Below the pieces are notes generated by a model that ran no database searches, was not told the DNA's origin, and saw only the letters and a program-made list of their open reading frames with translations. From Acidimicrobiia bacterium (GTDB taxonomy: Bacteria > Actinomycetota > Acidimicrobiia > Acidimicrobiales > Acidimicrobilacustridaceae), in NCBI GenBank assembly GCA_020832495.1, contig JAFIEP010000026.1, positions 1 to 63,009 on the forward strand: a stretch of 63,009 bases of DNA, read 5' to 3'. Position numbers and translations under genes: made by a program. Below, in pieces: positions 1-63,009 of the stretch. Position 1 is the first letter of the stretch; every line of letters starts with the position of its first letter.

Positions 1-141
1 AGAAGATCCGCCGCAACGCCCACGGCTTCACCAACATCGACAACTACCGACGCCGACTCATCGGCCGCCTCGGCATTCAATGGGCTACCGTCCCCACACG
101 CAGAATCCGAGGCCGCAAACCACAGCAGGTCGCGTAGAGCC
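1..141 (+). mobile_element. 3' end of an ISL3-family element cut by the window edge
   Basis: The first 141 bases hold the end of an ISL3-type insertion sequence. The transposase stop lies inside the terminal sequence cgcgtagagcc (131-141). This matches 10 of 11 bases of the terminal repeat cgcgaagagcc of the ISL3 copy near 25 kb, and in both elements the repeat sits right at the transposase stop. The window probably starts here because assemblies break in multicopy elements. Confidence 0.6.
3..137 (+). CDS. ISL3-family transposase, C-terminal fragment
   Basis: Open frame entering from the window edge, 44 residues before TAG. It reads KIRRNAHGFTNIDNYRRRLI and then about two dozen basic-rich residues. 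This is the usual ISL3 transposase C-terminus: a helix with the pattern K..AxGF.NxxNYRxR after the last catalytic acidic residue. The complete ISL3 transposase at 22.4 kb has the equivalent KRAAFGMRVFKHYRIRALL but is not the same sequence. Nothing can be said about the missing upstream part. Confidence 0.6.
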   Translation, partial: KIRRNAHGFTNIDNYRRRLIGRLGIQWATVPTRRIRGRKPQQVA

Positions 142-165
142 GGTTTACCGGGGGCACCCTGGCTA

Positions 166-1260
166 TTAGCATCGTGCCGAGTTCCGGAGAATGGAGCGCA
201 GCCGCCGCGCTGCGTGGTTGTTCGAGAAGGTTTCGGCGCGCGCTTTAGCATCGTCCTGATCCCACACCATTGACCTCACTGTGGAAACGGCGTCGACTAA
301 CGCGTCGACGTCGTCGCTCGGTACCAGTAGTCCGTCAATGCCGGGTCGTACGATCTCCTCGGCACCACCGCCATAGGTGCCGATCACGGGCACGCCGGCG
401 GCGAGTGCCTCCACCATCGATATTCCGAATGGCTCGCCTGCTGAGGCGGAGACAAGCACGTCGGACGCTGCTATCCAGGTTGGGATGTCATCTCGCCAGC
501 CAGGTAGGCGAACTCGGTCGGCAATCCCCAGATCCACCGGTAGCTGCACGACCTCATCGGCGAATTCTGGGTCCCGCGGGTGGGCACTGCCAAGGAGACA
601 GGCGTGGACGTCGTCGGGTAGCTCCGCAACGCTGCGGATAAGGATGTCAGGGCGCTTCCAACGCTCAAATCGAGACAGCATGAGGAGTACGAATGCATCA
701 TCGGGCAGGTCCAGGGCCCGCCGAGCTTCGGCTCGGCTTGGGGGCATCTGCTCACGGATGCGGCGGAGGTCCACAGGCGGGTGCATAACCTCCACCCGAC
801 GGTGCGGCCAGATCGCCCGTTGATGTCGCGCAGCCAGCCCGGAGCAGGCGAGGGTGGTGGTCTGTGGCACGAGCGTAGCCAGTCGGTCGATGGCGGTCGG
901 TGTCGCCGGAATCCCGTGTTGGTACCACGACAACGGCGCACGCGCGGTGCGAGCCGCTATGGCGCCGGGAACGATGCCAGAGGCCATCCAGACGAGGACG
1001 GCCGAGACCCGTTCGCTGTGGAACCACTTTCCGATTTCTCGTCCTCCCTGCCAGGCTCGATGGACCGACCGGATTCGTCCTGCGGGCTTCACCAGAACAC
1101 GCCGGTCGGCTCGAGCGATGGCGTCGACAAGGTCGCCCGGTTCGAAGAAGGCGAAGCGGAACTGGTCGCCGACCTCGGCCGTCGCCAGATCGAGGAGTGC
1201 GCGCTCGGCCCCGCCGCCCATGTGCCCGAGGGGCATGACAATGCCGACTGGGCCGGTCAC
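166..1260 (-). CDS. Glycosyltransferase family 4 (GT-B)
   Basis: 364-residue retaining-type GT-B glycosyltransferase, expected to add one sugar from a nucleotide donor to the lipid-linked repeat unit on the cytoplasmic side of the membrane. The N-terminal domain has the glycine-rich GHMGGGAER (residues 12-20). The donor domain has the EX7E motif as EPFGISMVE (276-284), followed by GVPVIGTYGGGAEEI. It is the last gene of the left-reading polysaccharide operon. Its GTG start overlaps the TGA of the ligase-like gene (GTGA), so translation is probably coupled. Donor and acceptor sugars cannot be read from sequence. Confidence 0.85.
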   Translation of the reverse strand: MTGPVGIVMPLGHMGGGAERALLDLATAEVGDQFRFAFFEPGDLVDAIARADRRVLVKPAGRIRSVHRAWQGGREIGKWFHSERVSAVLVWMASGIVPGAIAARTARAPLSWYQHGIPATPTAIDRLATLVPQTTTLACSGLAARHQRAIWPHRRVEVMHPPVDLRRIREQMPPSRAEARRALDLPDDAFVLLMLSRFERWKRPDILIRSVAELPDDVHACLLGSAHPRDPEFADEVVQLPVDLGIADRVRLPGWRDDIPTWIAASDVLVSASAGEPFGISMVEALAAGVPVIGTYGGGAEEIVRPGIDGLLVPSDDVDALVDAVSTVRSMVWDQDDAKARAETFSNNHAARRLRSILRNSARC

Positions 1261-2819
1261 GGCTGCTCTGCCGGAGTTGGCTGTAGGGGACTCCTAGAGG
1301 GTGAAGCGGTCTCAGTATCGGGGGTTGCCGCCACCGGCCGCTTGCCGTGCGACGACGTCGGTGTGGTTGCATCGGGAGAAGCGCGCTGGCGGTCGAGCCA
1401 ACCCAGAGCGAGCCATGCCAGCGTGGACACGCCGTACTCCCCGCCGTTGAGCCAGTTGCCAAACGTGGCGAGCAGGATGATGAGAGCGACGAGCGACAGG
1501 GTGTCCCGGCGGAGTCGCACCAGCCGGAATGCCGTGCGAAAACCATTGAATGCCAAGGCGACGAACAACACGAGTCCCGGGAGGCCCCAGGCGAGCGCCA
1601 CGTTGCCGAGGTCGTGCTCGGCGCTGCCGAGGGCCGTCTCGCCGAAGCGCGAGCCAGCAAGGGTGAAGGACTGCTGCCCTCTGCCGATGGGGTGCTCCAT
1701 CGGTGCCTGGACGGCGTTGACGACCATCTCGATGTGAATGTTGGCCGTGGACACGTCGTCGTTCATCGGGTCCTCGAGGCCTTGGACCACATGGTTCACG
1801 AACGGTGCGACACGCTCGTCGAGGGCCTCGACGTCGACTTGCTGTAGTGACCAGTTGAGCGTCACCAGCGCGAGCACGACCAGAAGCGGCACCAGGACGA
1901 TGCGTTGCGCGCCGCGGGAGCGGATGGCAGGAATCAGCGCGAGGAGCACAACGACGATGACCACCGGGGTGCGTGACCCCCCGAGGACGAGCGCATAGAG
2001 AAGAAATGCCACGCCTGCGACGCGCACCGGCGTGGGCAACTTGGGCAGGGCGAATGCCACCAAGAGCACACCGATCATGATGATGCTCACCATCTCGGCC
2101 GCGCTCACCGAGGCACCGAAGGGCCGAATGCTCCCTCCAACGTTCAGCGCGGCGTACCCTCCCTGCTCCACCCATGCAGCATCCCAGGCCGGGAATCCGT
2201 TGAGGACTTGGTGCTGGGCGTACAGCGCGCTCGCAGCGGCGGCCCCGACGAGAAGGTAGACGACCGAGCGGAAGAGTCTGTCGTCGAGGTAGGCCTTGCC
2301 CACCCAGAACCACAGGGTGGGAACGAAGAAGAACAGCAGCGAGGACAGCCCCGACAGCACCGATCCTGCGAAGGGGTTGAGGGCCCACACCACCGCCAAG
2401 GCCCCGAGGGCCAGTACGAGGCCGCTGAGGGTGGAGTCGATGTGCAACCGGCCCCGCTGGGCAGCGAGGACGATGAGCAGCAAGGCAACAGCGGGTCCGA
2501 CGAGCAGCAGAGGATCGTTGGTGAGTTCGCCACCGAGACCCCAGGCGAGCAGTCGTCGCAGCACGCCGAGGCCCAACAGGTAGCCGAGGGTCACCAGGAC
2601 GGCCGCACGCGGGTTGGCGGTGATCGCCACGACCGCCACCAGCGACGCACACCCGGCCACAACGGCAGCGACGAACAGGGTGCCGCCGATCCCGCCGGCC
2701 ACCACCATGGCTGCGGGAGTGGCCACCACGATGCCGGCGCAGGCAAGGGCGACCCAGGCCGAAGGGAGCAAGGCGCGGCTTTCCGAAAGACGGTGCCGCT
2801 GGAGGCTGAGGGCAGTCAT
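1257..2819 (-). CDS. O-antigen ligase/polymerase-like membrane protein (Wzy/WaaL type)
   Basis: 520-residue polytopic membrane protein with about eleven hydrophobic segments between residues 20 and 480 and a low-complexity Thr/Ser/Pro-rich cytoplasmic tail. Near residues 375-420 it has a large non-membrane loop with PIGRGQQSF and then SAEHDLGNVALAWGLPG, the layout of the Wzy_C/O-antigen ligase family (GxGxxxF, then H..G...WGxxG). Family members polymerise lipid-linked repeats or transfer the glycan to an acceptor; sequence alone does not separate the two. ATGA overlap with the upstream double glycosyltransferase. Confidence 0.75.
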   Translation of the reverse strand: MTALSLQRHRLSESRALLPSAWVALACAGIVVATPAAMVVAGGIGGTLFVAAVVAGCASLVAVVAITANPRAAVLVTLGYLLGLGVLRRLLAWGLGGELTNDPLLLVGPAVALLLIVLAAQRGRLHIDSTLSGLVLALGALAVVWALNPFAGSVLSGLSSLLFFFVPTLWFWVGKAYLDDRLFRSVVYLLVGAAAASALYAQHQVLNGFPAWDAAWVEQGGYAALNVGGSIRPFGASVSAAEMVSIIMIGVLLVAFALPKLPTPVRVAGVAFLLYALVLGGSRTPVVIVVVLLALIPAIRSRGAQRIVLVPLLVVLALVTLNWSLQQVDVEALDERVAPFVNHVVQGLEDPMNDDVSTANIHIEMVVNAVQAPMEHPIGRGQQSFTLAGSRFGETALGSAEHDLGNVALAWGLPGLVLFVALAFNGFRTAFRLVRLRRDTLSLVALIILLATFGNWLNGGEYGVSTLAWLALGWLDRQRASPDATTPTSSHGKRPVAATPDTETASPSRSPLQPTPAEQP

Positions 2820-5047
2820 GGGGCCGTGGCCTCGGAGCGGGATACTGCCACGGACTCATAGACCTTGCGATAGTCGTCGGCGACGTCGTCCCAGGTCCGC
2901 GCCGAGGCCCGCCGTCGTGCTTCGGCACCGAGGTGTTGACGCAGTGTGGGATCTCGCGCCAGACGTTCCACTGCCGAACTCACGGACGCGAGGGTCGGCT
3001 CGACGAGAATGCCGGCCTCATCGTCGCCGATCAACTCCGTGATCCCGTGCACACGGGTGCCCACCACGGGCAGCCCCACTGCGGCCGCTTCCCATGATGC
3101 GAGCGAGAACGTCTCGTAGGCTGAAGGAAGGCAGAACACATCGCACCCAGCGAGCACACGCTCAGGATCGGAACGCCGCCCGAGGAAGTGCGTCTGATCG
3201 AGAATACATCCGCGGAGACGCGCTCTGTTCCCCTCCCCGGCGACGACGGCAACGACTCGCTGCGACAGGTGGCGGTCGGCGGCTGCAGCACCTGCGAGCA
3301 CGAGACGGAGGTTCTTGTGCTCCCAGTTTCCTCCCATGAATGCGACGGCGACGTCGTCGTGGCCGAGGCCGAGGTCGGAGCGGATCGCTGCGCGCGCTTC
3401 TTCATTAGGTGCGAACCTCTGCGCGTCGACGGCGTTCTGGATCTTGTCGACTCGCACGGTGGGATGCACGCTTCGCACTTCGTCAGCAAGACCGCCCGAC
3501 ACGGCAACGATCGTGCTCACTCGTCCCGGACGAAAACACCAGCGTTCCGCTGCGAGCGCCAGAGCGTGCACGATGCCGGTGTTGAGTTTCGCGACTCCTG
3601 TGGCACCTGGGGCAAGCGAATGGTGGCGACGCCACGCTCCATGGTGTGAGTAGTGCACCGAGATCACGTCTGCCCTCGTGCCGACAATGGCTCCCTCGGT
3701 GTGCACCACCCCGCGTGCGTGTCGAGCGTTGATGCTTCCGACAATCCAGAACAGCGGGAACAGGACGCTGACGGGGCGACCCGGCAGCGGTAGCCGAACC
3801 ACTCGGTCGGCGGCGGCGGCGACCGACGGAGCGACGCGACGGCTGATCACGGTGAGGCGGTAGTGCTTCGCCAAGCGGGGGAGCACCTCCATCGACACTG
3901 TTTCCATGCCGCCAGCCGGCCATACCTGATGGGCCACATAAGTGAGTTCCGGGCGGTGGTCGATTCCGCCAGCGCCGTGGAGCGCGTGGCGGACAGCGGA
4001 CACAGTGTGGTGGACGGCGAAGTGCTCTTCGTAGGTGGCTCGAGCGTTGTCGGCCAGTTCTCTGCGGGCTGCTGGATCGGAGAGCAGGTGCTCAACCGTC
4101 GATGCCAGCGTGTCGGGCGGAGCCACTGCCAACGCACCACGCTCGACCAGCGCAGTCCACGTCGCAGGACCGTCAATGGCGACGACGGCGGCACCTTGTG
4201 CGAGTGCGGCGGCGAGAGTGCCCTTTCGGCCGCTGGGCCCATCGGCGTTGATCAGCAGCACGAGGGTCGAGTCACGCAGTGAGCGCCCGTAGTCCTGCGG
4301 ATCGCACACGCCGGTGAACTCGATGAAGTGCCGGTCCTCAAGCCTGCGCCACATGGCGGTCGCTGGCTGGCCCGCCGGGTCGGGAGCGCCGACCAGCAGT
4401 ATCCGCAGCCGCGTTCGGACCTTCGAGAGCGCATCCACCGCGTTGGCCGCACCCGGATCGGTCCACGACGGCACCGCAAGCGTGGGCACGGCTGAATCGT
4501 TGCTGTTGTGCTGCCCCCCTTCATCCCCCGAGGCGTCGACCGCCGTCGGCACGTTGGAGAACGCAGGGGCAACGCACACCGGACGAGGCCGGCGGGCGAG
4601 ACCACGTACTTCGGCAGCACGCTGTGGGCTGGTCACGACGATGCCGTGTGCTCCGTCGAGCACACAGCGGAATGCGAGTCGCTGGCACACCGACCATACC
4701 CAGGTGCGTGGGTCACGCGAGGCATCAATGAATGCTTCGTGCACGAACAAGCAGGTGCGGACGTTGCGTGCACGAAGCACAAGCACCAGCAGTACGGCGG
4801 GAGTGGGGATACCCTTCCAGGCCCAGGCGAACACGCTGTAGTGGACGACGACAGCGTCACCGGAACGGGGCCGTCGGAGACTCCACCACAAGGCCCGCAA
4901 CCCCCGCCGGACGATGGACGAATCGTCGAGGATGGCTAGCTCACCGGGGTCCTCGTTTGCGAGTTCCTCGGCGAGAAGCCGTGCGTGGTCGCGGACGCCA
5001 CCCGGCCCTGGCGGAACCAGGGCGAGGGTGTGGATGGCCTGGCTCAT
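2816..5047 (-). CDS. Double GT-B glycosyltransferase (two fused GT4 modules)
   Basis: 743 residues, twice the usual GT4 length. Residues 1-360 form a first GT-B unit starting LALVPPGPGGVRDHARLLAEEL. Residues 365-743 form a second, starting THVAHQVWPAGGMETVSMEVL in pattern. The C-terminal unit carries a normal EX7E (ETFSLASWE, around residues 655-663) followed by GLPVVGTRVHGITELI. At the equivalent place the N-terminal unit reads SGRKGTLAAALAQG, with no glutamate pair, so it may be inactive, act as an acceptor or partner domain, or use another donor geometry. ATGA overlaps on both sides tie it into the operon. Confidence 0.8.
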   Translation of the reverse strand: MSQAIHTLALVPPGPGGVRDHARLLAEELANEDPGELAILDDSSIVRRGLRALWWSLRRPRSGDAVVVHYSVFAWAWKGIPTPAVLLVLVLRARNVRTCLFVHEAFIDASRDPRTWVWSVCQRLAFRCVLDGAHGIVVTSPQRAAEVRGLARRPRPVCVAPAFSNVPTAVDASGDEGGQHNSNDSAVPTLAVPSWTDPGAANAVDALSKVRTRLRILLVGAPDPAGQPATAMWRRLEDRHFIEFTGVCDPQDYGRSLRDSTLVLLINADGPSGRKGTLAAALAQGAAVVAIDGPATWTALVERGALAVAPPDTLASTVEHLLSDPAARRELADNARATYEEHFAVHHTVSAVRHALHGAGGIDHRPELTYVAHQVWPAGGMETVSMEVLPRLAKHYRLTVISRRVAPSVAAAADRVVRLPLPGRPVSVLFPLFWIVGSINARHARGVVHTEGAIVGTRADVISVHYSHHGAWRRHHSLAPGATGVAKLNTGIVHALALAAERWCFRPGRVSTIVAVSGGLADEVRSVHPTVRVDKIQNAVDAQRFAPNEEARAAIRSDLGLGHDDVAVAFMGGNWEHKNLRLVLAGAAAADRHLSQRVVAVVAGEGNRARLRGCILDQTHFLGRRSDPERVLAGCDVFCLPSAYETFSLASWEAAAVGLPVVGTRVHGITELIGDDEAGILVEPTLASVSSAVERLARDPTLRQHLGAEARRRASARTWDDVADDYRKVYESVAVSRSEATAP

Positions 5048-6876
5048 CCAACCCCGCCAGCTTGTGCTGGGGCGATGCCGGCAAGGTCCGCCAGGCGATC
5101 GAACGTCGGGTTCACCCTTCGCAGTTCCTCGAACCCTCCGAGGCCAGTCACCCGACCGGCCTCGAGAAGACAGATCGTGTCGCAGCGGCGCACGGTGGAC
5201 AGGCGGTGAGCAACGATGATGGTGGTGAGATCGCCTCGCAGTTTCTCCACGGTGGCCGTTATGCGCGCCTCGGTATCCACATCGAGCGAAGCGGTGGCTT
5301 CGTCGAGGATGAGCACGCTCGGGCGCCGGTAGAGGGCTCGGGCCAGACCGATCCTCTGTCGCTGCCCACCAGAGATCCGCACCCCGCGTTCGCCCACCTC
5401 CGTGTGAAAGCCAGCAGGAAGGCTGTTGATCCAGTCGGTGAGCTCCGCCTGCTCGGCGGCCGCGGAAAGAGCCGCATCGTCGATCTCACTCGGTTCAGAC
5501 CCGAACGCCAGGTTCTCGCGCAGAGTCGCGTCCACCAAGAACACGTCCTGCGGTACATACCCGACTGCTTCCCGCCAGGCGTCAGCGACATCATGCACCG
5601 GCCGTCCGCCGACGAGCACCTCACCGCCCGTGGGCTGGTGCAGCCCGAGGATCAGGTCGAGCAGCGTCGTCTTGCCGGCACCGGAGGAGCCCACGATGCC
5701 GAAAGCGCTGCCGCGCTCGATGCGGAAGGCAACTCCGTCGAGGACCGGGGCATCGGAGGAGTAGCCGAAACGCAGGTCGGTCACGGAGACGGCAGGGCCG
5801 GTCGCTGGGAGTTCCAGTCGTGTGGCAGAAGGTCCGCTCGGCTGGAACCGGTCAAGATCGGCCACCACGGTTTCGATGCCGGGAAGCTGGGATCGCACCT
5901 GGTTCGAGACCTGCAGCATGCGGCCGAACGAGGGCATGGCGCGGAAGCCAGCGCCGAGGAACAAGGCCAGGGAGCCCATGGCGGCTTCCGCCCCGAGGGT
6001 CCCCACAAGGACGGCGGCGGCGGCGGCCAGCCCGATGATGAGCACCACCTCGAGGTAGTAGCGGGGCAGGTTTCCGTAGACAGCGATCTTGCGGTTCTCG
6101 CCAGCCATTCGCGTTCTGATCCGCTGCAGGTCCTGAGCGAAGTATGGGGTGCTGTTGGAGACATAGATCTCCTTCACCCCGCCAAAGGCGTGCAGCAGTG
6201 ACCGGTACTGCTGCCTGATGAGCTGGTGCTGGCGCTCAGCGACTCTCCGCACTCGCTTGCGTACGAAACGCTCGTAGCTCCACACGGCAAGCCCGAGGTA
6301 GAGGGCGAGAGCGAGCGTGACCCACGGTGAGGTGACGGTGAGGAGGGCAAGCACTGCGAGGAGGACAAACACCTCGGCAGCGAGGTTCAACAGGCCGAAG
6401 AGCCCGAAGCCGATCGCGTGCGTGACGTTGTCCTTGACGTTGCGCACCAGTTCGGCGGAAGGGTGTTCGAGGTGGAAGCGGTAGGGCGCTGCTAGGTAGG
6501 AGCGGATGAGGCGTCCGGCGGTGTCGGCGTCGACCCCGAACACGAATCCAGCGTTCCACCACTGGTAGAGCACCGTACCGATGGAGCGAACAATGAACAA
6601 GCTTACGACTGCTCCGCCGAGTAGCGCAGCAAGATGTGTGGGTTCGGTGATGCCAGTGACCGACACCAGTCGTTCGGTCATCCCAGTGGGCCGCTCGGGA
6701 TTCATCAACAGGTCGGTGAGGGGGACCAGCAGCCCCAGTGCCACGAGGTCGAGCATGGCCAAGCAGGCACCAACGACCACGGCGAGGAGGAGGCGACGGC
6801 GTTGTGCACCGCTGAGCACAGCAACGATCGATCGCAGTGCCTGTGCAACATCTGCTGAGCCCGCAGCGGCCATCAC
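5044..6876 (-). CDS. ABC exporter, fused permease and ATPase (MsbA/PglK type)
   Basis: 610 residues. The N-terminal ABC transmembrane domain (about 25-340, six helices) is followed by a nucleotide-binding domain with Walker A GSSGAGKTT, signature ISGGQRQRIGLARALY, Walker B VLILDEATASLD and the H-loop AHRLSTV. Homodimers of this type flip lipid-linked oligosaccharides (PglK) or export lipids. No Wzx flippase was found in the locus, so this is the likely repeat-unit exporter (inference). Start: GTG at 6876 overlapping the kinase stop, or the ATG directly after it. Confidence 0.85.
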   Translation of the reverse strand: MMAAAGSADVAQALRSIVAVLSGAQRRRLLLAVVVGACLAMLDLVALGLLVPLTDLLMNPERPTGMTERLVSVTGITEPTHLAALLGGAVVSLFIVRSIGTVLYQWWNAGFVFGVDADTAGRLIRSYLAAPYRFHLEHPSAELVRNVKDNVTHAIGFGLFGLLNLAAEVFVLLAVLALLTVTSPWVTLALALYLGLAVWSYERFVRKRVRRVAERQHQLIRQQYRSLLHAFGGVKEIYVSNSTPYFAQDLQRIRTRMAGENRKIAVYGNLPRYYLEVVLIIGLAAAAAVLVGTLGAEAAMGSLALFLGAGFRAMPSFGRMLQVSNQVRSQLPGIETVVADLDRFQPSGPSATRLELPATGPAVSVTDLRFGYSSDAPVLDGVAFRIERGSAFGIVGSSGAGKTTLLDLILGLHQPTGGEVLVGGRPVHDVADAWREAVGYVPQDVFLVDATLRENLAFGSEPSEIDDAALSAAAEQAELTDWINSLPAGFHTEVGERGVRISGGQRQRIGLARALYRRPSVLILDEATASLDVDTEARITATVEKLRGDLTTIIVAHRLSTVRRCDTICLLEAGRVTGLGGFEELRRVNPTFDRLADLAGIAPAQAGGVG

Positions 6877-8501
6877 GCACCCTTCGGTGCCGGCTGTGCT
6901 TGCTCGTTCGCCGGTTCGTGGGATTCGTACCCCCCGTAGCCGTAGCCGTAGCCGTAGCCGTAGCCGTAGCCGTAGCCGTAGCCGTAGCCGTAACCGAAGC
7001 CTTGTCCGCTGGCGTCGTTGAGTACCACGCCGGTCAGCGGTGCGCTGACTCGTCGCAAGGCTTCGATGGCGTTGCCCATGTTGCGGCGGGTGCTGCGGCC
7101 CACCATGGCAATGACCAGCACGTGCTGCACGAGGTTCGACAAGATGAGCGCGTCGGTCACCGGCAGCACGGGCGGGGCGTCGATGAGTAACACGTCAGCG
7201 TTGTCGCCCAGGGAACGAACGAGGCGGGCCACCTCACCACTGCCCAGCACCTCGGAGGGGTTCGGTGGGATCGACCCGGCGGGAATGACCGCCAGGTTGG
7301 GCATGCCGGCCGGGCGACGGACCGCCTCGGCGAACGAGCACTCCCCAGCCGCCAGTTCGGTCAGCCCGGGGCTGCGGTCGAAGCCGAAGTAGTTGCCCAG
7401 CTGGGGTCGGCGCAGGTCGGCGTCCACCACCACCACCCGCTGCCCGGCCTGGGCCATGACGATGGCAAGGTTGGCCACCGTCATGGTCTTGCCTTCGGCG
7501 GAAATGGGGCTCGTCACCATGAGGGCGGTGTGTGGCTGGCCGATGCTGGCGAACTGCACGGTGGTGCGCAACGTGCGGTAGGCCTCGGCCGCTGGGGACT
7601 GGGGTCGGTGTTCGGCAATCAGGCGGGCCGAGCCGGGCTCGGCACTTTCCATCGGCACGTGCGGTACATGGGCCACCACCGGCGGTTCGCCGCCGAGCGC
7701 TGCGTCGAGGTCGGCCGCGGAGCGGATCGAGTCGTCGAGGTAGTCGGCGAGCAGAACGATGGTGGCGGCCACCAGGAGCCCGAGCAGCGCAGCGGTGACG
7801 GCTGCCTGGCGGGGGCGGGGCTCGAAGGGCGTTGTGGGCACGGTGGCAGGGTTGGAGAGCTGGGTGCCACCGGTCCGCAGCGCGAGCTGCTGCTGCAGTT
7901 GGTCGAGACGGAGTTGTTGGCGAATGCGCTCTTCGACCAGCGCGTTGCGTTCCTGTGCCAGCACGAAGCTGTCGGGCCGTTCGGTGAGCGCGAGCTCGGT
8001 GAGTGCGATCGACTCATTCAGCCCCTCGATCGAGCTGGCGAGCTCTGCGGTGGCGCCGGCGATCTCTTGTTGGGTCTGTTCTCGCCGCAGGTTGACGTAG
8101 ACCTCGGCGTAGGTGTTGGCCGCCAAGGCCGCCACTTCGGGGTTCGTGCTCTCGACGGTAATGGCGATCACCTTCGAATCGTCGACAGCCTCGAGCAAGG
8201 GTTCGACCGCCATGCCGAGCTCCTCGGCAGCGGCGGTGCGGATCTCGCTGCCGCGCAGCAGCACCAGCTCCGTTGCCATGTCGGCGCCCGTGGTGGTGAT
8301 GCCCACCAGCGACTCAGCCAAGCGAGGGTTGACGATCACCTGCGCCGTGGCTTCGTAGCGTGGAGTCTGCGCCGAGGCGAAGGTGAAGGCAGCGACCCCC
8401 GACAGCACGGCAGTGAGCGTCACGAAGAGCCAGTAGCGCCGCAAAATGGCGAAGTAGCGGCGGTAGTCGAGCTTGTCGGGCGTGGTCTCGGTGGGGTTCA
8501 C
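6873..8501 (-). CDS. Polysaccharide co-polymerase fused to a BY-kinase (Wzz/Wzc-like)
   Basis: 542 residues. The N-terminal Wzz module has two membrane helices (near 30-50 and 235-255) around an extracytoplasmic coiled-coil-rich loop. The C-terminal bacterial tyrosine kinase has Walker A region SPISAEGKT, Walker A' VVVVDADLRRP and Walker B VLLIDAPPVL. These proteins set chain length and autophosphorylate on a C-terminal tyrosine cluster. Here that cluster is a pure Tyr-Gly run at about residues 503-522, encoded by a 6-bp tandem repeat, and then GYESHEP. The GTG start at 8501 overlaps the stop of the 55-residue gene upstream. No cognate phosphatase is present in the window. Confidence 0.85.
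   Translation of the reverse strand: MNPTETTPDKLDYRRYFAILRRYWLFVTLTAVLSGVAAFTFASAQTPRYEATAQVIVNPRLAESLVGITTTGADMATELVLLRGSEIRTAAAEELGMAVEPLLEAVDDSKVIAITVESTNPEVAALAANTYAEVYVNLRREQTQQEIAGATAELASSIEGLNESIALTELALTERPDSFVLAQERNALVEERIRQQLRLDQLQQQLALRTGGTQLSNPATVPTTPFEPRPRQAAVTAALLGLLVAATIVLLADYLDDSIRSAADLDAALGGEPPVVAHVPHVPMESAEPGSARLIAEHRPQSPAAEAYRTLRTTVQFASIGQPHTALMVTSPISAEGKTMTVANLAIVMAQAGQRVVVVDADLRRPQLGNYFGFDRSPGLTELAAGECSFAEAVRRPAGMPNLAVIPAGSIPPNPSEVLGSGEVARLVRSLGDNADVLLIDAPPVLPVTDALILSNLVQHVLVIAMVGRSTRRNMGNAIEALRRVSAPLTGVVLNDASGQGFGYGYGYGYGYGYGYGYGYGYGGYESHEPANEQAQPAPKGA
6936..6995. repeat. Hexanucleotide tandem repeat (gtagcc) encoding (YG)n
   Basis: Nine perfect copies of gtagcc (6936-6989) and a tenth with one change (gtaacc, 6990-6995). 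On the minus strand they encode alternating Tyr-Gly in the kinase tail. Gain or loss of a unit by slippage keeps the frame and changes the number of phosphorylatable tyrosines. Confidence 0.95.
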
Positions 8502-8665
8502 GAACCGCTCTCTTCTGCCTCAGCGGGGGTGGCGGGTGTCGTGATGGTGGGGGTGGTGGGCACCGGGTCGGTAGTGGGCAGTCCGGCCACGCCGGCAGCG
8601 ATCACCAATGACACGGCCACGGCCAACGTGGCCCGCACGACCCTGGATCGGAACGTGACGCGCAT
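8498..8665 (-). CDS. Small single-pass membrane peptide, 55 aa
   Basis: Short gene between the glycosyltransferase and the Wzz/BY-kinase. ATG at 8665, stop at 8498-8500, preceded by the ribosome-binding site AGAGGTGG about 8 nt upstream. It starts 2 bp after the stop of the upstream gene, and its TGA overlaps the GTG of the kinase. The product begins MRVTFRSRVVRATLAVAVSL, a basic N-terminus followed by one hydrophobic helix, then a Thr/Pro-rich tail (about residues 31-48) and an acidic end EAEESGS. No family is recognised. It could be a co-polymerase partner or an envelope peptide. Confidence 0.7.
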   Translation of the reverse strand: MRVTFRSRVVRATLAVAVSLVIAAGVAGLPTTDPVPTTPTITTPATPAEAEESGS

Positions 8666-8667
8666 GC

Positions 8668-9828
8668 TCACCACCTCTCGCCCGAAGGCACTGTTCGGTC
8701 GGACGATGTCCCGCTCACCGATCGGTAGAGCTCAATGTGCCGATCAGCAACGCGAGCCCAATCGTAGTCGAGTGCGAATGTGCGGCACCGCTCGGGCGAA
8801 GGTAGTGGCGCAGACCCGTTCAAGGCACTGAGCACTCGCTCGGCCAAGGCAGCAGCATCGCCGGTCGGGACCACGCTCGAGGGGTCGAGCAGGCGGGGAA
8901 CCTCCGCCAGACCGGCTGCATCGGTGACGACCACCGGGGTGCCACAGGCCAGGCTCTCGAGGGTGATGAGGCCGAAGCCCTCGAGCGCCACCGTCGGGAC
9001 CACCGAGAGGTCTGCGGCCTGGTAGAGCAAGGGAAGGTTGTTGTCGGCTACCCGGCCGAGGAAGGTGACGTTGTCCGGCGCCAGCCGGGCGGCCAGTCGT
9101 TCGAGGTTTGCGCGTTCTGCGCCGTCGCCGACGACCAGCAGCTGAGCCGCCGGGACCGCGGCCACCACCTCGGCCCAGCAGCGCAGTAGGACGTCGATGC
9201 CCATGCGCCGTGCCAGACGTCGCACGCACACCGCCACCGGTGCGGTGGCGTTGACACCAAATCGCTCGCGGGCCGCCACGCGGTCACCGGGGCTGAACCG
9301 GGCGGTGTCGACGCCGGGACGTAGCACCACCACCCGCTCCGGGTCGACGCCGTAGCGATCGACCACCAGCTCGGCGAACGCGTGGGTGAGGGTCACGATG
9401 CGCGCTGCGCGGCGGTACACGCTGCGCTCGATGGAGCGACGCCCAAGGGTGACTGCGCGTCCGGCGCCTTCGGTGCGGCCTTCGTCCGCCCACGGACCCT
9501 GGAAGTGCACCACGAGAGGCAACCTGCGCACTGCTGCTGCAGTAAGGGCGGCGGCGCCGTGGAAGGCGAAGTGCACGTCGATCACGTCGGCGTGAGCTGC
9601 CGCCCGCTGCGCAGCCGCCCGCAGACCGAGCAACTTGCGCACCGGGTCTGGTGAAGCCACACTCCGGCCGTGCCCCCGGGGGCCGTTGCGCTGGCCGGCG
9701 GCGACCACGAACGGCTCCGCACCGGCTCCCTCGAGCGCGGTGGTGAGGTCGTGCAGGTAGCGGTTCAGCCCGCCGGGCCGTTCATCGAACCACGACATGC
9801 CCACCACGAGCACCCGCAAGGGGTCCAT
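8668..9828 (-). CDS. Glycosyltransferase family 4 (GT-B)
   Basis: 386 residues from the ATG at 9828, where the conserved start MDPLRVLVVGMSWFDERPGG begins; a longer in-frame reading would run through the promoter region and is disfavoured. The N-terminal glycine-rich loop RPGGLNRYLHDL binds the acceptor side. The EX7E motif is EGFGLITLE followed by CGTPVVVTDAAGLAEV. First gene of the left-reading operon and divergent from the gene at 10029. Sugar specificity cannot be predicted. Confidence 0.85.
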   Translation of the reverse strand: MDPLRVLVVGMSWFDERPGGLNRYLHDLTTALEGAGAEPFVVAAGQRNGPRGHGRSVASPDPVRKLLGLRAAAQRAAAHADVIDVHFAFHGAAALTAAAVRRLPLVVHFQGPWADEGRTEGAGRAVTLGRRSIERSVYRRAARIVTLTHAFAELVVDRYGVDPERVVVLRPGVDTARFSPGDRVAARERFGVNATAPVAVCVRRLARRMGIDVLLRCWAEVVAAVPAAQLLVVGDGAERANLERLAARLAPDNVTFLGRVADNNLPLLYQAADLSVVPTVALEGFGLITLESLACGTPVVVTDAAGLAEVPRLLDPSSVVPTGDAAALAERVLSALNGSAPLPSPERCRTFALDYDWARVADRHIELYRSVSGTSSDRTVPSGERW

Positions 9829-9927
9829 CGCGTCGGCTGAGTCGTGCTGTCGCGGCTCATTCACCGTATTGCATCCCGCGTTGCTCCCTGCCTGCCCGCT
9901 TCCCGGCGGAAGCCGGGTGGACACGGC

Positions 9928-9956
9928 ATGGTATCTGCCAGCTAACGGGCAAGCAA
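9928..9956 (-). promoter_or_regulatory. Candidate sigma-70-type promoter of the left-reading polysaccharide operon
   Basis: On the minus strand: TTGCTT (9951-9956), 17-bp spacer, TACCAT (9928-9933), about 95 nt upstream of the ATG at 9828. The leader contains a 6-bp stem, GCTTCC / GGAAGC with a 4-nt loop, near 9900-9915. The -10 hexamer is identical to that of the candidate promoter at 29983-30011. Confidence 0.4.
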
Positions 9957-10028
9957 TGACCGCGAGCATCGCGTCGGCCGGCGCGCTACGATCCCCTCGT
10001 CAGCGGGAAGCAGGGACGCGGGAGCAGC

Positions 10029-11162
10029 GTGCGGGCAAGCACAGGTGTCGAGGGTGTAGCGATCGTCCACGACTACCTCACCCAACGGGGCGGGGCCGAA
10101 CGGGTGGTCCTCGCGCTTGCCGAGGCATTCCCCGACGCTCCGATCCATACCTCGTTGTTCCATCCCGAAGGCACCTTCGCTGAGTTCTCGACGCTCGACG
10201 TGCGACCGTCACCACTCAACAAGTCGGCGAGGCTGCGCCACAACCACCGGCTCGCCCTGCCGCTGTTGGCTCCCACGTTCGAGGCCATGACCATCGACGC
10301 CCCGGTCACGATCTGTTCGTCGAGCGGTTGGGCCCACGGCGTCCGCTGTGCCGGCCGCCGACTCGTGTACTGCTATGCGCCTGCACGATGGCTCTACCAG
10401 GGCGACACCTACCTGGCCGAGCAGCACCGGTTCGTGCGGTGGGGGATGCAGCGCACCATCGCTCCACTTCGCCACTGGGACCGCCGCGCCGCAGGGCGTG
10501 CCGACCGCTACGTGACCATCTCGTCACGGTCGCGCGAACTCATCCGTCAGGCATACGGGTTTGATGCAGAGATCGTCTACCCACCCTATGGCCTCGACCC
10601 CCACGGCCAGCGCGAACCGGTCGACGGGCTCGACCCGGGGTTCTACCTGTGCGTGTCGCGACTGTTGCCGTACAAGAACGTGGATCTGCTGCTTGCCGCG
10701 TTCGAAAAACGCCCCACCGATCGGCTCGTGGTGGTGGGTACCGGGCCCGATGAACAGCGCCTTCGCAAACTCGCTCCAGCCAACGTGCACTTCGCCGGCC
10801 GGGTCAGCGACGATCAGCTCCGCTGGCTGTACGCCGAGGCGGCTGCGCTCATCGCTGCGTCGTTCGAGGACCTCGGGCTCACAACGATCGAGGCGGCGGC
10901 GCTCGGCACACCTGCAGCGGTGCTGCGATTCGGCGGGTACCTCGACACCGTGATCGATGGAGAGACCGGCGAGTTCTTCGACGAGCGCGAGCCTCAACTC
11001 GTCAACAGGGCCCTCGACCGACTTGCCGCCAATCCTCCGGCCCCGCAATCGTTGCGCGACCACGCCAGCGAGTTCAGCCCGGACCGGTTCACCGACCGCA
11101 TGCGAGCACTCGTCGATGAGCTCGGTGCGATGACAAGCGCTGTCCAAGGCGAACGGCCATGA
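10029..11162 (+). CDS. Glycosyltransferase family 4 (WbaZ-like mannosyl/rhamnosyl type)
   Basis: 377 residues from GTG at 10029, preceded by GGAG six to seven bases upstream. It opens with AIVHDYLTQRGGAERVVLAL, the usual start of the WbaZ-like GT4 branch, several members of which use GDP-mannose-derived donors. EX7E is EDLGLTTIE followed by LGTPAAVLRFGGYLDTVI. Because rmd and gmd lie downstream, a GDP-D-rhamnose donor is a reasonable guess but unproven. First gene of the right-reading arm, with an ATGA-type overlap to the next gene. Confidence 0.85.
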   Translation: MRASTGVEGVAIVHDYLTQRGGAERVVLALAEAFPDAPIHTSLFHPEGTFAEFSTLDVRPSPLNKSARLRHNHRLALPLLAPTFEAMTIDAPVTICSSSGWAHGVRCAGRRLVYCYAPARWLYQGDTYLAEQHRFVRWGMQRTIAPLRHWDRRAAGRADRYVTISSRSRELIRQAYGFDAEIVYPPYGLDPHGQREPVDGLDPGFYLCVSRLLPYKNVDLLLAAFEKRPTDRLVVVGTGPDEQRLRKLAPANVHFAGRVSDDQLRWLYAEAAALIAASFEDLGLTTIEAAALGTPAAVLRFGGYLDTVIDGETGEFFDEREPQLVNRALDRLAANPPAPQSLRDHASEFSPDRFTDRMRALVDELGAMTSAVQGERP

Positions 11163-12394
11163 GCGCCACCCATCGTCGTGTCGTGTTCGTCGACCACTGC
11201 GCGCAACTCTCCGGTGCCGAACTGGCGCTTGCCCGGCTCATCGCGCACCTGCCCGCGGGCACGGCACACGTGATCCTCGGTGAACACGGCCCGCTCGAGG
11301 ACGTGCTGCGCGACGCCGGAGCACAAGTGGAGGTGCTGGCGCTGGGCGACCAGCTCAGTGGCCTTCCTCGTGACCGCGTCCGTTCCAGCACGGCGGCGTT
11401 CTCGGCGGGCGCGTCGACGGTGGCTGCGGTGCGCGCGCTGCGACAGCGACTGCGGGAGCTTCGTCCCGACCTGGTGCACACCAACTCCATGAAGGCCCAC
11501 CTCTACGGAGGCGTCGCCGGACGACTCGCCGGCGTGCCGGTGCTGTGGCACGTACGCGATCGGCTCTCGAACGACTATCTCCCTGCCAACGCAGTGCGGA
11601 TGATGCGAGCTGGCGCCACGGTGATTCCTTCCGGGGTGATCGCCAACTCGGCAGCCACAGCGGCCACGATCCCTTCCCGGGCGCGCACCTGGGTGGTGCC
11701 CAGCCCGATCGACATCGACGTACCGACACGACGCGCCGACGATGCCCGTCCCTTCACCGTCGCCATGGTCGGCCGGCTCACCGAGTGGAAGGGCCAGCAC
11801 GTCTTCGTGGATGCGTTCGCCGACGCCTTCACCGACACCAACGCCAGAGCGCTGATCATCGGCGCGCCGCTGTTCGGTGAGCACGACTACGAAACCCAGC
11901 TACGCGAACAAATCGCTCGCCGTGCCATGACGGACCGCATCGAGTTGCTCGGATTCCGCCACGACGTGCCAGAGCTGCTCGCAGGATGCGACGTACTCGT
12001 GCATGCATCGGTGATCCCCGAACCGTTCGGCCAGGTGGTGCCCCAAGGCATGGCCGCCGGGCTGGCCGTCGTTGCCAGCGCTGCTGGAGGTCCCGCCGAG
12101 GTAATCACCGACGGGGTCGATGGCGTGCTCGTGCCACCTGGTGATGGCAGACGACTCGCCGAGGTACTCCGATCGCTCGCTAGTGACCCGACTCGTTGCG
12201 CTGAGCTAGGTGAGAGTGCGCGTATCACGGCGCGACGGTACGCGGGTGCTGACGTATCTGAGGATGTGTCGAAGGTGTACCAGGCTCTTCTCCCTGATCA
12301 CATGACTCAATGCGCCCTCGGCCCAAACGGAAATCGGTCACGAAGCAAGGTTCTTCCTCGCATGGATCGGGAGGGGCCTCATGGTTGGCAATAG
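11159..12394 (+). CDS. Glycosyltransferase family 4 with EX7Q variant
   Basis: 411 residues. N-terminal FVDHCAQLSGAELALARL is the GT4 acceptor-domain start; the donor domain has VGRLTEWKGQHVFVDAF. The usual EX7E reads EPFGQVVPQ, so the second glutamate is glutamine. The normal family end is near YQALL; the last ~27 residues (HMTQCALG to HGWQ) form an unrelated tail where GC content drops, and they overlap the start of the next gene by 14 bp. This suggests a recombination joint at the 3' end. Confidence 0.8.
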   Translation: MSATHRRVVFVDHCAQLSGAELALARLIAHLPAGTAHVILGEHGPLEDVLRDAGAQVEVLALGDQLSGLPRDRVRSSTAAFSAGASTVAAVRALRQRLRELRPDLVHTNSMKAHLYGGVAGRLAGVPVLWHVRDRLSNDYLPANAVRMMRAGATVIPSGVIANSAATAATIPSRARTWVVPSPIDIDVPTRRADDARPFTVAMVGRLTEWKGQHVFVDAFADAFTDTNARALIIGAPLFGEHDYETQLREQIARRAMTDRIELLGFRHDVPELLAGCDVLVHASVIPEPFGQVVPQGMAAGLAVVASAAGGPAEVITDGVDGVLVPPGDGRRLAEVLRSLASDPTRCAELGESARITARRYAGADVSEDVSKVYQALLPDHMTQCALGPNGNRSRSKVLPRMDREGPHGWQ

Positions 12395-13670
12395 GCTTGG
12401 TGGGGTTGCAGAAGACTGGAGATTGTTGCAAGTCTACCCTTCTCGGCATATTGCACTGATCGTAATCGTACTCGCGTTGAGCATGACTCAGTCACTCATC
12501 AACAAACCGGCGGCCGGCGCATTTAATCGTAGCTACCTGTCTGTGAATTATAGCTATGGATTTGTGCGGCGCGGGCTCGCTGGCGAACTGGCCATGCTCC
12601 TTACGCAAGGCCAGTATGGAAGTGGAGCTATCGAAGTACTACTCATAGCACTGGCCATTGTCGGGACGGCATTTGCCGTGCTCCTTCTCCTGAGGTGCTC
12701 CTCCAATGGGCGGGACAGTGTCTGGCTGCTCACTCTATTAGTGTGCGCGTCTCCCCTAGGCCTTCAGTTGCTTCTCAATGAAAGAAAGACCGATCTTGTA
12801 GGATTCATTGTCCTATTGCTACTGCTCCATCTCCTCGTCCGTCGGCCCGGAAGTGGGTCAGCTCTCATAGGAATAACGGGGTTCTCGGGAATCCTATTCG
12901 CAGTTGCCGTACTGGTACACGAGGCGTCGCTACTTCTCTTTGTGCCGTTTGGAATGTGTGCAGTCTGGGTGGCAGCGAACTTACAAGGCCGCGTACTTTC
13001 ATCAAGAGCTCAGCTGCTTGCATTGGCAAGCCTCGCCTTGCCGCCGTTCCTTGCCTCCACTATTGCACTTCTTTACGGTAGGCCAGGGTCTGATGTTGTC
13101 GTTGCAATGCGATTAGATGCAGTTGAAGCGGAAGTGTTCGACAGTAGCCAGAACGGAATCTATTATTTCATGGCCGATGGGCTTTCCGAAAGTCTCCACT
13201 TGGTATGGACTCATACCCAATCGTTAGGTCTCCTTTTCGGAACACTGACCCTAATTCTAGTGCTCGCTGGAGTCCACTATGTCGGTCTATTTGGCTTCTC
13301 CTGGGAGAGCGCTAAGGTGAGGCTTCATGCTCTTGATGTCTGTCAACGAGGACAGTCACACACAACAGCACTAGCACTGGGTGTGCTGGTAGTTATTTCT
13401 TATTTACTGCTCTTTATTACCGCTATAGATTGGGTACGTTGGGTCAGCTGGTTATATGTATGTGCCACCCTTGTTGTAGCTCTAATCGCACACTATAGGA
13501 GTAGCACATACCTGTCCAGGAGAGGTGGTAGTAGTCTCCCAAAACTAGGTGGGTGGGGCACGCGTGCAGTGTCTCTGACTTACCTTGTCATGGTTGCGCC
13601 TCTAGCCGTAACTCCGGTTAGCATGAGTGAATCTATTCGCCAGTTGATAGGTCTTGGGAGTGGCGCATGA
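12381..13670 (+). CDS. Unknown polytopic membrane protein, candidate repeat-unit polymerase
   Basis: 429 residues with about ten to twelve hydrophobic segments. I do not recognise a named family with certainty. Visible conserved-looking features are SYGFVRRGLAGEL (about residues 54-66, in the first external loop), NERKTDLVGFI (about 132-142) and VHEASLLLFVPF (about 176-187). A membrane protein of this size inside a polysaccharide locus is most often a Wzy-type polymerase or a polytopic glycosyltransferase. The gene is clearly poorer in GC than both neighbours upstream, suggesting transfer. Start ATG at 12381 lies inside the end of the preceding gene. Confidence 0.6.
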   Translation: MVGNRLGGVAEDWRLLQVYPSRHIALIVIVLALSMTQSLINKPAAGAFNRSYLSVNYSYGFVRRGLAGELAMLLTQGQYGSGAIEVLLIALAIVGTAFAVLLLLRCSSNGRDSVWLLTLLVCASPLGLQLLLNERKTDLVGFIVLLLLLHLLVRRPGSGSALIGITGFSGILFAVAVLVHEASLLLFVPFGMCAVWVAANLQGRVLSSRAQLLALASLALPPFLASTIALLYGRPGSDVVVAMRLDAVEAEVFDSSQNGIYYFMADGLSESLHLVWTHTQSLGLLFGTLTLILVLAGVHYVGLFGFSWESAKVRLHALDVCQRGQSHTTALALGVLVVISYLLLFITAIDWVRWVSWLYVCATLVVALIAHYRSSTYLSRRGGSSLPKLGGWGTRAVSLTYLVMVAPLAVTPVSMSESIRQLIGLGSGA

Positions 13671-13757
13671 CACTGGACCGACTCGCTTCTTGCGCAGCGC
13701 AACATGTGTCGAGCGCGAAAGCGCTCGATGGAAAGTCGCTTGGGTCGGGGTCGAGCA

Positions 13758-13857
13758 GTGATAGCACTCGTCACCGATGCTGCTGGGTTCTAGTCAGGGA
13801 GCGACGGTCTCGCCAGCATCCATGTAGCAACCGGGCCGACTGGAGGCGATCACATCA
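13758..13857 (+). pseudogene. Remnant of a nucleotide-sugar epimerase/reductase N-terminus
   Basis: Bases 13761-13790 match 27 of 30 bases of the rmd 5' end (14606-14635), which encodes the NAD-binding start RALVTGAAGF. In the remnant the frame reads IALVTDAAGF and then a TAG stop, so it cannot be functional. The rest of 13671-13857 shows no convincing coding sequence. It looks like a scar of an earlier epimerase gene or of recombination at the rmd end. Confidence 0.5.
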
Positions 13858-14538
13858 ATGGCGCTACTACTTGATAACCGGCAGCAAGCCGCAATCCTGA
13901 GTGGTGGAACGAGTTCAAATCAGATTCTCCGTTCCGTTATTGAAGTTGTGGAGACCCTTGATAACCGGCTGCTCGCGTGCTGTGACCTTGGGTCGGGGAC
14001 TGGGCAACTCATAGCTCTTCTGAGCAAGTTGCCCAACATCGCTTCGGTGGTTGGTCTTGACCTTGTTGAGCATGGCTCGTCGTCTGTAAATACCATCTCA
14101 TCTGATCTGAACTCTGACTTTCCGTGCGCGAGTGATTCATTTGATCTCCTCACGGCGGTAGAGGTGATCGAGCACCTCGAGAATCCACGTCACTTTGCGC
14201 GTGAGTGCTCCAGATTGCTGAAGCCGAACGGCATTCTGATACTTACCACCCCCAATATTGAGTCGTTCCGTTCGCTCATCTCACTCTGGGCAAGAGGGAC
14301 ACATGGCGCATTTGGCGACCGCGAGTACCCGGCACATATCACGCCCATGCTTGCCACTGACACTGATCGCGTTTTGGACGAGGCTGGAATATCCGTCTTG
14401 GCTCACAGATATTCAAATCCGGGCGCGTTGCCGCATTTCACACGCTGGAAGTGGCCCAAGAGGTGGGTAGTTGGTTCGCAGGCTAAGCGGTTTTCTGATG
14501 GCATCCTCGTTGTGGGGAAGAAGGTTGGCTGCACATGA
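13858..14538 (+). CDS. Class I SAM-dependent methyltransferase
   Basis: 226 residues from ATG 13858, preceded by GGAGG. Motif I is CCDLGSGTGQLIALL (about residues 41-55); the acidic residue after beta-2 is in VVGLDLVEHG; motif II/III region is FDLLTAVEVIEHLENPRHFA and LLKPNGILILTTPN (Methyltransf_11/23 fold). Such enzymes in polysaccharide loci usually methylate a sugar hydroxyl or cap the chain. It lies in the GC-poor stretch with the polytopic protein and probably came with it. Confidence 0.8.
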   Translation: MALLLDNRQQAAILSGGTSSNQILRSVIEVVETLDNRLLACCDLGSGTGQLIALLSKLPNIASVVGLDLVEHGSSSVNTISSDLNSDFPCASDSFDLLTAVEVIEHLENPRHFARECSRLLKPNGILILTTPNIESFRSLISLWARGTHGAFGDREYPAHITPMLATDTDRVLDEAGISVLAHRYSNPGALPHFTRWKWPKRWVVGSQAKRFSDGILVVGKKVGCT

Positions 14539-14602
14539 CCCGAGTTTTCTGCTCTTGGCTTATCCGATCGCTGGAATGTGATGCGCGTACGAGAGCCATG
14601 CA

Positions 14603-16647
<2,045 letters not shown>

Positions 16648-16684
16648 TCCTTCGTCAGTCTTCCTATGCGATCCGGATACTGCC

Positions 16685-17401
16685 ATGACGGCAAAGTGGT
16701 TCAACAGGCGCTCTGTCGCTGAGATCAGGAGCCTGGGACCTCTTCAAGGCGGGAGGTATCTCATCGCGCGCCTCAGCGCCAACCGTCTCGCCGGAGCATC
16801 CAGGCTCTCCTTCTCCCAATTTGGGGAAGATCTGGCAATCGAGTCTCTTCCGGCGCTAAGCGACGTTGGAACCTTTGTAGATGTAGGGTGTAACCACCCA
16901 ATAAAGTACTCGAACACTTACCGCCTCTACATTCATGGGTGGTCAGGCATCGCAATCGATGCCAACCCACGATTCGCTCATGCATGGGCCAGAGCTCGGC
17001 CCCGGGACTGCTTTGTTCAAGCCCTAGTTTCCGACTGCGAAACTGAGCGCACGTTTATTGAGTTCGCCGACGACCTAGTCTCGACTACCAGCCGAGAATG
17101 GTCCAGACTCCAGTTGGCCAAGGGAAGGCCAGTTAAGTCGGAACACCGTATGGTATCTCGGACCCTCAACTCGATCCTGCAAGAGAGGCAGTGTCCACAG
17201 GTCAACCTCTTGAGTATTGACTGTGAGGGCCACGACATGGAAGTCCTCAGGTCAATAGACCTCCACTACTATAGGCCAGCGACTATCCTGATTGAGTCAG
17301 CGGCCGATCCCGGAGGCCGGGAGCATCACTTGCATCTAGAACGCCACGGATATATCCCATGGGCAACGCTCGACCGGACTGAGATATGGATGTTGACCTA
17401 G
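16685..17401 (+). CDS. FkbM-family methyltransferase
   Basis: 238 residues from ATG 16685 (MTAKWFNRRSVAEI); a longer reading from 16604 would run back into gmd. The FkbM core is FSQFGEDLAIE, TFVDVGCNHPIKYSNTY (SAM site), GIAIDANPRF and LLSIDCEGHDMEVLRSID. FkbM enzymes O-methylate hydroxyls on polyketides and glycans. First of three GC-poor genes (16.7-19.2 kb) inserted after gmd. Confidence 0.8.
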   Translation: MTAKWFNRRSVAEIRSLGPLQGGRYLIARLSANRLAGASRLSFSQFGEDLAIESLPALSDVGTFVDVGCNHPIKYSNTYRLYIHGWSGIAIDANPRFAHAWARARPRDCFVQALVSDCETERTFIEFADDLVSTTSREWSRLQLAKGRPVKSEHRMVSRTLNSILQERQCPQVNLLSIDCEGHDMEVLRSIDLHYYRPATILIESAADPGGREHHLHLERHGYIPWATLDRTEIWMLT

Positions 17402-17468
17402 ATGGCCACATCGCCACACCACTGCTTTTCATAAGTGTCTCCGGGCAGACTCACCACCCAGTTGATGC

Positions 17469-18467
17469 ATGCTATTTAGTGCGAATAGGCAGGACTCAAT
17501 GTTAAGCAACGTAATTAGCGCGCTGCAAGCGGCGATGGATGCACGCTCTATTCGTAACCCCAGTCGCCGAGTGCCGCGGGTTCTAAGTGAAGCACGCTAC
17601 AAGTTCACACACTATCACTGGCGCATGATTCAAGGGGGAGGACCCAGCTTCTCTACTTGCCTCGACCTGCAGAATCGACTCCTTCACCGCGATTCAACGT
17701 TCGCCCGAGAGATCTGGAGACTCGACGACAAACTCACCGCGTACGAGCATGCCGACAGACTAGGAGTGGCTCACCCTGAGGTATACAGAGTGTGGAAGAG
17801 CTTTGAGGAAATAACCTTTGATGATCTGCCACGGCGAGTCTGCATAAAGCCGTCAACGCTATTTTCCGGAAAAGGAGTTTTCACGCTTCGAATCTTGTCC
17901 GGGTCTCGAGCGCTGCACGCGACAAGTGGGGCGCCCGTGTCTCTGCATGACGTCCATCGGTACTTCCAAGCGAATGATCCGCAGCAGGAGTGGAGGAAGC
18001 TTTCTACCTGTCGGCGTGACCCTCCTCGATACTACGCTGAGGCGCTGATAGGTGGTGATCGCGGGCCATTGGCCCAAGATTTAAAGCTATATATGTTTAG
18101 AGGGCGCCTGGGTCTTGTGCTGCTGATGCGACGCGAGCGAGAGGTCGAGCGAAAGTACTATGACGGGAAACTGAATGCGCTCGGTCCGATTATATATCCA
18201 CACCTCAAGGGGGGCGGAATGGAGTTGCCTCCTGATATCGAAAATGTAGTTGAGGCTGCATGTAAATTGTCACGCGAGGTCCAGCTCCCATTTGTGCGAA
18301 TCGACTTTCTATCAAGCGGATCGAAGCCTTCCTTATTCGGGGAAATCACTCCTACTCCCGGGGGTTCGATACTCCCACCGCCTGCGCTCGACCGTGCGCT
18401 TGGACTGTTGTGGGAAGAAGCCCTTGAGGAGCTACTGGCGGAGATACTAAATAATGAACGGCGCTAG
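17469..18467 (+). CDS. ATP-grasp protein resembling TupA / sugar-transfer-associated ATP-grasp
   Basis: 332 residues (an ATG at 17499 is an alternative start). The ATP-grasp pattern is present: VCIKPSTLFSGKGVF (124-138; Lys and flexible loop), DLKLYMFRGRLGLV (204-217), FVRIDFL (275-281) and LFGEITPTPGGS (289-300; metal-binding Glu/Asn region). The family joins a carboxylate to an amine or thiol through an acyl phosphate; members in teichuronic-acid and capsule loci act on polysaccharides. Its end overlaps the QueC-like gene by 14 bp, so the two are probably made together. GC-poor and not native-looking. Confidence 0.75.
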   Translation: MLFSANRQDSMLSNVISALQAAMDARSIRNPSRRVPRVLSEARYKFTHYHWRMIQGGGPSFSTCLDLQNRLLHRDSTFAREIWRLDDKLTAYEHADRLGVAHPEVYRVWKSFEEITFDDLPRRVCIKPSTLFSGKGVFTLRILSGSRALHATSGAPVSLHDVHRYFQANDPQQEWRKLSTCRRDPPRYYAEALIGGDRGPLAQDLKLYMFRGRLGLVLLMRREREVERKYYDGKLNALGPIIYPHLKGGGMELPPDIENVVEAACKLSREVQLPFVRIDFLSSGSKPSLFGEITPTPGGSILPPPALDRALGLLWEEALEELLAEILNNERR

Positions 18468-19239
18468 TGATCCAGGGAGGAAAGAGCACCATGTCCTATG
18501 GACCTCTGGCTGGGATTCGACCTTTCGGGTAGCGTCCCTTCTAACGGTATATCAACGCAAGGTCCGCCCATACTATGTAGTGCACCCCGGCCGGCCGTCC
18601 ATGGAGAAGGAACTACAGACGCTAGAAGTGTTGAGGACACTACTTATTGAGAGGTATGGTGTAGATGAAAGTCGACTCGCTCCACTCCGCGCTCTAGCTA
18701 TCCAAACTATTGATGTTAGTCCGGAGGACGAGCGCTGCTATCAAGTCATCCGAGATCGCGCATTCTTGGGCGACCAGTGGCGTTGGTTACCTGCTGTGGC
18801 GAGAGCAGTTGGGCCTGATGCGATAGAAGTATCTGTACATCAGGACGACAACGCGACCCGCATCGTTAAGGATCTGGTGGTGGCGTCAGGAGGAACTGGT
18901 GCTGACAAATACTACGAGCTAGCTAGCTTCGCTGGAGCCGAAGAACGGCACCTGTTCGGCTCCTTCACGTTCCCTCTATTCGAGTTCACGAAACTCGACA
19001 TGGAGCGCAGTGCGAAGGAAGCTGGATTCATCGGCCTCATGGAGGCTACCTGGTTTTGTCATTCTCCGACGGCTCGCGGAAGGCCGTGTGGGATTTGTAA
19101 CCCGTGTGAGTATACGAAGCAGGAGGGCCTCGGTCGAAGGGTTCCAAGTAGCCGGAGTGCCGGCGTGGTGGTGCGACGACTTCGCGGCAAGGCAAGCTGG
19201 CGATACCGGCAGGTTAGACAACTGTGGCGTAGGATCTGA
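18454..19239 (+). CDS. QueC-like PP-loop ATPase with zinc-binding cysteines
   Basis: 261 residues. PP-loop is SGWDSTF (18-24), a variant of SGGxDS, which binds ATP for adenylation. At the C-terminus C202-x9-C212-x2-C215-x2-C218 (PCGICNPC) matches the zinc site of 7-cyano-7-deazaguanine synthase. No queD, queE or queF-like gene is nearby, and the middle region is not the standard QueC sequence, so preQ0 synthesis is unlikely to be its job. With the overlapping ATP-grasp gene it may activate a carboxylate for amide, nitrile or related chemistry on the glycan (inference). The IS110 element lies just downstream and may have cut off further genes. Confidence 0.7.
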   Translation: MNGASDPGRKEHHVLWTSGWDSTFRVASLLTVYQRKVRPYYVVHPGRPSMEKELQTLEVLRTLLIERYGVDESRLAPLRALAIQTIDVSPEDERCYQVIRDRAFLGDQWRWLPAVARAVGPDAIEVSVHQDDNATRIVKDLVVASGGTGADKYYELASFAGAEERHLFGSFTFPLFEFTKLDMERSAKEAGFIGLMEATWFCHSPTARGRPCGICNPCEYTKQEGLGRRVPSSRSAGVVVRRLRGKASWRYRQVRQLWRRI

Positions 19240-19345
19240 GGGAACTACTCTCGATACGGTCCTGGTGTGTTCCGGATGTCCCATAGTGCTGTCGCGATCG
19301 CCGGTTGACCGTGCCATCCCTGCATCATGAACCGCCGACTTGTAT

Positions 19346-19503
19346 GAGGGGACCGGTTGCTGCGGGTTCGCCTCGTAGTGTCCGGGAGGTCGTTGGGCGG
19401 GGTGGCTCGTGAACCGCCTGCCGCCCTCGGGTTGGCTCTCCCAGGGTTTGCCTCCCGCCCGACGGCCGGTCGCGGTCTGGCTCAACAGAGGACTGGTCCC
19501 TGC
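19346..19503 (+). ncRNA. Candidate IS110 bridge RNA
   Basis: The leader folds on paper into a closed structure. The outer stem is GGGACCGGT (19349-19357) with ACTGGTCCC (19492-19500), 9 bp including one G-U pair. A middle stem is GGGAG (19384-19388) with CTCCC (19438-19442), and an inner stem is GGGCGG (19395-19400) with CCGCCC (19421-19426). Size (~155 nt) and position, upstream of an IS110 transposase, fit known bridge RNAs that guide target and donor pairing. Loop assignments were not attempted. Confidence 0.4.
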
Positions 19504-19573
19504 GTTTATGGGCCTCGAAGTCGGCATGCCGATCGCGGCTTTCCCGTTGGAGATCGTAGATCGGAGCAACCGG

Positions 19574-20629
19574 ATGATCATCGGAGTGGACCCACACAAG
19601 AGCTCGCACACCGCCACGGCACTCGACCCGGCGACGAACACGCCGGTGGCGTCGCTTCGGGTCGAGGCGACGCTGACTGGCTATCGCCGCCTGCTGCGGT
19701 GGGCTCAGCAGTTCGAGGACCGGCGCTGGGCGGTCGAGGGCGCCAGGGGCCTTGGCCGACATCTCGCCCAGTGGCTCGTCGCTCGCGACGAGGCTGTCGT
19801 GGACGTGCCCAGCACGGCGACGGCCCGGGTGCGAGAGCTCTCACGCGGCAGCCGCCGCAAGACCGACGTGATCGACGCAGCCGCTGCTGCCAGCGTCGCT
19901 GCGCTGCATGGCGACGCCACACCGGTGGCGGCCGAGGACCACACCACGGTGTTCGCGCTGCTCGAGGAACGCCGAGCAAACCTTGCGGCGCAACGGGTTC
20001 GGGTCGCCAACCAGCTGCATGCCGTGCTGCGCGACCTCGTGCCAGGCGGCGCCGAGGTGGCGCTCACCGCGAAAGCCGCCGCCGCGATGTTGCGCTGCGT
20101 GCGACCGGCCTCGGCGTGCGAGCGCGCCCGCAAGGACCTCGCCCAGGACCTTGTCAAAGAGCTCCGCACGGTTGATGCGAGCCTGGCCGACATCGAGAAG
20201 CGGATGGCCGCAGCGCTCGACAATCACGGCTCACAGCTGCGCGAGGTCGACGGCGTCGGAGCAGTCACCGCCGTGCGCCTCATCGGCCGCACCGGCCCCG
20301 CATCGCGGTTCGCCACAGTGCATGCCTTCGCCACCTACGCCGGCGTCGCCCCGATCGAAGTCGCCTCCGGTGAGCGGACCCGCCATCGACTGTCCAGGCG
20401 CGGGGACCGACAGCTCAACTCGGCGATCCACCTCGTCGCCGTCACCCAGGTCCGCATGGCGAACAGCCTCGGCCGCGAGTACTTCGACAAGAAGATCGCC
20501 GAGGGCAAGACCCGCAACGAGGCCATGCGCTGCCTCAAGCGACGCCTCGCCAACCACCTCTGGCGGCTCATGCTCGCCGACGAGCGACGCCTCAACGCTC
20601 CGCCCGAGAGCGTCCCGATCGCCGCTTGA
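19574..20629 (+). CDS. IS110-family transposase (DEDD recombinase)
   Basis: 351 residues from ATG 19574 (MIIGVDPHKSSHTATAL). Upstream in-frame codons belong to the non-coding leader. The N-terminal RuvC-like DEDD domain has D6 (GVDPHK), a Glu in WAVEGARGLG and the Asp pair in KTDVIDA. The C-terminal Transposase_20 domain has VDGVGAVTAVRLIGRTG, the HhH-like part, and SGERTRHRLSRRGDRQLN with the conserved serine region. Appears intact. It moves the element by recombination without DDE chemistry. Confidence 0.9.
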   Translation: MIIGVDPHKSSHTATALDPATNTPVASLRVEATLTGYRRLLRWAQQFEDRRWAVEGARGLGRHLAQWLVARDEAVVDVPSTATARVRELSRGSRRKTDVIDAAAAASVAALHGDATPVAAEDHTTVFALLEERRANLAAQRVRVANQLHAVLRDLVPGGAEVALTAKAAAAMLRCVRPASACERARKDLAQDLVKELRTVDASLADIEKRMAAALDNHGSQLREVDGVGAVTAVRLIGRTGPASRFATVHAFATYAGVAPIEVASGERTRHRLSRRGDRQLNSAIHLVAVTQVRMANSLGREYFDKKIAEGKTRNEAMRCLKRRLANHLWRLMLADERRLNAPPESVPIAA

Positions 20630-20831
20630 CGGGACACAGAGGAACCCTGGGTCTGGTGGAGGCTCTGGCTATTGGTTTCCAACTCCGGCGGGGTCGGCCT
20701 GTTGGGCAGCGTAGAACGCTGCCTCGAACTCTGCTGGGGGCACATGGTCGCAGTGGCTGTGGAGCCGCTGCTCGTTGAACCACTGCACCCACGACAGGGT
20801 GGCGAGCTCGAGCTCGTCGACGTCGTCCCAC

Positions 20832-21907
20832 GGCGAGTTCCATCGGTCGGTGCGCGGTCCCGGTCATGATGACCGGTGCTGTTGACCAACACCGACCGAT
20901 GGAGACCACAGGATGCCAGGCGCGCCGCTGTCGCTGCCCGAACGCGAAGAGATCAGCGTCGCGCTGATCGAAGATCGGCTTGTGCCGTGGGCGGTGATCG
21001 CCCGTCGGGTGGGTCGGCACCCGAGCACGATCAGCCGGGAGGTGAACGCCAACGGGGGCCGTGACCGCTACCGCCCAGCGCTCGCCGCCCAGCGCTCGCC
21101 GCCCAGCGCGCCAAGCGCTGCAGGGCCCGTCCCAGGCAACGCACGCTCGCCAGCCCCGGCCCGCTGCGCGACCGCGTCACCGCCGAACTCAAGCTGGGAC
21201 GTTCGCCCGAGGCGATCTGGGCGGACCTTCGAGCCGAGGGTGAGGGTTCGGTGCCGTGTGTTGAGACCATCTACCAGGCCCTCTACGCGGGTGCGCTGGA
21301 TGCGAAGCCAGCGAAGTGTCTGCGGATGCGTCGGCCCCGCCGTCGCTGCCGCCAGGCCCGCAACCCCAACGGTCGTGCCGGTCTGCCCAACATCGGAGAC
21401 CGCCCGGGGTCGGTGAACGATCGCAGCGAGCCGGGCCATTGGGAAGCCGACCACATCATCGGCCGCGCCAACCGCTCGGCGCTGATGTGTCTCACCGAGC
21501 GCGTGAGCCGCTACTCGATCCTGATCACGATGCCCAACGGCTACGCCGCCGTCGACGCCCTCGCCGGGCTCATCGAGGGCCTCGAGCAGATCCCCCGCCA
21601 TCTCCGCCGATCGATCACCTTCGACCAGGGATCCGAATGGGCCCACTGGGCAGACCTCGTCGACAGCTACCACCTCGACACCTGGTTCTGCGATCCGCAC
21701 TCGCCATGGCAACGCGGCCAGGTCGAGAACCTCAACCGCCAGTGGCGCTGGTGGTTCCCCCGCGGCACCGACCTCGCTGGCATCGCTCCAGCACACGCCA
21801 ACCACGCCGCTTCAGTTATCAACGGCCAACGCCGACGCAGCCTCGACTACCAGAGTCCCGCCACCCTCTACGCTGCCCTCACCGTGCGCTGACCACTGGA
21901 ACTGGCC
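20832..21907 (+). mobile_element. IS30-family element with 3-bp target duplication
   Basis: 1,076 bp bounded by imperfect 26-bp inverted repeats. The left starts ggcgagttcc at 20832 and the right end reads ggaactggcc up to 21907; 20 of 26 positions match. It is flanked on both sides by CAC (20829-20831 and 21908-21910), as expected for IS30. It sits inside the IS3 remnant. Confidence 0.8.
20913..21892 (+). pseudogene. IS30 transposase, frameshifted by a 14-bp tandem duplication
   Basis: The N-terminal HTH part (MPGAPLSLPEREEISVALIE, then RRVGRHPSTISREVNANGG) is in one frame. The DDE domain (WEADHIIGRANRSALMCL, TFDQGSEWAHW, WQRGQVENLNRQWRWWFP) is in another. The unit gcccagcgctcgcc occurs twice in tandem (21073-21086 and 21087-21100) with a partial third copy. 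Removing one unit restores a single frame of 321 residues, normal for IS30. The element should be unable to move by itself unless the duplication is an assembly error. Confidence 0.8.
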
Positions 21908-22041
21908 CACCCGGTCGTGTCGGGCCCGTACACGCACTCCGCCTTGTACAGACCATTAGCCGTCTCAGCTAGGGCGTTGTCGTAGCTTTATCCGGCCAAT
22001 CGGGACGTGGGCTTGTGTGGGGTGCGGCCCAGCGAAGCGAG

Positions 22042-22350
22042 TCAGTTGGCCCTGCGGTGGGGCTGTCGGCTCTCGAGGAGTCGGAGCCGTTCTTCTTGGT
22101 GGCGGACGCGGTCGGCGATGGCTTCGAGGGCGGTGCGGAGGTGGCTGATCTCGGCGCTGAGGCCGCTGAGGGTGCGCCGGTCGTGGATGTGGCTGCGGTA
22201 TTCGTCGACGATGGCTCGGAGCTGTTGGTTTCGGTAGAGGGTGGTGCGGCTGATGCGGGTCAGCTCGGCGACGATGGCGAACGTGATCGACTGGCCGTGG
22301 TCGGCGAGTTCGGCGCAGGCGGCTTCGACGAGGTCGATGTTGTCGGTCAT
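22042..22350 (-). CDS. Small HTH/coiled-coil protein, TnpC/DUF6262-like
   Basis: 102 residues. The first half is an HTH-like segment (HGQSITFAIVAELTRISRTT, then LYRNQQLRAIV). The second half is a helical coiled coil (LSAEISHLRTALEAIADRVR, HQEERLRLLES). The pattern resembles the small accessory protein encoded last in Tn554-like site-specific transposons, after two tyrosine recombinases. No recombinase is present upstream, because the ISL3 element begins only a few bases before this start codon. It is probably a stranded part of a larger integrative element. Confidence 0.5.
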   Translation of the reverse strand: MTDNIDLVEAACAELADHGQSITFAIVAELTRISRTTLYRNQQLRAIVDEYRSHIHDRRTLSGLSAEISHLRTALEAIADRVRHQEERLRLLESRQPHRRAN

Positions 22351-22380
22351 CCTGGGCTCTGTTTGATGGCTCTTCGCGTT

Positions 22381-23676
22381 TCATCGGGGTGTGATGGTGG
22401 CGAGTAGGTCCCAGTTGACGCCGCCGGCGTAGAGGAGGGCTCGGATGCGGTAGTGCTTGAAGACCCGCATCCCGAACGCCGCTCGTTTCACGCGTTTGTT
22501 GAGACCGTTGATTGCTTCAGTGGGGCCGTTGGTGACTCGGGCGTCGTGCCAGGCGGCGATCTCCCGGCGCCGCTTGCCAATGGTGCGGCCCACCCGGTTG
22601 ATCTCCGGCGGGCAGCTCTCGTCTTGGAGGTCGTCGGCGCGTTCGGCGACGAAGCCGGCCGGGTCGGGGTGGGTGTCGGTGTAGATGAAGCGGACGACTT
22701 CGCGTGCGTGCCAGGCGTTGCGCACCTCGCCGTGGGGGTCACCGGCGGCGAGGTGCCCCTTGAGGCGGGTGAGCGCATCATCGTCGAGCCGTTCTGATGC
22801 CATGGTGAGCGGCCGGCGGATCCGATACAGCGGATCGCCCTTGCGGCCCCGATGCCCGAGCGTCTCCTGCTGCACCCGGCGACGCACCTCATCGAGTGCT
22901 TGGGTAGCGACGCGGATCACGTGGAAGGGGTCCGCAACCTGGGTGGCGTCAGGCAGATGCTTGGTGAACGCCGCGCGATACGGCCCTGACAGGTCGAGGG
23001 TGGCGTAGCCGATCTGGTCACGCCACGCCTGAGGGCGACCCGCAAGCCAAGCACCTGCCGCAGCGGCGGTGCGGCCCTCGACGAGGTCCAACAGCCGGCC
23101 CTCAGCCACGTCCACAACGCTGGTCACCCAGCTGCGAGAGCGGTAGGTGCCGGTTCGGACGAACAGGGTCTCGTCCAACCCGAGCGCCCACACCGCCCCG
23201 ATCCGCTCCACATCAGCTCGGAGGAGCGCGTCGCCGTAGGCGATCACCGCGTCGTTGATGGTGTGCCACGAACGCCCCAGCTCTGTTGCGAGGTCTGACA
23301 CCGGCCGGGCGCACGCCCCCACCTGGTAGGTCACCCACCGGCCCGCACGAGTCGTCATCGACGTTCGCGCCGGAGCAATCCGCGTGTTCTGCTCGGTCCA
23401 CGTCACCATGTGACATCCCCGGTTCGGGCACGCCCACCGCCGCTTGTGCCAACACAGCCGAGCCGGTCGACCGAACACAGCGAGGTCCACCAACTCGACC
23501 CGCTGGCGGTCCTTCGCCACCGGGCGCGTCCAACAATCACCCGGACACACCGGCTCGTTCGTGGTCTCCACGTGCACCACCAGCGGCCCCACGAGCGGGT
23601 CGTCCACCCCCAGCACCCGCACCTCAGCGCCGAGACCCACCACACAGGCGGCAACACGCGTAGCATCAACGATCAC
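22381..23676 (-). CDS. ISL3-family transposase
   Basis: 431 residues from GTG 23676, preceded by GGAGGGG; a longer reading to 23739 lacks a better site. The N-terminal zinc finger has Cys pairs in EPVCPGDCW and ACPNRGCH, followed by the ISL3 HTH. The DDE domain has GLDETLF, YATLDLSGPYRAAF and TNGPTEAINGLNKRVKRAAF, with the usual end KHYRIRALLYAGGVNWDLL. Reading frame intact. Confidence 0.9.
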   Translation of the reverse strand: MIVDATRVAACVVGLGAEVRVLGVDDPLVGPLVVHVETTNEPVCPGDCWTRPVAKDRQRVELVDLAVFGRPARLCWHKRRWACPNRGCHMVTWTEQNTRIAPARTSMTTRAGRWVTYQVGACARPVSDLATELGRSWHTINDAVIAYGDALLRADVERIGAVWALGLDETLFVRTGTYRSRSWVTSVVDVAEGRLLDLVEGRTAAAAGAWLAGRPQAWRDQIGYATLDLSGPYRAAFTKHLPDATQVADPFHVIRVATQALDEVRRRVQQETLGHRGRKGDPLYRIRRPLTMASERLDDDALTRLKGHLAAGDPHGEVRNAWHAREVVRFIYTDTHPDPAGFVAERADDLQDESCPPEINRVGRTIGKRRREIAAWHDARVTNGPTEAINGLNKRVKRAAFGMRVFKHYRIRALLYAGGVNWDLLATITPR

Positions 23677-23864
23677 AGGGACCCCTCCACATCTGGTAGC
23701 CGTCGAACAGCTCCAGACTCTGGACGGGTCCCTGTACACGCACGCGGACCCTCAGCGCATCACCACACCCGCCACTCCCCTGGAGTGAGCCCCCTGTAGT
23801 GGTCCAGTAGTTGTGCGGTCCGAGCGTCTCCGTCATCGTGGCGGGGACACGAAAGGACCCACTG

Positions 23865-24143
23865 ATGGCTCGACGAAGGCATACGCCGGAGCAGATCATC
23901 CGCAAGCTCGCTGAAGGCCAGAAGCTGTTGGCTGGTGGCATGGACGTCGAGGGGGTGTGCCGCCAGCTCGAGATCGCCGAGTCGACCTGGGCGCGGTGGC
24001 TGTCTCAGTACGGCGGCATGAAGGCCGACGACGCCAAGCGGCTCAAGGAGCTCGAGGGTGAGAACGCCCGGCTGAAGAAGCTGCTGGCTGAGGCCGAGTT
24101 GGACAAGTCGATGCTCAAGGAGCTGGCGGAGGGAAACTTCTGA
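23865..24143 (+). CDS. IS3 OrfA (HTH protein) with programmed frameshift into OrfB
   Basis: 92 residues from ATG 23865 (MARRRHTPEQIIRKLAEGQK). The HTH is ESTWARWLSQYG in pattern, followed by a leucine-zipper-like coiled coil (LKELEGENARLKKLLAEAEL). The slippery heptamer GGGAAAC (24131-24137) is in the correct phase (G GGA AAC) just before the stop. A -1 slip continues as GKLLTPNRRRAAVAMLRDRF into OrfB, the normal IS3 OrfAB joint. Confidence 0.85.
   Translation: MARRRHTPEQIIRKLAEGQKLLAGGMDVEGVCRQLEIAESTWARWLSQYGGMKADDAKRLKELEGENARLKKLLAEAELDKSMLKELAEGNF
24131..24137 (+). promoter_or_regulatory. -1 ribosomal frameshift heptamer GGGAAAC
   Basis: X XXY YYZ arrangement in phase with OrfA codons GAG-GGA-AAC. 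OrfB lies in the -1 frame and is open across the site, so the OrfAB transposase can be made here. Confidence 0.7.
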
Positions 24144-24172
24144 CCCCGAACCGCAGGCGTGCAGCGGTAGCG

Positions 24173-25000
24173 ATGCTGCGCGACCGGTTCGGGGTCTCCG
24201 AACGACGAGCGTGTCGGGTGGTTGGCCAGCACCGCTCCACCCAGCGGCTCGAAGCTCCGGTTCCGCCTGCTGATGAGGCCGAGCTGCGCCGGTTCCTGCG
24301 GGCGTTCGCCAAGCGTCGTCCCCGGTGGGGTTGGCGCCGGGCTGCCAAGGAGCTGCGCCGTGACGGCTGGTCGGTGAACAACAAGCGTGTGCGCCGGTTG
24401 TGGCGTGACGAGGGGCTTCAGGTGCCGACGAAGTCCCGCAAGAAGCGACTCAGCGGTGTCGGCGCCAACGTGGGTGCCATGTCGCTGATCGCCCCGAACG
24501 CCCTGTGGGCGCTCGACTTCCAGTTTGACCACACCATCGATCACCGGCAGGTCAAGATGCTCAACGTCATCGACGAGTACACCCGCGAGTGCCTGGAGAT
24601 CCGCGTCGAGCACTCGATCACCGCCGATGACGTCGTCGCCGTCTTGGACCGGCTCGTCATCGACCGAGGTCGAGCGCCGGCGTTCGTGCGGTTCGACAAC
24701 GGCCCCGAATTCGTGTCGCTCGTCGTGGCCGAGTGGTGCGCCACGAACGGCACCGAGTGTGTGTTCATCGACCCGGGCTCGCCATGGCAGAACGCCTGGA
24801 TCGAGTCGTTCAACAGCCGCCTACGCGACGAGCTGCTGAACCTCTGGCAGTTCGACAGCCTCCTCGAAGCCCAGGTCCTCATCGGCGACTGGCGCATCGA
24901 CTACAACGTGAACCGACCCCACTCCGCCCACGGCGACCTCACCCCAACCGAGTTCGCCCACACCTGCACCAAGCAGATCAACCAACCCCAAGCCGCATAG
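24173..25000 (+). CDS. IS3 OrfB, DDE transposase
   Basis: 275 residues as a separate reading, but most likely expressed as the OrfAB fusion because the frame is open upstream. Features are the HTH_21 segment RPRWGWRRAAKELRRDGWSV and an rve integrase core with D (ALDFQFDHTID), D (RFDNGPEFVS) and E (WQNAWIESFNSRLRDELLN), then NRPHSAHGDLTPTEFA. Intact. Confidence 0.9.
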   Translation: MLRDRFGVSERRACRVVGQHRSTQRLEAPVPPADEAELRRFLRAFAKRRPRWGWRRAAKELRRDGWSVNNKRVRRLWRDEGLQVPTKSRKKRLSGVGANVGAMSLIAPNALWALDFQFDHTIDHRQVKMLNVIDEYTRECLEIRVEHSITADDVVAVLDRLVIDRGRAPAFVRFDNGPEFVSLVVAEWCATNGTECVFIDPGSPWQNAWIESFNSRLRDELLNLWQFDSLLEAQVLIGDWRIDYNVNRPHSAHGDLTPTEFAHTCTKQINQPQAA

Positions 25001-25160
25001 CCGCTGGACCACACACCGGGGCCCTCTCACCCCACTCATCCGCGAAGAGCCGATCTACCGAACCCTCCGAGCCGACCTCACGACGCTCCCTCTCCGCGCT
25101 TGACATCTATAGGAACGTCCCAGGGCGATTCATCAGACCCAAGCCAGCATGTCTGCCCAT

Positions 25161-26294
25161 TCACAACTGTTCGATCTCATTTAGAACTTGCGAGCCAATC
25201 ACATCCCACGCAAACTCTCTTCGGGCTCTAGTCCAGTTATGCATACCAGCTTCGTGCATCCACTCAGGCGAGCGTAGAGTTAACTCTATTTCCGAGGCGA
25301 GCGCTTGTGGGGATCTGATCGGTACGAGCTTGCTGCCAAGTTCATCGAGTATGTAGCGCGGGCCGCCGATATCGGTGGCTATGACTGGTCGGCCAGCCGC
25401 CATCGCCTCCAAGACCACGAGTCCATATGGTTCGCCGTGGGAAGGAATGCAGGCTATCTGTGCTGCCTGAAAGGCAGCTATGCTTTCTCCCGCATCGATT
25501 CTACCGCGCATGCGCACATGGCCGCCCAGCTCTCGTTCAGCAATTCTGTTCATGACCACCGTCTCGAGCGATCCGGAGCCGTAGACGTCCAGGGTGAATG
25601 AGATGCCGCGTTTGGCGAGAATGTGAGCGGAGTCGATAAGATCCAGGATTCCTTTTCGTTCCTCAAGGTGCCCCACAAAGGCGAGCCGTGCATCGGCTGG
25701 GGGCGGCGTCAACATCCCTGGCACATGTGTCCCTAATGGAATCGCCACGCTTCGTACGTGTCGTGATAGGTGAATGCCCATATCGCTTGCAGTTCCTGGT
25801 ATCGCCTCAAGAATCAGCGTTGCCTTGTTCCAGGCGATGCGACTCAGGATGCGTTCTGCCATACTCAGGGGGTTGGCCCCTGCAAGGAGTTTCGGGATCC
25901 ACCTAACCGGGCCTTTGTCGTGTTGGAGAGGTTTCGGCCAGTCCGGACGGACCGGACCGATTATTAGAGGCTTTCGGTGTGGAGGGAACAGTCCGACTTT
26001 TCCATGATAGAGGGGCCGGACCCAAAGAGCGGCGTCGTAGTCTGCTGCATGGTGGTAAAGACGTCTAGTGCGGAGTGCCCAGCGCAAGTGAAATGCGGAG
26101 CCCGGCCGAGCAGGTATACCCAAGGTGAGTATTTGATAGGGTTGACTCGTGATAAGGTGAGCTTCCTGTGTGACGACCGTTACTTCAGCACCCGCGGCGG
26201 TAAGGCTGTGGGCAAGATTGTGGACAATCAGACCTTCGCCATGTGGCCTATGATCAGTTAGGCAAGTTGACCCTCCAATTATCAGTATTCGCAC
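25161..26294 (-). CDS. Glycosyltransferase family 4 (GT-B)
   Basis: 377 residues. N-terminal MRILIIGGSTCLTDHRPHGE; donor-domain FVGHLEERKGILDLIDSAH; EX7E as EPYGLVVLE followed by GRPVIATDIGGPRYIL. GC-poor relative to the chromosome. Last gene of the third polysaccharide operon; the ISL3/IS3 composite lies just beyond its end. It probably adds a late sugar to the repeat unit. Confidence 0.85.
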   Translation of the reverse strand: MRILIIGGSTCLTDHRPHGEGLIVHNLAHSLTAAGAEVTVVTQEAHLITSQPYQILTLGIPARPGSAFHLRWALRTRRLYHHAADYDAALWVRPLYHGKVGLFPPHRKPLIIGPVRPDWPKPLQHDKGPVRWIPKLLAGANPLSMAERILSRIAWNKATLILEAIPGTASDMGIHLSRHVRSVAIPLGTHVPGMLTPPPADARLAFVGHLEERKGILDLIDSAHILAKRGISFTLDVYGSGSLETVVMNRIAERELGGHVRMRGRIDAGESIAAFQAAQIACIPSHGEPYGLVVLEAMAAGRPVIATDIGGPRYILDELGSKLVPIRSPQALASEIELTLRSPEWMHEAGMHNWTRARREFAWDVIGSQVLNEIEQL

Positions 26295-26351
26295 AGCTGG
26301 AGACTTTCCTATTGTCGAACCGATGAGTGGTTGAGGCTGTTGCAGCGTATA

Positions 26352-27524
26352 TTAACGGGCGGTTGAGATGGCTAATGCATCGTGAAATATGTCGCTGGTG
26401 GTGTGGGTGATTCTGCAAGTGTCCGCGAACTCGGTCAATTGGCGGGTGGCATGACGCCCGACGACCCTGCAATAAGTCTTGAGCTGCGTCACTTCCAGGT
26501 CGGCAGGTATTGGGGGGCGACGCGGAAGCGTATTCGCCCAATCGGCCATCGGGCCGATATCCGGCGGTGGTACGCGATGAGTATTGGGCCAGCTTGTTGG
26601 GCTTCCAACGTCAAAGGCAGAGATCGGAGTATTGCGGAGAATCGCGTCGACACCAACAATTCCCCCCGGCTCTGGCCATAGGGATGGAAAGACCACTCCG
26701 CGACACCGGCGAGTAGCCTCAATCACTCGGTCTTGATCCAGTTCCCCGATGACATCAAGTGATGGCTTCGATGCGAGTTCACTGCGGAGGTAGCCTGTCC
26801 CAATCACCCGGAGCCGGAGCGGTGGCTCGAGCTGAGAGCCTAGGCTAGGGAGCAAGGCTGCCCCCTTCACCTTGGATAGACGGCCCACAAATATGATTGA
26901 GTCCGAAGGGTCGAATGGAAGTGAGAAGTGGCTCGATTGGTGGGTGATGGGAGGTGCTGGCAGTGGCGGAATTATTGCGGTTTGGGTGGAGGGTACAACG
27001 TCGGCGTAGCGTTTGAGTCCATCGTCGCTGTGAACGATTAGACCAACGTGATTCTGTCCAAGGTAGCCTCGAAGCTCCTTGTCAGCTCTTATGCGTGATA
27101 GGTCGGCGGCGGAGCGGAGGTTGATGCAGCCACAGACTGGCTGTAGAGCCGCACATTTCCACCCTGCTGAGACGGGGCATGTTCTCGCAAAGCGACTCCA
27201 GTAGCGAGTGTCAGCGGGACAGATCCCCCGCCATGTCGATGCTAGGACAAGTTGTGGTACAGGTAATCGAAGCGTGGCCAAGTGATGCCAGGTAGCACCA
27301 ACTGCGATGATGAGATCACTATCAGTTAGGTGAGCTTTGTGGAGAGTGGCGTAACGAGTGATCCTCAGTCGAGGGTGTGAGGATGTGTTCTCGAAAGATC
27401 CGCTGCGGTGGAGAAGTGTGACGCGTGCCCCCTCAGCAGACAGTGCGCGCGCCAGTCGAAGGGATGCCAAGCTCTCGCCGCCCGTGCTGCTCCCAGCCGG
27501 GCACAGAATAGTAATTGCGGTCAA
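26352..27524 (-). CDS. Glycosyltransferase family 4 with EX7D variant
   Basis: 390 residues. It starts ITILCPAGSSTGGESLASLR; the acceptor domain contains a compact cysteine cluster (CPVSAGWKCAALQPVCGC). The donor motif reads EPGGIVGVD, with Asp where the second Glu is usual, followed by NTPISAFDVGSP. It belongs to the branch of GT4 enzymes with a cysteine-rich insertion seen in other capsule loci, but its specificity is unknown. GC-poor. The ATG at 27524 overlaps a 32-codon upstream frame by 4 bp. Confidence 0.75.
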   Translation of the reverse strand: MTAITILCPAGSSTGGESLASLRLARALSAEGARVTLLHRSGSFENTSSHPRLRITRYATLHKAHLTDSDLIIAVGATWHHLATLRLPVPQLVLASTWRGICPADTRYWSRFARTCPVSAGWKCAALQPVCGCINLRSAADLSRIRADKELRGYLGQNHVGLIVHSDDGLKRYADVVPSTQTAIIPPLPAPPITHQSSHFSLPFDPSDSIIFVGRLSKVKGAALLPSLGSQLEPPLRLRVIGTGYLRSELASKPSLDVIGELDQDRVIEATRRCRGVVFPSLWPEPGGIVGVDAILRNTPISAFDVGSPTSWPNTHRVPPPDIGPMADWANTLPRRPPIPADLEVTQLKTYCRVVGRHATRQLTEFADTCRITHTTSDIFHDALAISTAR

Positions 27525-27599
27525 CGGATTGGGAGTCGGCAGCGAGTCGCCGACTTGGCAACTCGTGAGTGGGCAGGGTCGGAAGGCCCAGCGGGCATG

Positions 27600-27641
27600 T
27601 GGAAGGTTGCTGTCGTCATGGGAAGGTTGCGGTGGTCATGG
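27600..27641. repeat. Short imperfect direct repeat before a glycosyltransferase
   Basis: Two adjacent copies of a ~18-bp unit beginning ggaaggttgc and ending gtcat lie in the 111-bp gap between two glycosyltransferase genes. On the minus strand both copies start an ATG frame MTTATF; only the second stays open, giving a 32-codon frame that ends over the ATG at 27524. It may act as a translational leader. No other signal seen in the gap. Confidence 0.4.
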
Positions 27642-28832
27642 TTGGTGTGAGGCGACAGGATTGATCGTTGGGGATCCCGTGACAAGGGAACGAACCCGTG
27701 CCCGCAGAATGTGCACTCTGCTACCGGTGAATGACTTTGCAAGACTAATGGGCGGAGTAGGGCTCGTAGGTTGGGAACTCAACAGTCTAGTACTAACGAA
27801 CTGCATTAAGGAAGCTAACTCGGCGATGTACTGTGTCTCCCATGGGGCGTTCCCAGGGATGCGACGCATGCGACCATCGTCGAGATCGTAAGCTGCCGGG
27901 ATCTGTGTCGTGACGATTACGCGGTCTGCCTCGAGGTACTCGGCCAGCTTCGTCGTATAGCGGAAGCTCCCCACACCGTCCACGCTTTGGGGGAGGCTGA
28001 GTACGTCACAGGTCGCAAGCCAGCCGGGCACATCCTCGCGTGATACGGCGCCGATGAGGTGGACGCGCTTGCCCAGGTCATCGCCGGCGAGGGCAGCGAG
28101 GCGATCCCTCCCGTCACCGTCGCCAACGATGATCACGTGGACGTCGGGACGTTCGGTCTGCCGTATTGCTGAAACGAGTTCGTGGCCGTAGCAATAGCCC
28201 ACGCGTTCGTTCCAGCGCAACGACCCCACGAGGCCGAACACAACGGAGTCCTCACTGATCCCGAGCTCGGCGCGATGATCGACAACCGGCTTCGTGCGGG
28301 GTGGGGCCCACCCTTCAGCGGTCATCGCCCGGCGAGCACCGAGAGTGAGTGCGCGACCGACGAGATACGGCGTCCAACCGATGAAGCCCGCACACCGTCG
28401 GTAGAGGACGGTTTCGTAGGCGAAGCCCGGTAGCCAGAGCCACCGGCGCTTCAGCGCCCAATACGCGGCGACCGCGTCGCCGCTCGACAGGATGAACGGT
28501 CGTTGCGAGCGTGTAGACCATGCCATGACGGCGCCAGCTGCGCCGATACCAGTTCCCTCGAGCGCTACCAGATCGGGCTTGAGTTGCCGCAACCTACGGT
28601 ACAGCTGAAGAGCGGAACTCAGCTTGCGGGACCGGTCGAAGTCGACGTGCTGGGGATTGAAGTCGGCGAACAACGCTTGGATGCGGTCAGCGTCGGGATG
28701 GTCGGCCCCCTGCGACGCGACCGTCACCACTCGCAGGTCGGTGGGCGCGGTACTGGGCGCGACCATGTCAGGGAACGGCGCCGACGAACGTGAGTGGCGT
28801 GCACCGTTCGGTGTGGTGACCGTCGATGTCAC
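27636..28832 (-). CDS. Glycosyltransferase (GT-B, GT4-like) with a foreign C-terminal tail
   Basis: 398 residues. The Rossmann start is LRVVTVASQGADHPDADRIQ; the donor domain has FGLVGSLRWNERVGYCYGHE and DVLSLPQSVDGVGSFRYTTK, then LAEYLEADRVIVTTQIPAAY, a branch without the EX7E motif. After about residue 330 the sequence becomes Ser/Thr/Pro-rich, GC content drops sharply (near 27,860), and the usual terminal helix is not recognisable. The 3' end therefore looks replaced by recombination. The start overlaps the sugar-transferase stop (ATGA-type). Confidence 0.75.
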   Translation of the reverse strand: MTSTVTTPNGARHSRSSAPFPDMVAPSTAPTDLRVVTVASQGADHPDADRIQALFADFNPQHVDFDRSRKLSSALQLYRRLRQLKPDLVALEGTGIGAAGAVMAWSTRSQRPFILSSGDAVAAYWALKRRWLWLPGFAYETVLYRRCAGFIGWTPYLVGRALTLGARRAMTAEGWAPPRTKPVVDHRAELGISEDSVVFGLVGSLRWNERVGYCYGHELVSAIRQTERPDVHVIIVGDGDGRDRLAALAGDDLGKRVHLIGAVSREDVPGWLATCDVLSLPQSVDGVGSFRYTTKLAEYLEADRVIVTTQIPAAYDLDDGRMRRIPGNAPWETQYIAELASLMQFVSTRLLSSQPTSPTPPISLAKSFTGSRVHILRARVRSLVTGSPTINPVASHQP

Positions 28833-29647
28833 CGTTCGCGACCCGCTCCCATCGCATGACGCAGCAGCGTACCGGGTGTGCGCACCAGCAACCAGACATC
28901 CATCCCCAGCGACCGTTCCCGCACGTAGCGGAGATCAAGTTCGCTGTACTTGCCGAAGTCAGCGTCATCGCGTGCCTCGACCTGCCACAGCCCGGTAATC
29001 CCCGGCGGCACGGTCTCACGCTGGAGCAGCTCCGCATCGAACTCGTCTCGTTCCCGGTACAGCGCCGGCCGAGGCCCGACGAGACTCATGGTGCCGTTGA
29101 GGACGTTGAACAACTGGGGCAACTCGTCGAGGCTGGTGGAACGGATGAACCCGCCGGTGCGGGTGATGCGCGGGTCGCGCTCCATCTTGAACAGCGGTCC
29201 GTTGCGTTCGTTCTCGGCCTGCAGCGCCGCCAAGCGCTCCTCGGCGTCGGGAACCATGGAACGGAACTTGTACATGGTGAACGGTTCGCCGTGGCGGCCG
29301 ACACGCTTCTGGCGGAACAGGATCGGACGCCCGTCGGCGATGAGGATGGCGAGCGCCACCGCAGCGAAGACCGGGGTCAGCACCACCAGCGCGGCGAGCG
29401 AAACCACGACGTCGAAGCAGCGCTTGCAGCGCAGACCTCGTGGCGCATCGAGGGCCTCGTCTGGGGGGTGCGCAGACACAACGGCGCCGGCGCCGACAAC
29501 GGCCGGCGACAGCGTCGCTGGCAGGGGAGCAGCAACATCGGTGAGCGCACCGATCACGGCGCCACCGCTGCCATCCTCGTGCTCATTGGCCGTCATTGGG
29601 ACGCGTTGTCCCACGTCGACGACATCCGTTCTCCCGCTTTCCCGCAC
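28829..29647 (-). CDS. Initiating sugar-1-phosphate transferase (polyprenyl-phosphate phosphoglycosyltransferase)
   Basis: 272 residues, GTG start at 29647 with AAGGAGG five bases upstream. PF02397 core: one membrane hairpin (FDVVVSLAALVVLTPVFAAV, then ALAILI), RQKRVGRHGEPFTMYKFRSM, DPRITRTGGFIRSTSLDELP and VGPRPAL with PPGITGLWQVEAR. It transfers a sugar phosphate from a nucleotide sugar to undecaprenyl phosphate, the committed step of repeat-unit synthesis. The four-helix N-terminal domain of long WbaP-type enzymes is missing, so this is the short monotopic form. First gene of the third operon. Confidence 0.9.
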   Translation of the reverse strand: MRESGRTDVVDVGQRVPMTANEHEDGSGGAVIGALTDVAAPLPATLSPAVVGAGAVVSAHPPDEALDAPRGLRCKRCFDVVVSLAALVVLTPVFAAVALAILIADGRPILFRQKRVGRHGEPFTMYKFRSMVPDAEERLAALQAENERNGPLFKMERDPRITRTGGFIRSTSLDELPQLFNVLNGTMSLVGPRPALYRERDEFDAELLQRETVPPGITGLWQVEARDDADFGKYSELDLRYVRERSLGMDVWLLVRTPGTLLRHAMGAGRER

Positions 29648-29982
29648 TGCTTCCTCCTTCGGTCACTGCTTCCTGCCCCGACGGGACGAGCCCGTCGGCC
29701 TATCGCCGTGCCGTGCTGTCAACCGCCGGCCAACCGCGCGTGGTGGCGCGCTGCGTAGCCGCGTGTTCAACCGCAGTTGGTGACTCCACCGAGTGCCCCA
29801 TGACGCCCGATCGGATGTCCCGCTACCAGGCGTGCGCCACTGCACTGCCTGACGACACCGCTCCCGCTCATTCCCGCATCAGCCCTCCACGCTCCTCGCC
29901 CTCCAACAACTGCGACAGTCAGTCGGCTCGGACTTTCGGCAGTCGTTGCCTCAGGTCCTGCGTCACGTCCGTCGCATGTCGG
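29648..29982 (-). other. Long 5' leader of the sugar-transferase operon with a hairpin
   Basis: This 483-bp gene gap (29648-30130) holds no convincing reading frame. Between the candidate promoter and the start codon is a ~330-nt leader. It contains a perfect 8-bp stem, CCGACGGG / CCCGTCGG with a 5-nt loop (29678-29698), about 30 nt before the start, and a duplicated GGAAGCAGTG whose second copy supplies the Shine-Dalgarno region and start codon. The leader may be regulatory; no known riboswitch class is recognised. Confidence 0.35.
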
Positions 29983-30011
29983 ATGGTAGGCAACGCGACC
30001 AACACTGTAAA
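29983..30011 (-). promoter_or_regulatory. Candidate sigma-70-type promoter of the sugar-transferase operon
   Basis: Minus strand TTTACA (30006-30011), 17-bp spacer, TACCAT (29983-29988). Spacer length and -10 hexamer are the same as at 9928-9956, so the two arms of the locus may be expressed together. Confidence 0.4.
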
Positions 30012-30130
30012 GCGACAAGGTGGCTGTTCACGTTGCGTTCTCACTCGTGTGACACTTGGGTCCCGCCGCGCTGGGGGCGGACGTCCCGAGGGGAAACTGC
30101 ACCTCTGGCGCCTCACGGCTCGTCGTCGTG

Positions 30131-32491
30131 CTAGAGGCGCAGCGATTCGTGCAGTGGCCCCGCCCACTCGAGCCACGTACCGGCCTCGGATCCCCCAACC
30201 GCGCTGCGTGTGCCCGGGGCCTCGACCAGATCCACCGTCACCGCCACCTCGTCGTCGTGCACCAGCGGTTGGCGGTCGAGGGCCAAGACGTAGCCGTCGG
30301 CCAGCGACAGCTGGCCGCTCAGGTCGAACACCACCGTCACCGACTCGCCCGGGGGCACGGCCAGGCGTACGTCGTGCACCCAGCCGCCGAAGGCCCGGTC
30401 GGTGCCCACCGCCACCGGCTGGCCATCGAGGGTGGCGGTCACCACGGTGAGCGGGGTGTAGAGGCTGAGGGTGGTCAGGTTGGTGCCCCACGGGGCGTCT
30501 GAGTTGTTGCCGATGACGTAGCGGGGGAGCCCCTCGGACGGTGCGGTGTTGGTCAGGGTCACTGTGGCCCTGGCCTCGGCCACCCCGCCGACGGGGTCGA
30601 GCTCCAGCTCGTAGGTCAGCTCACGTTCGAGGAACGAGTCGATCTTGTTGGCCCCGTTGTTGGTGGAGCGCACCGCCAACCAGTCGGCGGTCCGCCCGGC
30701 GTCGAAGCGTCGCAGCGCCCCGAAGCGCTCGAAGAACTCGGCCTCGTCGTCGTCGAACGGCACGAAGGCCAGGTGCCCCGCCCGGGTGGCCGGGCCCAGT
30801 GCGCCGGCGATGGTGCGCAGGTCGGGCAGGTCGCCGGTGGTCAGTTCCTCGAAGGTGGCCTCGGCCAGATCGGCCAGGGCGTCGCTGCGCTCGTCGACCT
30901 CGCCGTCGAACTCCACGTACTGATCCAGCCACAGGTACTGCTCCACCGTGTCGGCGTCGAAGGTGCGGCCGTCGAGTTCGTCAACGGTGACCGGCCCGGT
31001 GAGCTCCAACAGCGCGGCCAGGCCGGTGGGGTCGATGACGGCCACCCCGTCCACCTCGGTGCCGGTGAGCTGCGCGTAGGCGTCGGCCGCCCACACCGCC
31101 GCGGTCGGCACGTCGGGGGACATGGTGACGTTCTGGAAGAACCGTTGCGGCCCGTAGGCCACATAGCGGGTGGCGTAGGCGCTGTCGGGTGGCACGACCA
31201 GGCCGCCGTCGGGCAGCTCGGTGGCGAAGTCGGCGGCCCGGCCGGTCTCCACGAGATCCAGGTCACCGTTCGTCACCTGCAGCTCACCCCACGAACCCAC
31301 GAACCCGCCCGGTTCGCGGGCTTCGGTGGGGGTGGTGAACAACAGCAGATACGTGCGTGGCTCCTCGCCGCCCAAAAGGCCAGGGGCCACCGCCAGCCCG
31401 GCCTGGGCCAGCTCCACCTCCGCTGCGGTGTCGGCCACTTCGAGGTAGAAGTCCTCCACCCGGTTTGCCAACGGGCCCACCAGCCACGGGGTGGACGCCT
31501 CGGTCACGGTGGCGAGCGCCGCGTCGATGGTGGCCGCCGCGTTGTCCACCGGGTTGGTCATCGAGGCCAACAGCGCCAGGTCCACCCGGCCGGCTTCGGA
31601 TTTGAGGTCGCGGTAGGGCGCCGCGGTGGTGAGTTCGTAGGCGGCGCTCGACAGCGCGGCGCCGGCGTCGGCCACGTCGGCCACGGCCTGCACCTGCTGC
31701 GAGGCAATGGGGGCCAGGGCGGTGGGCCACACCAGCGGGTTGCGCAGGCGGGCGTGGGCGCTCTCGAAGTCGGCCTCGGCGCTGGCGAACAGTGCAGCGG
31801 CGCCGTCCTGGTCGCCACCGCGGAGCGCATCGGCGGCGTCGCGGGCGTCGTCACCGGCGCGGACGACGGTGGGCAGCGCGGTGGCGGCCACCACGGCCCC
31901 GACACCGGCCAACCCCACGAGCACGGCGGCAGCCACCAGGGTGCCCCGGCGCAGGTTGCGTTGCAGCTTCACCCCCGCCCCCCGGTAGGCGGAGACGAAC
32001 ACCGGCACCACCGCGGCGGCGGTGACGAGCGTGGGGATGCCGTGGGTGACCATGGGTTCGAGGTGCACCAGCGCGGCCACCGATCCGACGCCGATCCCGG
32101 CGCCCAGCAGTCGGTCGCGCTTGTCCATGAACACCCCGGACCACGCACCCACCAGGGCGGCGAGGGCGAAGGCCGTCCACGGCCAGTTCACCCCACTGGC
32201 CAGCGCCGCCAGGCCGGCCATCCAGGACCACGACCAGCGACGGGCCCGCGACGACGCCCACACGACCCCCGCCCCGAACGCCGCCGACCAGGCCACGTCG
32301 GTGACGGCCACGCCGGTGGGGGAGGGTCCGGCCGCCACGACCAGCACCGCCCCGGCACCGCAGGCGCCGGCGATGATGGCTCGCCGGGCGGGCGACGTGC
32401 GGATGACCTCGCGCCGGCGTTGGCGTTCGGTCGTGTCCTCGTCGGTTCCCACCACGGCGACCGGGTCCACGGACCAGATCCCGTCAGTCAT
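30131..32491 (-). CDS. DUF4012 domain membrane protein
   Basis: 786 residues from ATG 32491 (MTDGIWSVDPVAVVG); an ATG six codons earlier (32509) is equally possible. About six hydrophobic segments lie in residues 35-225, followed by a large extracytoplasmic part. DUF4012 hallmarks are YLLLFTTPTEAREPGGFVGS, the central DGVAVIDPTGLAALLELTGP and FVPFDDDEAEFFERFGALRR, with a beta-rich tail (ELELDPVGGVAEARATVTLT). The family is common in actinobacteria near cell-wall polysaccharide genes, but its biochemical role is unknown. It neighbours the polysaccharide locus and could be an envelope accessory protein. Confidence 0.75.
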   Translation of the reverse strand: MTDGIWSVDPVAVVGTDEDTTERQRRREVIRTSPARRAIIAGACGAGAVLVVAAGPSPTGVAVTDVAWSAAFGAGVVWASSRARRWSWSWMAGLAALASGVNWPWTAFALAALVGAWSGVFMDKRDRLLGAGIGVGSVAALVHLEPMVTHGIPTLVTAAAVVPVFVSAYRGAGVKLQRNLRRGTLVAAAVLVGLAGVGAVVAATALPTVVRAGDDARDAADALRGGDQDGAAALFASAEADFESAHARLRNPLVWPTALAPIASQQVQAVADVADAGAALSSAAYELTTAAPYRDLKSEAGRVDLALLASMTNPVDNAAATIDAALATVTEASTPWLVGPLANRVEDFYLEVADTAAEVELAQAGLAVAPGLLGGEEPRTYLLLFTTPTEAREPGGFVGSWGELQVTNGDLDLVETGRAADFATELPDGGLVVPPDSAYATRYVAYGPQRFFQNVTMSPDVPTAAVWAADAYAQLTGTEVDGVAVIDPTGLAALLELTGPVTVDELDGRTFDADTVEQYLWLDQYVEFDGEVDERSDALADLAEATFEELTTGDLPDLRTIAGALGPATRAGHLAFVPFDDDEAEFFERFGALRRFDAGRTADWLAVRSTNNGANKIDSFLERELTYELELDPVGGVAEARATVTLTNTAPSEGLPRYVIGNNSDAPWGTNLTTLSLYTPLTVVTATLDGQPVAVGTDRAFGGWVHDVRLAVPPGESVTVVFDLSGQLSLADGYVLALDRQPLVHDDEVAVTVDLVEAPGTRSAVGGSEAGTWLEWAGPLHESLRL

Positions 32492-32660
32492 CTGTGCAGT
32501 ATCGCCCATGGGGACGGTGCGCGGTGGACAGACGTCGGTGGGGAGCCGTCGCTCCCCATCGCTCAGGCGCAGGTTTCCCTGATGGGCACCAATGGCGGCA
32601 CTACACTGAGGCACCGACGGCCGACCGGCCCGCATTCGACCAACCACCAAGCGAGGCGAC

Positions 32661-32945
32661 GTGAGCGAGCCACAGTCCGACGACCCGTTCAAGGCGGACA
32701 AGCGCAAAGACGAGACGGTCATGTTGTCCCAGGACAACTTGGCCGACATCGTGTCGCAGGCCAAGGGTGGCGACGCCCCGGCCGACGCTCCGGCGCAACC
32801 AGCCAGCGCCGAGCCGGCCCCGTCTGCGGCTGCTCCCGCTCCCGCCGCTGACAGCGACGAGAACTCGAACAGCATCTGGATGCTGGTCGGGGGCATCGCC
32901 CTCATCCTGCTCCTCGCCGTCATCGCCTTCGCGCTGTTCGGCTGA
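32661..32945 (+). CDS. Small tail-anchored membrane protein
   Basis: 94 residues from GTG 32661. Charged N-terminus (SEPQSDDPFKADKRKDETV), Ala/Pro-rich middle (about 38-64), one C-terminal helix (IWMLVGGIALILLLAVIAFA, about 72-93). The stop shares a base with the start of the FHA gene, so the two form an operon; together they could act as a membrane anchor and a phosphothreonine reader. No named family recognised. Confidence 0.65.
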   Translation: MSEPQSDDPFKADKRKDETVMLSQDNLADIVSQAKGGDAPADAPAQPASAEPAPSAAAPAPAADSDENSNSIWMLVGGIALILLLAVIAFALFG

Positions 32946-33382
32946 TGAGCGACAGCACCGCAGCACCCTTCTGGCTCCAGATCACCGAGCCGGGCCGTTC
33001 GCCGCGGGTGGTGACCCTTGCGGGTCCGGTCGAGGTGGGACGGGACTGCGAGGACATCGTCCTCGACGACCCCACCACCTCGCGTCGACACCTGGTGCTC
33101 GACCCCGCCGGCGACGGCGTGGTGGTCACCGACCAGGGCAGCGCCAACGGCACGTTCGTCGACGGTGAGCGCATCACCGACCCGGTGGTGTTGGGCCCCG
33201 GCCACGTGGTGCGCCTCGGAGAGACCGAACTGCGTATCGTGCAGGGCCGCGCCACCACCGGCACCGCCGGCACCGCCGACGCCTCCGAACCGGCGGTCAG
33301 CCACCAACGAGCCTCCTCTGCCGCACGCGACCTGAACCGGGCAGCCGGCAAGGGCGGCCTGCGGGGCTTCCGCAAGGGCTGA
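32945..33382 (+). CDS. FHA-domain protein
   Basis: 145 residues; nearly all of residues 18-100 is one forkhead-associated domain: VEVGRDCEDIVLDD (Gly-Arg), TTSRRHLVL (Ser-Arg-His) and DQGSANGTFVDGERI (Asn-Gly). All phosphothreonine-binding positions are present. The tail is Ala/basic. It is probably a cytosolic reader of a Ser/Thr kinase signal, partnered with the tail-anchored protein it overlaps; no kinase gene is in the window. Confidence 0.85.
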   Translation: MSDSTAAPFWLQITEPGRSPRVVTLAGPVEVGRDCEDIVLDDPTTSRRHLVLDPAGDGVVVTDQGSANGTFVDGERITDPVVLGPGHVVRLGETELRIVQGRATTGTAGTADASEPAVSHQRASSAARDLNRAAGKGGLRGFRKG

Positions 33383-33392
33383 GCAGGCCATT

Positions 33393-33412
33393 GGGGCGGG
33401 CCACCTCGCCCC
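33393..33412 (+). terminator. Hairpin after the FHA gene
   Basis: Stem GGGGCG / CGCCCC with an 8-nt loop, 10 bp after the stop. There is no T-run, as is common in high-GC actinobacteria, so terminator function is only possible. The rest of 33383-33584 shows nothing distinct. Confidence 0.25.
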
Positions 33413-33584
33413 GCTGGTCGTCGCCGTCGGCGGTGGATCGGGCGGCTACGGTACGGCTAGCCGTTTCGGTGACGGCTTCCTGAGGTCGCGCCAGTCGGGA
33501 CCCGACCATCGAGCGAACGAGGCGGTCGGCGGGTCCGGGGTGTGCGTCGTTCAGTGGTGACGCCACTCGAGTCCGGAGGTGCCC

Positions 33585-35111
33585 ATGACCAACCCGCTGC
33601 CAGCACACGAGAGCGGCGGTCCACCCTCGGCGGGGTTCGCGCTCGTCGACCGCATCGAGGCGCTGCGGCCCATCGCGTCGCAGCGGCTGAGCCTGCGGCT
33701 GTCGAGCCTGCTGGCCGTGGGGGGCACGCTCATCGCCGCCGTCGGGCTGCTGGCTGCGGCCGAGGAACTCGCCGGCGCCGGCCTGGTTGCCTTCGTGGCC
33801 CTGGTGATCACCGGCGGCGGTATCGCCGGGTTGGTGCTGTTCAAGTGGGGTCCGCTGGCCACGTCGGGGGTCACGGCGCTACTCGTCGGGTCGCTGGTGC
33901 TCGTTGGGTCGGTGTCGGACTCGAGTGGTGCGCTGGCCGTGATGGTGTGGTGCATGGTGGTGGCTGGGCTGTTGGCGCTGTACGCCCTCGGGCCGTGGGC
34001 CGGTCACTCGGCGCTTGTCGTGCCCGCCCTGTACACCGGCTGGGCGGCCATGGTCTGGATCACCAGTCAGGCGTCGGATCGGCCCGGGTCGATCATCGAC
34101 CAGGCGATCGACGCCGTGCTGGTCACCTCGATGGCCTCGCTGTTGGTGGCGATGGCCTATTTTGTCGCCGGCTACCTGCTCGACCGTAAGGGCTGGGTGG
34201 GTCTGGCCACCGTGTTCGTCGGTGTCGGGCACCTGGCGCTGTGGTCGGTGTTCTTCCTCATCGCTGCGGCGGCCGGGTTGTTGGTCGACGACGTGGTCGG
34301 CGGCGGCGGGTCCGTCGGCCCGGGTCTGCTGATCGTCGGGTTGTTCGTCGTGCTCGTCGGGCTGTTGCTCATGGCGTATGGCGCCGCGGCGCAGCGGCGG
34401 TTCACAGCGTGGTCCGGGGCCATCGTGGCGCCGGCGGGTTTTGTGGTCATGGCCGTGGCGGTGCTGCCCGACGGCACCGGTGCAGCGTTCGGCAGCATCG
34501 TGTTCGCCCTGGTGGGCGGCGGGGTGGTGGTAGCCGCCTGGTTCCTGGCCCGGGTGCTCGACGAACCCGACGAACGCGACCCCGCCCCGTCGTTCTCCGA
34601 GGTGAACCTGCCGGCCACCTTCGCCGCTATTGCGTCGGGCGTTTCGTCGGCCGCCGCCACCAGCGGGAGCCACCACGGTGGAGGCGACGCCCCCGCACCC
34701 GGCGGCGGCCCCCCGGCGGGCGCACCCTACGGCGCACCGCCGCACGGCGCGCCGGGGCACCCACCTCAGCCGTTCGCGCCGCCCGATTACGGTCAGGTGC
34801 CGACCGCACCCACCGCCGGCCACGGCGCCGCCCCCGCCGCTGGCGGCGGCCTGCCGCCCATCACCCTGAATCCGGCACCGGCCGCCGCCCCGGCGGTCCC
34901 GCCGCACATGCCCACGGTGCCACCGGCCACCGAACCGCCTGCACCTGGGCCGTCCTCCGCGCCCGAGGGATGGTGGCAGGCCGACGCCACGGGTGCGGAC
35001 GCCACGACGCCGGTGCCTGCCCCCGCAGCCGACGACACCTCGGAGATCCCCCCGGGCTGGTGGCAGGCCTCCGACGGCAACTGGTACCCACCGGAGCTGC
35101 ACCCGGGCTGA
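33585..35111 (+). CDS. Polytopic membrane protein with a Pro-rich tail and WW-type C-terminal motif
   Basis: 508 residues from ATG 33585 (GGAGG five bases upstream; the GTG two codons earlier is less likely). About nine hydrophobic segments run from 40 to 330. A long Ala/Pro/Gly-rich region (about 360-465) follows, then two short repeats ending the protein: EGWWQADATG and PPGWWQASDGNWYPPELHPG. The last motif resembles DUF2510-type tails found in actinobacterial membrane proteins. Function unknown. Confidence 0.65.
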   Translation: MTNPLPAHESGGPPSAGFALVDRIEALRPIASQRLSLRLSSLLAVGGTLIAAVGLLAAAEELAGAGLVAFVALVITGGGIAGLVLFKWGPLATSGVTALLVGSLVLVGSVSDSSGALAVMVWCMVVAGLLALYALGPWAGHSALVVPALYTGWAAMVWITSQASDRPGSIIDQAIDAVLVTSMASLLVAMAYFVAGYLLDRKGWVGLATVFVGVGHLALWSVFFLIAAAAGLLVDDVVGGGGSVGPGLLIVGLFVVLVGLLLMAYGAAAQRRFTAWSGAIVAPAGFVVMAVAVLPDGTGAAFGSIVFALVGGGVVVAAWFLARVLDEPDERDPAPSFSEVNLPATFAAIASGVSSAAATSGSHHGGGDAPAPGGGPPAGAPYGAPPHGAPGHPPQPFAPPDYGQVPTAPTAGHGAAPAAGGGLPPITLNPAPAAAPAVPPHMPTVPPATEPPAPGPSSAPEGWWQADATGADATTPVPAPAADDTSEIPPGWWQASDGNWYPPELHPG

Positions 35112-35201
35112 GCCCGGCCAGCGGCGCCCGACCGCTGGGCCGTGGGAGCTGTTGTCGGCCCACGCGGTCACCCGCGGCCCCGTGGGTGGCACGATGGTCA
35201 C

Positions 35202-35543
35202 ATGGCCATGCGCACCGACTGCAAGCACTACGAGAGTCGTACCTATTCCAACGGCGACACTGTCCGGCGGTGCCGGATCGACCTGGCGCCCGAGGCGCCG
35301 TGGCGGTGCCCTGAACCGTGCAACGGTTTCGAGTTGCGGTTGGTGGACGTGGCCTGGTCGCACGGCTCGCTGGTCCCCACCCAAGGGGCCGACGAGCCGC
35401 AGGGTGAAGGCATCGCCGAACTGCTCGAGGCGGCCGAGGAGATCGTCAACCAGGCCACGCCCGACGCCCTGGCCGAGTACGAGGCGTCGCAGCAGCAGGG
35501 CCCGGTGGGCCGCCTGTGGCGCAAGATCCGCCGACGGGACTGA
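35202..35543 (+). CDS. Small four-cysteine protein, unknown
   Basis: 113 residues from ATG 35202 (a second ATG follows two codons later). The N-terminal half has CKHYES, RRCRID and WRCPEPCNGFEL, four cysteines spaced like a compact metal site. The second half is acidic and helical, ending in a basic RLWRKIRRRD. Probably a cytosolic zinc- or cluster-binding protein; no family recognised. Monocistronic in appearance. Confidence 0.6.
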   Translation: MAMRTDCKHYESRTYSNGDTVRRCRIDLAPEAPWRCPEPCNGFELRLVDVAWSHGSLVPTQGADEPQGEGIAELLEAAEEIVNQATPDALAEYEASQQQGPVGRLWRKIRRRD

Positions 35544-35674
35544 CCGCGGGCGGCCCGCCACCGTGGTGGCCGACCACACACGGATGACCCGTAGCCGGGT
35601 TGCCCTCTATCCTCGGGTGGCGTCAGATTCTCGGTCCGGCTGGTGCGTCGAGACCCAGACCCAGGGAGTTCCGC

Positions 35675-36376
35675 ATGCGTGTGCGTCACACATCTGCGTT
35701 GTTCGTTGCTGCCCTCTTCGCCACCGCGGCGCTCGCCGGATGCGGTGACGACGACGCGTCGGGCACCGACCCCGCCGACAACGGTGCGGCCGGCGATGCC
35801 CCTGCGGACGAGTCGGCCGCCGGCGGCGACGATGACAACACCGTCGCCGACCCCGGCGACGGGCAGCCGTCCACGTTGGTGGGCGACGAGCTCGACGATG
35901 TCGCCATCCCCGATGTCGGTACCGCCGTCATCAGCGTCGACGGCACCGAGTACGTCTTCGAGGAGCTCGGCAACTGCCGCATCACCGTCGACGGCACCAT
36001 CGAGACGTTCGCGGTGACCGGCAGCGGTGAGACCGACGACGGTGCCCTCACCGCTCTCGACGTCAGCCGCTCGGTGCACACGGTGGACGATGTCGAGGAA
36101 TGGCAGACCTACGAGCGCGACTGGGTGCAGCTGTCGGTGCAGCAGGATCCGGGCTCGGACCCGCCGGCGTTCTCCAACACCATCATGGAGGCCACCCGCG
36201 AGGTGCTCGGCGGGCCGGTCACCGGCGACGCCTCTGCCATGCCGGTGATCAAGGTCGTGGACGGCGACGACGGGCTCGTGGCCACCGCGGTTGGTGAGGT
36301 GTCGTTCATGGCAGGCATGGGCGACATCGATGCCGCCGGCGAGGGACCGTTCGAGTTCGCCGCCAACTGCGGCTGA
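35675..36376 (+). CDS. Secreted lipoprotein, unknown
   Basis: 233 residues from ATG 35675 (GGGAG nearby). Type II signal peptide MRVRHTSALFVAALFATAAL with lipobox LAGC (Cys22), then an Asp/Gly/Ala-rich linker (about 23-70) and a beta-rich domain of ~150 residues with two cysteines (GNCRITV, AANCG) that could form a disulfide. Membrane-anchored on the outer face. No enzymatic motif recognised. Confidence 0.75.
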   Translation: MRVRHTSALFVAALFATAALAGCGDDDASGTDPADNGAAGDAPADESAAGGDDDNTVADPGDGQPSTLVGDELDDVAIPDVGTAVISVDGTEYVFEELGNCRITVDGTIETFAVTGSGETDDGALTALDVSRSVHTVDDVEEWQTYERDWVQLSVQQDPGSDPPAFSNTIMEATREVLGGPVTGDASAMPVIKVVDGDDGLVATAVGEVSFMAGMGDIDAAGEGPFEFAANCG

Positions 36377-36533
36377 TTCGACGCCGCCCCCGGCGTGCAG
36401 CGCTCGTTGGTCGCTGCACAGCAGGCGATAGCGTGGGTCGTGGTGGTCGCTTGGCCACCCGTCTGCGCTCGCTGCGCGGCACCGCCACCGACGACCGCTC
36501 GCCGCACCGCCACTCGACCACCAGGAGGACGAC

Positions 36534-36821
36534 ATGGCTGTACTCGAAGGCGCCGAACTGGACCGACAGCTCGCCGAGTTGGGGGAGTGGCAGCACAGCG
36601 AGGCGTCGCTGCGGCGCACCCTGACCTTCGCTGACTTCTCCGAGGCGTGGGGGTTCATGGCCCGGGTGGCGTTGGTGGCCGAGAAGCTGAACCACCACCC
36701 CGACTGGTCGAACTCGTGGAACACCGTGGAGATGGCCATCACCAGCCACGACGAGGGTGGGCTCACCGAGCAGTGCGTGGACTTCGCCCGGCGGGTGAAC
36801 GACATCCTCGGCGAGACCTGA
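36534..36821 (+). CDS. 4a-hydroxytetrahydrobiopterin dehydratase (PCD/DCoH)
   Basis: 95 residues, the normal family length, with AGGAGG before ATG 36534. Catalytic core LNHHPDWSNSWNTVEMAITS and HDEGGLTEQCVDFARRV contain the conserved His-His and the downstream His. It dehydrates 4a-hydroxypterin in pterin recycling; many bacterial copies occur without an aromatic hydroxylase, as here. Convergent with sufU. Confidence 0.9.
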   Translation: MAVLEGAELDRQLAELGEWQHSEASLRRTLTFADFSEAWGFMARVALVAEKLNHHPDWSNSWNTVEMAITSHDEGGLTEQCVDFARRVNDILGET

Positions 36822-36830
36822 CCGACCCGC

Positions 36831-37313
36831 TCAGGAGTGGTCGGCGATGGCCTCGTCGAGCGCCTGGGTGAGCGTGTTCCACGACAGCGTGGCGCACTTG
36901 ATGCGCACCGGGAACTTCACCACACCGCGCAGTGCCTCGAGGTCGCCGAGATCGACCTCCACCTCGGGCACCTCGTCGGCCACGTCGTCGTCGCCACCGA
37001 GGGACGTCTCGTGGATGCTCATCATGGCCTTGAACGCCCGGGTGAGGTCGCGCACCTCCTCGACGGTGCGACCCTTCACCGCCGAGGTCATCATCGACGC
37101 CGACGACTGGCTGATGGAACAGCCCTGCCCGCCGATGCGCACGTTGGTGACCGCACCGTCCTCCACCTCGAGGTAGACCACGATCTCGTCGCCGCACAGC
37201 GGGTTGAACCCCTCGACGCGATGCGCCGGCGGCACCGCCAACTCACCGCGGTTGCGCGGGTTGCGGTAGTGATCGAGGATGATCTCGCGGTAGAGGTCTT
37301 CGAGACCGGGCAT
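36831..37313 (-). CDS. sufU: SUF-system sulfur carrier / scaffold SufU
   Basis: 160 residues. Three conserved cysteines in NPLCGDEIVV, GGQGCSISQS and IKCATLSWNTL bind zinc and accept persulfide sulfur from SufS. The extra segment between the second and third Cys (DLGGDDDVADEV region) is typical of SufU rather than IscU. It lies 33 bp after sufS on the same strand. The SufB/C/D parts are not in the window. Confidence 0.92.
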   Translation of the reverse strand: MPGLEDLYREIILDHYRNPRNRGELAVPPAHRVEGFNPLCGDEIVVYLEVEDGAVTNVRIGGQGCSISQSSASMMTSAVKGRTVEEVRDLTRAFKAMMSIHETSLGGDDDVADEVPEVEVDLGDLEALRGVVKFPVRIKCATLSWNTLTQALDEAIADHS

Positions 37314-37346
37314 CTGTCCCTCGGGTTGCTGGTGGTCGGGTCGGCG

Positions 37347-38590
<1,244 letters not shown>

Positions 38591-38600
<10 letters not shown>

Positions 38601-38680
38601 GCGTTGCGGCCCTCACCTTCGAGGCGTTCGCTCGCCGCCGCCACGTGCGGGGCACGGAACTGGGCGAGGGGGGTGGTCAT
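38591..38680 (-). CDS. Possible 29-aa leader peptide upstream of sufS
   Basis: ATG 38680 to TGA 38591, overlapping the sufS start by 10 bp: MTTPLAQFRAPHVAAASERL and nine more residues. It begins about 10 bp after the candidate -10 box, so it could be translated from a nearly leaderless mRNA and couple to sufS. No homology recognised; it may simply be untranslated leader. Confidence 0.3.
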
Positions 38681-38689
38681 GGTTCCAGT

Positions 38690-38718
38690 GTATTAGCACT
38701 ACCGCGGTAGTGGAAATA
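38690..38718 (-). promoter_or_regulatory. sufS promoter with a perfect 16-bp palindromic operator
   Basis: CACTACCGCGGTAGTG (38697-38712) is a perfect palindrome. On the minus strand it almost exactly fills the 17-bp space between TATTTC (38713-38718) and TAATAC (38690-38695), so a bound dimer would block RNA polymerase. An Rrf2-family gene lies 500 bp away and is the obvious candidate regulator. Confidence 0.55.
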
Positions 38719-38742
38719 CCGGGAGGCGAAAATGATGGGTGT

Positions 38743-39153
38743 TCACCCGTCGGCGCCGGTGGGTGGGCGGCCGACGAGATCCTCCTTCCAGGTACGGAAG
38801 CGGGTGTGGTGGGCGCCCGAGGGTCCGATCCCGTCGCCGGAGCCGTCGGGATGCAGGTCGAAGGTGTGCTGCACCGACGTGTCGTCGGCCAGCACGGCCA
38901 GGTAGCGGGCCCGGGCCCGGCGCGCTGGGCCGGCCCGCCACAACAGCCACGGGCCCAGGCGCCGCTTGTAGCCAGCGTCCACCCCACCGAGGTCGTCGCC
39001 GAGCGTGCGCAGTTCGTGGGGCGCCTCCACCCAGGCGCTGGCGGGGATCGTGCGGTCCCGCACGGGCGTGGCCGGGAGGTCGGCGGTGTGCACCGGCGTG
39101 GGGTCGACGGGCCGTTCGTCGGCGTTCACCGGTGGGTCGGGTGTGTCGGCCAT
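38743..39153 (-). CDS. Hypothetical protein, actinobacterial
   Basis: 136 residues. Pro/Asp-rich N-terminus, then LGPWLLWRAGPARRARARYL, AVLADDTSVQHTFDLHPDGS and HTRFRTWKEDLVG. Tryptophan- and arginine-rich, no signal peptide or membrane helix. Codon bias is that of a real gene. It separates the suf promoter from the Rrf2 gene, whose start it faces divergently. Function unknown. Confidence 0.6.
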   Translation of the reverse strand: MADTPDPPVNADERPVDPTPVHTADLPATPVRDRTIPASAWVEAPHELRTLGDDLGGVDAGYKRRLGPWLLWRAGPARRARARYLAVLADDTSVQHTFDLHPDGSGDGIGPSGAHHTRFRTWKEDLVGRPPTGADG

Positions 39154-39209
39154 GGGCGCAGGGTACCCCCGAGGTGCCGCACCCTGGCGGGGCGCGCCAC
39201 ACTACGGGG

Positions 39210-39662
39210 GTGCGAGTGACGGCCAAGGTCGACTACGCGGTGCGGGCCATGGTGTTCCTGGCGCGCGCCGGGGACGACCGGCCGGTGAAGGGCGACGCTG
39301 TCGCCGAGGCGGAGGACCTGCCCCTCAAGTACCTCGAGAACATCCTGGCGCAGCTGCGCGCTGCGGGGTTGGTGCGCAGCCAGCGCGGGGCGGACGGTGG
39401 CTACTGGCTGGCCGTGCCCGCCGAGGAGATCACCGTGGCCGAGATCATCAGGGTGGTGGAGGGACCGCTGGCGCACGTGCGCGGTGAGCGTCCCGAACGC
39501 CTCGAGGCGGTCGACGGGTCGGCCACCCTGCGGGACCTGTGGGTGGCCGTGCGGGCCAGCCTGCGCAACGTGTTGGACCACGTCACCCTGGCCGACCTGG
39601 TGGCCGGCGAACTGCCGGCGCAGGTGGCTGGGCTCCTCGACGACCCCACCGCCTGGGAATGA
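39210..39662 (+). CDS. Rrf2-family transcriptional regulator without cysteines
   Basis: 150 residues from GTG 39210 (VRVTAKVDYAVRAMVFLA). The Rrf2 winged helix is complete (DLPLKYLENILAQLRAAGLV, then RSQRGADGGYWLAVPAEEIT). IscR, NsrR and RsrR use three C-terminal cysteines for an Fe-S cluster; this protein has no cysteine at all in the corresponding linker (HVRGERPERLEAVDG) or elsewhere. It therefore cannot sense through a Cys-ligated cluster unless with a partner. Its position suggests control of sufSU. Confidence 0.85.
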   Translation: MRVTAKVDYAVRAMVFLARAGDDRPVKGDAVAEAEDLPLKYLENILAQLRAAGLVRSQRGADGGYWLAVPAEEITVAEIIRVVEGPLAHVRGERPERLEAVDGSATLRDLWVAVRASLRNVLDHVTLADLVAGELPAQVAGLLDDPTAWE

Positions 39663-39702
39663 CGGCAGCGGTCACTCACCTGCGCGGCCGCCACCGGCCG
39701 CC

Positions 39703-40320
39703 TCACCAGCCGCGGTCGACCCACTCCTGCAGGTGCGGGCGTTCGTCGCCGATGGTGGTGTCGTCGCCGTGGCCGGGCAGCACCAGCGTGTCGGGCGGCA
39801 GGACGAACAAGCGCTCGTCGAGCGAGCGGATGATGGTGTCGAAGTCGCCGCCGGGGAACTGGGTGGCGCCGGGCCCGCCGGGGAACAGGGTGTCGCCGCT
39901 GAACAGCACCGGGCTGTCCTCGAGGCGGAAACACATCGACCCGGGCGTGTGACCGGGGGTGGCCAGGGTGTGCAGGCGCAGATCGCCCACCTCGATGACC
40001 GCCTCGTCCTCGAGCAGGTAGTCGTAGGCCTCGAGCATCTCGGCGTCCTCGGCGGTGACCCCCACCTCGTAGCCGGCGTCGCGCACGGCCGGCACGGCCT
40101 GGATGTGGTCCCAGTGGCCGTGGGTCTCGAGCACGGTGCGCACCCCGAGGCCTCGGCACAACTCGAGCAGCAGGTCGTGTTCGTTGGCGGCGTCGAGCAG
40201 CACGGCATCGCCGGTGCGGCGACAGCGCAGCACGAACACGTTGTTGTCCATCGGGCCGACCACCACCTTGTGGATCTCGGCACGGGCGTCGGACCAGTGG
40301 AGCGTGGATGATCCAGCCAT
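39703..40320 (-). CDS. MBL-fold hydrolase (glyoxalase II-like)
   Basis: 205 residues from ATG 40320. Metal motif THGHWDHIQAVP (HxHxDH as HGHWDH), then TPGHTPGSMCF, FSGDTLFPGGPG and LPGHGDDTTIGDE: all metal ligands of the glyoxalase II-like branch. It hydrolyses a thioester or related substrate in the cytosol. Single gene facing away from the acyl-CoA dehydrogenase. The 225-bp gap to that gene shows no clear motif beyond a TTGACC near 40439. Confidence 0.85.
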   Translation of the reverse strand: MAGSSTLHWSDARAEIHKVVVGPMDNNVFVLRCRRTGDAVLLDAANEHDLLLELCRGLGVRTVLETHGHWDHIQAVPAVRDAGYEVGVTAEDAEMLEAYDYLLEDEAVIEVGDLRLHTLATPGHTPGSMCFRLEDSPVLFSGDTLFPGGPGATQFPGGDFDTIIRSLDERLFVLPPDTLVLPGHGDDTTIGDERPHLQEWVDRGW

Positions 40321-40545
40321 AGGCGCAGGGTACCGGCGCCCGGTTCGCTCTGCTCTCTGGCCGATGCGGGCGCGGGTGGGTCGCTCCGCAGCCACGATGG
40401 CTGCGCCGAAAGCGCTCTTCAGGCCGCCGGAGTGGTTCTTGACCGTGCGGTCTAGTAGACAATGTGGCGTCGGGCGCGGCCGCCGTTGACCGCAACGACG
40501 CCGTCCGCAGACCGGGCGGACCTTTCCCAAGGGGGCCACGGGCCG

Positions 40546-41661
40546 ATGAACTTCGCCTTCAGCGATGAACAGGAAGAACTGCGTAGCATCGTCAAGTCCT
40601 TCCTCGAAAAGAAGTCTCCGGAGGCGGCGGTTCGCGAGCAGATGGAGACCGAGTCGGGCTTCGACCCCGACGTGTGGTCCCAGATGGCCGAACAGCTCGG
40701 CCTGCAGAGCCTCATCGTGCCCGAAGAGCACGGCGGGCAGGGCTTCGGCTATGTCGAGCTCATCGTCGTGCTCGAGGAGATGGGCCGGGCGCTGCTGTGC
40801 GCACCGTTCTTCTCGACGGTGGTGCTGGCTACCAACACCATCCTGCAGGCCGGCGACGACGCTGCGGCCAAGGACCTCCTGCCCGGCATTGCCTCGGGCG
40901 AGACCATCGCCACCGTGGCCTTCACCGAGCCGGCCGGTAAGTGGGACGAAGCGGGCATCGAGATGGCCGCCACTGCGTCGGGTGACGCCTGGACGCTGTC
41001 GGGCACCAAGATGTTCGTGCTCGACGGCCACACCGCCAACGTGATCATCGTGGCCGCCCGCACCGACGCCGGGGTCAGCCTCTTCGTGGTGGACGGCGAC
41101 GCCGAGGGGCTCACCCGCACGCCCCTGGCCACCATGGACCAGACCCGCAAGCAGGCCAAGCTCGAGTTCGACGGCGTGTCCGCACGGCTGCTCGGCACCG
41201 ACGGCGCCGGCTGGGACACCCTGTCGACGGTGCTCGATCTCGCTGCGGTCGGCCTGGCCGCCGAGCAGGTCGGCGGGGCGCAGGCCTGTCTCGACATGTC
41301 GGTCGAGTACGCCAAGGTGCGCGTGCAGTTCGGGCGGCCCATCGGGTCGTTCCAGGCCATCAAGCACAAGTGCGCCGACATGCTGCTCGAGGTCGAGTCG
41401 GCCAAGTCCGCCGCCTACTACGCCGGGTGGTGCGCCTCGGAGATGAACGACGAGCTGCCCTCGGTGGCCAGCCTGGCCAAGGCCTACTGCTCGGAGGCCT
41501 ACTTCCACGCCGCGGCGGAGAACATCCAGATCCACGGCGGCATCGGCTTCACCTGGGAGCACCCGGCGCACCTGTACTTCAAGCGGGCCAAGAGCTCCGA
41601 GCTGCTGTTCGGTGATCCCACCTACCACCGTGAGCTGCTCGCCCAGCGGATCGGCATCTGA
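40546..41661 (+). CDS. Acyl-CoA dehydrogenase
   Basis: 371 residues from ATG 40546 (MNFAFSDEQEELRSIVKSFL). N-terminal helical domain; FAD-contacting TVAFTEPAG region with the beta domain (about 120-220); C-terminal four-helix domain with VQFGRPIGSFQAIKHKCADM, and the end QIHGGIGFTWEHPAHLYFKR typical of actinobacterial FadE-type enzymes. It oxidises an acyl-CoA at C2-C3; substrate unknown. Confidence 0.9.
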   Translation: MNFAFSDEQEELRSIVKSFLEKKSPEAAVREQMETESGFDPDVWSQMAEQLGLQSLIVPEEHGGQGFGYVELIVVLEEMGRALLCAPFFSTVVLATNTILQAGDDAAAKDLLPGIASGETIATVAFTEPAGKWDEAGIEMAATASGDAWTLSGTKMFVLDGHTANVIIVAARTDAGVSLFVVDGDAEGLTRTPLATMDQTRKQAKLEFDGVSARLLGTDGAGWDTLSTVLDLAAVGLAAEQVGGAQACLDMSVEYAKVRVQFGRPIGSFQAIKHKCADMLLEVESAKSAAYYAGWCASEMNDELPSVASLAKAYCSEAYFHAAAENIQIHGGIGFTWEHPAHLYFKRAKSSELLFGDPTYHRELLAQRIGI

Positions 41662-41726
41662 GCCGGTCCGCACCGGCCCCTGCCCGTCGCCGGCCCGCAC
41701 GTCGCCCCGGGCGGCGGTTGCGGGCC

Positions 41727-41754
41727 TCCGAGTGCCGCAGGTGGCCCACTCGGA
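41727..41754 (+). terminator. Hairpin between acyl-CoA dehydrogenase and the next gene
   Basis: Perfect 8-bp stem TCCGAGTG / CACTCGGA with a 12-nt loop, preceded by a smaller stem GCCGGT / ACCGGC near 41664. It lies 15 bp before the next start, so it may end the upstream transcript or affect translation of the downstream one. Confidence 0.3.
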
Positions 41755-41768
41755 CCTAGGGTGAGCAT

Positions 41769-42218
41769 GTGAGCTGGGTCTTCATCGCAGTCGGCGCAGT
41801 GGCGGTGGTCGTCATCGGATTGGTGGTGGTGGGTCGCGTCACCGCCGAGCTGGCTGACCGCCCCGGCGCCTCGGTCTACGACCAGGACGAGGCGGTCGCC
41901 TACGTGGCCGAGCGTCTCCCGCCCGAGGTCACCGCCGAGCTCAGCTACGCCGACGTCGACGCCGTGCTCACCGCCCACCTCAACTACCTGGAGATGAAGG
42001 GGGTGGCCGGCGACCCGGCGGTGGCCCCGCTGGCGCAGGGTCCGCTGGTGGCCGAGGAGAACGAAGGCCTCGCCTGGGTGCTCGGCCGACTGTCCGAGGA
42101 GGGTCGTGCGCTGACCGACGAGCACGTTGTCGAGGTGCTCGACGCCGAGCTCGAGTACCTGCGCTTCATCGGCGCAGTGGGCACCGAGGTTGCGCCACCT
42201 CCGGACCCCACCCTCTAG
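41769..42218 (+). CDS. Membrane-anchored hypothetical protein
   Basis: 149 residues from GTG 41769. One N-terminal helix (VFIAVGAVAVVVIGLVVVGR), then a soluble acidic, helical domain with two similar segments: PEVTAELSYADVDAVLTAHL and SEEGRALTDEHVVEVLDAEL, each followed by (N/E)YL..(K/R). This internal repeat suggests a duplicated helical unit. No family name known. Confidence 0.6.
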   Translation: MSWVFIAVGAVAVVVIGLVVVGRVTAELADRPGASVYDQDEAVAYVAERLPPEVTAELSYADVDAVLTAHLNYLEMKGVAGDPAVAPLAQGPLVAEENEGLAWVLGRLSEEGRALTDEHVVEVLDAELEYLRFIGAVGTEVAPPPDPTL

Positions 42219-42247
42219 AATTCTCGTCACCAGGCCACGGAGGAACC

Positions 42248-42475
42248 ATGGATCGTCCCGGGAAGTTCGAGCACCATCGCTGGTTGGGGGACAAGCGGAC
42301 CCAGGTGGTCTACGACCTCGACAACCTCGAGGAGCCCGACCTCATCGAGGAACTGATGGCGGCGGAGTCGTACCTGTGTTTCGGCCCCGACACCTTGCCC
42401 GAGGCCCGCAACCGTGGCTACCGCCCCTACAAGGGCAACGGGTCCGGCGTGGCCGACGCCGACGTGTCGGCCTGA
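42248..42475 (+). CDS. Small conserved-looking protein, 75 aa
   Basis: ATG 42248 with GGAGGAACC directly upstream. Sequence features are FEHHRWLGDKRTQVVYDLDN, LIEELMAAESYLCFGPDTLP and EARNRGYRPYKG. Cytosolic, acidic middle. I do not recognise a characterised family. It lies 30 bp after the preceding gene and 45 bp before the hydrolase, probably one transcript. Confidence 0.65.
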   Translation: MDRPGKFEHHRWLGDKRTQVVYDLDNLEEPDLIEELMAAESYLCFGPDTLPEARNRGYRPYKGNGSGVADADVSA

Positions 42476-42519
42476 TCGCTGTGGTCGCTGCCCACCGGCG
42501 GAGGGAATAGACCACCGCC

Positions 42520-43317
42520 GTGGAGCACCTCTTCCATTCCGGGCGCGACGCCATTGCCGGCCACCTGGCCCGCCCGAAAGTGGCGCGCGGGACGTGGACC
42601 CCGGCGGTGGTGCTGGCCCACGGGTTCCCCACCGGGCGCGACGGGGGTCGCACGGTGAGCCAGACCTTCCCCGAACTGGCCGACCGTATCGCCACCGAGA
42701 TGGGCTGGTATGCGCTGGCCTTCACCTACCGGGGCTGCGGCGACTCCGAGGGCGACTTCTCCCTCAGCGGCTGGCTCGAGGACCTGCGCAGCGCGGCGGC
42801 GTGGGTGCGTCGCCTGCCCGACGTGGGCGGCGTGTGGACCGTGGGCTACGGCACCGGCGGGGCCATGGCCATCTGCGCCGCCGCCGACGACCCGACCATC
42901 CGCGGTGTGGCGGCGTTGGGGGCGCCGGCGGACTTCGACGACTGGGCCCGCCACCCTCGCCGACTCCTGCAGCACGCCCGCGAACAGGGCATCGTGCGCT
43001 CCAGTCGCTATCCGCCGTCGTTCGACACCTGGACGAAGGATCTGCGTTCGCATCGGGCGGTGGCGGCGGTGGCCGCCCTGCCGCCGCGGGCCCTCTTGGT
43101 GGTGCACGGCGACGACGACAACGTCGTGCCGGTGTTCGACGCCCGGGTCCTCGCCGATGCCCACGGCAGCGCCGATCTGCGCATCATCGACGCCGGTGGC
43201 CACGAGTTGCGCCACGACCCGCGGGCGGTGGCCGTCCTCCTCGGCTGGCTCGACCGCCAACGCAACGACGCGCAAGCGGCGCGGGACCGTCACCCGTCGA
43301 TGGATCTGCTGCGCTGA
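42520..43317 (+). CDS. Alpha/beta hydrolase lacking the usual nucleophile serine
   Basis: 265 residues from GTG 42520. The fold is clear: oxyanion-hole strand VVLAHGFPTG, then YRGCGDSEGDFS, LLVVHGDDDNVVP and the terminal His in DAGGHELRHD. At the nucleophile elbow the sequence is GYGTGG, so the GxSxG serine is glycine. Either the neighbouring Thr acts or the protein is not a classical hydrolase. The same GxGTGG elbow, to my knowledge, occurs in other actinobacterial members, so it is probably a family trait and not a mutation. Confidence 0.75.
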   Translation: MEHLFHSGRDAIAGHLARPKVARGTWTPAVVLAHGFPTGRDGGRTVSQTFPELADRIATEMGWYALAFTYRGCGDSEGDFSLSGWLEDLRSAAAWVRRLPDVGGVWTVGYGTGGAMAICAAADDPTIRGVAALGAPADFDDWARHPRRLLQHAREQGIVRSSRYPPSFDTWTKDLRSHRAVAAVAALPPRALLVVHGDDDNVVPVFDARVLADAHGSADLRIIDAGGHELRHDPRAVAVLLGWLDRQRNDAQAARDRHPSMDLLR

Positions 43318-43372
43318 GTGGTCGGGCGGCGCCCGGCCATCCGCTCGACGGACTTTGCGGCTCGGGTCCGGC

Positions 43373-43588
43373 TCAACGAGGGCGGTAGTCGGTGGCCTCC
43401 ACCTCCACGGCGAGCACGCCGGGCAGGCGGCGGAGGTGCTCGACGAGGGCTCGGTCGCAGGTGGCGCTCACCACCCCGATGGTGTCGAGCACCGCAGTGA
43501 CCTCGGCCCCGGCGGCTCCCACGGCCCGGGCCACCTCGGCCACGGCGTTGGCGTGGTCGTCGTCCACGGTGATGGTCACCGCCGTCAC
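43373..43588 (-). CDS. Standalone inhibitor I9-like (subtilase propeptide) protein
   Basis: 71 residues, GTG 43588 with GAGGTGAT upstream. Predicted beta-alpha-beta-beta-alpha-beta order: VTITVDD, HANAVAEVARAVGAAG, AEVTAVLDTIGVVSATCD, RALVEHLRRLPG, VLAVEVEATDYRP. This is the ferredoxin-like shape and LPGV..VE ending of peptidase inhibitor I9 domains. It lies 71 bp downstream of a subtilase gene on the same strand, so it may inhibit or help fold that protease in trans. The family call is by pattern only. Confidence 0.55.
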   Translation of the reverse strand: MTAVTITVDDDHANAVAEVARAVGAAGAEVTAVLDTIGVVSATCDRALVEHLRRLPGVLAVEVEATDYRPR

Positions 43589-43659
43589 GAGATCACCTCG
43601 TGCTCGACGAGGGTGGGCTGCCGGCGGCCGATGGGTCGTCCGGTCCCCTCGGTCACCGG

Positions 43660-45033
43660 TCAGCCCGCCTGCGGTGCGACGGCCAGCCCGGCGCCGACGT
43701 CGGCGGCCGACACGTCGAGCGGCGACGCCGTGCAGGTGAGCCGGCGCCACAGTTCGCTGCCGTGGTGTCCACCGTGCTGTGCCCAACAGGCGGCCAGGCC
43801 CGCCACATGCGGAGTGGCCATGGACGTCCCGTTGGTCGCCAGGTAGCCGGGTGGGTGCGGCCAGGCGGAGCGGACGGCGACGCCGGGAGCGGCCACGTCG
43901 ACACGGGCGCCGCAGGCGTGGCCGCTGCGGGCCGAGAAGTCGGCCACGGCCAGGCGGGGGTCGACGGCGGCCACGGCCAACACGGTGGAGGCGTTGGCCG
44001 GCGTTCCCACGAACCCGGGACGGCCGTGGCTGCGGCGGGCGTTGTTCCCGGCGGCAGCCACCAGCAGTGAGCCGCGCTCGAGCGCTCGTTGGCCGACGAC
44101 CTCGTAGGTCACCCGCGGGGTGGCGACGTCGGCGCCGAGCGACAACGACACCACGTGCGCCCCGTTGCGCAGGGCCCAGTCGATGCCGGCCAGGATCCAA
44201 CCCTCGTTGCCGCTGCCGCCGTCGGAGAGGACCTTGCCCACCAACAACTCCACCTCCGGCGCCACGCCGTAGCGTGGTCCGGAGGTGGGGCTGGCGGGTC
44301 CGGCGACGGTGCCCACACAGTGGGTGCCGTGGCCGTTGGCGTCCTCCACGGACTCGCCGGGCACGAACGAGGCAGTGGCCCGGGCCCGACCGCAGAGATC
44401 GGGGTGCGCGGTGGCCACCCCGGTGTCGAGTACCGCCACGGTCACCCCGGCACCGGCCGCCGGGTCGTGGGCACCGACCGCCCGCAGCCCCCAGGTCAGC
44501 TCGTCGTCGTCGACCTCGCCGCTGGCCTGGTCAGCGCCGTCGAGAGCCCCCGTCGGTGCGGCCACCGCCGCCACGAGCGCGCTGACCCCGTCGTGAAACC
44601 CACGCAGGTAGGCGTCGAGCGGTGGGGAGGTCGGCAACGTCGTGGCACCGAGGGCGTGGAGCACCAGCTCGGGTTCGGCGGCCATCACCCCGAGCTCTCC
44701 GGTGCGGGCAGCGACCGACAGCGAGCCGAGCTGGTCGGGGTCGCCGTGGATAACCGCCACGCCGAGCGCCTCGAGCACCATCACCTCGGGCTCGGCGTGA
44801 CCGCGGGGCCCGCCGCCGAGATCCGCGCTCGAGGCGACCTCGCTCAGGCCCACCCGGTCGGCCAGCGTCCTGGTCAGCGCAGCGGCCTCGCCAGGACCGG
44901 ACAGGGTGAGCACCACCCCTGGCGGCGGAGGGGCGGGTGAGCGGGCCGGCGGCGAGCCGTTGCCGTCGCCATCGGTGGTGCCGCCACCGGCGGTGGGATC
45001 GGGGAAGGAGGGGCGTGCGGAATCGGTGGTCAT
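43660..45033 (-). CDS. Subtilisin-like serine protease (S8), apparently without signal peptide
   Basis: 457 residues from ATG 45033 with AAGGAG upstream. Pro/Gly-rich N-terminus (about 1-38), a small pre-domain (VMVLEALGVAVIHGDPDQLG to EPELVLHALG), then the S8 domain with Asp in VAVLDTGVA, His in NGHGTHCVGTVAG, oxyanion Asn in AAAGNN and Ser in TNGTSMATPHVAGLAA. No Sec signal or anchor is visible, so it is either cytosolic or exported by another route. It forms a unit with the I9-like gene downstream. Confidence 0.85.
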   Translation of the reverse strand: MTTDSARPSFPDPTAGGGTTDGDGNGSPPARSPAPPPPGVVLTLSGPGEAAALTRTLADRVGLSEVASSADLGGGPRGHAEPEVMVLEALGVAVIHGDPDQLGSLSVAARTGELGVMAAEPELVLHALGATTLPTSPPLDAYLRGFHDGVSALVAAVAAPTGALDGADQASGEVDDDELTWGLRAVGAHDPAAGAGVTVAVLDTGVATAHPDLCGRARATASFVPGESVEDANGHGTHCVGTVAGPASPTSGPRYGVAPEVELLVGKVLSDGGSGNEGWILAGIDWALRNGAHVVSLSLGADVATPRVTYEVVGQRALERGSLLVAAAGNNARRSHGRPGFVGTPANASTVLAVAAVDPRLAVADFSARSGHACGARVDVAAPGVAVRSAWPHPPGYLATNGTSMATPHVAGLAACWAQHGGHHGSELWRRLTCTASPLDVSAADVGAGLAVAPQAG

Positions 45034-45148
45034 GGTCGCTCCTTGGCAGGGGCCTCGGCCGGGCGGGCCGACGGAGCGCCCACGGGTATCACCGCCACCA
45101 GTGACCGCCATGATGTGGCCACGGTGGGTGAGGAACGACCGGGTCGGG

Positions 45149-46693
45149 TCAGACGGAGCGGATCTCGATGCGGTAGTCGCCGCTCTCGGAGAAGGACCAC
45201 GACTCCACCTCGAGGAAGTAGGTGCCGGGCTCGAGTTCGGCGGAAACCTCGGGATCGAACCCGTGGGTGTCGTCGTTGAAGCGCAGCTCCTCGCCGAAGG
45301 CATCGACGAGGCGCAGCGTGGTGTCCACGAAGTCGGGATCGATGCCGGCAAAGCCGTCGTCGTCGGTGTCGATGCTGCCGTACACCCGCACGACCACCCG
45401 CTGCGATCCGCCCTCCACCTGCAGGCACCATCGGTCGACGCCCTCCTCGGGCACGAAGCCGACGGCGTCCTCGCCGATGCCCAACTCCGGCACGCCGTCG
45501 CAGCCTACGGCTGCGGTGGGTGGTGTCGTCGTGGGTGTCGGCAGGGTGGTGGTCGGCCGCTGCATGGTCGTCGTCGGGCCGGTCGGCACGGTGGTGGTGG
45601 CCGAGCCGTCGGAGAACAGATCGGCGTCGAGGGCGTCGTCGCCGAGTGCCACCGCCATGGAGTAGAAGCCAGAAGCCGTGGCCGACCACGCCGCCACCTC
45701 GAGGGTGTACTCGCCGGCGTCGAGGGTGGCGAAGACCTCCGGATCCAGACCGTGGGTGTCGTCGTTGAACACCACTTCGGCATCGGTGTCGTCGAGCAGT
45801 GCCAAGGTGGTGTCGAGGTTGCCGCCGTAGACGCGGACGCGCAGCGGCGTGTCGTCGGCTCGGACGTCGAGGCACCAGCGTTCCACGGCGCCCTCGGCGA
45901 TCATCCCGTCGACGTCGTCGCCGTCGAACACCTGCATGTCGGCCCGGTCGCTGCAGGCGCCGCTGCCGCTGTCACGTAGGGCCACGAAGGCGGCGGCGCC
46001 GCCGAGGATGGCGACGACCACCACCACGAGTACGGCGACGAGGATGCCCTTGGAACCACCCGAGGACGGGGGGACGCCGCCCGGCGGGGGTGACCACGCC
46101 GGAGGTGGGCCGCCGGCACCGGGAGGTTGACCACCGGGAGGTTGGCCGGCGGGAGGCTGGCCGGCGGGAGGCTGGCCAGCGGGAGGCTGGCCGGGTGTCG
46201 GGGGGCCGCCCGTCGGTGGTGACCACGGCGGTGGTGCTCCGCCTGGAGGTGGGGCCGACCACGGCGGTGGTTGGTCCCCGGGCGGGGTGGGCGCCGGCGG
46301 GGGATAGCCGGGTGGCTGGTCGGCCGCGGGCGGGGTGGGCGCCGGCGGGGGATAGCCGGGTGGCTGGTCGGCCGCGGGCGGGGTGGGCGCCGGCGGGCCG
46401 CCGGCTGGTTGTCCGCCTGGAGGTGGGGTCGACCACGGTGGTGTGCCGCTGGTGTCAGGTGGAGTGGGCGCCTGCCGACCCACGCTCGACCAGGTGCTCG
46501 GCGGCGGGATCGGCGCCGTGGGCGGCACCGGGCTGACCGGCGGGGGTGGCGCCGTGGGGGGCGTCGGCTCCGTCGGTGGGCCAGCGGCCGCATCGTCGGT
46601 TGCGGGGGGCAACGGTCCGCTGGAGGGTGGTGCGCCGCAGATCGGGCACGACTGGTCGTGCTCGCTGATCTGGTGGCCACTGAGACACTGCAT
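45149..46693 (-). CDS. Zinc-ribbon, Pro-rich, membrane protein with two PPC-like domains
   Basis: 514 residues from ATG 46693 (AGGAGG upstream). An N-terminal ribbon (C3, then CPICG) is followed by ~200 residues of Pro/Gly repeats, one membrane helix (ILVAVLVVVVVAILGGAAAF) and two similar extracytoplasmic beta domains. Each domain has a pattern of RWCLDVR or RWCLQVEGG, RVYG, D.TL.L.D and FNDDTHGLDPEV or FNDDTHGFDPEV. These resemble bacterial pre-peptidase C-terminal domains. It lies next to the subtilase. The ribbon would be inside the cell and the PPC pair outside, suggesting a scaffold or sensor. Confidence 0.65.
   Translation of the reverse strand: MQCLSGHQISEHDQSCPICGAPPSSGPLPPATDDAAAGPPTEPTPPTAPPPPVSPVPPTAPIPPPSTWSSVGRQAPTPPDTSGTPPWSTPPPGGQPAGGPPAPTPPAADQPPGYPPPAPTPPAADQPPGYPPPAPTPPGDQPPPWSAPPPGGAPPPWSPPTGGPPTPGQPPAGQPPAGQPPAGQPPGGQPPGAGGPPPAWSPPPGGVPPSSGGSKGILVAVLVVVVVAILGGAAAFVALRDSGSGACSDRADMQVFDGDDVDGMIAEGAVERWCLDVRADDTPLRVRVYGGNLDTTLALLDDTDAEVVFNDDTHGLDPEVFATLDAGEYTLEVAAWSATASGFYSMAVALGDDALDADLFSDGSATTTVPTGPTTTMQRPTTTLPTPTTTPPTAAVGCDGVPELGIGEDAVGFVPEEGVDRWCLQVEGGSQRVVVRVYGSIDTDDDGFAGIDPDFVDTTLRLVDAFGEELRFNDDTHGFDPEVSAELEPGTYFLEVESWSFSESGDYRIEIRSV
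46280..46397. repeat. 48-bp tandem repeat in the Pro-rich region
   Basis: Two identical 48-bp units (46280-46327 and 46328-46375) and a 22-bp partial third. On the minus strand each codes for PPAPTPPAADQPPGYP. Just left (about 46128-46192) are shorter 15-bp repeats coding for AGQPP. Copy number is likely to vary between strains. Confidence 0.9.
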
Positions 46694-46922
46694 CACGTCG
46701 GTCCTCCTGAGCGCCTCGGGCGCCGACCCGCCAGGCGAGGACGCTACACCCTGCGTCACCGGCCTCGATAGGGGCGTTGGGCCTCATCTCGGCGCGGCAT
46801 CGGCCGGCGCGATATCCTGGCGGATCCACAGGGTTCGGTGCGGCGTAGTGCGTGCCGGTTCGGTGGGGGTGAGGCGGGGGGACGACACGCCGAGATTCGG
46901 TGTACGACGACGGACGTGGCAC

Positions 46923-47777
46923 ATGGACACCGCTGAACCTGCGAAGGCGCCATTGGTCACCACCCTGACGACGGCATTCAACAGTCAGCGCTACCTGCAG
47001 TGCGCGCTGCAGTCGCTGTGCGAGCAGACGCTGACGGACATCCAGATCCTGGTCGTCTCCGACGGTTCCACCGACCGTTCCTCCGACATCGCCCGCGAGA
47101 TGGCAGCGACCGATCCTCGCATCGAGGTGCTCGATGTGGCGCGCGTCGGACGCTCCGGGGCGCTGAACCTGGGCCTCGAAGCGGCTCGGGCGCCCTATGT
47201 GGCCATCATGGATGCCGACGACCTGGCCCACCCCGAACGTCTCGAGATCCAGCACGAGGTGCTCGAGGAGAACCCCGAGTTCGTCGGTGTCGGGGCGAAG
47301 GCCGCCTACTTCCGGGGCAACGGGTCGCAGTTGCCGCCGATGCCGGCCCGCACGCCGCCGGGTTTCGAGGACGTCACCTGCCATCTGCGGCGCCACAACC
47401 CGCTGCCGCACTCGACCATGATGTTCCGGCGCGACCCGCTGGTGAAGCTCGGCGGCTACGACGTGCGCATGTTGCGCCAGGTTGACTACGAGCTCTACGT
47501 GCGCCTCGCCGCGGTGGGTCAGCGCTTGGCGCGCCTCGAGGCCCGCCTCGGGGGCATTCGCTACCACGACACCCGCAACTACCAGGGTGGGCGACAGGTC
47601 GGGTACCGGGCGTCGTCGCTCGTGCAGCAGGCCAACGCCTTGCGGGTGGTCCCCGGCAGCACCCGTGACATGGCCTACCTCCCGGCGCGCGCTGGCTTCC
47701 TGGTCCTGCGTACGGTGGCCCCGCGGTACGCCACCAAGCGAGCCGGTTTGGCGCGCATCATCGACCTCGACGACTAG
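46923..47777 (+). CDS. Glycosyltransferase family 2 (GT-A)
   Basis: 284 residues from ATG 46923. GT2 core: TTLTTAFNSQRYLQCALQSL, VVSDGSTDRSSDIA, RSGALNLGLEAARAPYVAIM with the DADD metal motif (IMDADDLAHPERLE), and LPHSTMMFRRDPLVKLGGYD and RQVDYELYVRLA further on. Inverting enzyme using a nucleotide sugar at the cytosolic side. It stands alone, far from the main polysaccharide locus, so its glycan is unknown. Convergent with the channel gene; the 229-bp gap upstream shows no clear motif. Confidence 0.85.
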   Translation: MDTAEPAKAPLVTTLTTAFNSQRYLQCALQSLCEQTLTDIQILVVSDGSTDRSSDIAREMAATDPRIEVLDVARVGRSGALNLGLEAARAPYVAIMDADDLAHPERLEIQHEVLEENPEFVGVGAKAAYFRGNGSQLPPMPARTPPGFEDVTCHLRRHNPLPHSTMMFRRDPLVKLGGYDVRMLRQVDYELYVRLAAVGQRLARLEARLGGIRYHDTRNYQGGRQVGYRASSLVQQANALRVVPGSTRDMAYLPARAGFLVLRTVAPRYATKRAGLARIIDLDD

Positions 47778-47795
47778 TAGGGACCACGAGTCAGC

Positions 47796-49487
47796 TCAGG
47801 GCGGGAACCGGCTGAGGAACCGCTCCTCGGCCTCTTCGTCACCGATGAGTACCAACTCGCCACCAGCGGGCAACGGCTCGTCGGCTCGCGGGTTGCCCTC
47901 GAGGTGGCCCTCGTGACTGACGGCCACCACGTTGCAGCCGGTGAGGTTGCGGATCTTGGAATCGGCCAGCGTGCGCCCCACCAGGGCTCGGGGTACCGGC
48001 GTGCGGAACACGTCGAGGCCCTCGGCCAACAGCAGCGTGTCGTTGCCCCGGAACTCGTTCCAGATGGCCGCAGCGCCGGTGGAGGCATACGACAGCACGG
48101 CGTCGGCGCCGGCGCGGTACAGCGTCGACACGTTCCGGTCGGCGTTGGCCCGGGCGATGAGCTCGATGCCGGGTCGGAGCTTGCGGCAGTAGAGCGCCAG
48201 GTAGACGTTGACGTCGTCGTCGTGGGTGGTGATGACCACCGACGACGCCTCGTGGATGCCGGCCGCCTCGAGGATGTCGATGTTCGCTGCGTCGCCCACC
48301 ACGTAGCGGTCGGCCAGGCGGGGTCGTACCCGCTCGGGCAGTTGCTCGATGATGCGGTAGTCGATCCCCTCGGCGTGGACGGCCCGTCCCACCGCCCGGC
48401 CCACCCGGCCGCCGCCGATGATCACCACCGAACCCTGCTCGCGAGTGCTGCGGGCGTACATCTCGTCGTAGCGCTGCAACTGTTCGCGGCTGGCGGCGAG
48501 GATCAAGATGCTGTGCTCGTCCACCACAGTGTCGGGCCCGGCCACCTCGAACTGGCCGCGACGCCACACCCCGAGGACGCTCACCCCGAGCGACGCCCGC
48601 AGGTTGAGCTCGGCCAGCGTGTGACCGGCCAGGGTGGTGCGAGCGGCGCTGGCCTCGGCGATGACCAGGTCGGCGAAGCAGCCGATCTCGTGGCTGCGGG
48701 CGTCGGGGCCCAGGATGCGGGCACTGAGCGCGTCGCCGAGGATCTGTCCCAAGCGCAGCACCCTGTTGGCGCCGGCGAGTTCCAAGATGTCGACCGAGGC
48801 CTCCGAGCCGGCCGTGGCCACCGTGGGGGTGTCAGGCGCGGCGTCGCGGGCGGTGAAGACGATGTTGGAGTTGGTGGTGTCGGCGCGGGTGGCGGCCAGG
48901 CAGACGGCGTGGTCGAGCCGAGCCGCCCGGTAGGTCTCGGGGTCGTCGAGGTCGCCCACCATGACCCGGTAGCCGGCGTCGTTCAGGCGTAGCGCCTCCT
49001 GCACCGACGGCTCGATCACCACGTAGGGCACCCCGGAGCGGTCGGCGCGGCGGATGAGGGCGTCCTCGATCGGCCCGGGGGCGGTGAGCACGAGATGACC
49101 GCTGGTGGTCTTGGGGAGCCTGCGGGGGGCGCGATTCTGCTCACGCCGATCCATCCAGGGCATGAAGACGAACTGGATGAAGGTGAACGGCAGCAGCACC
49201 AGGATCATGGCGGTGCCGGTCACCAGCACGAACATCGAGAAGAGTCGCCCCAGGTCGGACTGGAAGGTGATGTCGCCGAAGCCGAGGGTGGTCATCGTCA
49301 CGACCGTCCAGTAGACGGCGCTGACGAACGAGTGCTCCTGGCCTTCGCGCTCCATCAGCCGCTCGAAGATCACCGAGTAGGCGAGCACCAAGAGCACGAA
49401 GAAGGCGATGAGGCCCAGGAACGGCCGGGCGTTGCGATGACGGAGGGGCGCGCTGACGTAGCTGAGCGCCAGACCGAGAACCTTCAC
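47796..49487 (-). CDS. Two-helix K+ channel with two RCK/TrkA domains
   Basis: 563 residues. Pore module at 20-110: outer helix, pore loop TVVTMTTLGFGDITF (filter TLGFGD) and inner helix (FSMFVLVTGTAMILVLLPFT). Two TrkA-N/TrkA-C sets follow; the second nucleotide-binding loop is VVIIGGGRVGRAVGRAVHAE, while the first (GHLVLTAPG) lacks the glycine-rich motif and may not bind nucleotide. TrkA-C segments lie near 265-345 and 480-560. A ligand-gated potassium channel of the MthK/GsuK type. Confidence 0.85.
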   Translation of the reverse strand: MKVLGLALSYVSAPLRHRNARPFLGLIAFFVLLVLAYSVIFERLMEREGQEHSFVSAVYWTVVTMTTLGFGDITFQSDLGRLFSMFVLVTGTAMILVLLPFTFIQFVFMPWMDRREQNRAPRRLPKTTSGHLVLTAPGPIEDALIRRADRSGVPYVVIEPSVQEALRLNDAGYRVMVGDLDDPETYRAARLDHAVCLAATRADTTNSNIVFTARDAAPDTPTVATAGSEASVDILELAGANRVLRLGQILGDALSARILGPDARSHEIGCFADLVIAEASAARTTLAGHTLAELNLRASLGVSVLGVWRRGQFEVAGPDTVVDEHSILILAASREQLQRYDEMYARSTREQGSVVIIGGGRVGRAVGRAVHAEGIDYRIIEQLPERVRPRLADRYVVGDAANIDILEAAGIHEASSVVITTHDDDVNVYLALYCRKLRPGIELIARANADRNVSTLYRAGADAVLSYASTGAAAIWNEFRGNDTLLLAEGLDVFRTPVPRALVGRTLADSKIRNLTGCNVVAVSHEGHLEGNPRADEPLPAGGELVLIGDEEAEERFLSRFPP

Positions 49488-49601
49488 CGGTCGTCCCCCA
49501 GCGGCGGTGGTCGCCCAGACGGCCTGGCGAGGTCGTCGGTCGGCGCGGGTCGTGTCACCGCTGTGATCCGCGTCGAGTCGTGATCACGTGCTGCCCCATC
49601 G

Positions 49602-50183
49602 TCAATCGGCCTTCGAGCGGCCCTTGGCCTTCATGGCTTTCTTCCACTCGCGCACCCGCTGCAGCGACTCGGGGGAGTCGATGTCGGCCACCGACCGGGG
49701 CTCGCCGTCGGAGAAAGGGGCGGCAGCCTCTTCCCAGCCGTCGGGGGCGACGCCCATGCGCTTGCCCAGGATGGCCACGAAGATGCGGGCCTTCTCCGAG
49801 CCGTAGCCGGGCAGCGCCTCGAGCCGCTGGCGCAGTTCGGCACCCGTGGTGGCCTCGGTCCACACCGCAGCAGCGTCGCCGCCGTGGTGCTCGACGAGGT
49901 GGGCGCACAGCTCTTGGATGCGGCGGGCCATCGACGCAGGGAACCGGTGGATGGCCGGCTTCTCCCGGCAGAGGGCCTCGAACTGCTCAGGGTCCATCTC
50001 GGCGATGGTGACGGCGTCGAGGTGGCTGCCGAGGCGCTGACGCAGGGTGGACGGACCCCGGAAGGCCCACTCCATCGGCACCTGCTGGTCGAGCAGCATC
50101 CCGATCAGCAGAGCCAGCGGGTCGTCCTCGAGGAGGGCGTCGGCCTCGGGGTCGCCGGTGACGGGCATGGCTGCGGTGCTCAT
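49602..50183 (-). CDS. HhH-GPD family protein, uncharacterised actinobacterial type
   Basis: 193 residues from ATG 50183 (MSTAAMPVTGDPEADALLED); the reading from 50222 adds 13 unlikely residues. It has LLIGMLLDQQVPMEWAFRGP, a helix-hairpin-helix LEALPGYGSEKARIFVAILG, and ends KKAMKAKGRSKAD. It resembles base-excision glycosylases of the endonuclease III fold, but the catalytic Asp and Fe-S cysteines are not evident, so DNA binding is more certain than glycosylase activity. Confidence 0.75.
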   Translation of the reverse strand: MSTAAMPVTGDPEADALLEDDPLALLIGMLLDQQVPMEWAFRGPSTLRQRLGSHLDAVTIAEMDPEQFEALCREKPAIHRFPASMARRIQELCAHLVEHHGGDAAAVWTEATTGAELRQRLEALPGYGSEKARIFVAILGKRMGVAPDGWEEAAAPFSDGEPRSVADIDSPESLQRVREWKKAMKAKGRSKAD

Positions 50184-50301
50184 CCGACGGACACTATCGC
50201 TGTGGCGGGGGTGGGCGGCCACCGTCGGTCGGGTCGATCACGGCTGGGAGATCGATGGCCCACAACGACCCGTCCTCACCGCCGTCTGCCGAGGCTCGGC
50301 A

Positions 50302-53049
50302 CTAACGCTCCCACGGCGGTGGCGTCGTCGGATCGACGTCGACCTCGAGGCGCGTCGCAGCGGCAGCCACGGCGTCGGGCGTCACGTCGCCGGTGCGAGC
50401 CAGGGCCGACAGGGCGGCCAACTCCACGTGGGCGGCGTCGGTCTCGAAGAAGCGCCGGAGGGCGTCTCGCGTGTCGGATCGACCGAAGCCGTCGGTGCCC
50501 AACACGGTGGCCGGGCGGTGGGCGGGCAGGGCCGGCACGACGGTGGCCGGTAGGGCGGCGGTGTAGTCGGTGACCACCACCACCGGACCCTGGCCGGGGC
50601 CCAGCAGGCGGGCAACCAGCGGCTGGTCGTCGTCGGATCGGCCCGGGTCGGTGTCGCCGTTCGTGCCGCCGGCTGCCGGGCGGAGGCGGGCTCGGCGGTC
50701 GGCGGCCAAGGCGTCCTCGCGTAGCGCCTTCCACGACGTCACGCTCCACAGCTCGGCGCCGATGCCGTGGTGTTCGGCCAGGGCGTCGCGGGCCTCGGCT
50801 GCTGCCCGCCAGGCCGAGCCCGAGAACAGGATGCTGACCCCCGCCTCGAGGCCGTCGGGTGCCTCGGCGAAGCGGTACATGCCGGCCACGATCTCGTCGT
50901 CGGCGACGTGGTCGGGCTGCGGGGGCTGGGCGTAGTTCTCGTTGGTGAGGGTCAGGTAGTAGAAGGCGGTCTCGTCCCGGCCGTACATGGCCTCGATGCC
51001 GCTACCGATGATGGCCGCCACCTCGTAGGCGAACGCCGGGTCGTAGGCCCGGCAGGTGGGCACCGACAAGGCCAGCAGGTGGCTGTGGCCGTCCTGGTGC
51101 TGCAGCCCCTCGCCGGCCAGGGTGGTGCGCCCGGCGGTGGCGCCGAGCAGGAAGCCCTTCGTGCGGGCGTCCGCCGCGGCCCAGATGAGGTCGCCCACCC
51201 GTTGGAAGCCGAACATCGAGTAGAAGATGAAGAACGGCACCATGGGCACGCCCCGGTTGGCGTACGCCGTGCCGGCTGCGGTCCACGACCCCATGGAGCC
51301 GGCTTCGGTGATGCCCTCCTCGAGGATCTGGCCGTCGACGCTCTCGGCGTAGGACAGCAAGAGGTCGTGGTCCACCGGCTGGTAGCGCTGACCGTGCGCG
51401 GCGTAGATCTTGAACTCGCGGAACAGGGCGTCCATGCCGAAGGTGCGGGCCTCGTCGGGCACGATGGGCACCACCCGGGGGCCGAACGTCTCGCTGCGCA
51501 GCAGGTTGCGCAGCAGCCGGGTGAACACGCCGGTGGTGGACACCTCCTGTTCGCCGGAGCCCTTGCGGAACTCGGCGAAGGCGTCGTCGCCGGGCAGGTC
51601 GATCGGACGGCGGACGGCGGTGGTGCGCACCGGCACCGGACCGTCGAGGGCCCGGCGGCGGTCGGCGAGGTAGCGGGCCTCGGGGGCGTCGTCGGGCGGC
51701 CGGTAGTAGGGCATCTCGCCGGCCTCGAGCGCCTCGAGGGGGATCGCGTCTTCGAGGTGGAGTCGCTCGCGCAGCACCTTGAGTTGCTCGACGTCCATCT
51801 TCTTGATCTGGTGGGTGGCGTTGCGACTCTCCACCGACGGACCCAACGTCCAGCCTTTCACCGTCTTGGCCAGGATGACCGTGGGGGCGCCGGTCTGCTC
51901 GGTGGCGGCCTTGTAGGCGGCGAACAGCTTGCGGTAGTCGTGTCCACCGCGGGGCAGCAGGCGCAGCTCGTCGTCGCTGAGGTGTTCAACCATGGCCGAC
52001 AAGCGGGGGTCGGGCCCGAAGAAGTGCTGGCGGATGTGGGCGCCGTCGCTCACCGCGTAGCGCTGGAAGTCACCGTCGGGGGTGTCGTTCATCTTGTTGA
52101 CGAGCACCCCGTGTTCGTCGGCGGCCAGCAGCTCGTCCCATCCCGAACCCCACACCACCTTGATGACGTTCCACCCGGCGCCGCGGAAGATGGCCTCGAG
52201 CTCCTGGATGATCTTGCCGTTGCCGCGCACGGGCCCGTCGAGGCGTTGCAGGTTGCAGTTCACCACCCATGTCAGGTTGTCCAGCCGCTCGCGGGCGGCC
52301 AGCGAGATCGACCCCAGCGTCTCGGGTTCGTCGCACTCGCCGTCGCCCAGGAAGCACCACACCCGTGACTCGGCGGTGTCGTCGATGCGGCGGTTCTCGA
52401 GATAGCGGAGGAACCGGGCCTGGTAGATGGAGTTGATCGGGCCGAGCCCCATCGACACCGTCGGGTACTCCCAGAAGTCCTCCATGAGCCACGGGTGGGG
52501 GTAGCTCGACAGGCCCGGGCCGTCGGGCGACAGCTCGCGGCGGAAGCGGTCGAGCTGGCCCTCGTCGAGTCGGCCTTCGAGGAACGCTCGGGCGTAGATG
52601 CCGGGCGCGGCGTGGCCCTGGTAGTAGACGTGGTCGCCGGGGGTGCCGTTGGCCTTGCCGCGGAAGAACCAGTTGAAGCCCACTTCGTAGAGGGCGGCTG
52701 ACGACGCGAAGGTGGACAGGTGGCCGCCGATGCCCTCCGCCTTGGCGTTGGCCCGCACCACCATGACCGCTGCGTTCCACCGGATGTAGGCCCGGATGCG
52801 TCGCTCGATGTGCTCGTCGCCGGGGAACCACGCCTCGTGTTCAGGTGGGATGGTGTTGATGTACGGCGTCGAGATCTCTGCCGGTGTGCCCACCTGGCGC
52901 TGGCGGGCACGTTCGGTGAGCTTCGAGATGATGTAGCGCCCACGGGCCGCACCCCGTTGGTCGATGACCGAGTCGAGGGCGTCGAGCCACTCGCCGGTCT
53001 CCTCGGGGTCGTTGTCGGGCAGTTGCTGGACGAAACCGTCGAGGATCAC
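50302..53049 (-). CDS. aceE: Pyruvate dehydrogenase E1 component, homodimeric type
   Basis: 915 residues, the full length for AceE. Thiamine-diphosphate motif GDGECDEPETLG followed by NCNLQRLDGPVRGNGKIIQE; N-terminal DPEETGEWLDALDSVIDQRG region; C-terminal transketolase domains with TTLAGEGLQHQDGHSHLLA. It decarboxylates pyruvate and acetylates the E2 lipoyl domain. Actinobacteria use this form for pyruvate. E2 and E3 genes are not in the window. Faces away from rnhA. Confidence 0.95.
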   Translation of the reverse strand: MILDGFVQQLPDNDPEETGEWLDALDSVIDQRGAARGRYIISKLTERARQRQVGTPAEISTPYINTIPPEHEAWFPGDEHIERRIRAYIRWNAAVMVVRANAKAEGIGGHLSTFASSAALYEVGFNWFFRGKANGTPGDHVYYQGHAAPGIYARAFLEGRLDEGQLDRFRRELSPDGPGLSSYPHPWLMEDFWEYPTVSMGLGPINSIYQARFLRYLENRRIDDTAESRVWCFLGDGECDEPETLGSISLAARERLDNLTWVVNCNLQRLDGPVRGNGKIIQELEAIFRGAGWNVIKVVWGSGWDELLAADEHGVLVNKMNDTPDGDFQRYAVSDGAHIRQHFFGPDPRLSAMVEHLSDDELRLLPRGGHDYRKLFAAYKAATEQTGAPTVILAKTVKGWTLGPSVESRNATHQIKKMDVEQLKVLRERLHLEDAIPLEALEAGEMPYYRPPDDAPEARYLADRRRALDGPVPVRTTAVRRPIDLPGDDAFAEFRKGSGEQEVSTTGVFTRLLRNLLRSETFGPRVVPIVPDEARTFGMDALFREFKIYAAHGQRYQPVDHDLLLSYAESVDGQILEEGITEAGSMGSWTAAGTAYANRGVPMVPFFIFYSMFGFQRVGDLIWAAADARTKGFLLGATAGRTTLAGEGLQHQDGHSHLLALSVPTCRAYDPAFAYEVAAIIGSGIEAMYGRDETAFYYLTLTNENYAQPPQPDHVADDEIVAGMYRFAEAPDGLEAGVSILFSGSAWRAAAEARDALAEHHGIGAELWSVTSWKALREDALAADRRARLRPAAGGTNGDTDPGRSDDDQPLVARLLGPGQGPVVVVTDYTAALPATVVPALPAHRPATVLGTDGFGRSDTRDALRRFFETDAAHVELAALSALARTGDVTPDAVAAAATRLEVDVDPTTPPPWER

Positions 53050-53210
53050 CGCGGGCCTCCTGGGGGTGTGCTCGCTGTTGCCTCCATGATGCCCGCCCGA
53101 GCCTCGTTCCGCGCGGGGAGCCCCGTTCTGCGCGGGAGTTGGCCGGCGGTCGCGGGCTGGCTCGCGGGCCGGCGGGCGGCGACGGGTCGGGGGTGTGCCA
53201 CCATGCGGCC

Positions 53211-53639
53211 ATGACCGTGGTCGTGTACACCGATGGAGCCTGCCTGGGGAATCCCGGTCCGGGAGGGTGGGCCTGGGCGGTGCTGGACGGGCCGTCGGGC
53301 TCGGGCGGCGAGGCGCACACCACCAACCAACGGATGGAACTCACCGCCGCGCTCGAGGCCCTGCGAGCGTTCGACCCTGAGGAGCCCCTCGAGGTGGTGA
53401 GCGACTCGACCTACGTCGTGAACTGCTTCCGTGACCGGTGGTGGGAGGGTTGGCAGCGACGAGGCTGGGTGAACAGCCAACGCAAGCCAGTGGCCAACCG
53501 CGACCTGTGGGAGCCTCTGGTGGACGAGGTCCGCCGCCGTGGGAATGTCACGTTCCGGTGGGTGAAGGGCCACTCGGGTGACCCGGGCAACGACGTGGTG
53601 GACGCCTTGGCGGTGGCGGCCGCAGAGGCGCAACGCTGA
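53211..53639 (+). CDS. rnhA: Ribonuclease HI
   Basis: 142 residues from ATG 53211. Active-site residues: Asp in VVYTDGACLGNPGPGG, Glu in NQRMELTAALEAL, Asp in VVSDSTYVVN, His and Asp in VKGHSGDPGNDVVDALA. The position that is usually Glu in NExAD is Asp here (NDVVD). Contains the basic handle WWEGWQRRGWVNSQRKPV. It degrades RNA in RNA-DNA hybrids. Confidence 0.93.
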   Translation: MTVVVYTDGACLGNPGPGGWAWAVLDGPSGSGGEAHTTNQRMELTAALEALRAFDPEEPLEVVSDSTYVVNCFRDRWWEGWQRRGWVNSQRKPVANRDLWEPLVDEVRRRGNVTFRWVKGHSGDPGNDVVDALAVAAAEAQR

Positions 53640-53727
53640 GACCACCCGGGTTGCCCGGGGTCCGCGGCTGGTGGCGTGCACGGCGGGGAAGGCTCTCACT
53701 CGCCGTGTCAGGGTGCCGGTTGCGTCG

Positions 53728-55227
53728 ATGCACCCGGCTGCTAGGTTCGGCTTCGTGCCAGCGGATCTCGGCGGACCTCGGTCAGGCGACGGACCGGTCG
53801 GTGTCGGGTCGGTTGGTGCCGGGTACGCCAGCGGCAGCGAGCGCGTCGGCGACGACCGTGTGGGCGCCCGGCGCCGCGACGACCGACGTCGTTCCCGCCT
53901 CGGCACTGCGGCGGTGATCTGGGCGGTCGTGGTTGCGCTGCTCGTGCCACTCACCGCCGTGGCACCTGCCGGTGCCGAGCCCGACGCAGCGTTCGTTCCC
54001 GTTGAGGACGGCTCGCTCGACGACGGGGTCGACCCGCACGGCGCCGAGCCTGGCGTCGACCCTGGACTCGACCCGATCGCTGGTGCGGGGCGCTCGGGTG
54101 GCACGGTCATGCTGCGTCCCGCACCCGGCACGGTGGCGTTGACCTTCGACGACGGACCACACCCCGTCTACACCCCGCAGATCATGTCGATCCTCGAAGG
54201 TCACGGGGCCCGCGGCACCTTCTTCGTGATCGGTACCGCGGCGCGTCAGTACCCCCACCTCATCGCCGACATGGTGCGCCGTGGCCACTCGGTGCAGAAC
54301 CACACGGTGAACCATCCGTTCCTGACCCGGCTCTCCAACGCCGGGATCACTGGGGAACTGGCCGGCGCCAACGACGCCATCGTGGCCGGTGGCGCCCCGC
54401 GACCCCGCTGCTACCGACCGCCCTACGGCGCCACCGACGGGCGGGTGCGCAGCATCGCCGCCGGGATGGGGCTCACCGAACAGATGTGGAACATCGACAC
54501 TGCCGATTACACGCGCCCGGGCGCCCACGTGATCCGCCAGCGGGTGGCGGGCGCCCGCTCGGGCGACATCGTGTTGTTCCACGACGGTCCTGCCAACCGC
54601 GAACAGACCGTCGCCGCCCTGCCGGGCATCCTGGCCGACCTGCGGGCCCGCGGTCTGCGTGCCGACACCATCTGCCAGACGTGGGCCGAGTACGGGTTCT
54701 TCGACGTCCGACCCGGGCACCCCTTCGAGGCCGACATCACCAGGCTGGTCAACCGGGGATTGGCAACCGGTTTCGCCGACAACACCTTCCGCCCTGGCGG
54801 CCCCATCACTCGCCAGGCCATGGCCACCCTGTTGTGGCGTCGCTCTCGCCAACCGCTGGTGTGGCCTGACTACCACCGCTTCGCCGACGTGCCGCCGGGC
54901 CACGCCTTCGAACTGCCCATTGCGTGGCTCACCGGCTCGGGCCTGGCCACCGGCTACGCCGACAACACGTTCGCACCCACCGCGCTGGTGAGTCGCCAGG
55001 CGCTGGCGGTCATGGTGTGGCGGCTGTCGGGCCGACCCCGCTACGCCAGTGCGCCGCCGTTCCGCGACGTTCCCCACAACCACGCCTTCGCCGAACCGAT
55101 CGGCTGGGCTGCAGCGGCGGGGCTGCTGCGCGGGTACGCCGACGGGACGTTCCGCCCCACCGCGCCGGTGAGTCGGCAGGCCGTGGCCGCGCTGGTCACG
55201 CGAGCCGACGCCATCCGGGTGCCCTGA
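53728..55227 (+). CDS. Secreted polysaccharide deacetylase with three S-layer-like repeats
   Basis: 499 residues from ATG 53728 (GTG 53755 region is an alternative). A long basic N-terminus precedes the export helix (TAAVIWAVVVALLVPLTAVA with AEP cleavage). The NodB domain has TFDDGPHPVYTP, the metal site HTVNHPF, RPPYGATDGRVR and LFHDGP. Three repeats follow, each with a pattern F.DV...H.FE..I.WL...GL.TGY.DNTF.P...VSRQA. It probably deacetylates or trims cell-surface glycan while the repeats bind the wall. The same repeat type ends the last protein in the window. Confidence 0.85.
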   Translation: MHPAARFGFVPADLGGPRSGDGPVGVGSVGAGYASGSERVGDDRVGARRRDDRRRSRLGTAAVIWAVVVALLVPLTAVAPAGAEPDAAFVPVEDGSLDDGVDPHGAEPGVDPGLDPIAGAGRSGGTVMLRPAPGTVALTFDDGPHPVYTPQIMSILEGHGARGTFFVIGTAARQYPHLIADMVRRGHSVQNHTVNHPFLTRLSNAGITGELAGANDAIVAGGAPRPRCYRPPYGATDGRVRSIAAGMGLTEQMWNIDTADYTRPGAHVIRQRVAGARSGDIVLFHDGPANREQTVAALPGILADLRARGLRADTICQTWAEYGFFDVRPGHPFEADITRLVNRGLATGFADNTFRPGGPITRQAMATLLWRRSRQPLVWPDYHRFADVPPGHAFELPIAWLTGSGLATGYADNTFAPTALVSRQALAVMVWRLSGRPRYASAPPFRDVPHNHAFAEPIGWAAAAGLLRGYADGTFRPTAPVSRQAVAALVTRADAIRVP

Positions 55228-55332
55228 GCGCGACGCCCTGGTGTCGACATGCTGGCGTTCGACCAGATTGGGCTCCGACGTGGCATCGGTCACGAAGCGC
55301 CCGACGACGGTGCGCATCGGCCACACTGCGCC

Positions 55333-56124
55333 ATGGGCTTTCGCACCGCCACCGCCGTCACCGAGACACGCCCGGGCACCTTCGAGGCCGAGATCCACCC
55401 CGGCTGGGACATCGCCGGGAACGCCAACGGCGGCTACCTGACCGCCATGGCCGCCCGAGCGATGGCGTCGGTGGTCGACCGACCCGACCCCGTCTCGGTG
55501 ACCACCCACTACCTGGCGCCCGGTCGGCCGGGGCCGGTCACCGTGGACGCTGCCGCCGTGCGGCAGGGCCGTACGTTCGCCACCGCCTCCGCTGCGTTGC
55601 ACCACGACGGGCGCCAGATCCTGTCGCTGCTCGGCACCTTCGCCGACCTCGACGCCGTCGACGGACCCCAGCAGGTCGACGGTGGCCCCCCGGCGCTGCC
55701 CGACCCCGACGAGTGCCTGCCGGTGGTGGCCACCGACACCTTCCCACCACCGTTCATGGGCAGGGTGGAGTTGCGTCTGCATCCCGACGACGCCGGCTTC
55801 AGCCGGGGTACCCCGTCGGGCGTGGCCCGCATGCGGGGGTGGTTCCGGTTTCCCGACGACGAACCGGTCGACACCATCGGCCTGCTGGTGGCATCCGACG
55901 CCTTCCCGCCGACGGTGTTCAACGCTGCGCTACCGGTGGCGTGGACGCCGACGTTGGAGCTCACCGTGCACGTGCGGGCCCGTCCGGCGCCGGGATGGTT
56001 GGCCTGCGTGTTCACCACCCGCTTCGTCACCGGCGGTTTCCTCGAGGAGGACGGCGAGGTGTGGGACGCTACCGGCACGCTGGTGGCCCAGTCCCGCCAA
56101 CTCGCCCTGGTGCCGCGCGGGTAG
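55333..56124 (+). CDS. TesB-like acyl-CoA thioesterase
   Basis: 263 residues from ATG 55333 (MGFRTATAVTETRPGTFEAE). Two hot-dog halves: the first with GNANGGYLTAMAARAMAS and HYLAPGRPGPV, the second with AFPPTVFNAALPVAWTPTLE and an ending GTLVAQSRQLALV, typical of the thioesterase-superfamily proteins of actinobacteria. It hydrolyses acyl-CoA esters. It ends 11 bp before hyuA and may be co-transcribed with it. Confidence 0.8.
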   Translation: MGFRTATAVTETRPGTFEAEIHPGWDIAGNANGGYLTAMAARAMASVVDRPDPVSVTTHYLAPGRPGPVTVDAAAVRQGRTFATASAALHHDGRQILSLLGTFADLDAVDGPQQVDGGPPALPDPDECLPVVATDTFPPPFMGRVELRLHPDDAGFSRGTPSGVARMRGWFRFPDDEPVDTIGLLVASDAFPPTVFNAALPVAWTPTLELTVHVRARPAPGWLACVFTTRFVTGGFLEEDGEVWDATGTLVAQSRQLALVPRG

Positions 56125-56135
56125 CGTCGCTCCAC

Positions 56136-58114
<1,979 letters not shown>

Positions 58115-58118
<4 letters not shown>

Positions 58119-59917
58119 CCGGGCCACCCGAGGTCGAGGCCACCGGTGCCGGGTCGGGGGACGGCTCGGACCATCCAGCCGAGGACGCTCCGGAGGGCCG
58201 GCTGAACCCTGCAGCGCTGGCCGTGCTGGCTGCTCGGCTGGCCGGTGCCGCCGAGGAGATGAGCGCTGTGCTGCGTCGGGCGGCGTTCAGCCCGAACATC
58301 AAGGAACGTGCCGACTGTTCCGCTGCGGTGTTCACCGCGTCGGGCGAACTGTTGGCTCAGGCCGAGAACATCCCGGTGCACCTGGGGTCGATGCCGGCAT
58401 CGGTGGCGGCCGTGCTCGACGTGATGGCGGCCGACGGGGCCCGTCCCCGCGCCGGCGAGCACTGGATCGTGAACGACCCGTTCGCCGGGGGCACGCACCT
58501 CAACGACGTCACCGTGGTGACGCCGTGTCTGCTCGCCGACCGCCTGGTGGGCTGGGCGGCCAACCGGGCGCATCACGCCGACCTCGGAGGCTCGGCGCCC
58601 GGGTCGATGCCAGCGGATGCCACCGAGGTGTTCGCCGAAGGCCTACGCCTGCCACCGGTGCGACTCACCCCCGAGGTGCGTGCCGTGGTGGCGGCCAACA
58701 CCCGCACGCCCGCCGAGCGCGCCGGGGACCTCGACGCCCAGGTGGGAGCCAACGAGCGTGGCGTCGAGCGCCTGGCCGAGGTGCTCACTGACCTGCTGGC
58801 GGACGCAGGGGGCCACGTCGGACGGTCCGGCGGCAACGACGGCCGGTTCGACCTGCTCGACGAGTTGCTCGAGGAGGTGCTGGCCTACGGCGAGCGCCTC
58901 ATGCGCGCCGCGCTGGCCACGCTGGCGGACGGCACCTGGCACTTCAGTGATGTGATCGACTCGGTCGGTGCCGGCCACGAGCAGCAATCGCCGTCGGTCA
59001 TCGACGTGGCTCTCACCATCGAGGGCAGCGAGGTCACGGTCGATCTCACCGGATCGTCGCCGCAGCGTCCGGGCACGGTGAATGCTCCGGCGTCGGTGAC
59101 CACCTCGGCGGTGGTGTACGCCCTGCGGGCATCCATCGGGCCAGATCTGCCGGCCAACGGCGGGTGCCTGCGGCCGGTGCGGGTGGTGACCACGCCCGCC
59201 ACGATCGTCGACGCCGTGGCACCGGTGGCTGTGGGAGCCGGCAACGTCGAGGTCTCCCAGCGGGTGGCCGATGCCTGCTTCGGGGCGCTGGTGCAGGTGC
59301 GGCCCGATCTGGTGGGTGCAGCGTCGCAGGGGACGATGAACAACCTGTTGGTGGGCGGACTCGACGATGCCAACCGGCCGTGGGTGTACTACGAGACCAT
59401 CGGTGGCGGCCAGGGTGGGCGACCGTTCCGCCCCGGTGCTCGCCGGGGCACCGGCGGCCCGGAGGGTGACCCTGCGGTGGCCGGCGTGGGCATGGCCGGT
59501 CAGTCCGGCATCCACACGTGCATGACCAACACGCGCAACACGCCCATCGAGGCTTTGGAGCGGACGTTCCCCCTGCGGGTGGTGCGCCAGCGACTGCGGC
59601 GGGGGAGCGGAGGTGCCGGCTCGGCGCCGGGCGGCGAGGGGATCGAGCGAGATCTTCAGGTGCTCGTCGATGCCACGGCCTCGCTCATCACCGAACGGCG
59701 GGTCAGCCAGCCATGGGGACTTGCCGGGGGCGATCCCGGGGCGGTCGGAGAGAACTGGCTGCTCCCCGGCGGCGACGAGTCCCGAGCCGAGCGGCTCCCC
59801 GACAAGTGCACGGTCCACCTGAGGGCCGGCGACGTCCTGCGGATGCTGACGCCGGGGGGCGGCGGCTGGGGGCCGCCCTCTGACCCGCGCCGGACCACAA
59901 CGGGAATCCACCGATGA
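58115..59917 (+). CDS. hyuB: Hydantoinase/oxoprolinase subunit B
   Basis: 600 residues from GTG 58115, overlapping the hyuA stop. Conserved parts: AFSPNIKERADCSAAVFTAS, HLGSMPASVAAVL, VNDPFAGGTHLNDVTVVTP, NRAHHADLGGSAPGSMP, ETIGGGQGGRP and the Gly-rich end LTPGGGGWGPP. With HyuA it forms the ATP-dependent ring-opening enzyme. Its neighbour guanine deaminase suggests use in purine or cyclic-amide catabolism (inference). Confidence 0.9.
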
Positions 59918-59930
59918 CCGAACGTCGCCG

Positions 59931-61346
59931 ATGACCGAACTCCACCGGGCGCACATCTTCCACATCTGCGGCTCGCCCGTCGTCGCTGACGCGGCGCGAC
60001 ACCTCGAGCACTACCCCGACGGCGGTCTGCTGGTCGACGACGACGGGTGCATCGCCTGGTGTGGGCCCTGGGCCGAACGCCCGCCGGCCGCCGGAGCCGC
60101 CACGGTCGTCGACCACCCCGACAGCTTCCTGCTGCCGGGCTTCGTGGACACCCACCTGCACTTCCCGCAGGTGAACTGCATCGACTCCTACGGCGGCGGG
60201 CAGCTCCTCGAGTGGCTGAATCACTGCATCTTCCCCTCCGAGGCGAAGCTCGCCGACCCGGGGTTCGCCCGTGGTGCCGCAGCAGAGTTCTGCAACCGAA
60301 TGATCAGCGCCGGCACCACGACCGGCCTGGTGTTCGGCTCACAGTTTCCCGACGCCCAGGACGGGCTGCACGAGGAGGTCCGCCGTCGAGGCCTCCGGCT
60401 GGTGACCGGGCGCACCACACAGACGGTCGGCCCGCCGTCGGCCGAGCCGCTCCTCACCTCCGAGGCCGACGCCATCCGTCTCACGGCCGAGGAGATCGAA
60501 CGCTGGCACCCCCTCGACGAGGCGGCTCGCGCCGAGGCCCTGGTGCAGGTGGCGGTCGTCCCGCGCTTCACGCTGTCGCTCACGACGACCACACTGGCAG
60601 CGCTCGGCGAGCTGTACGAGGCCTACCGCGACAAGGGCGTCTACTTCACGTCGCACCTCAACGAGAACAACCGCCCGGGCACGGGTGAGATCGACACGGT
60701 CAAGCAGACGTTCTCCGTGGAGCACTATCTCGACACCTACGACGGCCGGTTCCTCCCCGGATCCGAGGTCGGCGGCCCGGGGTTCCTCGGTCGGCGCAGC
60801 GTCATGGCCCACGGGGTGCACTGCACCGACGCCGAGCTGGCTCGTCTGGCCGAGACGGGCACATCGATCGCCCACTGTCCCGTGTCGCAGCTCTTCCTCG
60901 GGTCGGGGACGATGCCGTGGCGACGGACGATCGCCGCCGGGGTGAACGTGGCATTGGGTAGCGACGTCGCCGGTGGGGACGAGTGGTTCCTCCCGCAGGT
61001 GCTCAACAGCTGCTTCAAGGTCCACATCAGCGAACCGGGTGGTGCCAGCGTGTCCCTGCACCCCGCGGAGCTGCTCTTCACCGGCACCCTCGCCGGCGCT
61101 CGGGCCCTCGACCTCGAGGATCGCATCGGCAACCTCGACGCCGGCAAGGAAGCCGACTTCGTGATCATCGACCCGTCCCGGTGGCCGACGCTCGAGAACT
61201 CGCTGCGGTGGGGGAGCCGACCCGCTGAACCGGAGGCGGCGCGCGATGCGCTGCTGTTCACCCTGCTCATGGCCGCACGCGAGGTCACCGTGGCCGCAAC
61301 CTACGTCCGGGGTCGTCGCCTCAGGACGGCTGAACCCGTGGCCTGA
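59931..61346 (+). CDS. guaD: Guanine deaminase
   Basis: 471 residues from ATG 59931. Amidohydrolase metal motif PGFVDTHLHFPQ, substrate loop FTSHLNENNRPGTGEI, HGVHCTDAEL, and the Asp in ALGSDVAGGD; the FPQ after HLH and the HLNEN loop are diagnostic of GuaD. It converts guanine to xanthine. It starts 13 bp after hyuB; the start region repeats (ATGACCGAAC twice), with the first copy spanning the hyuB stop. Confidence 0.9.
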   Translation: MTELHRAHIFHICGSPVVADAARHLEHYPDGGLLVDDDGCIAWCGPWAERPPAAGAATVVDHPDSFLLPGFVDTHLHFPQVNCIDSYGGGQLLEWLNHCIFPSEAKLADPGFARGAAAEFCNRMISAGTTTGLVFGSQFPDAQDGLHEEVRRRGLRLVTGRTTQTVGPPSAEPLLTSEADAIRLTAEEIERWHPLDEAARAEALVQVAVVPRFTLSLTTTTLAALGELYEAYRDKGVYFTSHLNENNRPGTGEIDTVKQTFSVEHYLDTYDGRFLPGSEVGGPGFLGRRSVMAHGVHCTDAELARLAETGTSIAHCPVSQLFLGSGTMPWRRTIAAGVNVALGSDVAGGDEWFLPQVLNSCFKVHISEPGGASVSLHPAELLFTGTLAGARALDLEDRIGNLDAGKEADFVIIDPSRWPTLENSLRWGSRPAEPEAARDALLFTLLMAAREVTVAATYVRGRRLRTAEPVA

Positions 61347-61379
61347 CCGAGGCTCGACGCGCCCCGCTCCCGACGCCGC

Positions 61380-62891
61380 TCAGAACGAGGGCAGCACCTG
61401 CTCGGTGCGGATGCCCCGGTAGAAGAAGGCGGCGAAGGCCTGGCGGCTCAGGGCGGTGACCGGCCGGAAGGTGCCGTCCTCGAAGCCGCTGGACAGGCCC
61501 GATTCCGCCATCCACTGGATGGCGTCGTAGAACGGGCTCGACGGCGGCACGTCGCTGAACTGCGGCACGTCGATCTCCGGTGGTGGCTCCCCGGCGTAGC
61601 GCCACAGGAAGGCGGAGAACGCCTGGCGACTCACCGGCACGGTCGGGCGGAAGGTCCCGTCGACGAAACCGGTGGTGAGGCCGGATTCGGCCATCCACTG
61701 GATGGCCTCGAAGAACGGGCTGGATGCCGGCACGTCGCTGAACACCGGGACGTCGCTGTGGGGTGCGGGCTCGCCGGCCTGGCGCCAGAGGAACGCCGCC
61801 ATGGCCTGGCGGCTGACGGCGATGCCGGGCCGGAAGGTGTCGTCGGGGAACCCGGTGGACAGCCCCGTGGCGGCCATCCACGAGATGGGTAGGCAGAAGG
61901 GTTGGTCGGCGCCGACGTCGGTGAAGCGATCCGGGGTGCAGCGGAACAACTCGACCGCACCGATGTTCGTGAAGCCGTCGGTGTTCACCACCTCGATGCC
62001 CGGGTAGGGGATGTGGGTCTCGTAGACACCGGTCGGATCGCCGACGAGGACCCGGTAGAGCCCAGGCGGGAGTTCAGCCGACCAGACGCCCTCGACGTTG
62101 GTGTCCGCCATCGGCGGTAGGCCACAGGCGATGCCGTCCTCGCCGTCGTCGTCGGCGGCGCTCGCGTTATCGGGCAGGAGCGGCGTCACGTCGTCGATGC
62201 AGATGTCGATGCCCTCGATGCCGTCGGAGGTGGCCCCGTCGATCACGGTGCCGGTCATGGTGTTCGTCGCATCGAGGGCGAAGTCGATCCGACGAACGAA
62301 TCCGAGCGCGTCGGGGCTCAGCTTCTGGGCTGCGGTGTAGCTCGGTGGACGCCAGGAGACCAGCTGTACGTGGGAGCCGAGCCCCGGGATGACGTAGGTG
62401 CCGCGCGGGTTGGTTCGTGCGGTGGTCGAGATGGTCTCCTCGATGAGTGCCTGCACGAACACCACTGCTCCGCCGGCGGGGCCGGTGCCGTCGTCGACCT
62501 GGCCGAGGATGCCCTGGGCGAGCTGTTCGAGCTGCCCGCGGACGGCGCCTGCGGGGAACGCATCGGTGTGGACGTTGACGTAGTAGTCGTCGGGGTGTTC
62601 GACGATGTCGCGCAGCAGCGTCGACGAGACGAGGAGGCACCCGGAGTTCTGGTTGGTGGGCCAGTCGAGGTCGACGACCACCGGGCCGTTGGTTCCGCTC
62701 GCTCCCTCGTGGATGTGGGCGGCGTTGATGCCGTCGAGGTCCTCGAAGGAGAGCTGGAAGCACAACTGGCCGAAGTCGATGTCCACCTCGAAGGTGCTGA
62801 GGCCGCTGGCGGTCAGGTCGCCGACGCCGACTTCCTCTGCGCCGCTCAGGTTGGTGACGACGCTGTGCACCCCCAGATCGGTCGGTGCCAC
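61380..62891 (-). CDS. CHRD and S-layer-repeat surface protein, N-terminus missing
   Basis: 503 readable residues. CHRD domain (about 8-120: LSGAEEVGVGDLTASGLSTF, INAAHIHEGASGTNGPVVVD, YYVNVHTDAFPAGAVRGQL), then beta-rich segments with TGTVIDGATSDGIEGIDICI, like a carboxypeptidase-regulatory fold, then three repeats of F.DV....PF...I.WM...GLS.GF.D.TFRP...SRQA.AAFLWR (about 320-500). No signal peptide is in the readable part; the frame runs into the unreliable terminal bases, so the real start is lost. Probably secreted and wall-attached. Confidence 0.75.
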   Translation of the reverse strand: MAPTDLGVHSVVTNLSGAEEVGVGDLTASGLSTFEVDIDFGQLCFQLSFEDLDGINAAHIHEGASGTNGPVVVDLDWPTNQNSGCLLVSSTLLRDIVEHPDDYYVNVHTDAFPAGAVRGQLEQLAQGILGQVDDGTGPAGGAVVFVQALIEETISTTARTNPRGTYVIPGLGSHVQLVSWRPPSYTAAQKLSPDALGFVRRIDFALDATNTMTGTVIDGATSDGIEGIDICIDDVTPLLPDNASAADDDGEDGIACGLPPMADTNVEGVWSAELPPGLYRVLVGDPTGVYETHIPYPGIEVVNTDGFTNIGAVELFRCTPDRFTDVGADQPFCLPISWMAATGLSTGFPDDTFRPGIAVSRQAMAAFLWRQAGEPAPHSDVPVFSDVPASSPFFEAIQWMAESGLTTGFVDGTFRPTVPVSRQAFSAFLWRYAGEPPPEIDVPQFSDVPPSSPFYDAIQWMAESGLSSGFEDGTFRPVTALSRQAFAAFFYRGIRTEQVLPSF

Positions 62892-63009
62892 GGCGCCGAG
62901 TTGGCCGCGCCCCCCCCCGGCGGGGGGGGGCGCGGGGGGGGGGTTGTTGTTGAAGCCCGCGGGGGTGTGGGGGCTGGGGGGGGGCCGCGCTGGGTGGCCG
63001 TCGGGGGCG
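62892..63009. other. Low-quality, homopolymer-rich end of the window
   Basis: Long runs of C and G (for example near 62910-62942 and 62980-62988) not seen elsewhere in the window. They probably reflect low coverage or erroneous consensus at a contig end. No feature should be called here. Confidence 0.7.

Follow-up and report, generated by a model that had tools for sequence, protein, structure and literature searches.

A QueC-related PP-loop gene and an overlapping TupA-like ATP-grasp gene in a bacterial polysaccharide locus: a possible amide-forming pair

The window analysed here is a stretch of 63,009 nucleotides from an Acidimicrobiia bacterium (GCA_020832495.1, JAFIEP010000026.1:1-63009), and the present work concerns three consecutive genes on its plus strand. 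The first, at 16685-17401, encodes an FkbM-family SAM-dependent methyltransferase of 238 amino acids (PF05050, TIGR01444); the second, at 17469-18467, a TupA-like ATP-grasp amidoligase of 332 amino acids (PF14305); and the third, at 18454-19239, a PP-loop ATP-pyrophosphatase of 261 amino acids, related to QueC by its PF06508 match, its motifs and its model, that belongs to what we call the LWT[G/S]GWDS family. The PP-loop gene opens with an ATG within the 3' end of the ATP-grasp gene, so that the two overlap by 14 bases. The trio is preceded by gmd, the gene of a GDP-mannose 4,6-dehydratase (15568-16647, plus strand; PF16363, 446 bits), and the GC content of the three genes, in order, is 55.6%, 54.1% and 55.9%, against 68.0% for the whole window. 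The initial annotation had described three consecutive GC-poor genes after gmd, the last two overlapping: profile matches, coordinates and composition (54-56% against 68%) all agree with this description. The motifs that it quoted, SGKGVF, GEITPTPGG and SGWDSTF, are also found, as is the zinc site Cys-x9-Cys-x2-Cys-x2-Cys, here C202-x9-C212-x2-C215-x2-C218. In the PP-loop gene, the modified PP-loop VLWTSGWDSTFR occupies residues 14-25 (18493-18528, plus strand), and the QueC-type zinc site, WFC-x9-CGxCxPC, residues 200-218 (19051-19107, plus strand).

The surroundings are those of a polysaccharide locus. Pfam and NCBIfam annotation places an NAD-epimerase gene and gmd upstream of the trio, whose neighbours also include several GT4 glycosyltransferases, an O-antigen-ligase-type gene (Wzy_C) and a chain-length tyrosine kinase. 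Downstream, 170 bases separate the trio from the start of an IS110-family transposase (19409-20629, plus strand; PF01548, PF02371), which was expected directly behind the trio and is indeed there; more insertion sequences follow. The whole segment 19409-25000 is an insertion-sequence cluster, made of the IS110 element, identified by Pfam, and then of IS30-, ISL3- and IS3-like transposase reading frames, identified by reading. Beyond this cluster the polysaccharide locus resumes with lower-GC glycosyltransferases on the opposite strand, and a protein of 1086 amino acids with a DUF4012 domain (PF13196) adjoins it at 30134-33391. The insertion sequences break the locus, which may be non-functional; the reading frames of all three trio genes are intact, and the ATP-grasp/PP-loop pair is a real one, intact and of foreign origin. 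No uronate-forming gene was seen in the annotated part of the window, and uronate-forming dehydrogenase genes are present elsewhere in the host genome.

The first gene of the trio is assigned to the FkbM family by both of its profiles, with 52.2 bits for PF05050 (cut-off 22.7) and 40.8 bits for TIGR01444 (cut-off 37.7). A weak search with one seed found no FkbM gene next to any PP-loop family member other than that of the window, and the notion of FkbM as a recurrent third member finds no backing in it. The methyltransferase may be an independent O-methyltransferase; it shares the GC-poor insert and is a candidate member of the functional unit.

The second gene product scores 80.6 bits with the profile ATPgrasp_TupA (PF14305), whose cut-off is 25, and its AlphaFold2 model (pLDDT 78) has the ATP-grasp fold, so that its membership in the TupA-like family rests on both gathering score and fold. 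The structural matches of the model are carboxylate-amine ligases: D-Ala-D-Ala ligases (Ddl), LysX/ArgX and RimK. Across 29 aligned TupA-like sequences, ten residues never vary (D87, K127, E191, R277, D279, G291, E292, T294, G298, G312), and two more, D204 and K206, hardly do.

The PP-loop protein barely passes the Pfam QueC model PF06508, with 23.1 bits against a threshold of 22, and the match covers only the 50 residues 172-221 of the C-terminal zinc region. In 59 aligned members of the family, the invariant residues are L15, W16, T17, G19, D21, S22, P39, Y41, R47 and E53, followed by G106, Q108, K180 and the zinc cysteines C202, C212, C215 and C218. One feature of canonical QueC, the Cys4 zinc site Cx8-10CxxCxxC, is kept in all 59 members. 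The P-loop SGGxDS, present in seven of seven canonical QueC sequences, is found in no family member; the substrate motifs YxQxHxxE, VPxRN and YPDC each score 0/59; and SCY, which holds the essential tyrosine 189 of QueC, is found in a single member, with H203 in the window protein. The QueC motifs are taken from a survey of the PF06508 family (PMC13329287), which also gives Y35, R99 and Y131 as essential. Each of the seven canonical QueC controls shows SGGxDS, YPDC, SCY and a VPxRN-type motif, relaxed patterns being applied to some of them. The motif LWT[G/S]GWDS was itself partly built into the scan pattern, and two members with F instead of W (L022 and L068) were admitted through a second pattern.

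A quick tree splits canonical QueC from the LWT[G/S]GWDS family with support 98; with weak support for its deep branches, it suggests L074, L009, L091 and Bacillota as the nearest kin of the window protein. Motif loss and tree together put the PP-loop protein outside the canonical QueC clades, as the initial annotation had envisaged. The family is homologous to QueC over its length: HHalign against a canonical QueC profile gives a probability of 96.9% over 197 columns. The AlphaFold2 model, with a mean pLDDT of 93.8, has Cap9 as its top structural match (Z 12.4, 158 residues, 3.1 Å), followed by QueC (3BL5, Z 10.7) and QatC (Z 10.5). YcfA, TilS, LarE and TtuA come next, at Z 9-10, so that QueC and QatC, unlike Cap9, stand little above other PP-loop enzymes. 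Sequence searches of the PDB yielded no close solved relative. Given the HHalign probability and the matches to Cap9, QueC and QatC, the family represents a divergent lineage within the QueC-type PP-loop enzymes, and homology and fold both place it within the superfamily broadly defined by PF06508.

The distribution of the family was explored first with two and then with four aligned sequences, the four being the window protein, its counterpart in another genome of the order (37% identity) and sequences from two viral contigs. With the four-sequence alignment, a scan of GTDB genomes gave 219 relatives, of which 80 were listed; those listed come from Bacillota, Pseudomonadota, Actinomycetota, Bacteroidota, Nitrospirota, Kiritimatiellota, Planctomycetota, Cyanobacteriota and others, and the family also occurs in phage contigs. 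Close to the window it is rare, with one genome out of 396 in the phylum sample and one more of the same order. Searches by tblastn found no relatives in plasmids, and in phages only a distant one, in Bacillus phage SP-15 (26% identity); the gene in question (L011:3968-4705) reads VIWSGGCDS and matches PHROG 1550, 'QueC-like'.

Among the matches listed, an ATP-grasp gene is adjacent to the PP-loop gene, or at most 2 kb away, in five loci besides the window. In an actinomycete exopolysaccharide locus (L074), the order is GT2, GT2, TupA, PP-loop, ATPgrasp_ST, a flippase-like gene and UDP-glucose dehydrogenase; in a member of the Clostridia (L038), a flippase-like gene, GT4, TupA, ATPgrasp_ST and two PP-loop genes; in a member of the Kiritimatiellae (L061), PP-loop, ATPgrasp_ST and a polysaccharide pyruvyl transferase. 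In the remaining two, L027 and L071, the neighbour is respectively an ATP-grasp fragment at the end of a contig and an ATPgrasp_ST gene convergent with the PP-loop gene. A further locus, L028, has TupA 5.4 kb upstream of the PP-loop gene, in one shared glycan locus. The two activities are even fused in a phage contig, where a protein of 601 amino acids (L014:6855-8660) joins a RimK-like ATP-grasp to a PP-loop domain and adjoins UDP-glucose dehydrogenase; near-identical copies of this fusion are found in the contigs L014-L016, from related samples, and the fusion is also present in L191-L194. Linkage of the PP-loop family to ATP-grasp genes in other genomes, which the initial annotation had set as a check, is thus observed in these five loci and in the phage fusion. 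Under random placement within the 49 genomes concerned, 0.05 TupA genes would be expected within 2 kb, against 2 observed, and 0.04 ATPgrasp_ST genes, against 4-5 observed; glycan loci are where ATP-grasp genes cluster as well, so that part of this enrichment may reflect shared location.

The wider neighbourhoods were counted by six-frame HMM searches, since gene calls are poor in high-GC loci. Among the matches listed, 67 PP-loop loci had enough flank, and 40 control regions were drawn from family-carrying genomes and searched with identical HMMs; these were derived from the case loci, which somewhat favours cases over controls. At least two glycan families within about 10 kb were found in 19 of the 67 loci and in 1 of the 40 control regions (Fisher p 0.0006), and GT4 genes in 15 of 67 against 0 of 40. 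The idea of a glycan-modifying system therefore stands in part: glycan genes do recur, but the other 48 of these 67 loci lie outside recognisable glycan loci, and an adjacent ATP-grasp gene is limited to about six bacterial loci, so that a glycan role holds for a subset.

Several other contexts were seen along the way. The Lysobacteraceae loci between L029 and L098 form a large group of orthologues (Lysobacter, Pseudoxanthomonas, Luteimonas) that stand alone in chromosomes; these being mostly outside glycan loci, the role there is probably different. Tandem PP-loop genes, three copies in L092:8957-11722 and two in L038:5069-6667, suggest substrate diversification. In Steroidobacteraceae, the PP-loop gene adjoins one of the PEP phosphomutase family (L036:10836-11693; PF13714, confirmed in L036), and L033, L039 and L042 have neighbour genes similar to those of L036. 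Stand-alone PP-loop genes lie in phage- or prophage-like tail regions (L012:7977-8696, L013:7992-8732, L026:9932-10729). In L026, by a Pfam match, and seemingly in L013, judged by context and sequence, the PP-loop gene comes straight after that of a large protein carrying an M14 carboxypeptidase domain. Radical-SAM-like and methyltransferase-like reading frames are found upstream of the fusion in L014, a region that is possibly a phage cassette for glycan or base modification. Finally, an Asn-synthetase-like gene adjoins the PP-loop gene in L009 (13562-15331), L022 (10759-12501), L068 and L069 (10849-11802); its product is perhaps an alternative amide-forming partner.

The most economical reading of these data is that of paired, ATP-driven, amide-forming enzymes acting on a polysaccharide carboxylate. 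Sequences or models show which families are involved, that the catalytic residues are intact and the genes overlap, that the setting is one of glycan genes, that the pairing recurs and that the PP-loop family has diverged from QueC; from this we assemble a tentative proposal, to which we give somewhat less than an even chance: the ATP-grasp and PP-loop proteins would form a translationally coupled pair making amide bonds on such a carboxylate, presumably with both enzymes at work on one molecule. In QueC, formation of an acyl adenylate and its amidation make up the first half-reaction, and formation of the nitrile the second. In the order of steps that we infer, the TupA-like ATP-grasp would turn a carboxylate into an acyl phosphate and join it to an amine, either an amino acid or an amino alcohol, the likeliest carboxylate being C6 of a uronic acid, by analogy with the capsular enzyme Cj1438 discussed below. 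The PP-loop protein, a QueC fold with a new substrate pocket, would adenylate a second carboxylate, or the same one, and the acyl adenylate would yield an amide with ammonia or an amine, as in the first half-reaction of QueC. FkbM would possibly perform a later O-methylation of the glycan. The initial annotation had suggested that the pair could build an amide, a nitrile or an amino-acyl group: the amide has an experimental precedent for the TupA-like partner (PMC11800379), whereas a nitrile is possible, with nothing found in its favour. More generally, what stands of that first interpretation is a non-QueC family linked to ATP-grasp and glycan genes, and neither of the two outcomes named there as refuting was observed; what finds no support is the recurrence of FkbM and the nitrile.

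A bolder version of the proposal, which we regard as doubtful, is that the PP-loop family constitutes a new class of carboxylate-adenylating enzymes for cell-surface glycans, working with an ATP-grasp ligase of the TupA-like or sugar-transfer kind. It would imply a two-step modification of a uronic acid, to an aminoacyl-amide or even a nitrile, of a kind undescribed in any polysaccharide.

Amidation, amidine formation and thiolation are all reactions of PP-loop folds, and a first alternative is that the PP-loop protein performs some other AMP-activated chemistry on the same glycan, such as sulphur transfer or, in the manner proposed for WbpG, amidine formation on an N-acetyl sugar, the ATP-grasp alone making the amide. 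TtuA, LarE and TilS are among the structural neighbours of the model, at Z 9-10, and WbpG, which acts in O-antigen synthesis, is placed in the PF06508 network by the survey (PMC13329287). However, the best structural matches are QueC-type enzymes, and the Cys4 site fits the QueC pattern, rather than the CxxC(x)6CxC of WbpG or the three-cysteine motif of LarE; we thus consider this alternative rather unlikely.

There is also the possibility that the genes have no joint function, being passengers with separate past or present roles in a horizontally acquired remnant disrupted by insertion sequences. The low GC, the insertion sequences directly behind the trio, the scarcity of the family in the phylum sample and in the order, and the many PP-loop relatives that stand alone are all in keeping with such a history. 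Against it stand the three intact frames, the conserved catalytic residues, the overlap of the genes, and a pairing met again in phyla that are not related and, as a fusion, in phage; we judge this explanation improbable.

The remaining question is whether the PP-loop protein could act on 7-deazaguanines. Neither queD nor queE was seen in the annotated neighbourhood of the window, in keeping with the claim that no other preQ0 genes are present, but the host genome has a canonical QueC (231 bits) on another contig, with a QueD (PTPS) match 0.8 kb away and a QueE-like radical-SAM reading frame, read from translation, next to it. Among the family-carrying bacterial genomes checked, nine have canonical QueC matches above 200 bits, and seven, all drafts or MAGs, have neither a QueC nor a QueD match: Salimicrobium, Tetragenococcus, Actinomycetales SN12, Loktanella, Micrococcus and two clostridial MAGs. 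The absence of both genes from seven draft genomes, without being absolute, argues against a carboxy-deazaguanine substrate, and the family seems independent of 7-deazaguanine. A second QueC, or a Cap9- or QatC-like enzyme linking carboxy-deazaguanine to protein, is very improbable: Cap9, QueC and QatC do head the structural matches and the host has genes for preQ0 precursors, but the essential QueC motifs are missing, the tree sets canonical QueC apart, several family genomes have no strong QueC match, and neither a CD-NTase nor a QatA, QatB or QatD partner was seen among the annotated neighbours in the window, whose trio has no match in PADLOC.

The kinds of enzymes met here are known; what seems new is a QueC-type branch with a recurrent, if minority, link to ATP-grasp and glycan genes. 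The Pfam QueC model covers this branch in part only, so that its members easily go unnamed or are mistaken for queuosine enzymes. The 2026 network survey of PF06508 analysed the ten largest clusters, and its descriptions cover canonical QueC, QatC, Cap9, LarE, WbpG-type enzymes, GMP synthase and others; in its accessible text, no cluster described matches the family, and the LWT[G/S]GWDS signature is absent from the cluster descriptions (PMC13329287). A literature search for the letters of the motif returned nothing relevant. The family is thus undescribed in searchable papers. We know of no activity for any of its members. If the pairing is right, glycan modification joins the jobs of the QueC fold, and a testable route opens toward new amide-bearing surface sugars.

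Compared with QueC itself, the PP-loop protein has the same PP-loop ATP-pyrophosphatase fold, the Cys4 zinc site, a conserved lysine before the C-terminal region, and profile homology across most of its length; it differs in having T[G/S]GWDS in place of SGGxDS, in missing YxQxHxxE, VPxRN, YPDC and the SCY tyrosine, and in being unlinked to queD or queE. Canonical QueC identity was rejected on motifs, tree and genome content. With Cap9 of type IV CBASS and QatC of qatABCD, it shares the condition of a repurposed QueC fold, and these are its closest solved structures besides QueC; unlike them, the LWT[G/S]GWDS family also occurs in genomes with no QueC or QueD match, and membership among these deazaguanylases was rejected on motifs, genome content and partner genes. 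Like the WbpG-type N-acetyl sugar amidotransferases, it is a PP-loop enzyme in surface polysaccharide loci, but it has SGWDSTF and C-x9-C-x2-C-x2-C where WbpG has SGGxDSxY and CxxC(x)6CxC (PMC13329287), and membership was rejected on this arrangement of P-loop and cysteines. The closest precedent for the pair comes from its ATP-grasp member. The Campylobacter jejuni protein Cj1438 ends in a TupA-like domain (Cj1438C) that has been shown to attach (S)-serinol-P or ethanolamine-P, through an amide, to C6 of the glucuronic acid of the capsule (PMC11800379), and amide formation on the carboxylate of a uronic acid is, by this analogy, the activity predicted for the window ATP-grasp. Both are TupA-like ATP-grasps, the window protein by Pfam and Cj1438C by the name given to it in PMC11800379; both belong to glycan loci, and the ATP-grasp residues are retained. 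The window protein, however, stands alone, without the fusion to a GT2 domain, and its partner is a PP-loop gene.

What the first reader, a model, noticed from the sequence alone, without database searches (positions are those of the whole stretch)
43373..45033. Subtilase paired with a separate I9-like gene
The S8 protease has a full catalytic set but no visible signal peptide. A 71-residue protein with the I9 propeptide shape is encoded just downstream. Propeptides are normally fused; a trans-acting inhibitor/chaperone with a possibly cytosolic subtilase would be an unusual toxin-antidote-like or regulated-proteolysis arrangement.
Basis: inference. Interest (0 to 1): 0.55.

Follow-up and report, generated by a model that had tools for sequence, protein, structure and literature searches.

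The report
Protease with a separate propeptide-like partner
A bacterial subtilisin-type protease with no export signal is paired with a second gene for a small protein shaped like the built-in 'safety cap' of such enzymes, and the pairing recurs in distant bacteria, so the small protein probably keeps the protease in check.

Summary
Window 43660-45033 (-) encodes a 457-residue S8 protease with the full catalytic set and no visible signal peptide; 71 nt downstream, 43373-43588 (-) encodes a 71-residue protein. [quoted passage not shown] It stays below Pfam's I9 cut-off. The pair is a conserved unit: all 20 family members found, in at least five phyla, carry the small unit (18 downstream on the same strand, 1 divergent, 1 fused in frame to a protease lacking its catalytic serine). 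Within the window's class only the window's genome has it (247 searched). Most likely the small protein is a dedicated trans inhibitor, perhaps also chaperone, of its protease. Inhibition, cellular location and any toxin-antidote role are not shown. Stand-alone I9 inhibitors are known in eukaryotes; my literature searches found no bacterial cis-plus-trans pair.

The parts
43660..45033 (-). S8 (subtilisin-like) serine protease, 457 aa, no visible signal peptide
45039..45044 (-). AAGGAG ribosome-binding site of the protease ATG
   Evidence: sequence
44641..44925 (-). fused (cis) I9-like N-terminal domain, residues 37-131, with E120-P121-E122 motif
43777..44454 (-). catalytic S8 domain (Pfam match residues 194-419; D203, H235, N330, S404)
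43373..43588 (-). separate (trans) I9-like protein, 71 aa, GTG start
43594..43599 (-). GAGGTG ribosome-binding site of the small gene
   Evidence: sequence
43376..43405 (-). small protein residues 62-71: putative helix-capping E62-x-E64 and C-terminal tail ATDYRPR, expected to enter the protease active site
   Evidence: inference from propeptide anatomy

Best explanation
A two-gene unit: a subtilase without export signal, made with its own fused I9-like domain, plus a dedicated stand-alone I9-like protein that acts in trans on the same protease. The small protein docks with its beta-sheet on the two surface helices of the catalytic domain, caps them with its E-x-[D/E] motif, and lays its C-terminal tail in the substrate groove, so that the protease is held inactive until the small protein is removed or outcompeted; it may also help the protease fold. 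Shown: both genes, the I9-like fold of the small protein (model), the fused I9-like domain (profile comparison), the constant linkage, and correlated divergence. Inferred: binding, inhibition, the tail in the active site, competition between cis and trans units, and cytosolic location.
For: [quoted passage not shown] The five best Foldseek hits are subtilase propeptides, led by the BPN' prosegment 1spb_P (E 8.5e-3, TM 0.75); VIA Z 9.2-9.8 to the isolated propeptides. Profile of nine small proteins over 396 genomes: 30 loci examined, 3 stand-alone and all next to a family protease; of the other 27, 24 lie in frame N-terminal to an S8 domain. Leave-one-out recovery 17 of 18. Co-occurrence 20 of 20 family members, against 0 of 27 non-family S8 loci. 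Four of the 18 same-strand pairs overlap by 4 nt. Divergence of protease and partner correlates, r 0.55, 0 of 10000 permutations as high. Cap motif: acidic at the E62 position in 13 of 18 and at the E64 position in 13 of 18 (read). Five of 18 small proteins end exactly six residues after the second cap position with Ala-[Ile/Met], the length of a cleaved propeptide tail; seven of 18, the window's among them, have Pro at that position (read).
Against: No binding or inhibition data exist. The small proteins do not reach Pfam's I9 cut-off (best E 0.2, in one of 9). Foldseek gives no hit at E <= 0.001, and another ferredoxin-like fold scores as well (NapD Z 10.0). Pro at the P1-equivalent position may weaken binding: 3vv2_B, a mutant Tk propeptide, ends in Pro and I recall that this mutation reduced binding. 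Six of 18 tails fit neither tail type. The protease's own fused I9-like domain could already do the job. L050's partner is not recovered by the profile. The protease model failed (pLDDT 32), so no complex could be examined.
Confidence: 0.62

Rival explanations
1. The small protein is mainly a folding chaperone in trans (foldase) that the fused domain can no longer supply; inhibition is incidental.
For: Propeptides of subtilases act as folding chaperones (PMC6993865 abstract; established knowledge). Overlapping genes in several pairs would deliver both proteins together.
Against: The fused domain is retained in the aligned family members, so a second foldase is not obviously needed; many tails run past the P1-equivalent position, as an inhibitor's might.
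Confidence: 0.15
2. Addiction or defence module: the protease is toxic to its own cell and the small protein is an unstable antidote; loss of the antidote, or a trigger such as phage, frees the protease. (A special case of the best explanation with a definite role.)
For: Scattered presence (3 of 396 genomes of the window's phylum; 5 of 392 genomes of the phylum of L009), frequent on plasmids (11 members), partner always retained. Two of 20 members have a broken protease and an intact small unit (L016, annotated as two overlapping CDS; G913); the reverse was not seen. One pair lies between a DndB-annotated gene and a DNA methyltransferase gene.
Against: No recurrent defence neighbours by eye; PADLOC matches cover only the S8 part, and nothing matches the small protein. 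Two broken proteases are anecdotal, and L016 or G913 could be sequencing or assembly errors.
Confidence: 0.15
3. The small protein is a ferredoxin-like export or targeting chaperone (NapD-like) for the protease, or an unrelated ligand-sensing domain.
For: NapD, a Tat proofreading chaperone, is the top VIA match (Z 10.0, rmsd 4.6); ACT-type domains also appear.
Against: NapD aligns with larger rmsd than the isolated propeptides (4.6 against 1.7-3.1); the sequence profile picks subtilase propeptides; no signal peptide is visible in 17 aligned proteases.
Confidence: 0.05

Closest known systems
SUB1-ProM of Plasmodium and TgMIC5 of Toxoplasma (stand-alone subtilisin-propeptide mimics; PMC6993865, abstract and passages read)
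   Same: Small separate gene with propeptide fold; SUB1-ProM lies next to subtilase genes and inhibits SUB1, a protease that has its own propeptide too
   Different: Eukaryotic; the paper calls such mimics possibly convergent; here bacterial, no signal peptide, constant two-gene linkage across phyla
Pleurotus POIA1, yeast proteinase B inhibitor, Arabidopsis SPI-1 (MEROPS I9 stand-alone inhibitors; named in PMC6993865, short names partly recalled)
   Same: I9-type fold used as inhibitor in trans
   Different: Eukaryotic; whether they lie beside their target genes was not examined here
I9 propeptides of bacterial and archaeal subtilisins (BPN', subtilisin E, Tk-subtilisin)
   Same: Fold, E-x-[D/E] cap region, tail length in 5 of 18
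   Different: Those are fused and removed on maturation; here the unit is a gene of its own, beside a protease that also has a fused one
IPI (BsuPI), inhibitor of Bacillus intracellular subtilisin Isp1 (PMC3901451, passages read)
   Same: Separate inhibitor of an intracellular subtilase
   Different: Ig-like fold; the paper states that in no completely sequenced genome is its gene close to a subtilisin homologue gene
Type VII secretion mycosin (TIGR03921)
   Same: Best named NCBIfam model for the catalytic region (130 bits)
   Different: Far below its cut-off of 278.75; no export signal here

Membership tests
Peptidase family S8 (subtilases) | Pfam PF00082 above the curated cut-off | tested here: met
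   152.1 bits against 21.8
Peptidase family S8 (subtilases) | Asp-His-Ser triad and oxyanion Asn | tested here: met
   D203, H235, N330, S404; identical in all 17 aligned family members
Inhibitor_I9 (Pfam PF05922 / MEROPS I9) | Pfam gathering score | tested here: not met
   No match for P0002; best E 0.2, one of 9 small proteins; 0 in the own genome
[quoted passage not shown]
   AlphaFold pLDDT 88.2; Foldseek top five are subtilase propeptides
Inhibitor_I9 (Pfam PF05922 / MEROPS I9) | Sequence relationship to subtilase propeptides | tested here: met
   24 of 27 non-standalone loci hit by the profile are in-frame propeptides; profile-profile P 3.5e-13 (partly circular); PDB propeptides only at E 0.004-0.13
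Inhibitor_I9 (Pfam PF05922 / MEROPS I9) | Inhibits a subtilase | not testable with these tools
   needs an assay
[quoted passage not shown]
   About 190 residues precede the S8 domain, including an I9-like domain; definition from PMC3901451 passages
IPI (BsuPI) | Ig-like all-beta fold | tested here: not met
T7SS mycosin | TIGR03921 curated cut-off | tested here: not met
   130.2 against 278.75 bits
IetS / PADLOC subtilase (anti-phage) | Full-length match of the protease | tested here: not met
   Partial S8-region matches only: subtilase 88 bits, 169-353 of 391; IetS 25.5 bits, 248-363 of 795
Toxin-antitoxin module | Toxicity of one partner, neutralised by the other | not testable with these tools
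   needs expression experiments

The most novel reading that the evidence does not exclude
A mobile bacterial cassette in which a cytosolic subtilase is kept latent by two propeptide-like units, one fused and one encoded separately, the separate one serving as antidote or release switch: its loss or degradation frees an intracellular protease for programmed proteolysis such as plasmid addiction or anti-phage defence.
Probability: 0.25. Interest if true: 0.75.

Novelty: new variant of a known kind. Interest (0 to 1): 0.55.

Why it matters
Propeptides are textbook fused, single-use inhibitors and chaperones. A bacterial subtilase family without export signal that carries one fused and one separately encoded propeptide-like unit, linked in every one of 20 members found from at least five phyla, would be a simple genetic system for studying how an intracellular protease is kept silent and released. 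In the ten annotated plasmid members the small gene is called only 'hypothetical protein', so the pair has a testable function not yet assigned to it.

Tried and rejected
Rejected: that the small ORF is a chance frame. That the pair is an Acidimicrobiia feature (the small protein matches in 6 of 247 genomes of the class at E <= 0.001, the five besides the window weakly; the protease in 2 of 247). Pattern scans added none: L168 and L170-L185; a scan with the L088 protease found only L088's own contig again (L169).

Led nowhere: AlphaFold of the protease with three rows gave pLDDT 32 and pTM 0.32 and was not used. The N-terminal domain profile against PDB sequences found no clear relative (1scj_B at E 0.55). 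Single-sequence searches of P0002 in plasmids and PDB found nothing. Promoter and terminator scan: none found. A structure of the two proteins together could not be run. No search found a paper on such a bacterial pair (open-licence PMC only, most subscription papers missing).

Dropped before counts: H23/L051 (Rhizobium phaseoli) was fetched and is not a family member. Of 285 plasmid records matched (60 listed), 12 were fetched; H13 and H14 look like H12 and were not. L011 was left out of A5 because its annotated start cuts the domain. Six of 36 places have no locus and were not classified. L016 was left out of the protease alignments because its protease reads as two overlapping CDS; L088 and L189 are in no profile used for their own detection.

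Full report
What is there. On the minus strand of the window, 45033..43660 encodes a 457-residue subtilase (Pfam S8 152 bits) and 43588..43373 a 71-residue protein, 71 nt apart, each with a good ribosome-binding site. The triad Asp203-His235-Ser404 and Asn330 are intact and identical in all 17 aligned family members. Neither protein has a hydrophobic leader by a simple Kyte-Doolittle scan; by eye the same holds for the 17 aligned proteases and 18 aligned small proteins, whose most hydrophobic stretches lie in strands and helices of the I9-like domain. This is not a trained signal-peptide predictor, so cytosolic location is an inference and non-classical export is open.

Is the small gene real? 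Relatives were found through the protease. A profile of the 17 other small proteins, scanned over the whole window in six frames, returns this ORF as its only hit at E 5.5e-14; leave-one-out recovers 17 of 18 small proteins in their own loci at E 5.2e-4 or better, the miss being L050.

Is it I9-like? By curated library, no: Pfam and NCBIfam give nothing above cut-off for any of nine small proteins. By fold and profile, yes. [quoted passage not shown] Foldseek's five best PDB matches are propeptides of BPN', subtilisin E and Tk-subtilisin, E 8.5e-3 to 1.7e-2, TM 0.70-0.75; no match reaches 0.001, and the common ferredoxin-like fold also brings NapD and ACT domains. VIA Z is 9.2-9.8 for the isolated propeptides with rmsd 1.7-3.1, and 10.0 for NapD with rmsd 4.6. 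The stronger evidence is sequence: a profile of nine small proteins, built without any subtilase, was run over 396 whole genomes of the window's phylum. Of 30 loci returned, three are stand-alone genes, all beside a family protease; of the other 27, 24 lie in one open frame with, and N-terminal to, an S8 domain, which is the place of ordinary propeptides; L038, L044 and L045 do not show this in the fetched stretch.

The protease has its own I9-like domain. Residues 37-131, aligned for 16 members, match the small-protein profile over 66 columns (probability 92%, P 5.3e-7) and the propeptides of the 24 loci over 48 columns (P 6.7e-7); ten column-shuffled versions gave P 0.29-0.86 against the same propeptides. 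Against PDB sequences the same domain profile found no clear relative. The E-P-E motif near its end (E120, P121, E122 identical in window, L009 and L088) matches the small protein's E62-x-E64 position. In subtilisin-propeptide complexes such a pair caps the two surface helices (BPN' Glu69 and Asp71; passage of PMC6993865). So both units probably aim at the same site and would compete; this is inference.

Is the pair conserved? Twenty family proteases were identified: the window; ten annotated plasmid loci L010-L014, L016, L017, L048-L050 and the unannotated plasmid locus L015; G375 and G592 of the window's phylum; G605, G674, G730, G657 and G913 of the phylum of L009, whose record is titled Planctomycetota; and L088 from IMG/VR. 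Named hosts are Streptomyces, Methylobacterium, Rhizobium, Palleronia, Vibrio, Hymenobacter, Deinococcus and a planctomycete. All 20 carry the small unit: 18 downstream on the same strand, one upstream and divergent (G605), one fused in frame to a protease that stops before the catalytic serine (G913). The early small-protein profile was trained on nine of these loci, so for those nine the match is circular; the later members and the leave-one-out test are not. Control: 0 of 27 S8 loci from the same 396 genomes that scored about 209-258 bits, below the 528-555 of family members, had such a neighbour within the fetched stretch. Gaps between the genes run from a 4-nt overlap (four pairs) to 151 nt. 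Catalytic-domain and partner distances correlate over 17 pairs, r 0.55, 0 of 10000 permutations as high. Shared ancestry alone would also produce such a correlation, so it shows joint inheritance rather than contact.

Against a wider reading: the unit is rare and scattered (3 of 396 genomes; 5 of 392), and in the window's class only the window's genome has it among 247 (with L008 an ordinary subtilase). Neighbouring genes of the annotated plasmid members show no recurring partner by eye.

How it most likely works. The protease is made with a fused I9-like domain; the separate protein, usually made from the same transcript by its position, binds the same face of the catalytic domain and keeps it inactive. 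Tail anatomy supports an inhibitor. Five of 18 small proteins end exactly six residues after the second cap position with Ala-Ile or Ala-Met, as a cleaved propeptide would (BPN' ends His-Ala-Tyr, recalled). Seven of 18, including the window's, carry Pro at that position, which should resist cleavage; six fit neither. These tail counts are my reading, not a statistical test. A caution: a Tk-propeptide mutant with Pro at its end is in PDB (3vv2_B), and I recall that the change weakened binding.

Comparison. Stand-alone I9 inhibitors are known in fungi, plants and apicomplexans, and SUB1-ProM even lies beside subtilase genes (PMC6993865, abstract and passages). The known bacterial inhibitor of an intracellular subtilisin, IPI, has an Ig-like fold and is never next to a subtilisin gene in completed genomes (PMC3901451, passages). 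The present pair works like the former and, by the tests run, is not the latter. PMC3482391 was read in passages only; they do not describe it. From memory, small genes of this kind beside S8 peptidases are sometimes labelled 'ketohydroxyglutarate aldolase' in public annotation; no call confirmed this (one search found no paper).

Verdict. Real, conserved and under-described; the biochemical idea is familiar, the cis-plus-trans arrangement in bacteria is the new element. Toxin-antidote is possible but rests on weak, indirect evidence.

Noticed in passing
window 45149-46759 (-): 536-aa proline-rich protein with one transmembrane stretch and two PPC-type domains, 115 nt upstream of the protease on the same strand; not among the annotated neighbours of the plasmid members.
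   Followed up: partly
L189 / L190 (G913), 568-1899 (-): Protease lacking its last part with the catalytic Ser is fused in frame to an intact small protein: natural deletion or assembly error.
   Followed up: partly
L016 3544-4855: Streptomyces avidinii protease is annotated as two overlapping CDS (probable frameshift) while the small gene at 4900-5163 is intact.
   Followed up: no
L050 666-6273: Vibrio plasmid pair lies between a DndB-annotated gene and a DNA cytosine methyltransferase gene.
   Followed up: no
L011 1-473: A TIR-domain protein lies about 3.5 kb upstream of the Methylobacterium nodulans pair.
   Followed up: no
L089-L097: IMG/VR contigs of 93-216 kb carry S8 proteases (202-234 bits with the family S8 profile) with neither the I9-like domain nor the partner gene.
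   Followed up: partly
L192, L193: The window's genome has two other S8 domains, in open frames of 1535 and 1030 residues.
   Followed up: no
window 42520-43317 (+): Alpha/beta hydrolase gene, convergent with the small gene, 55 nt between the two ends.
   Followed up: no
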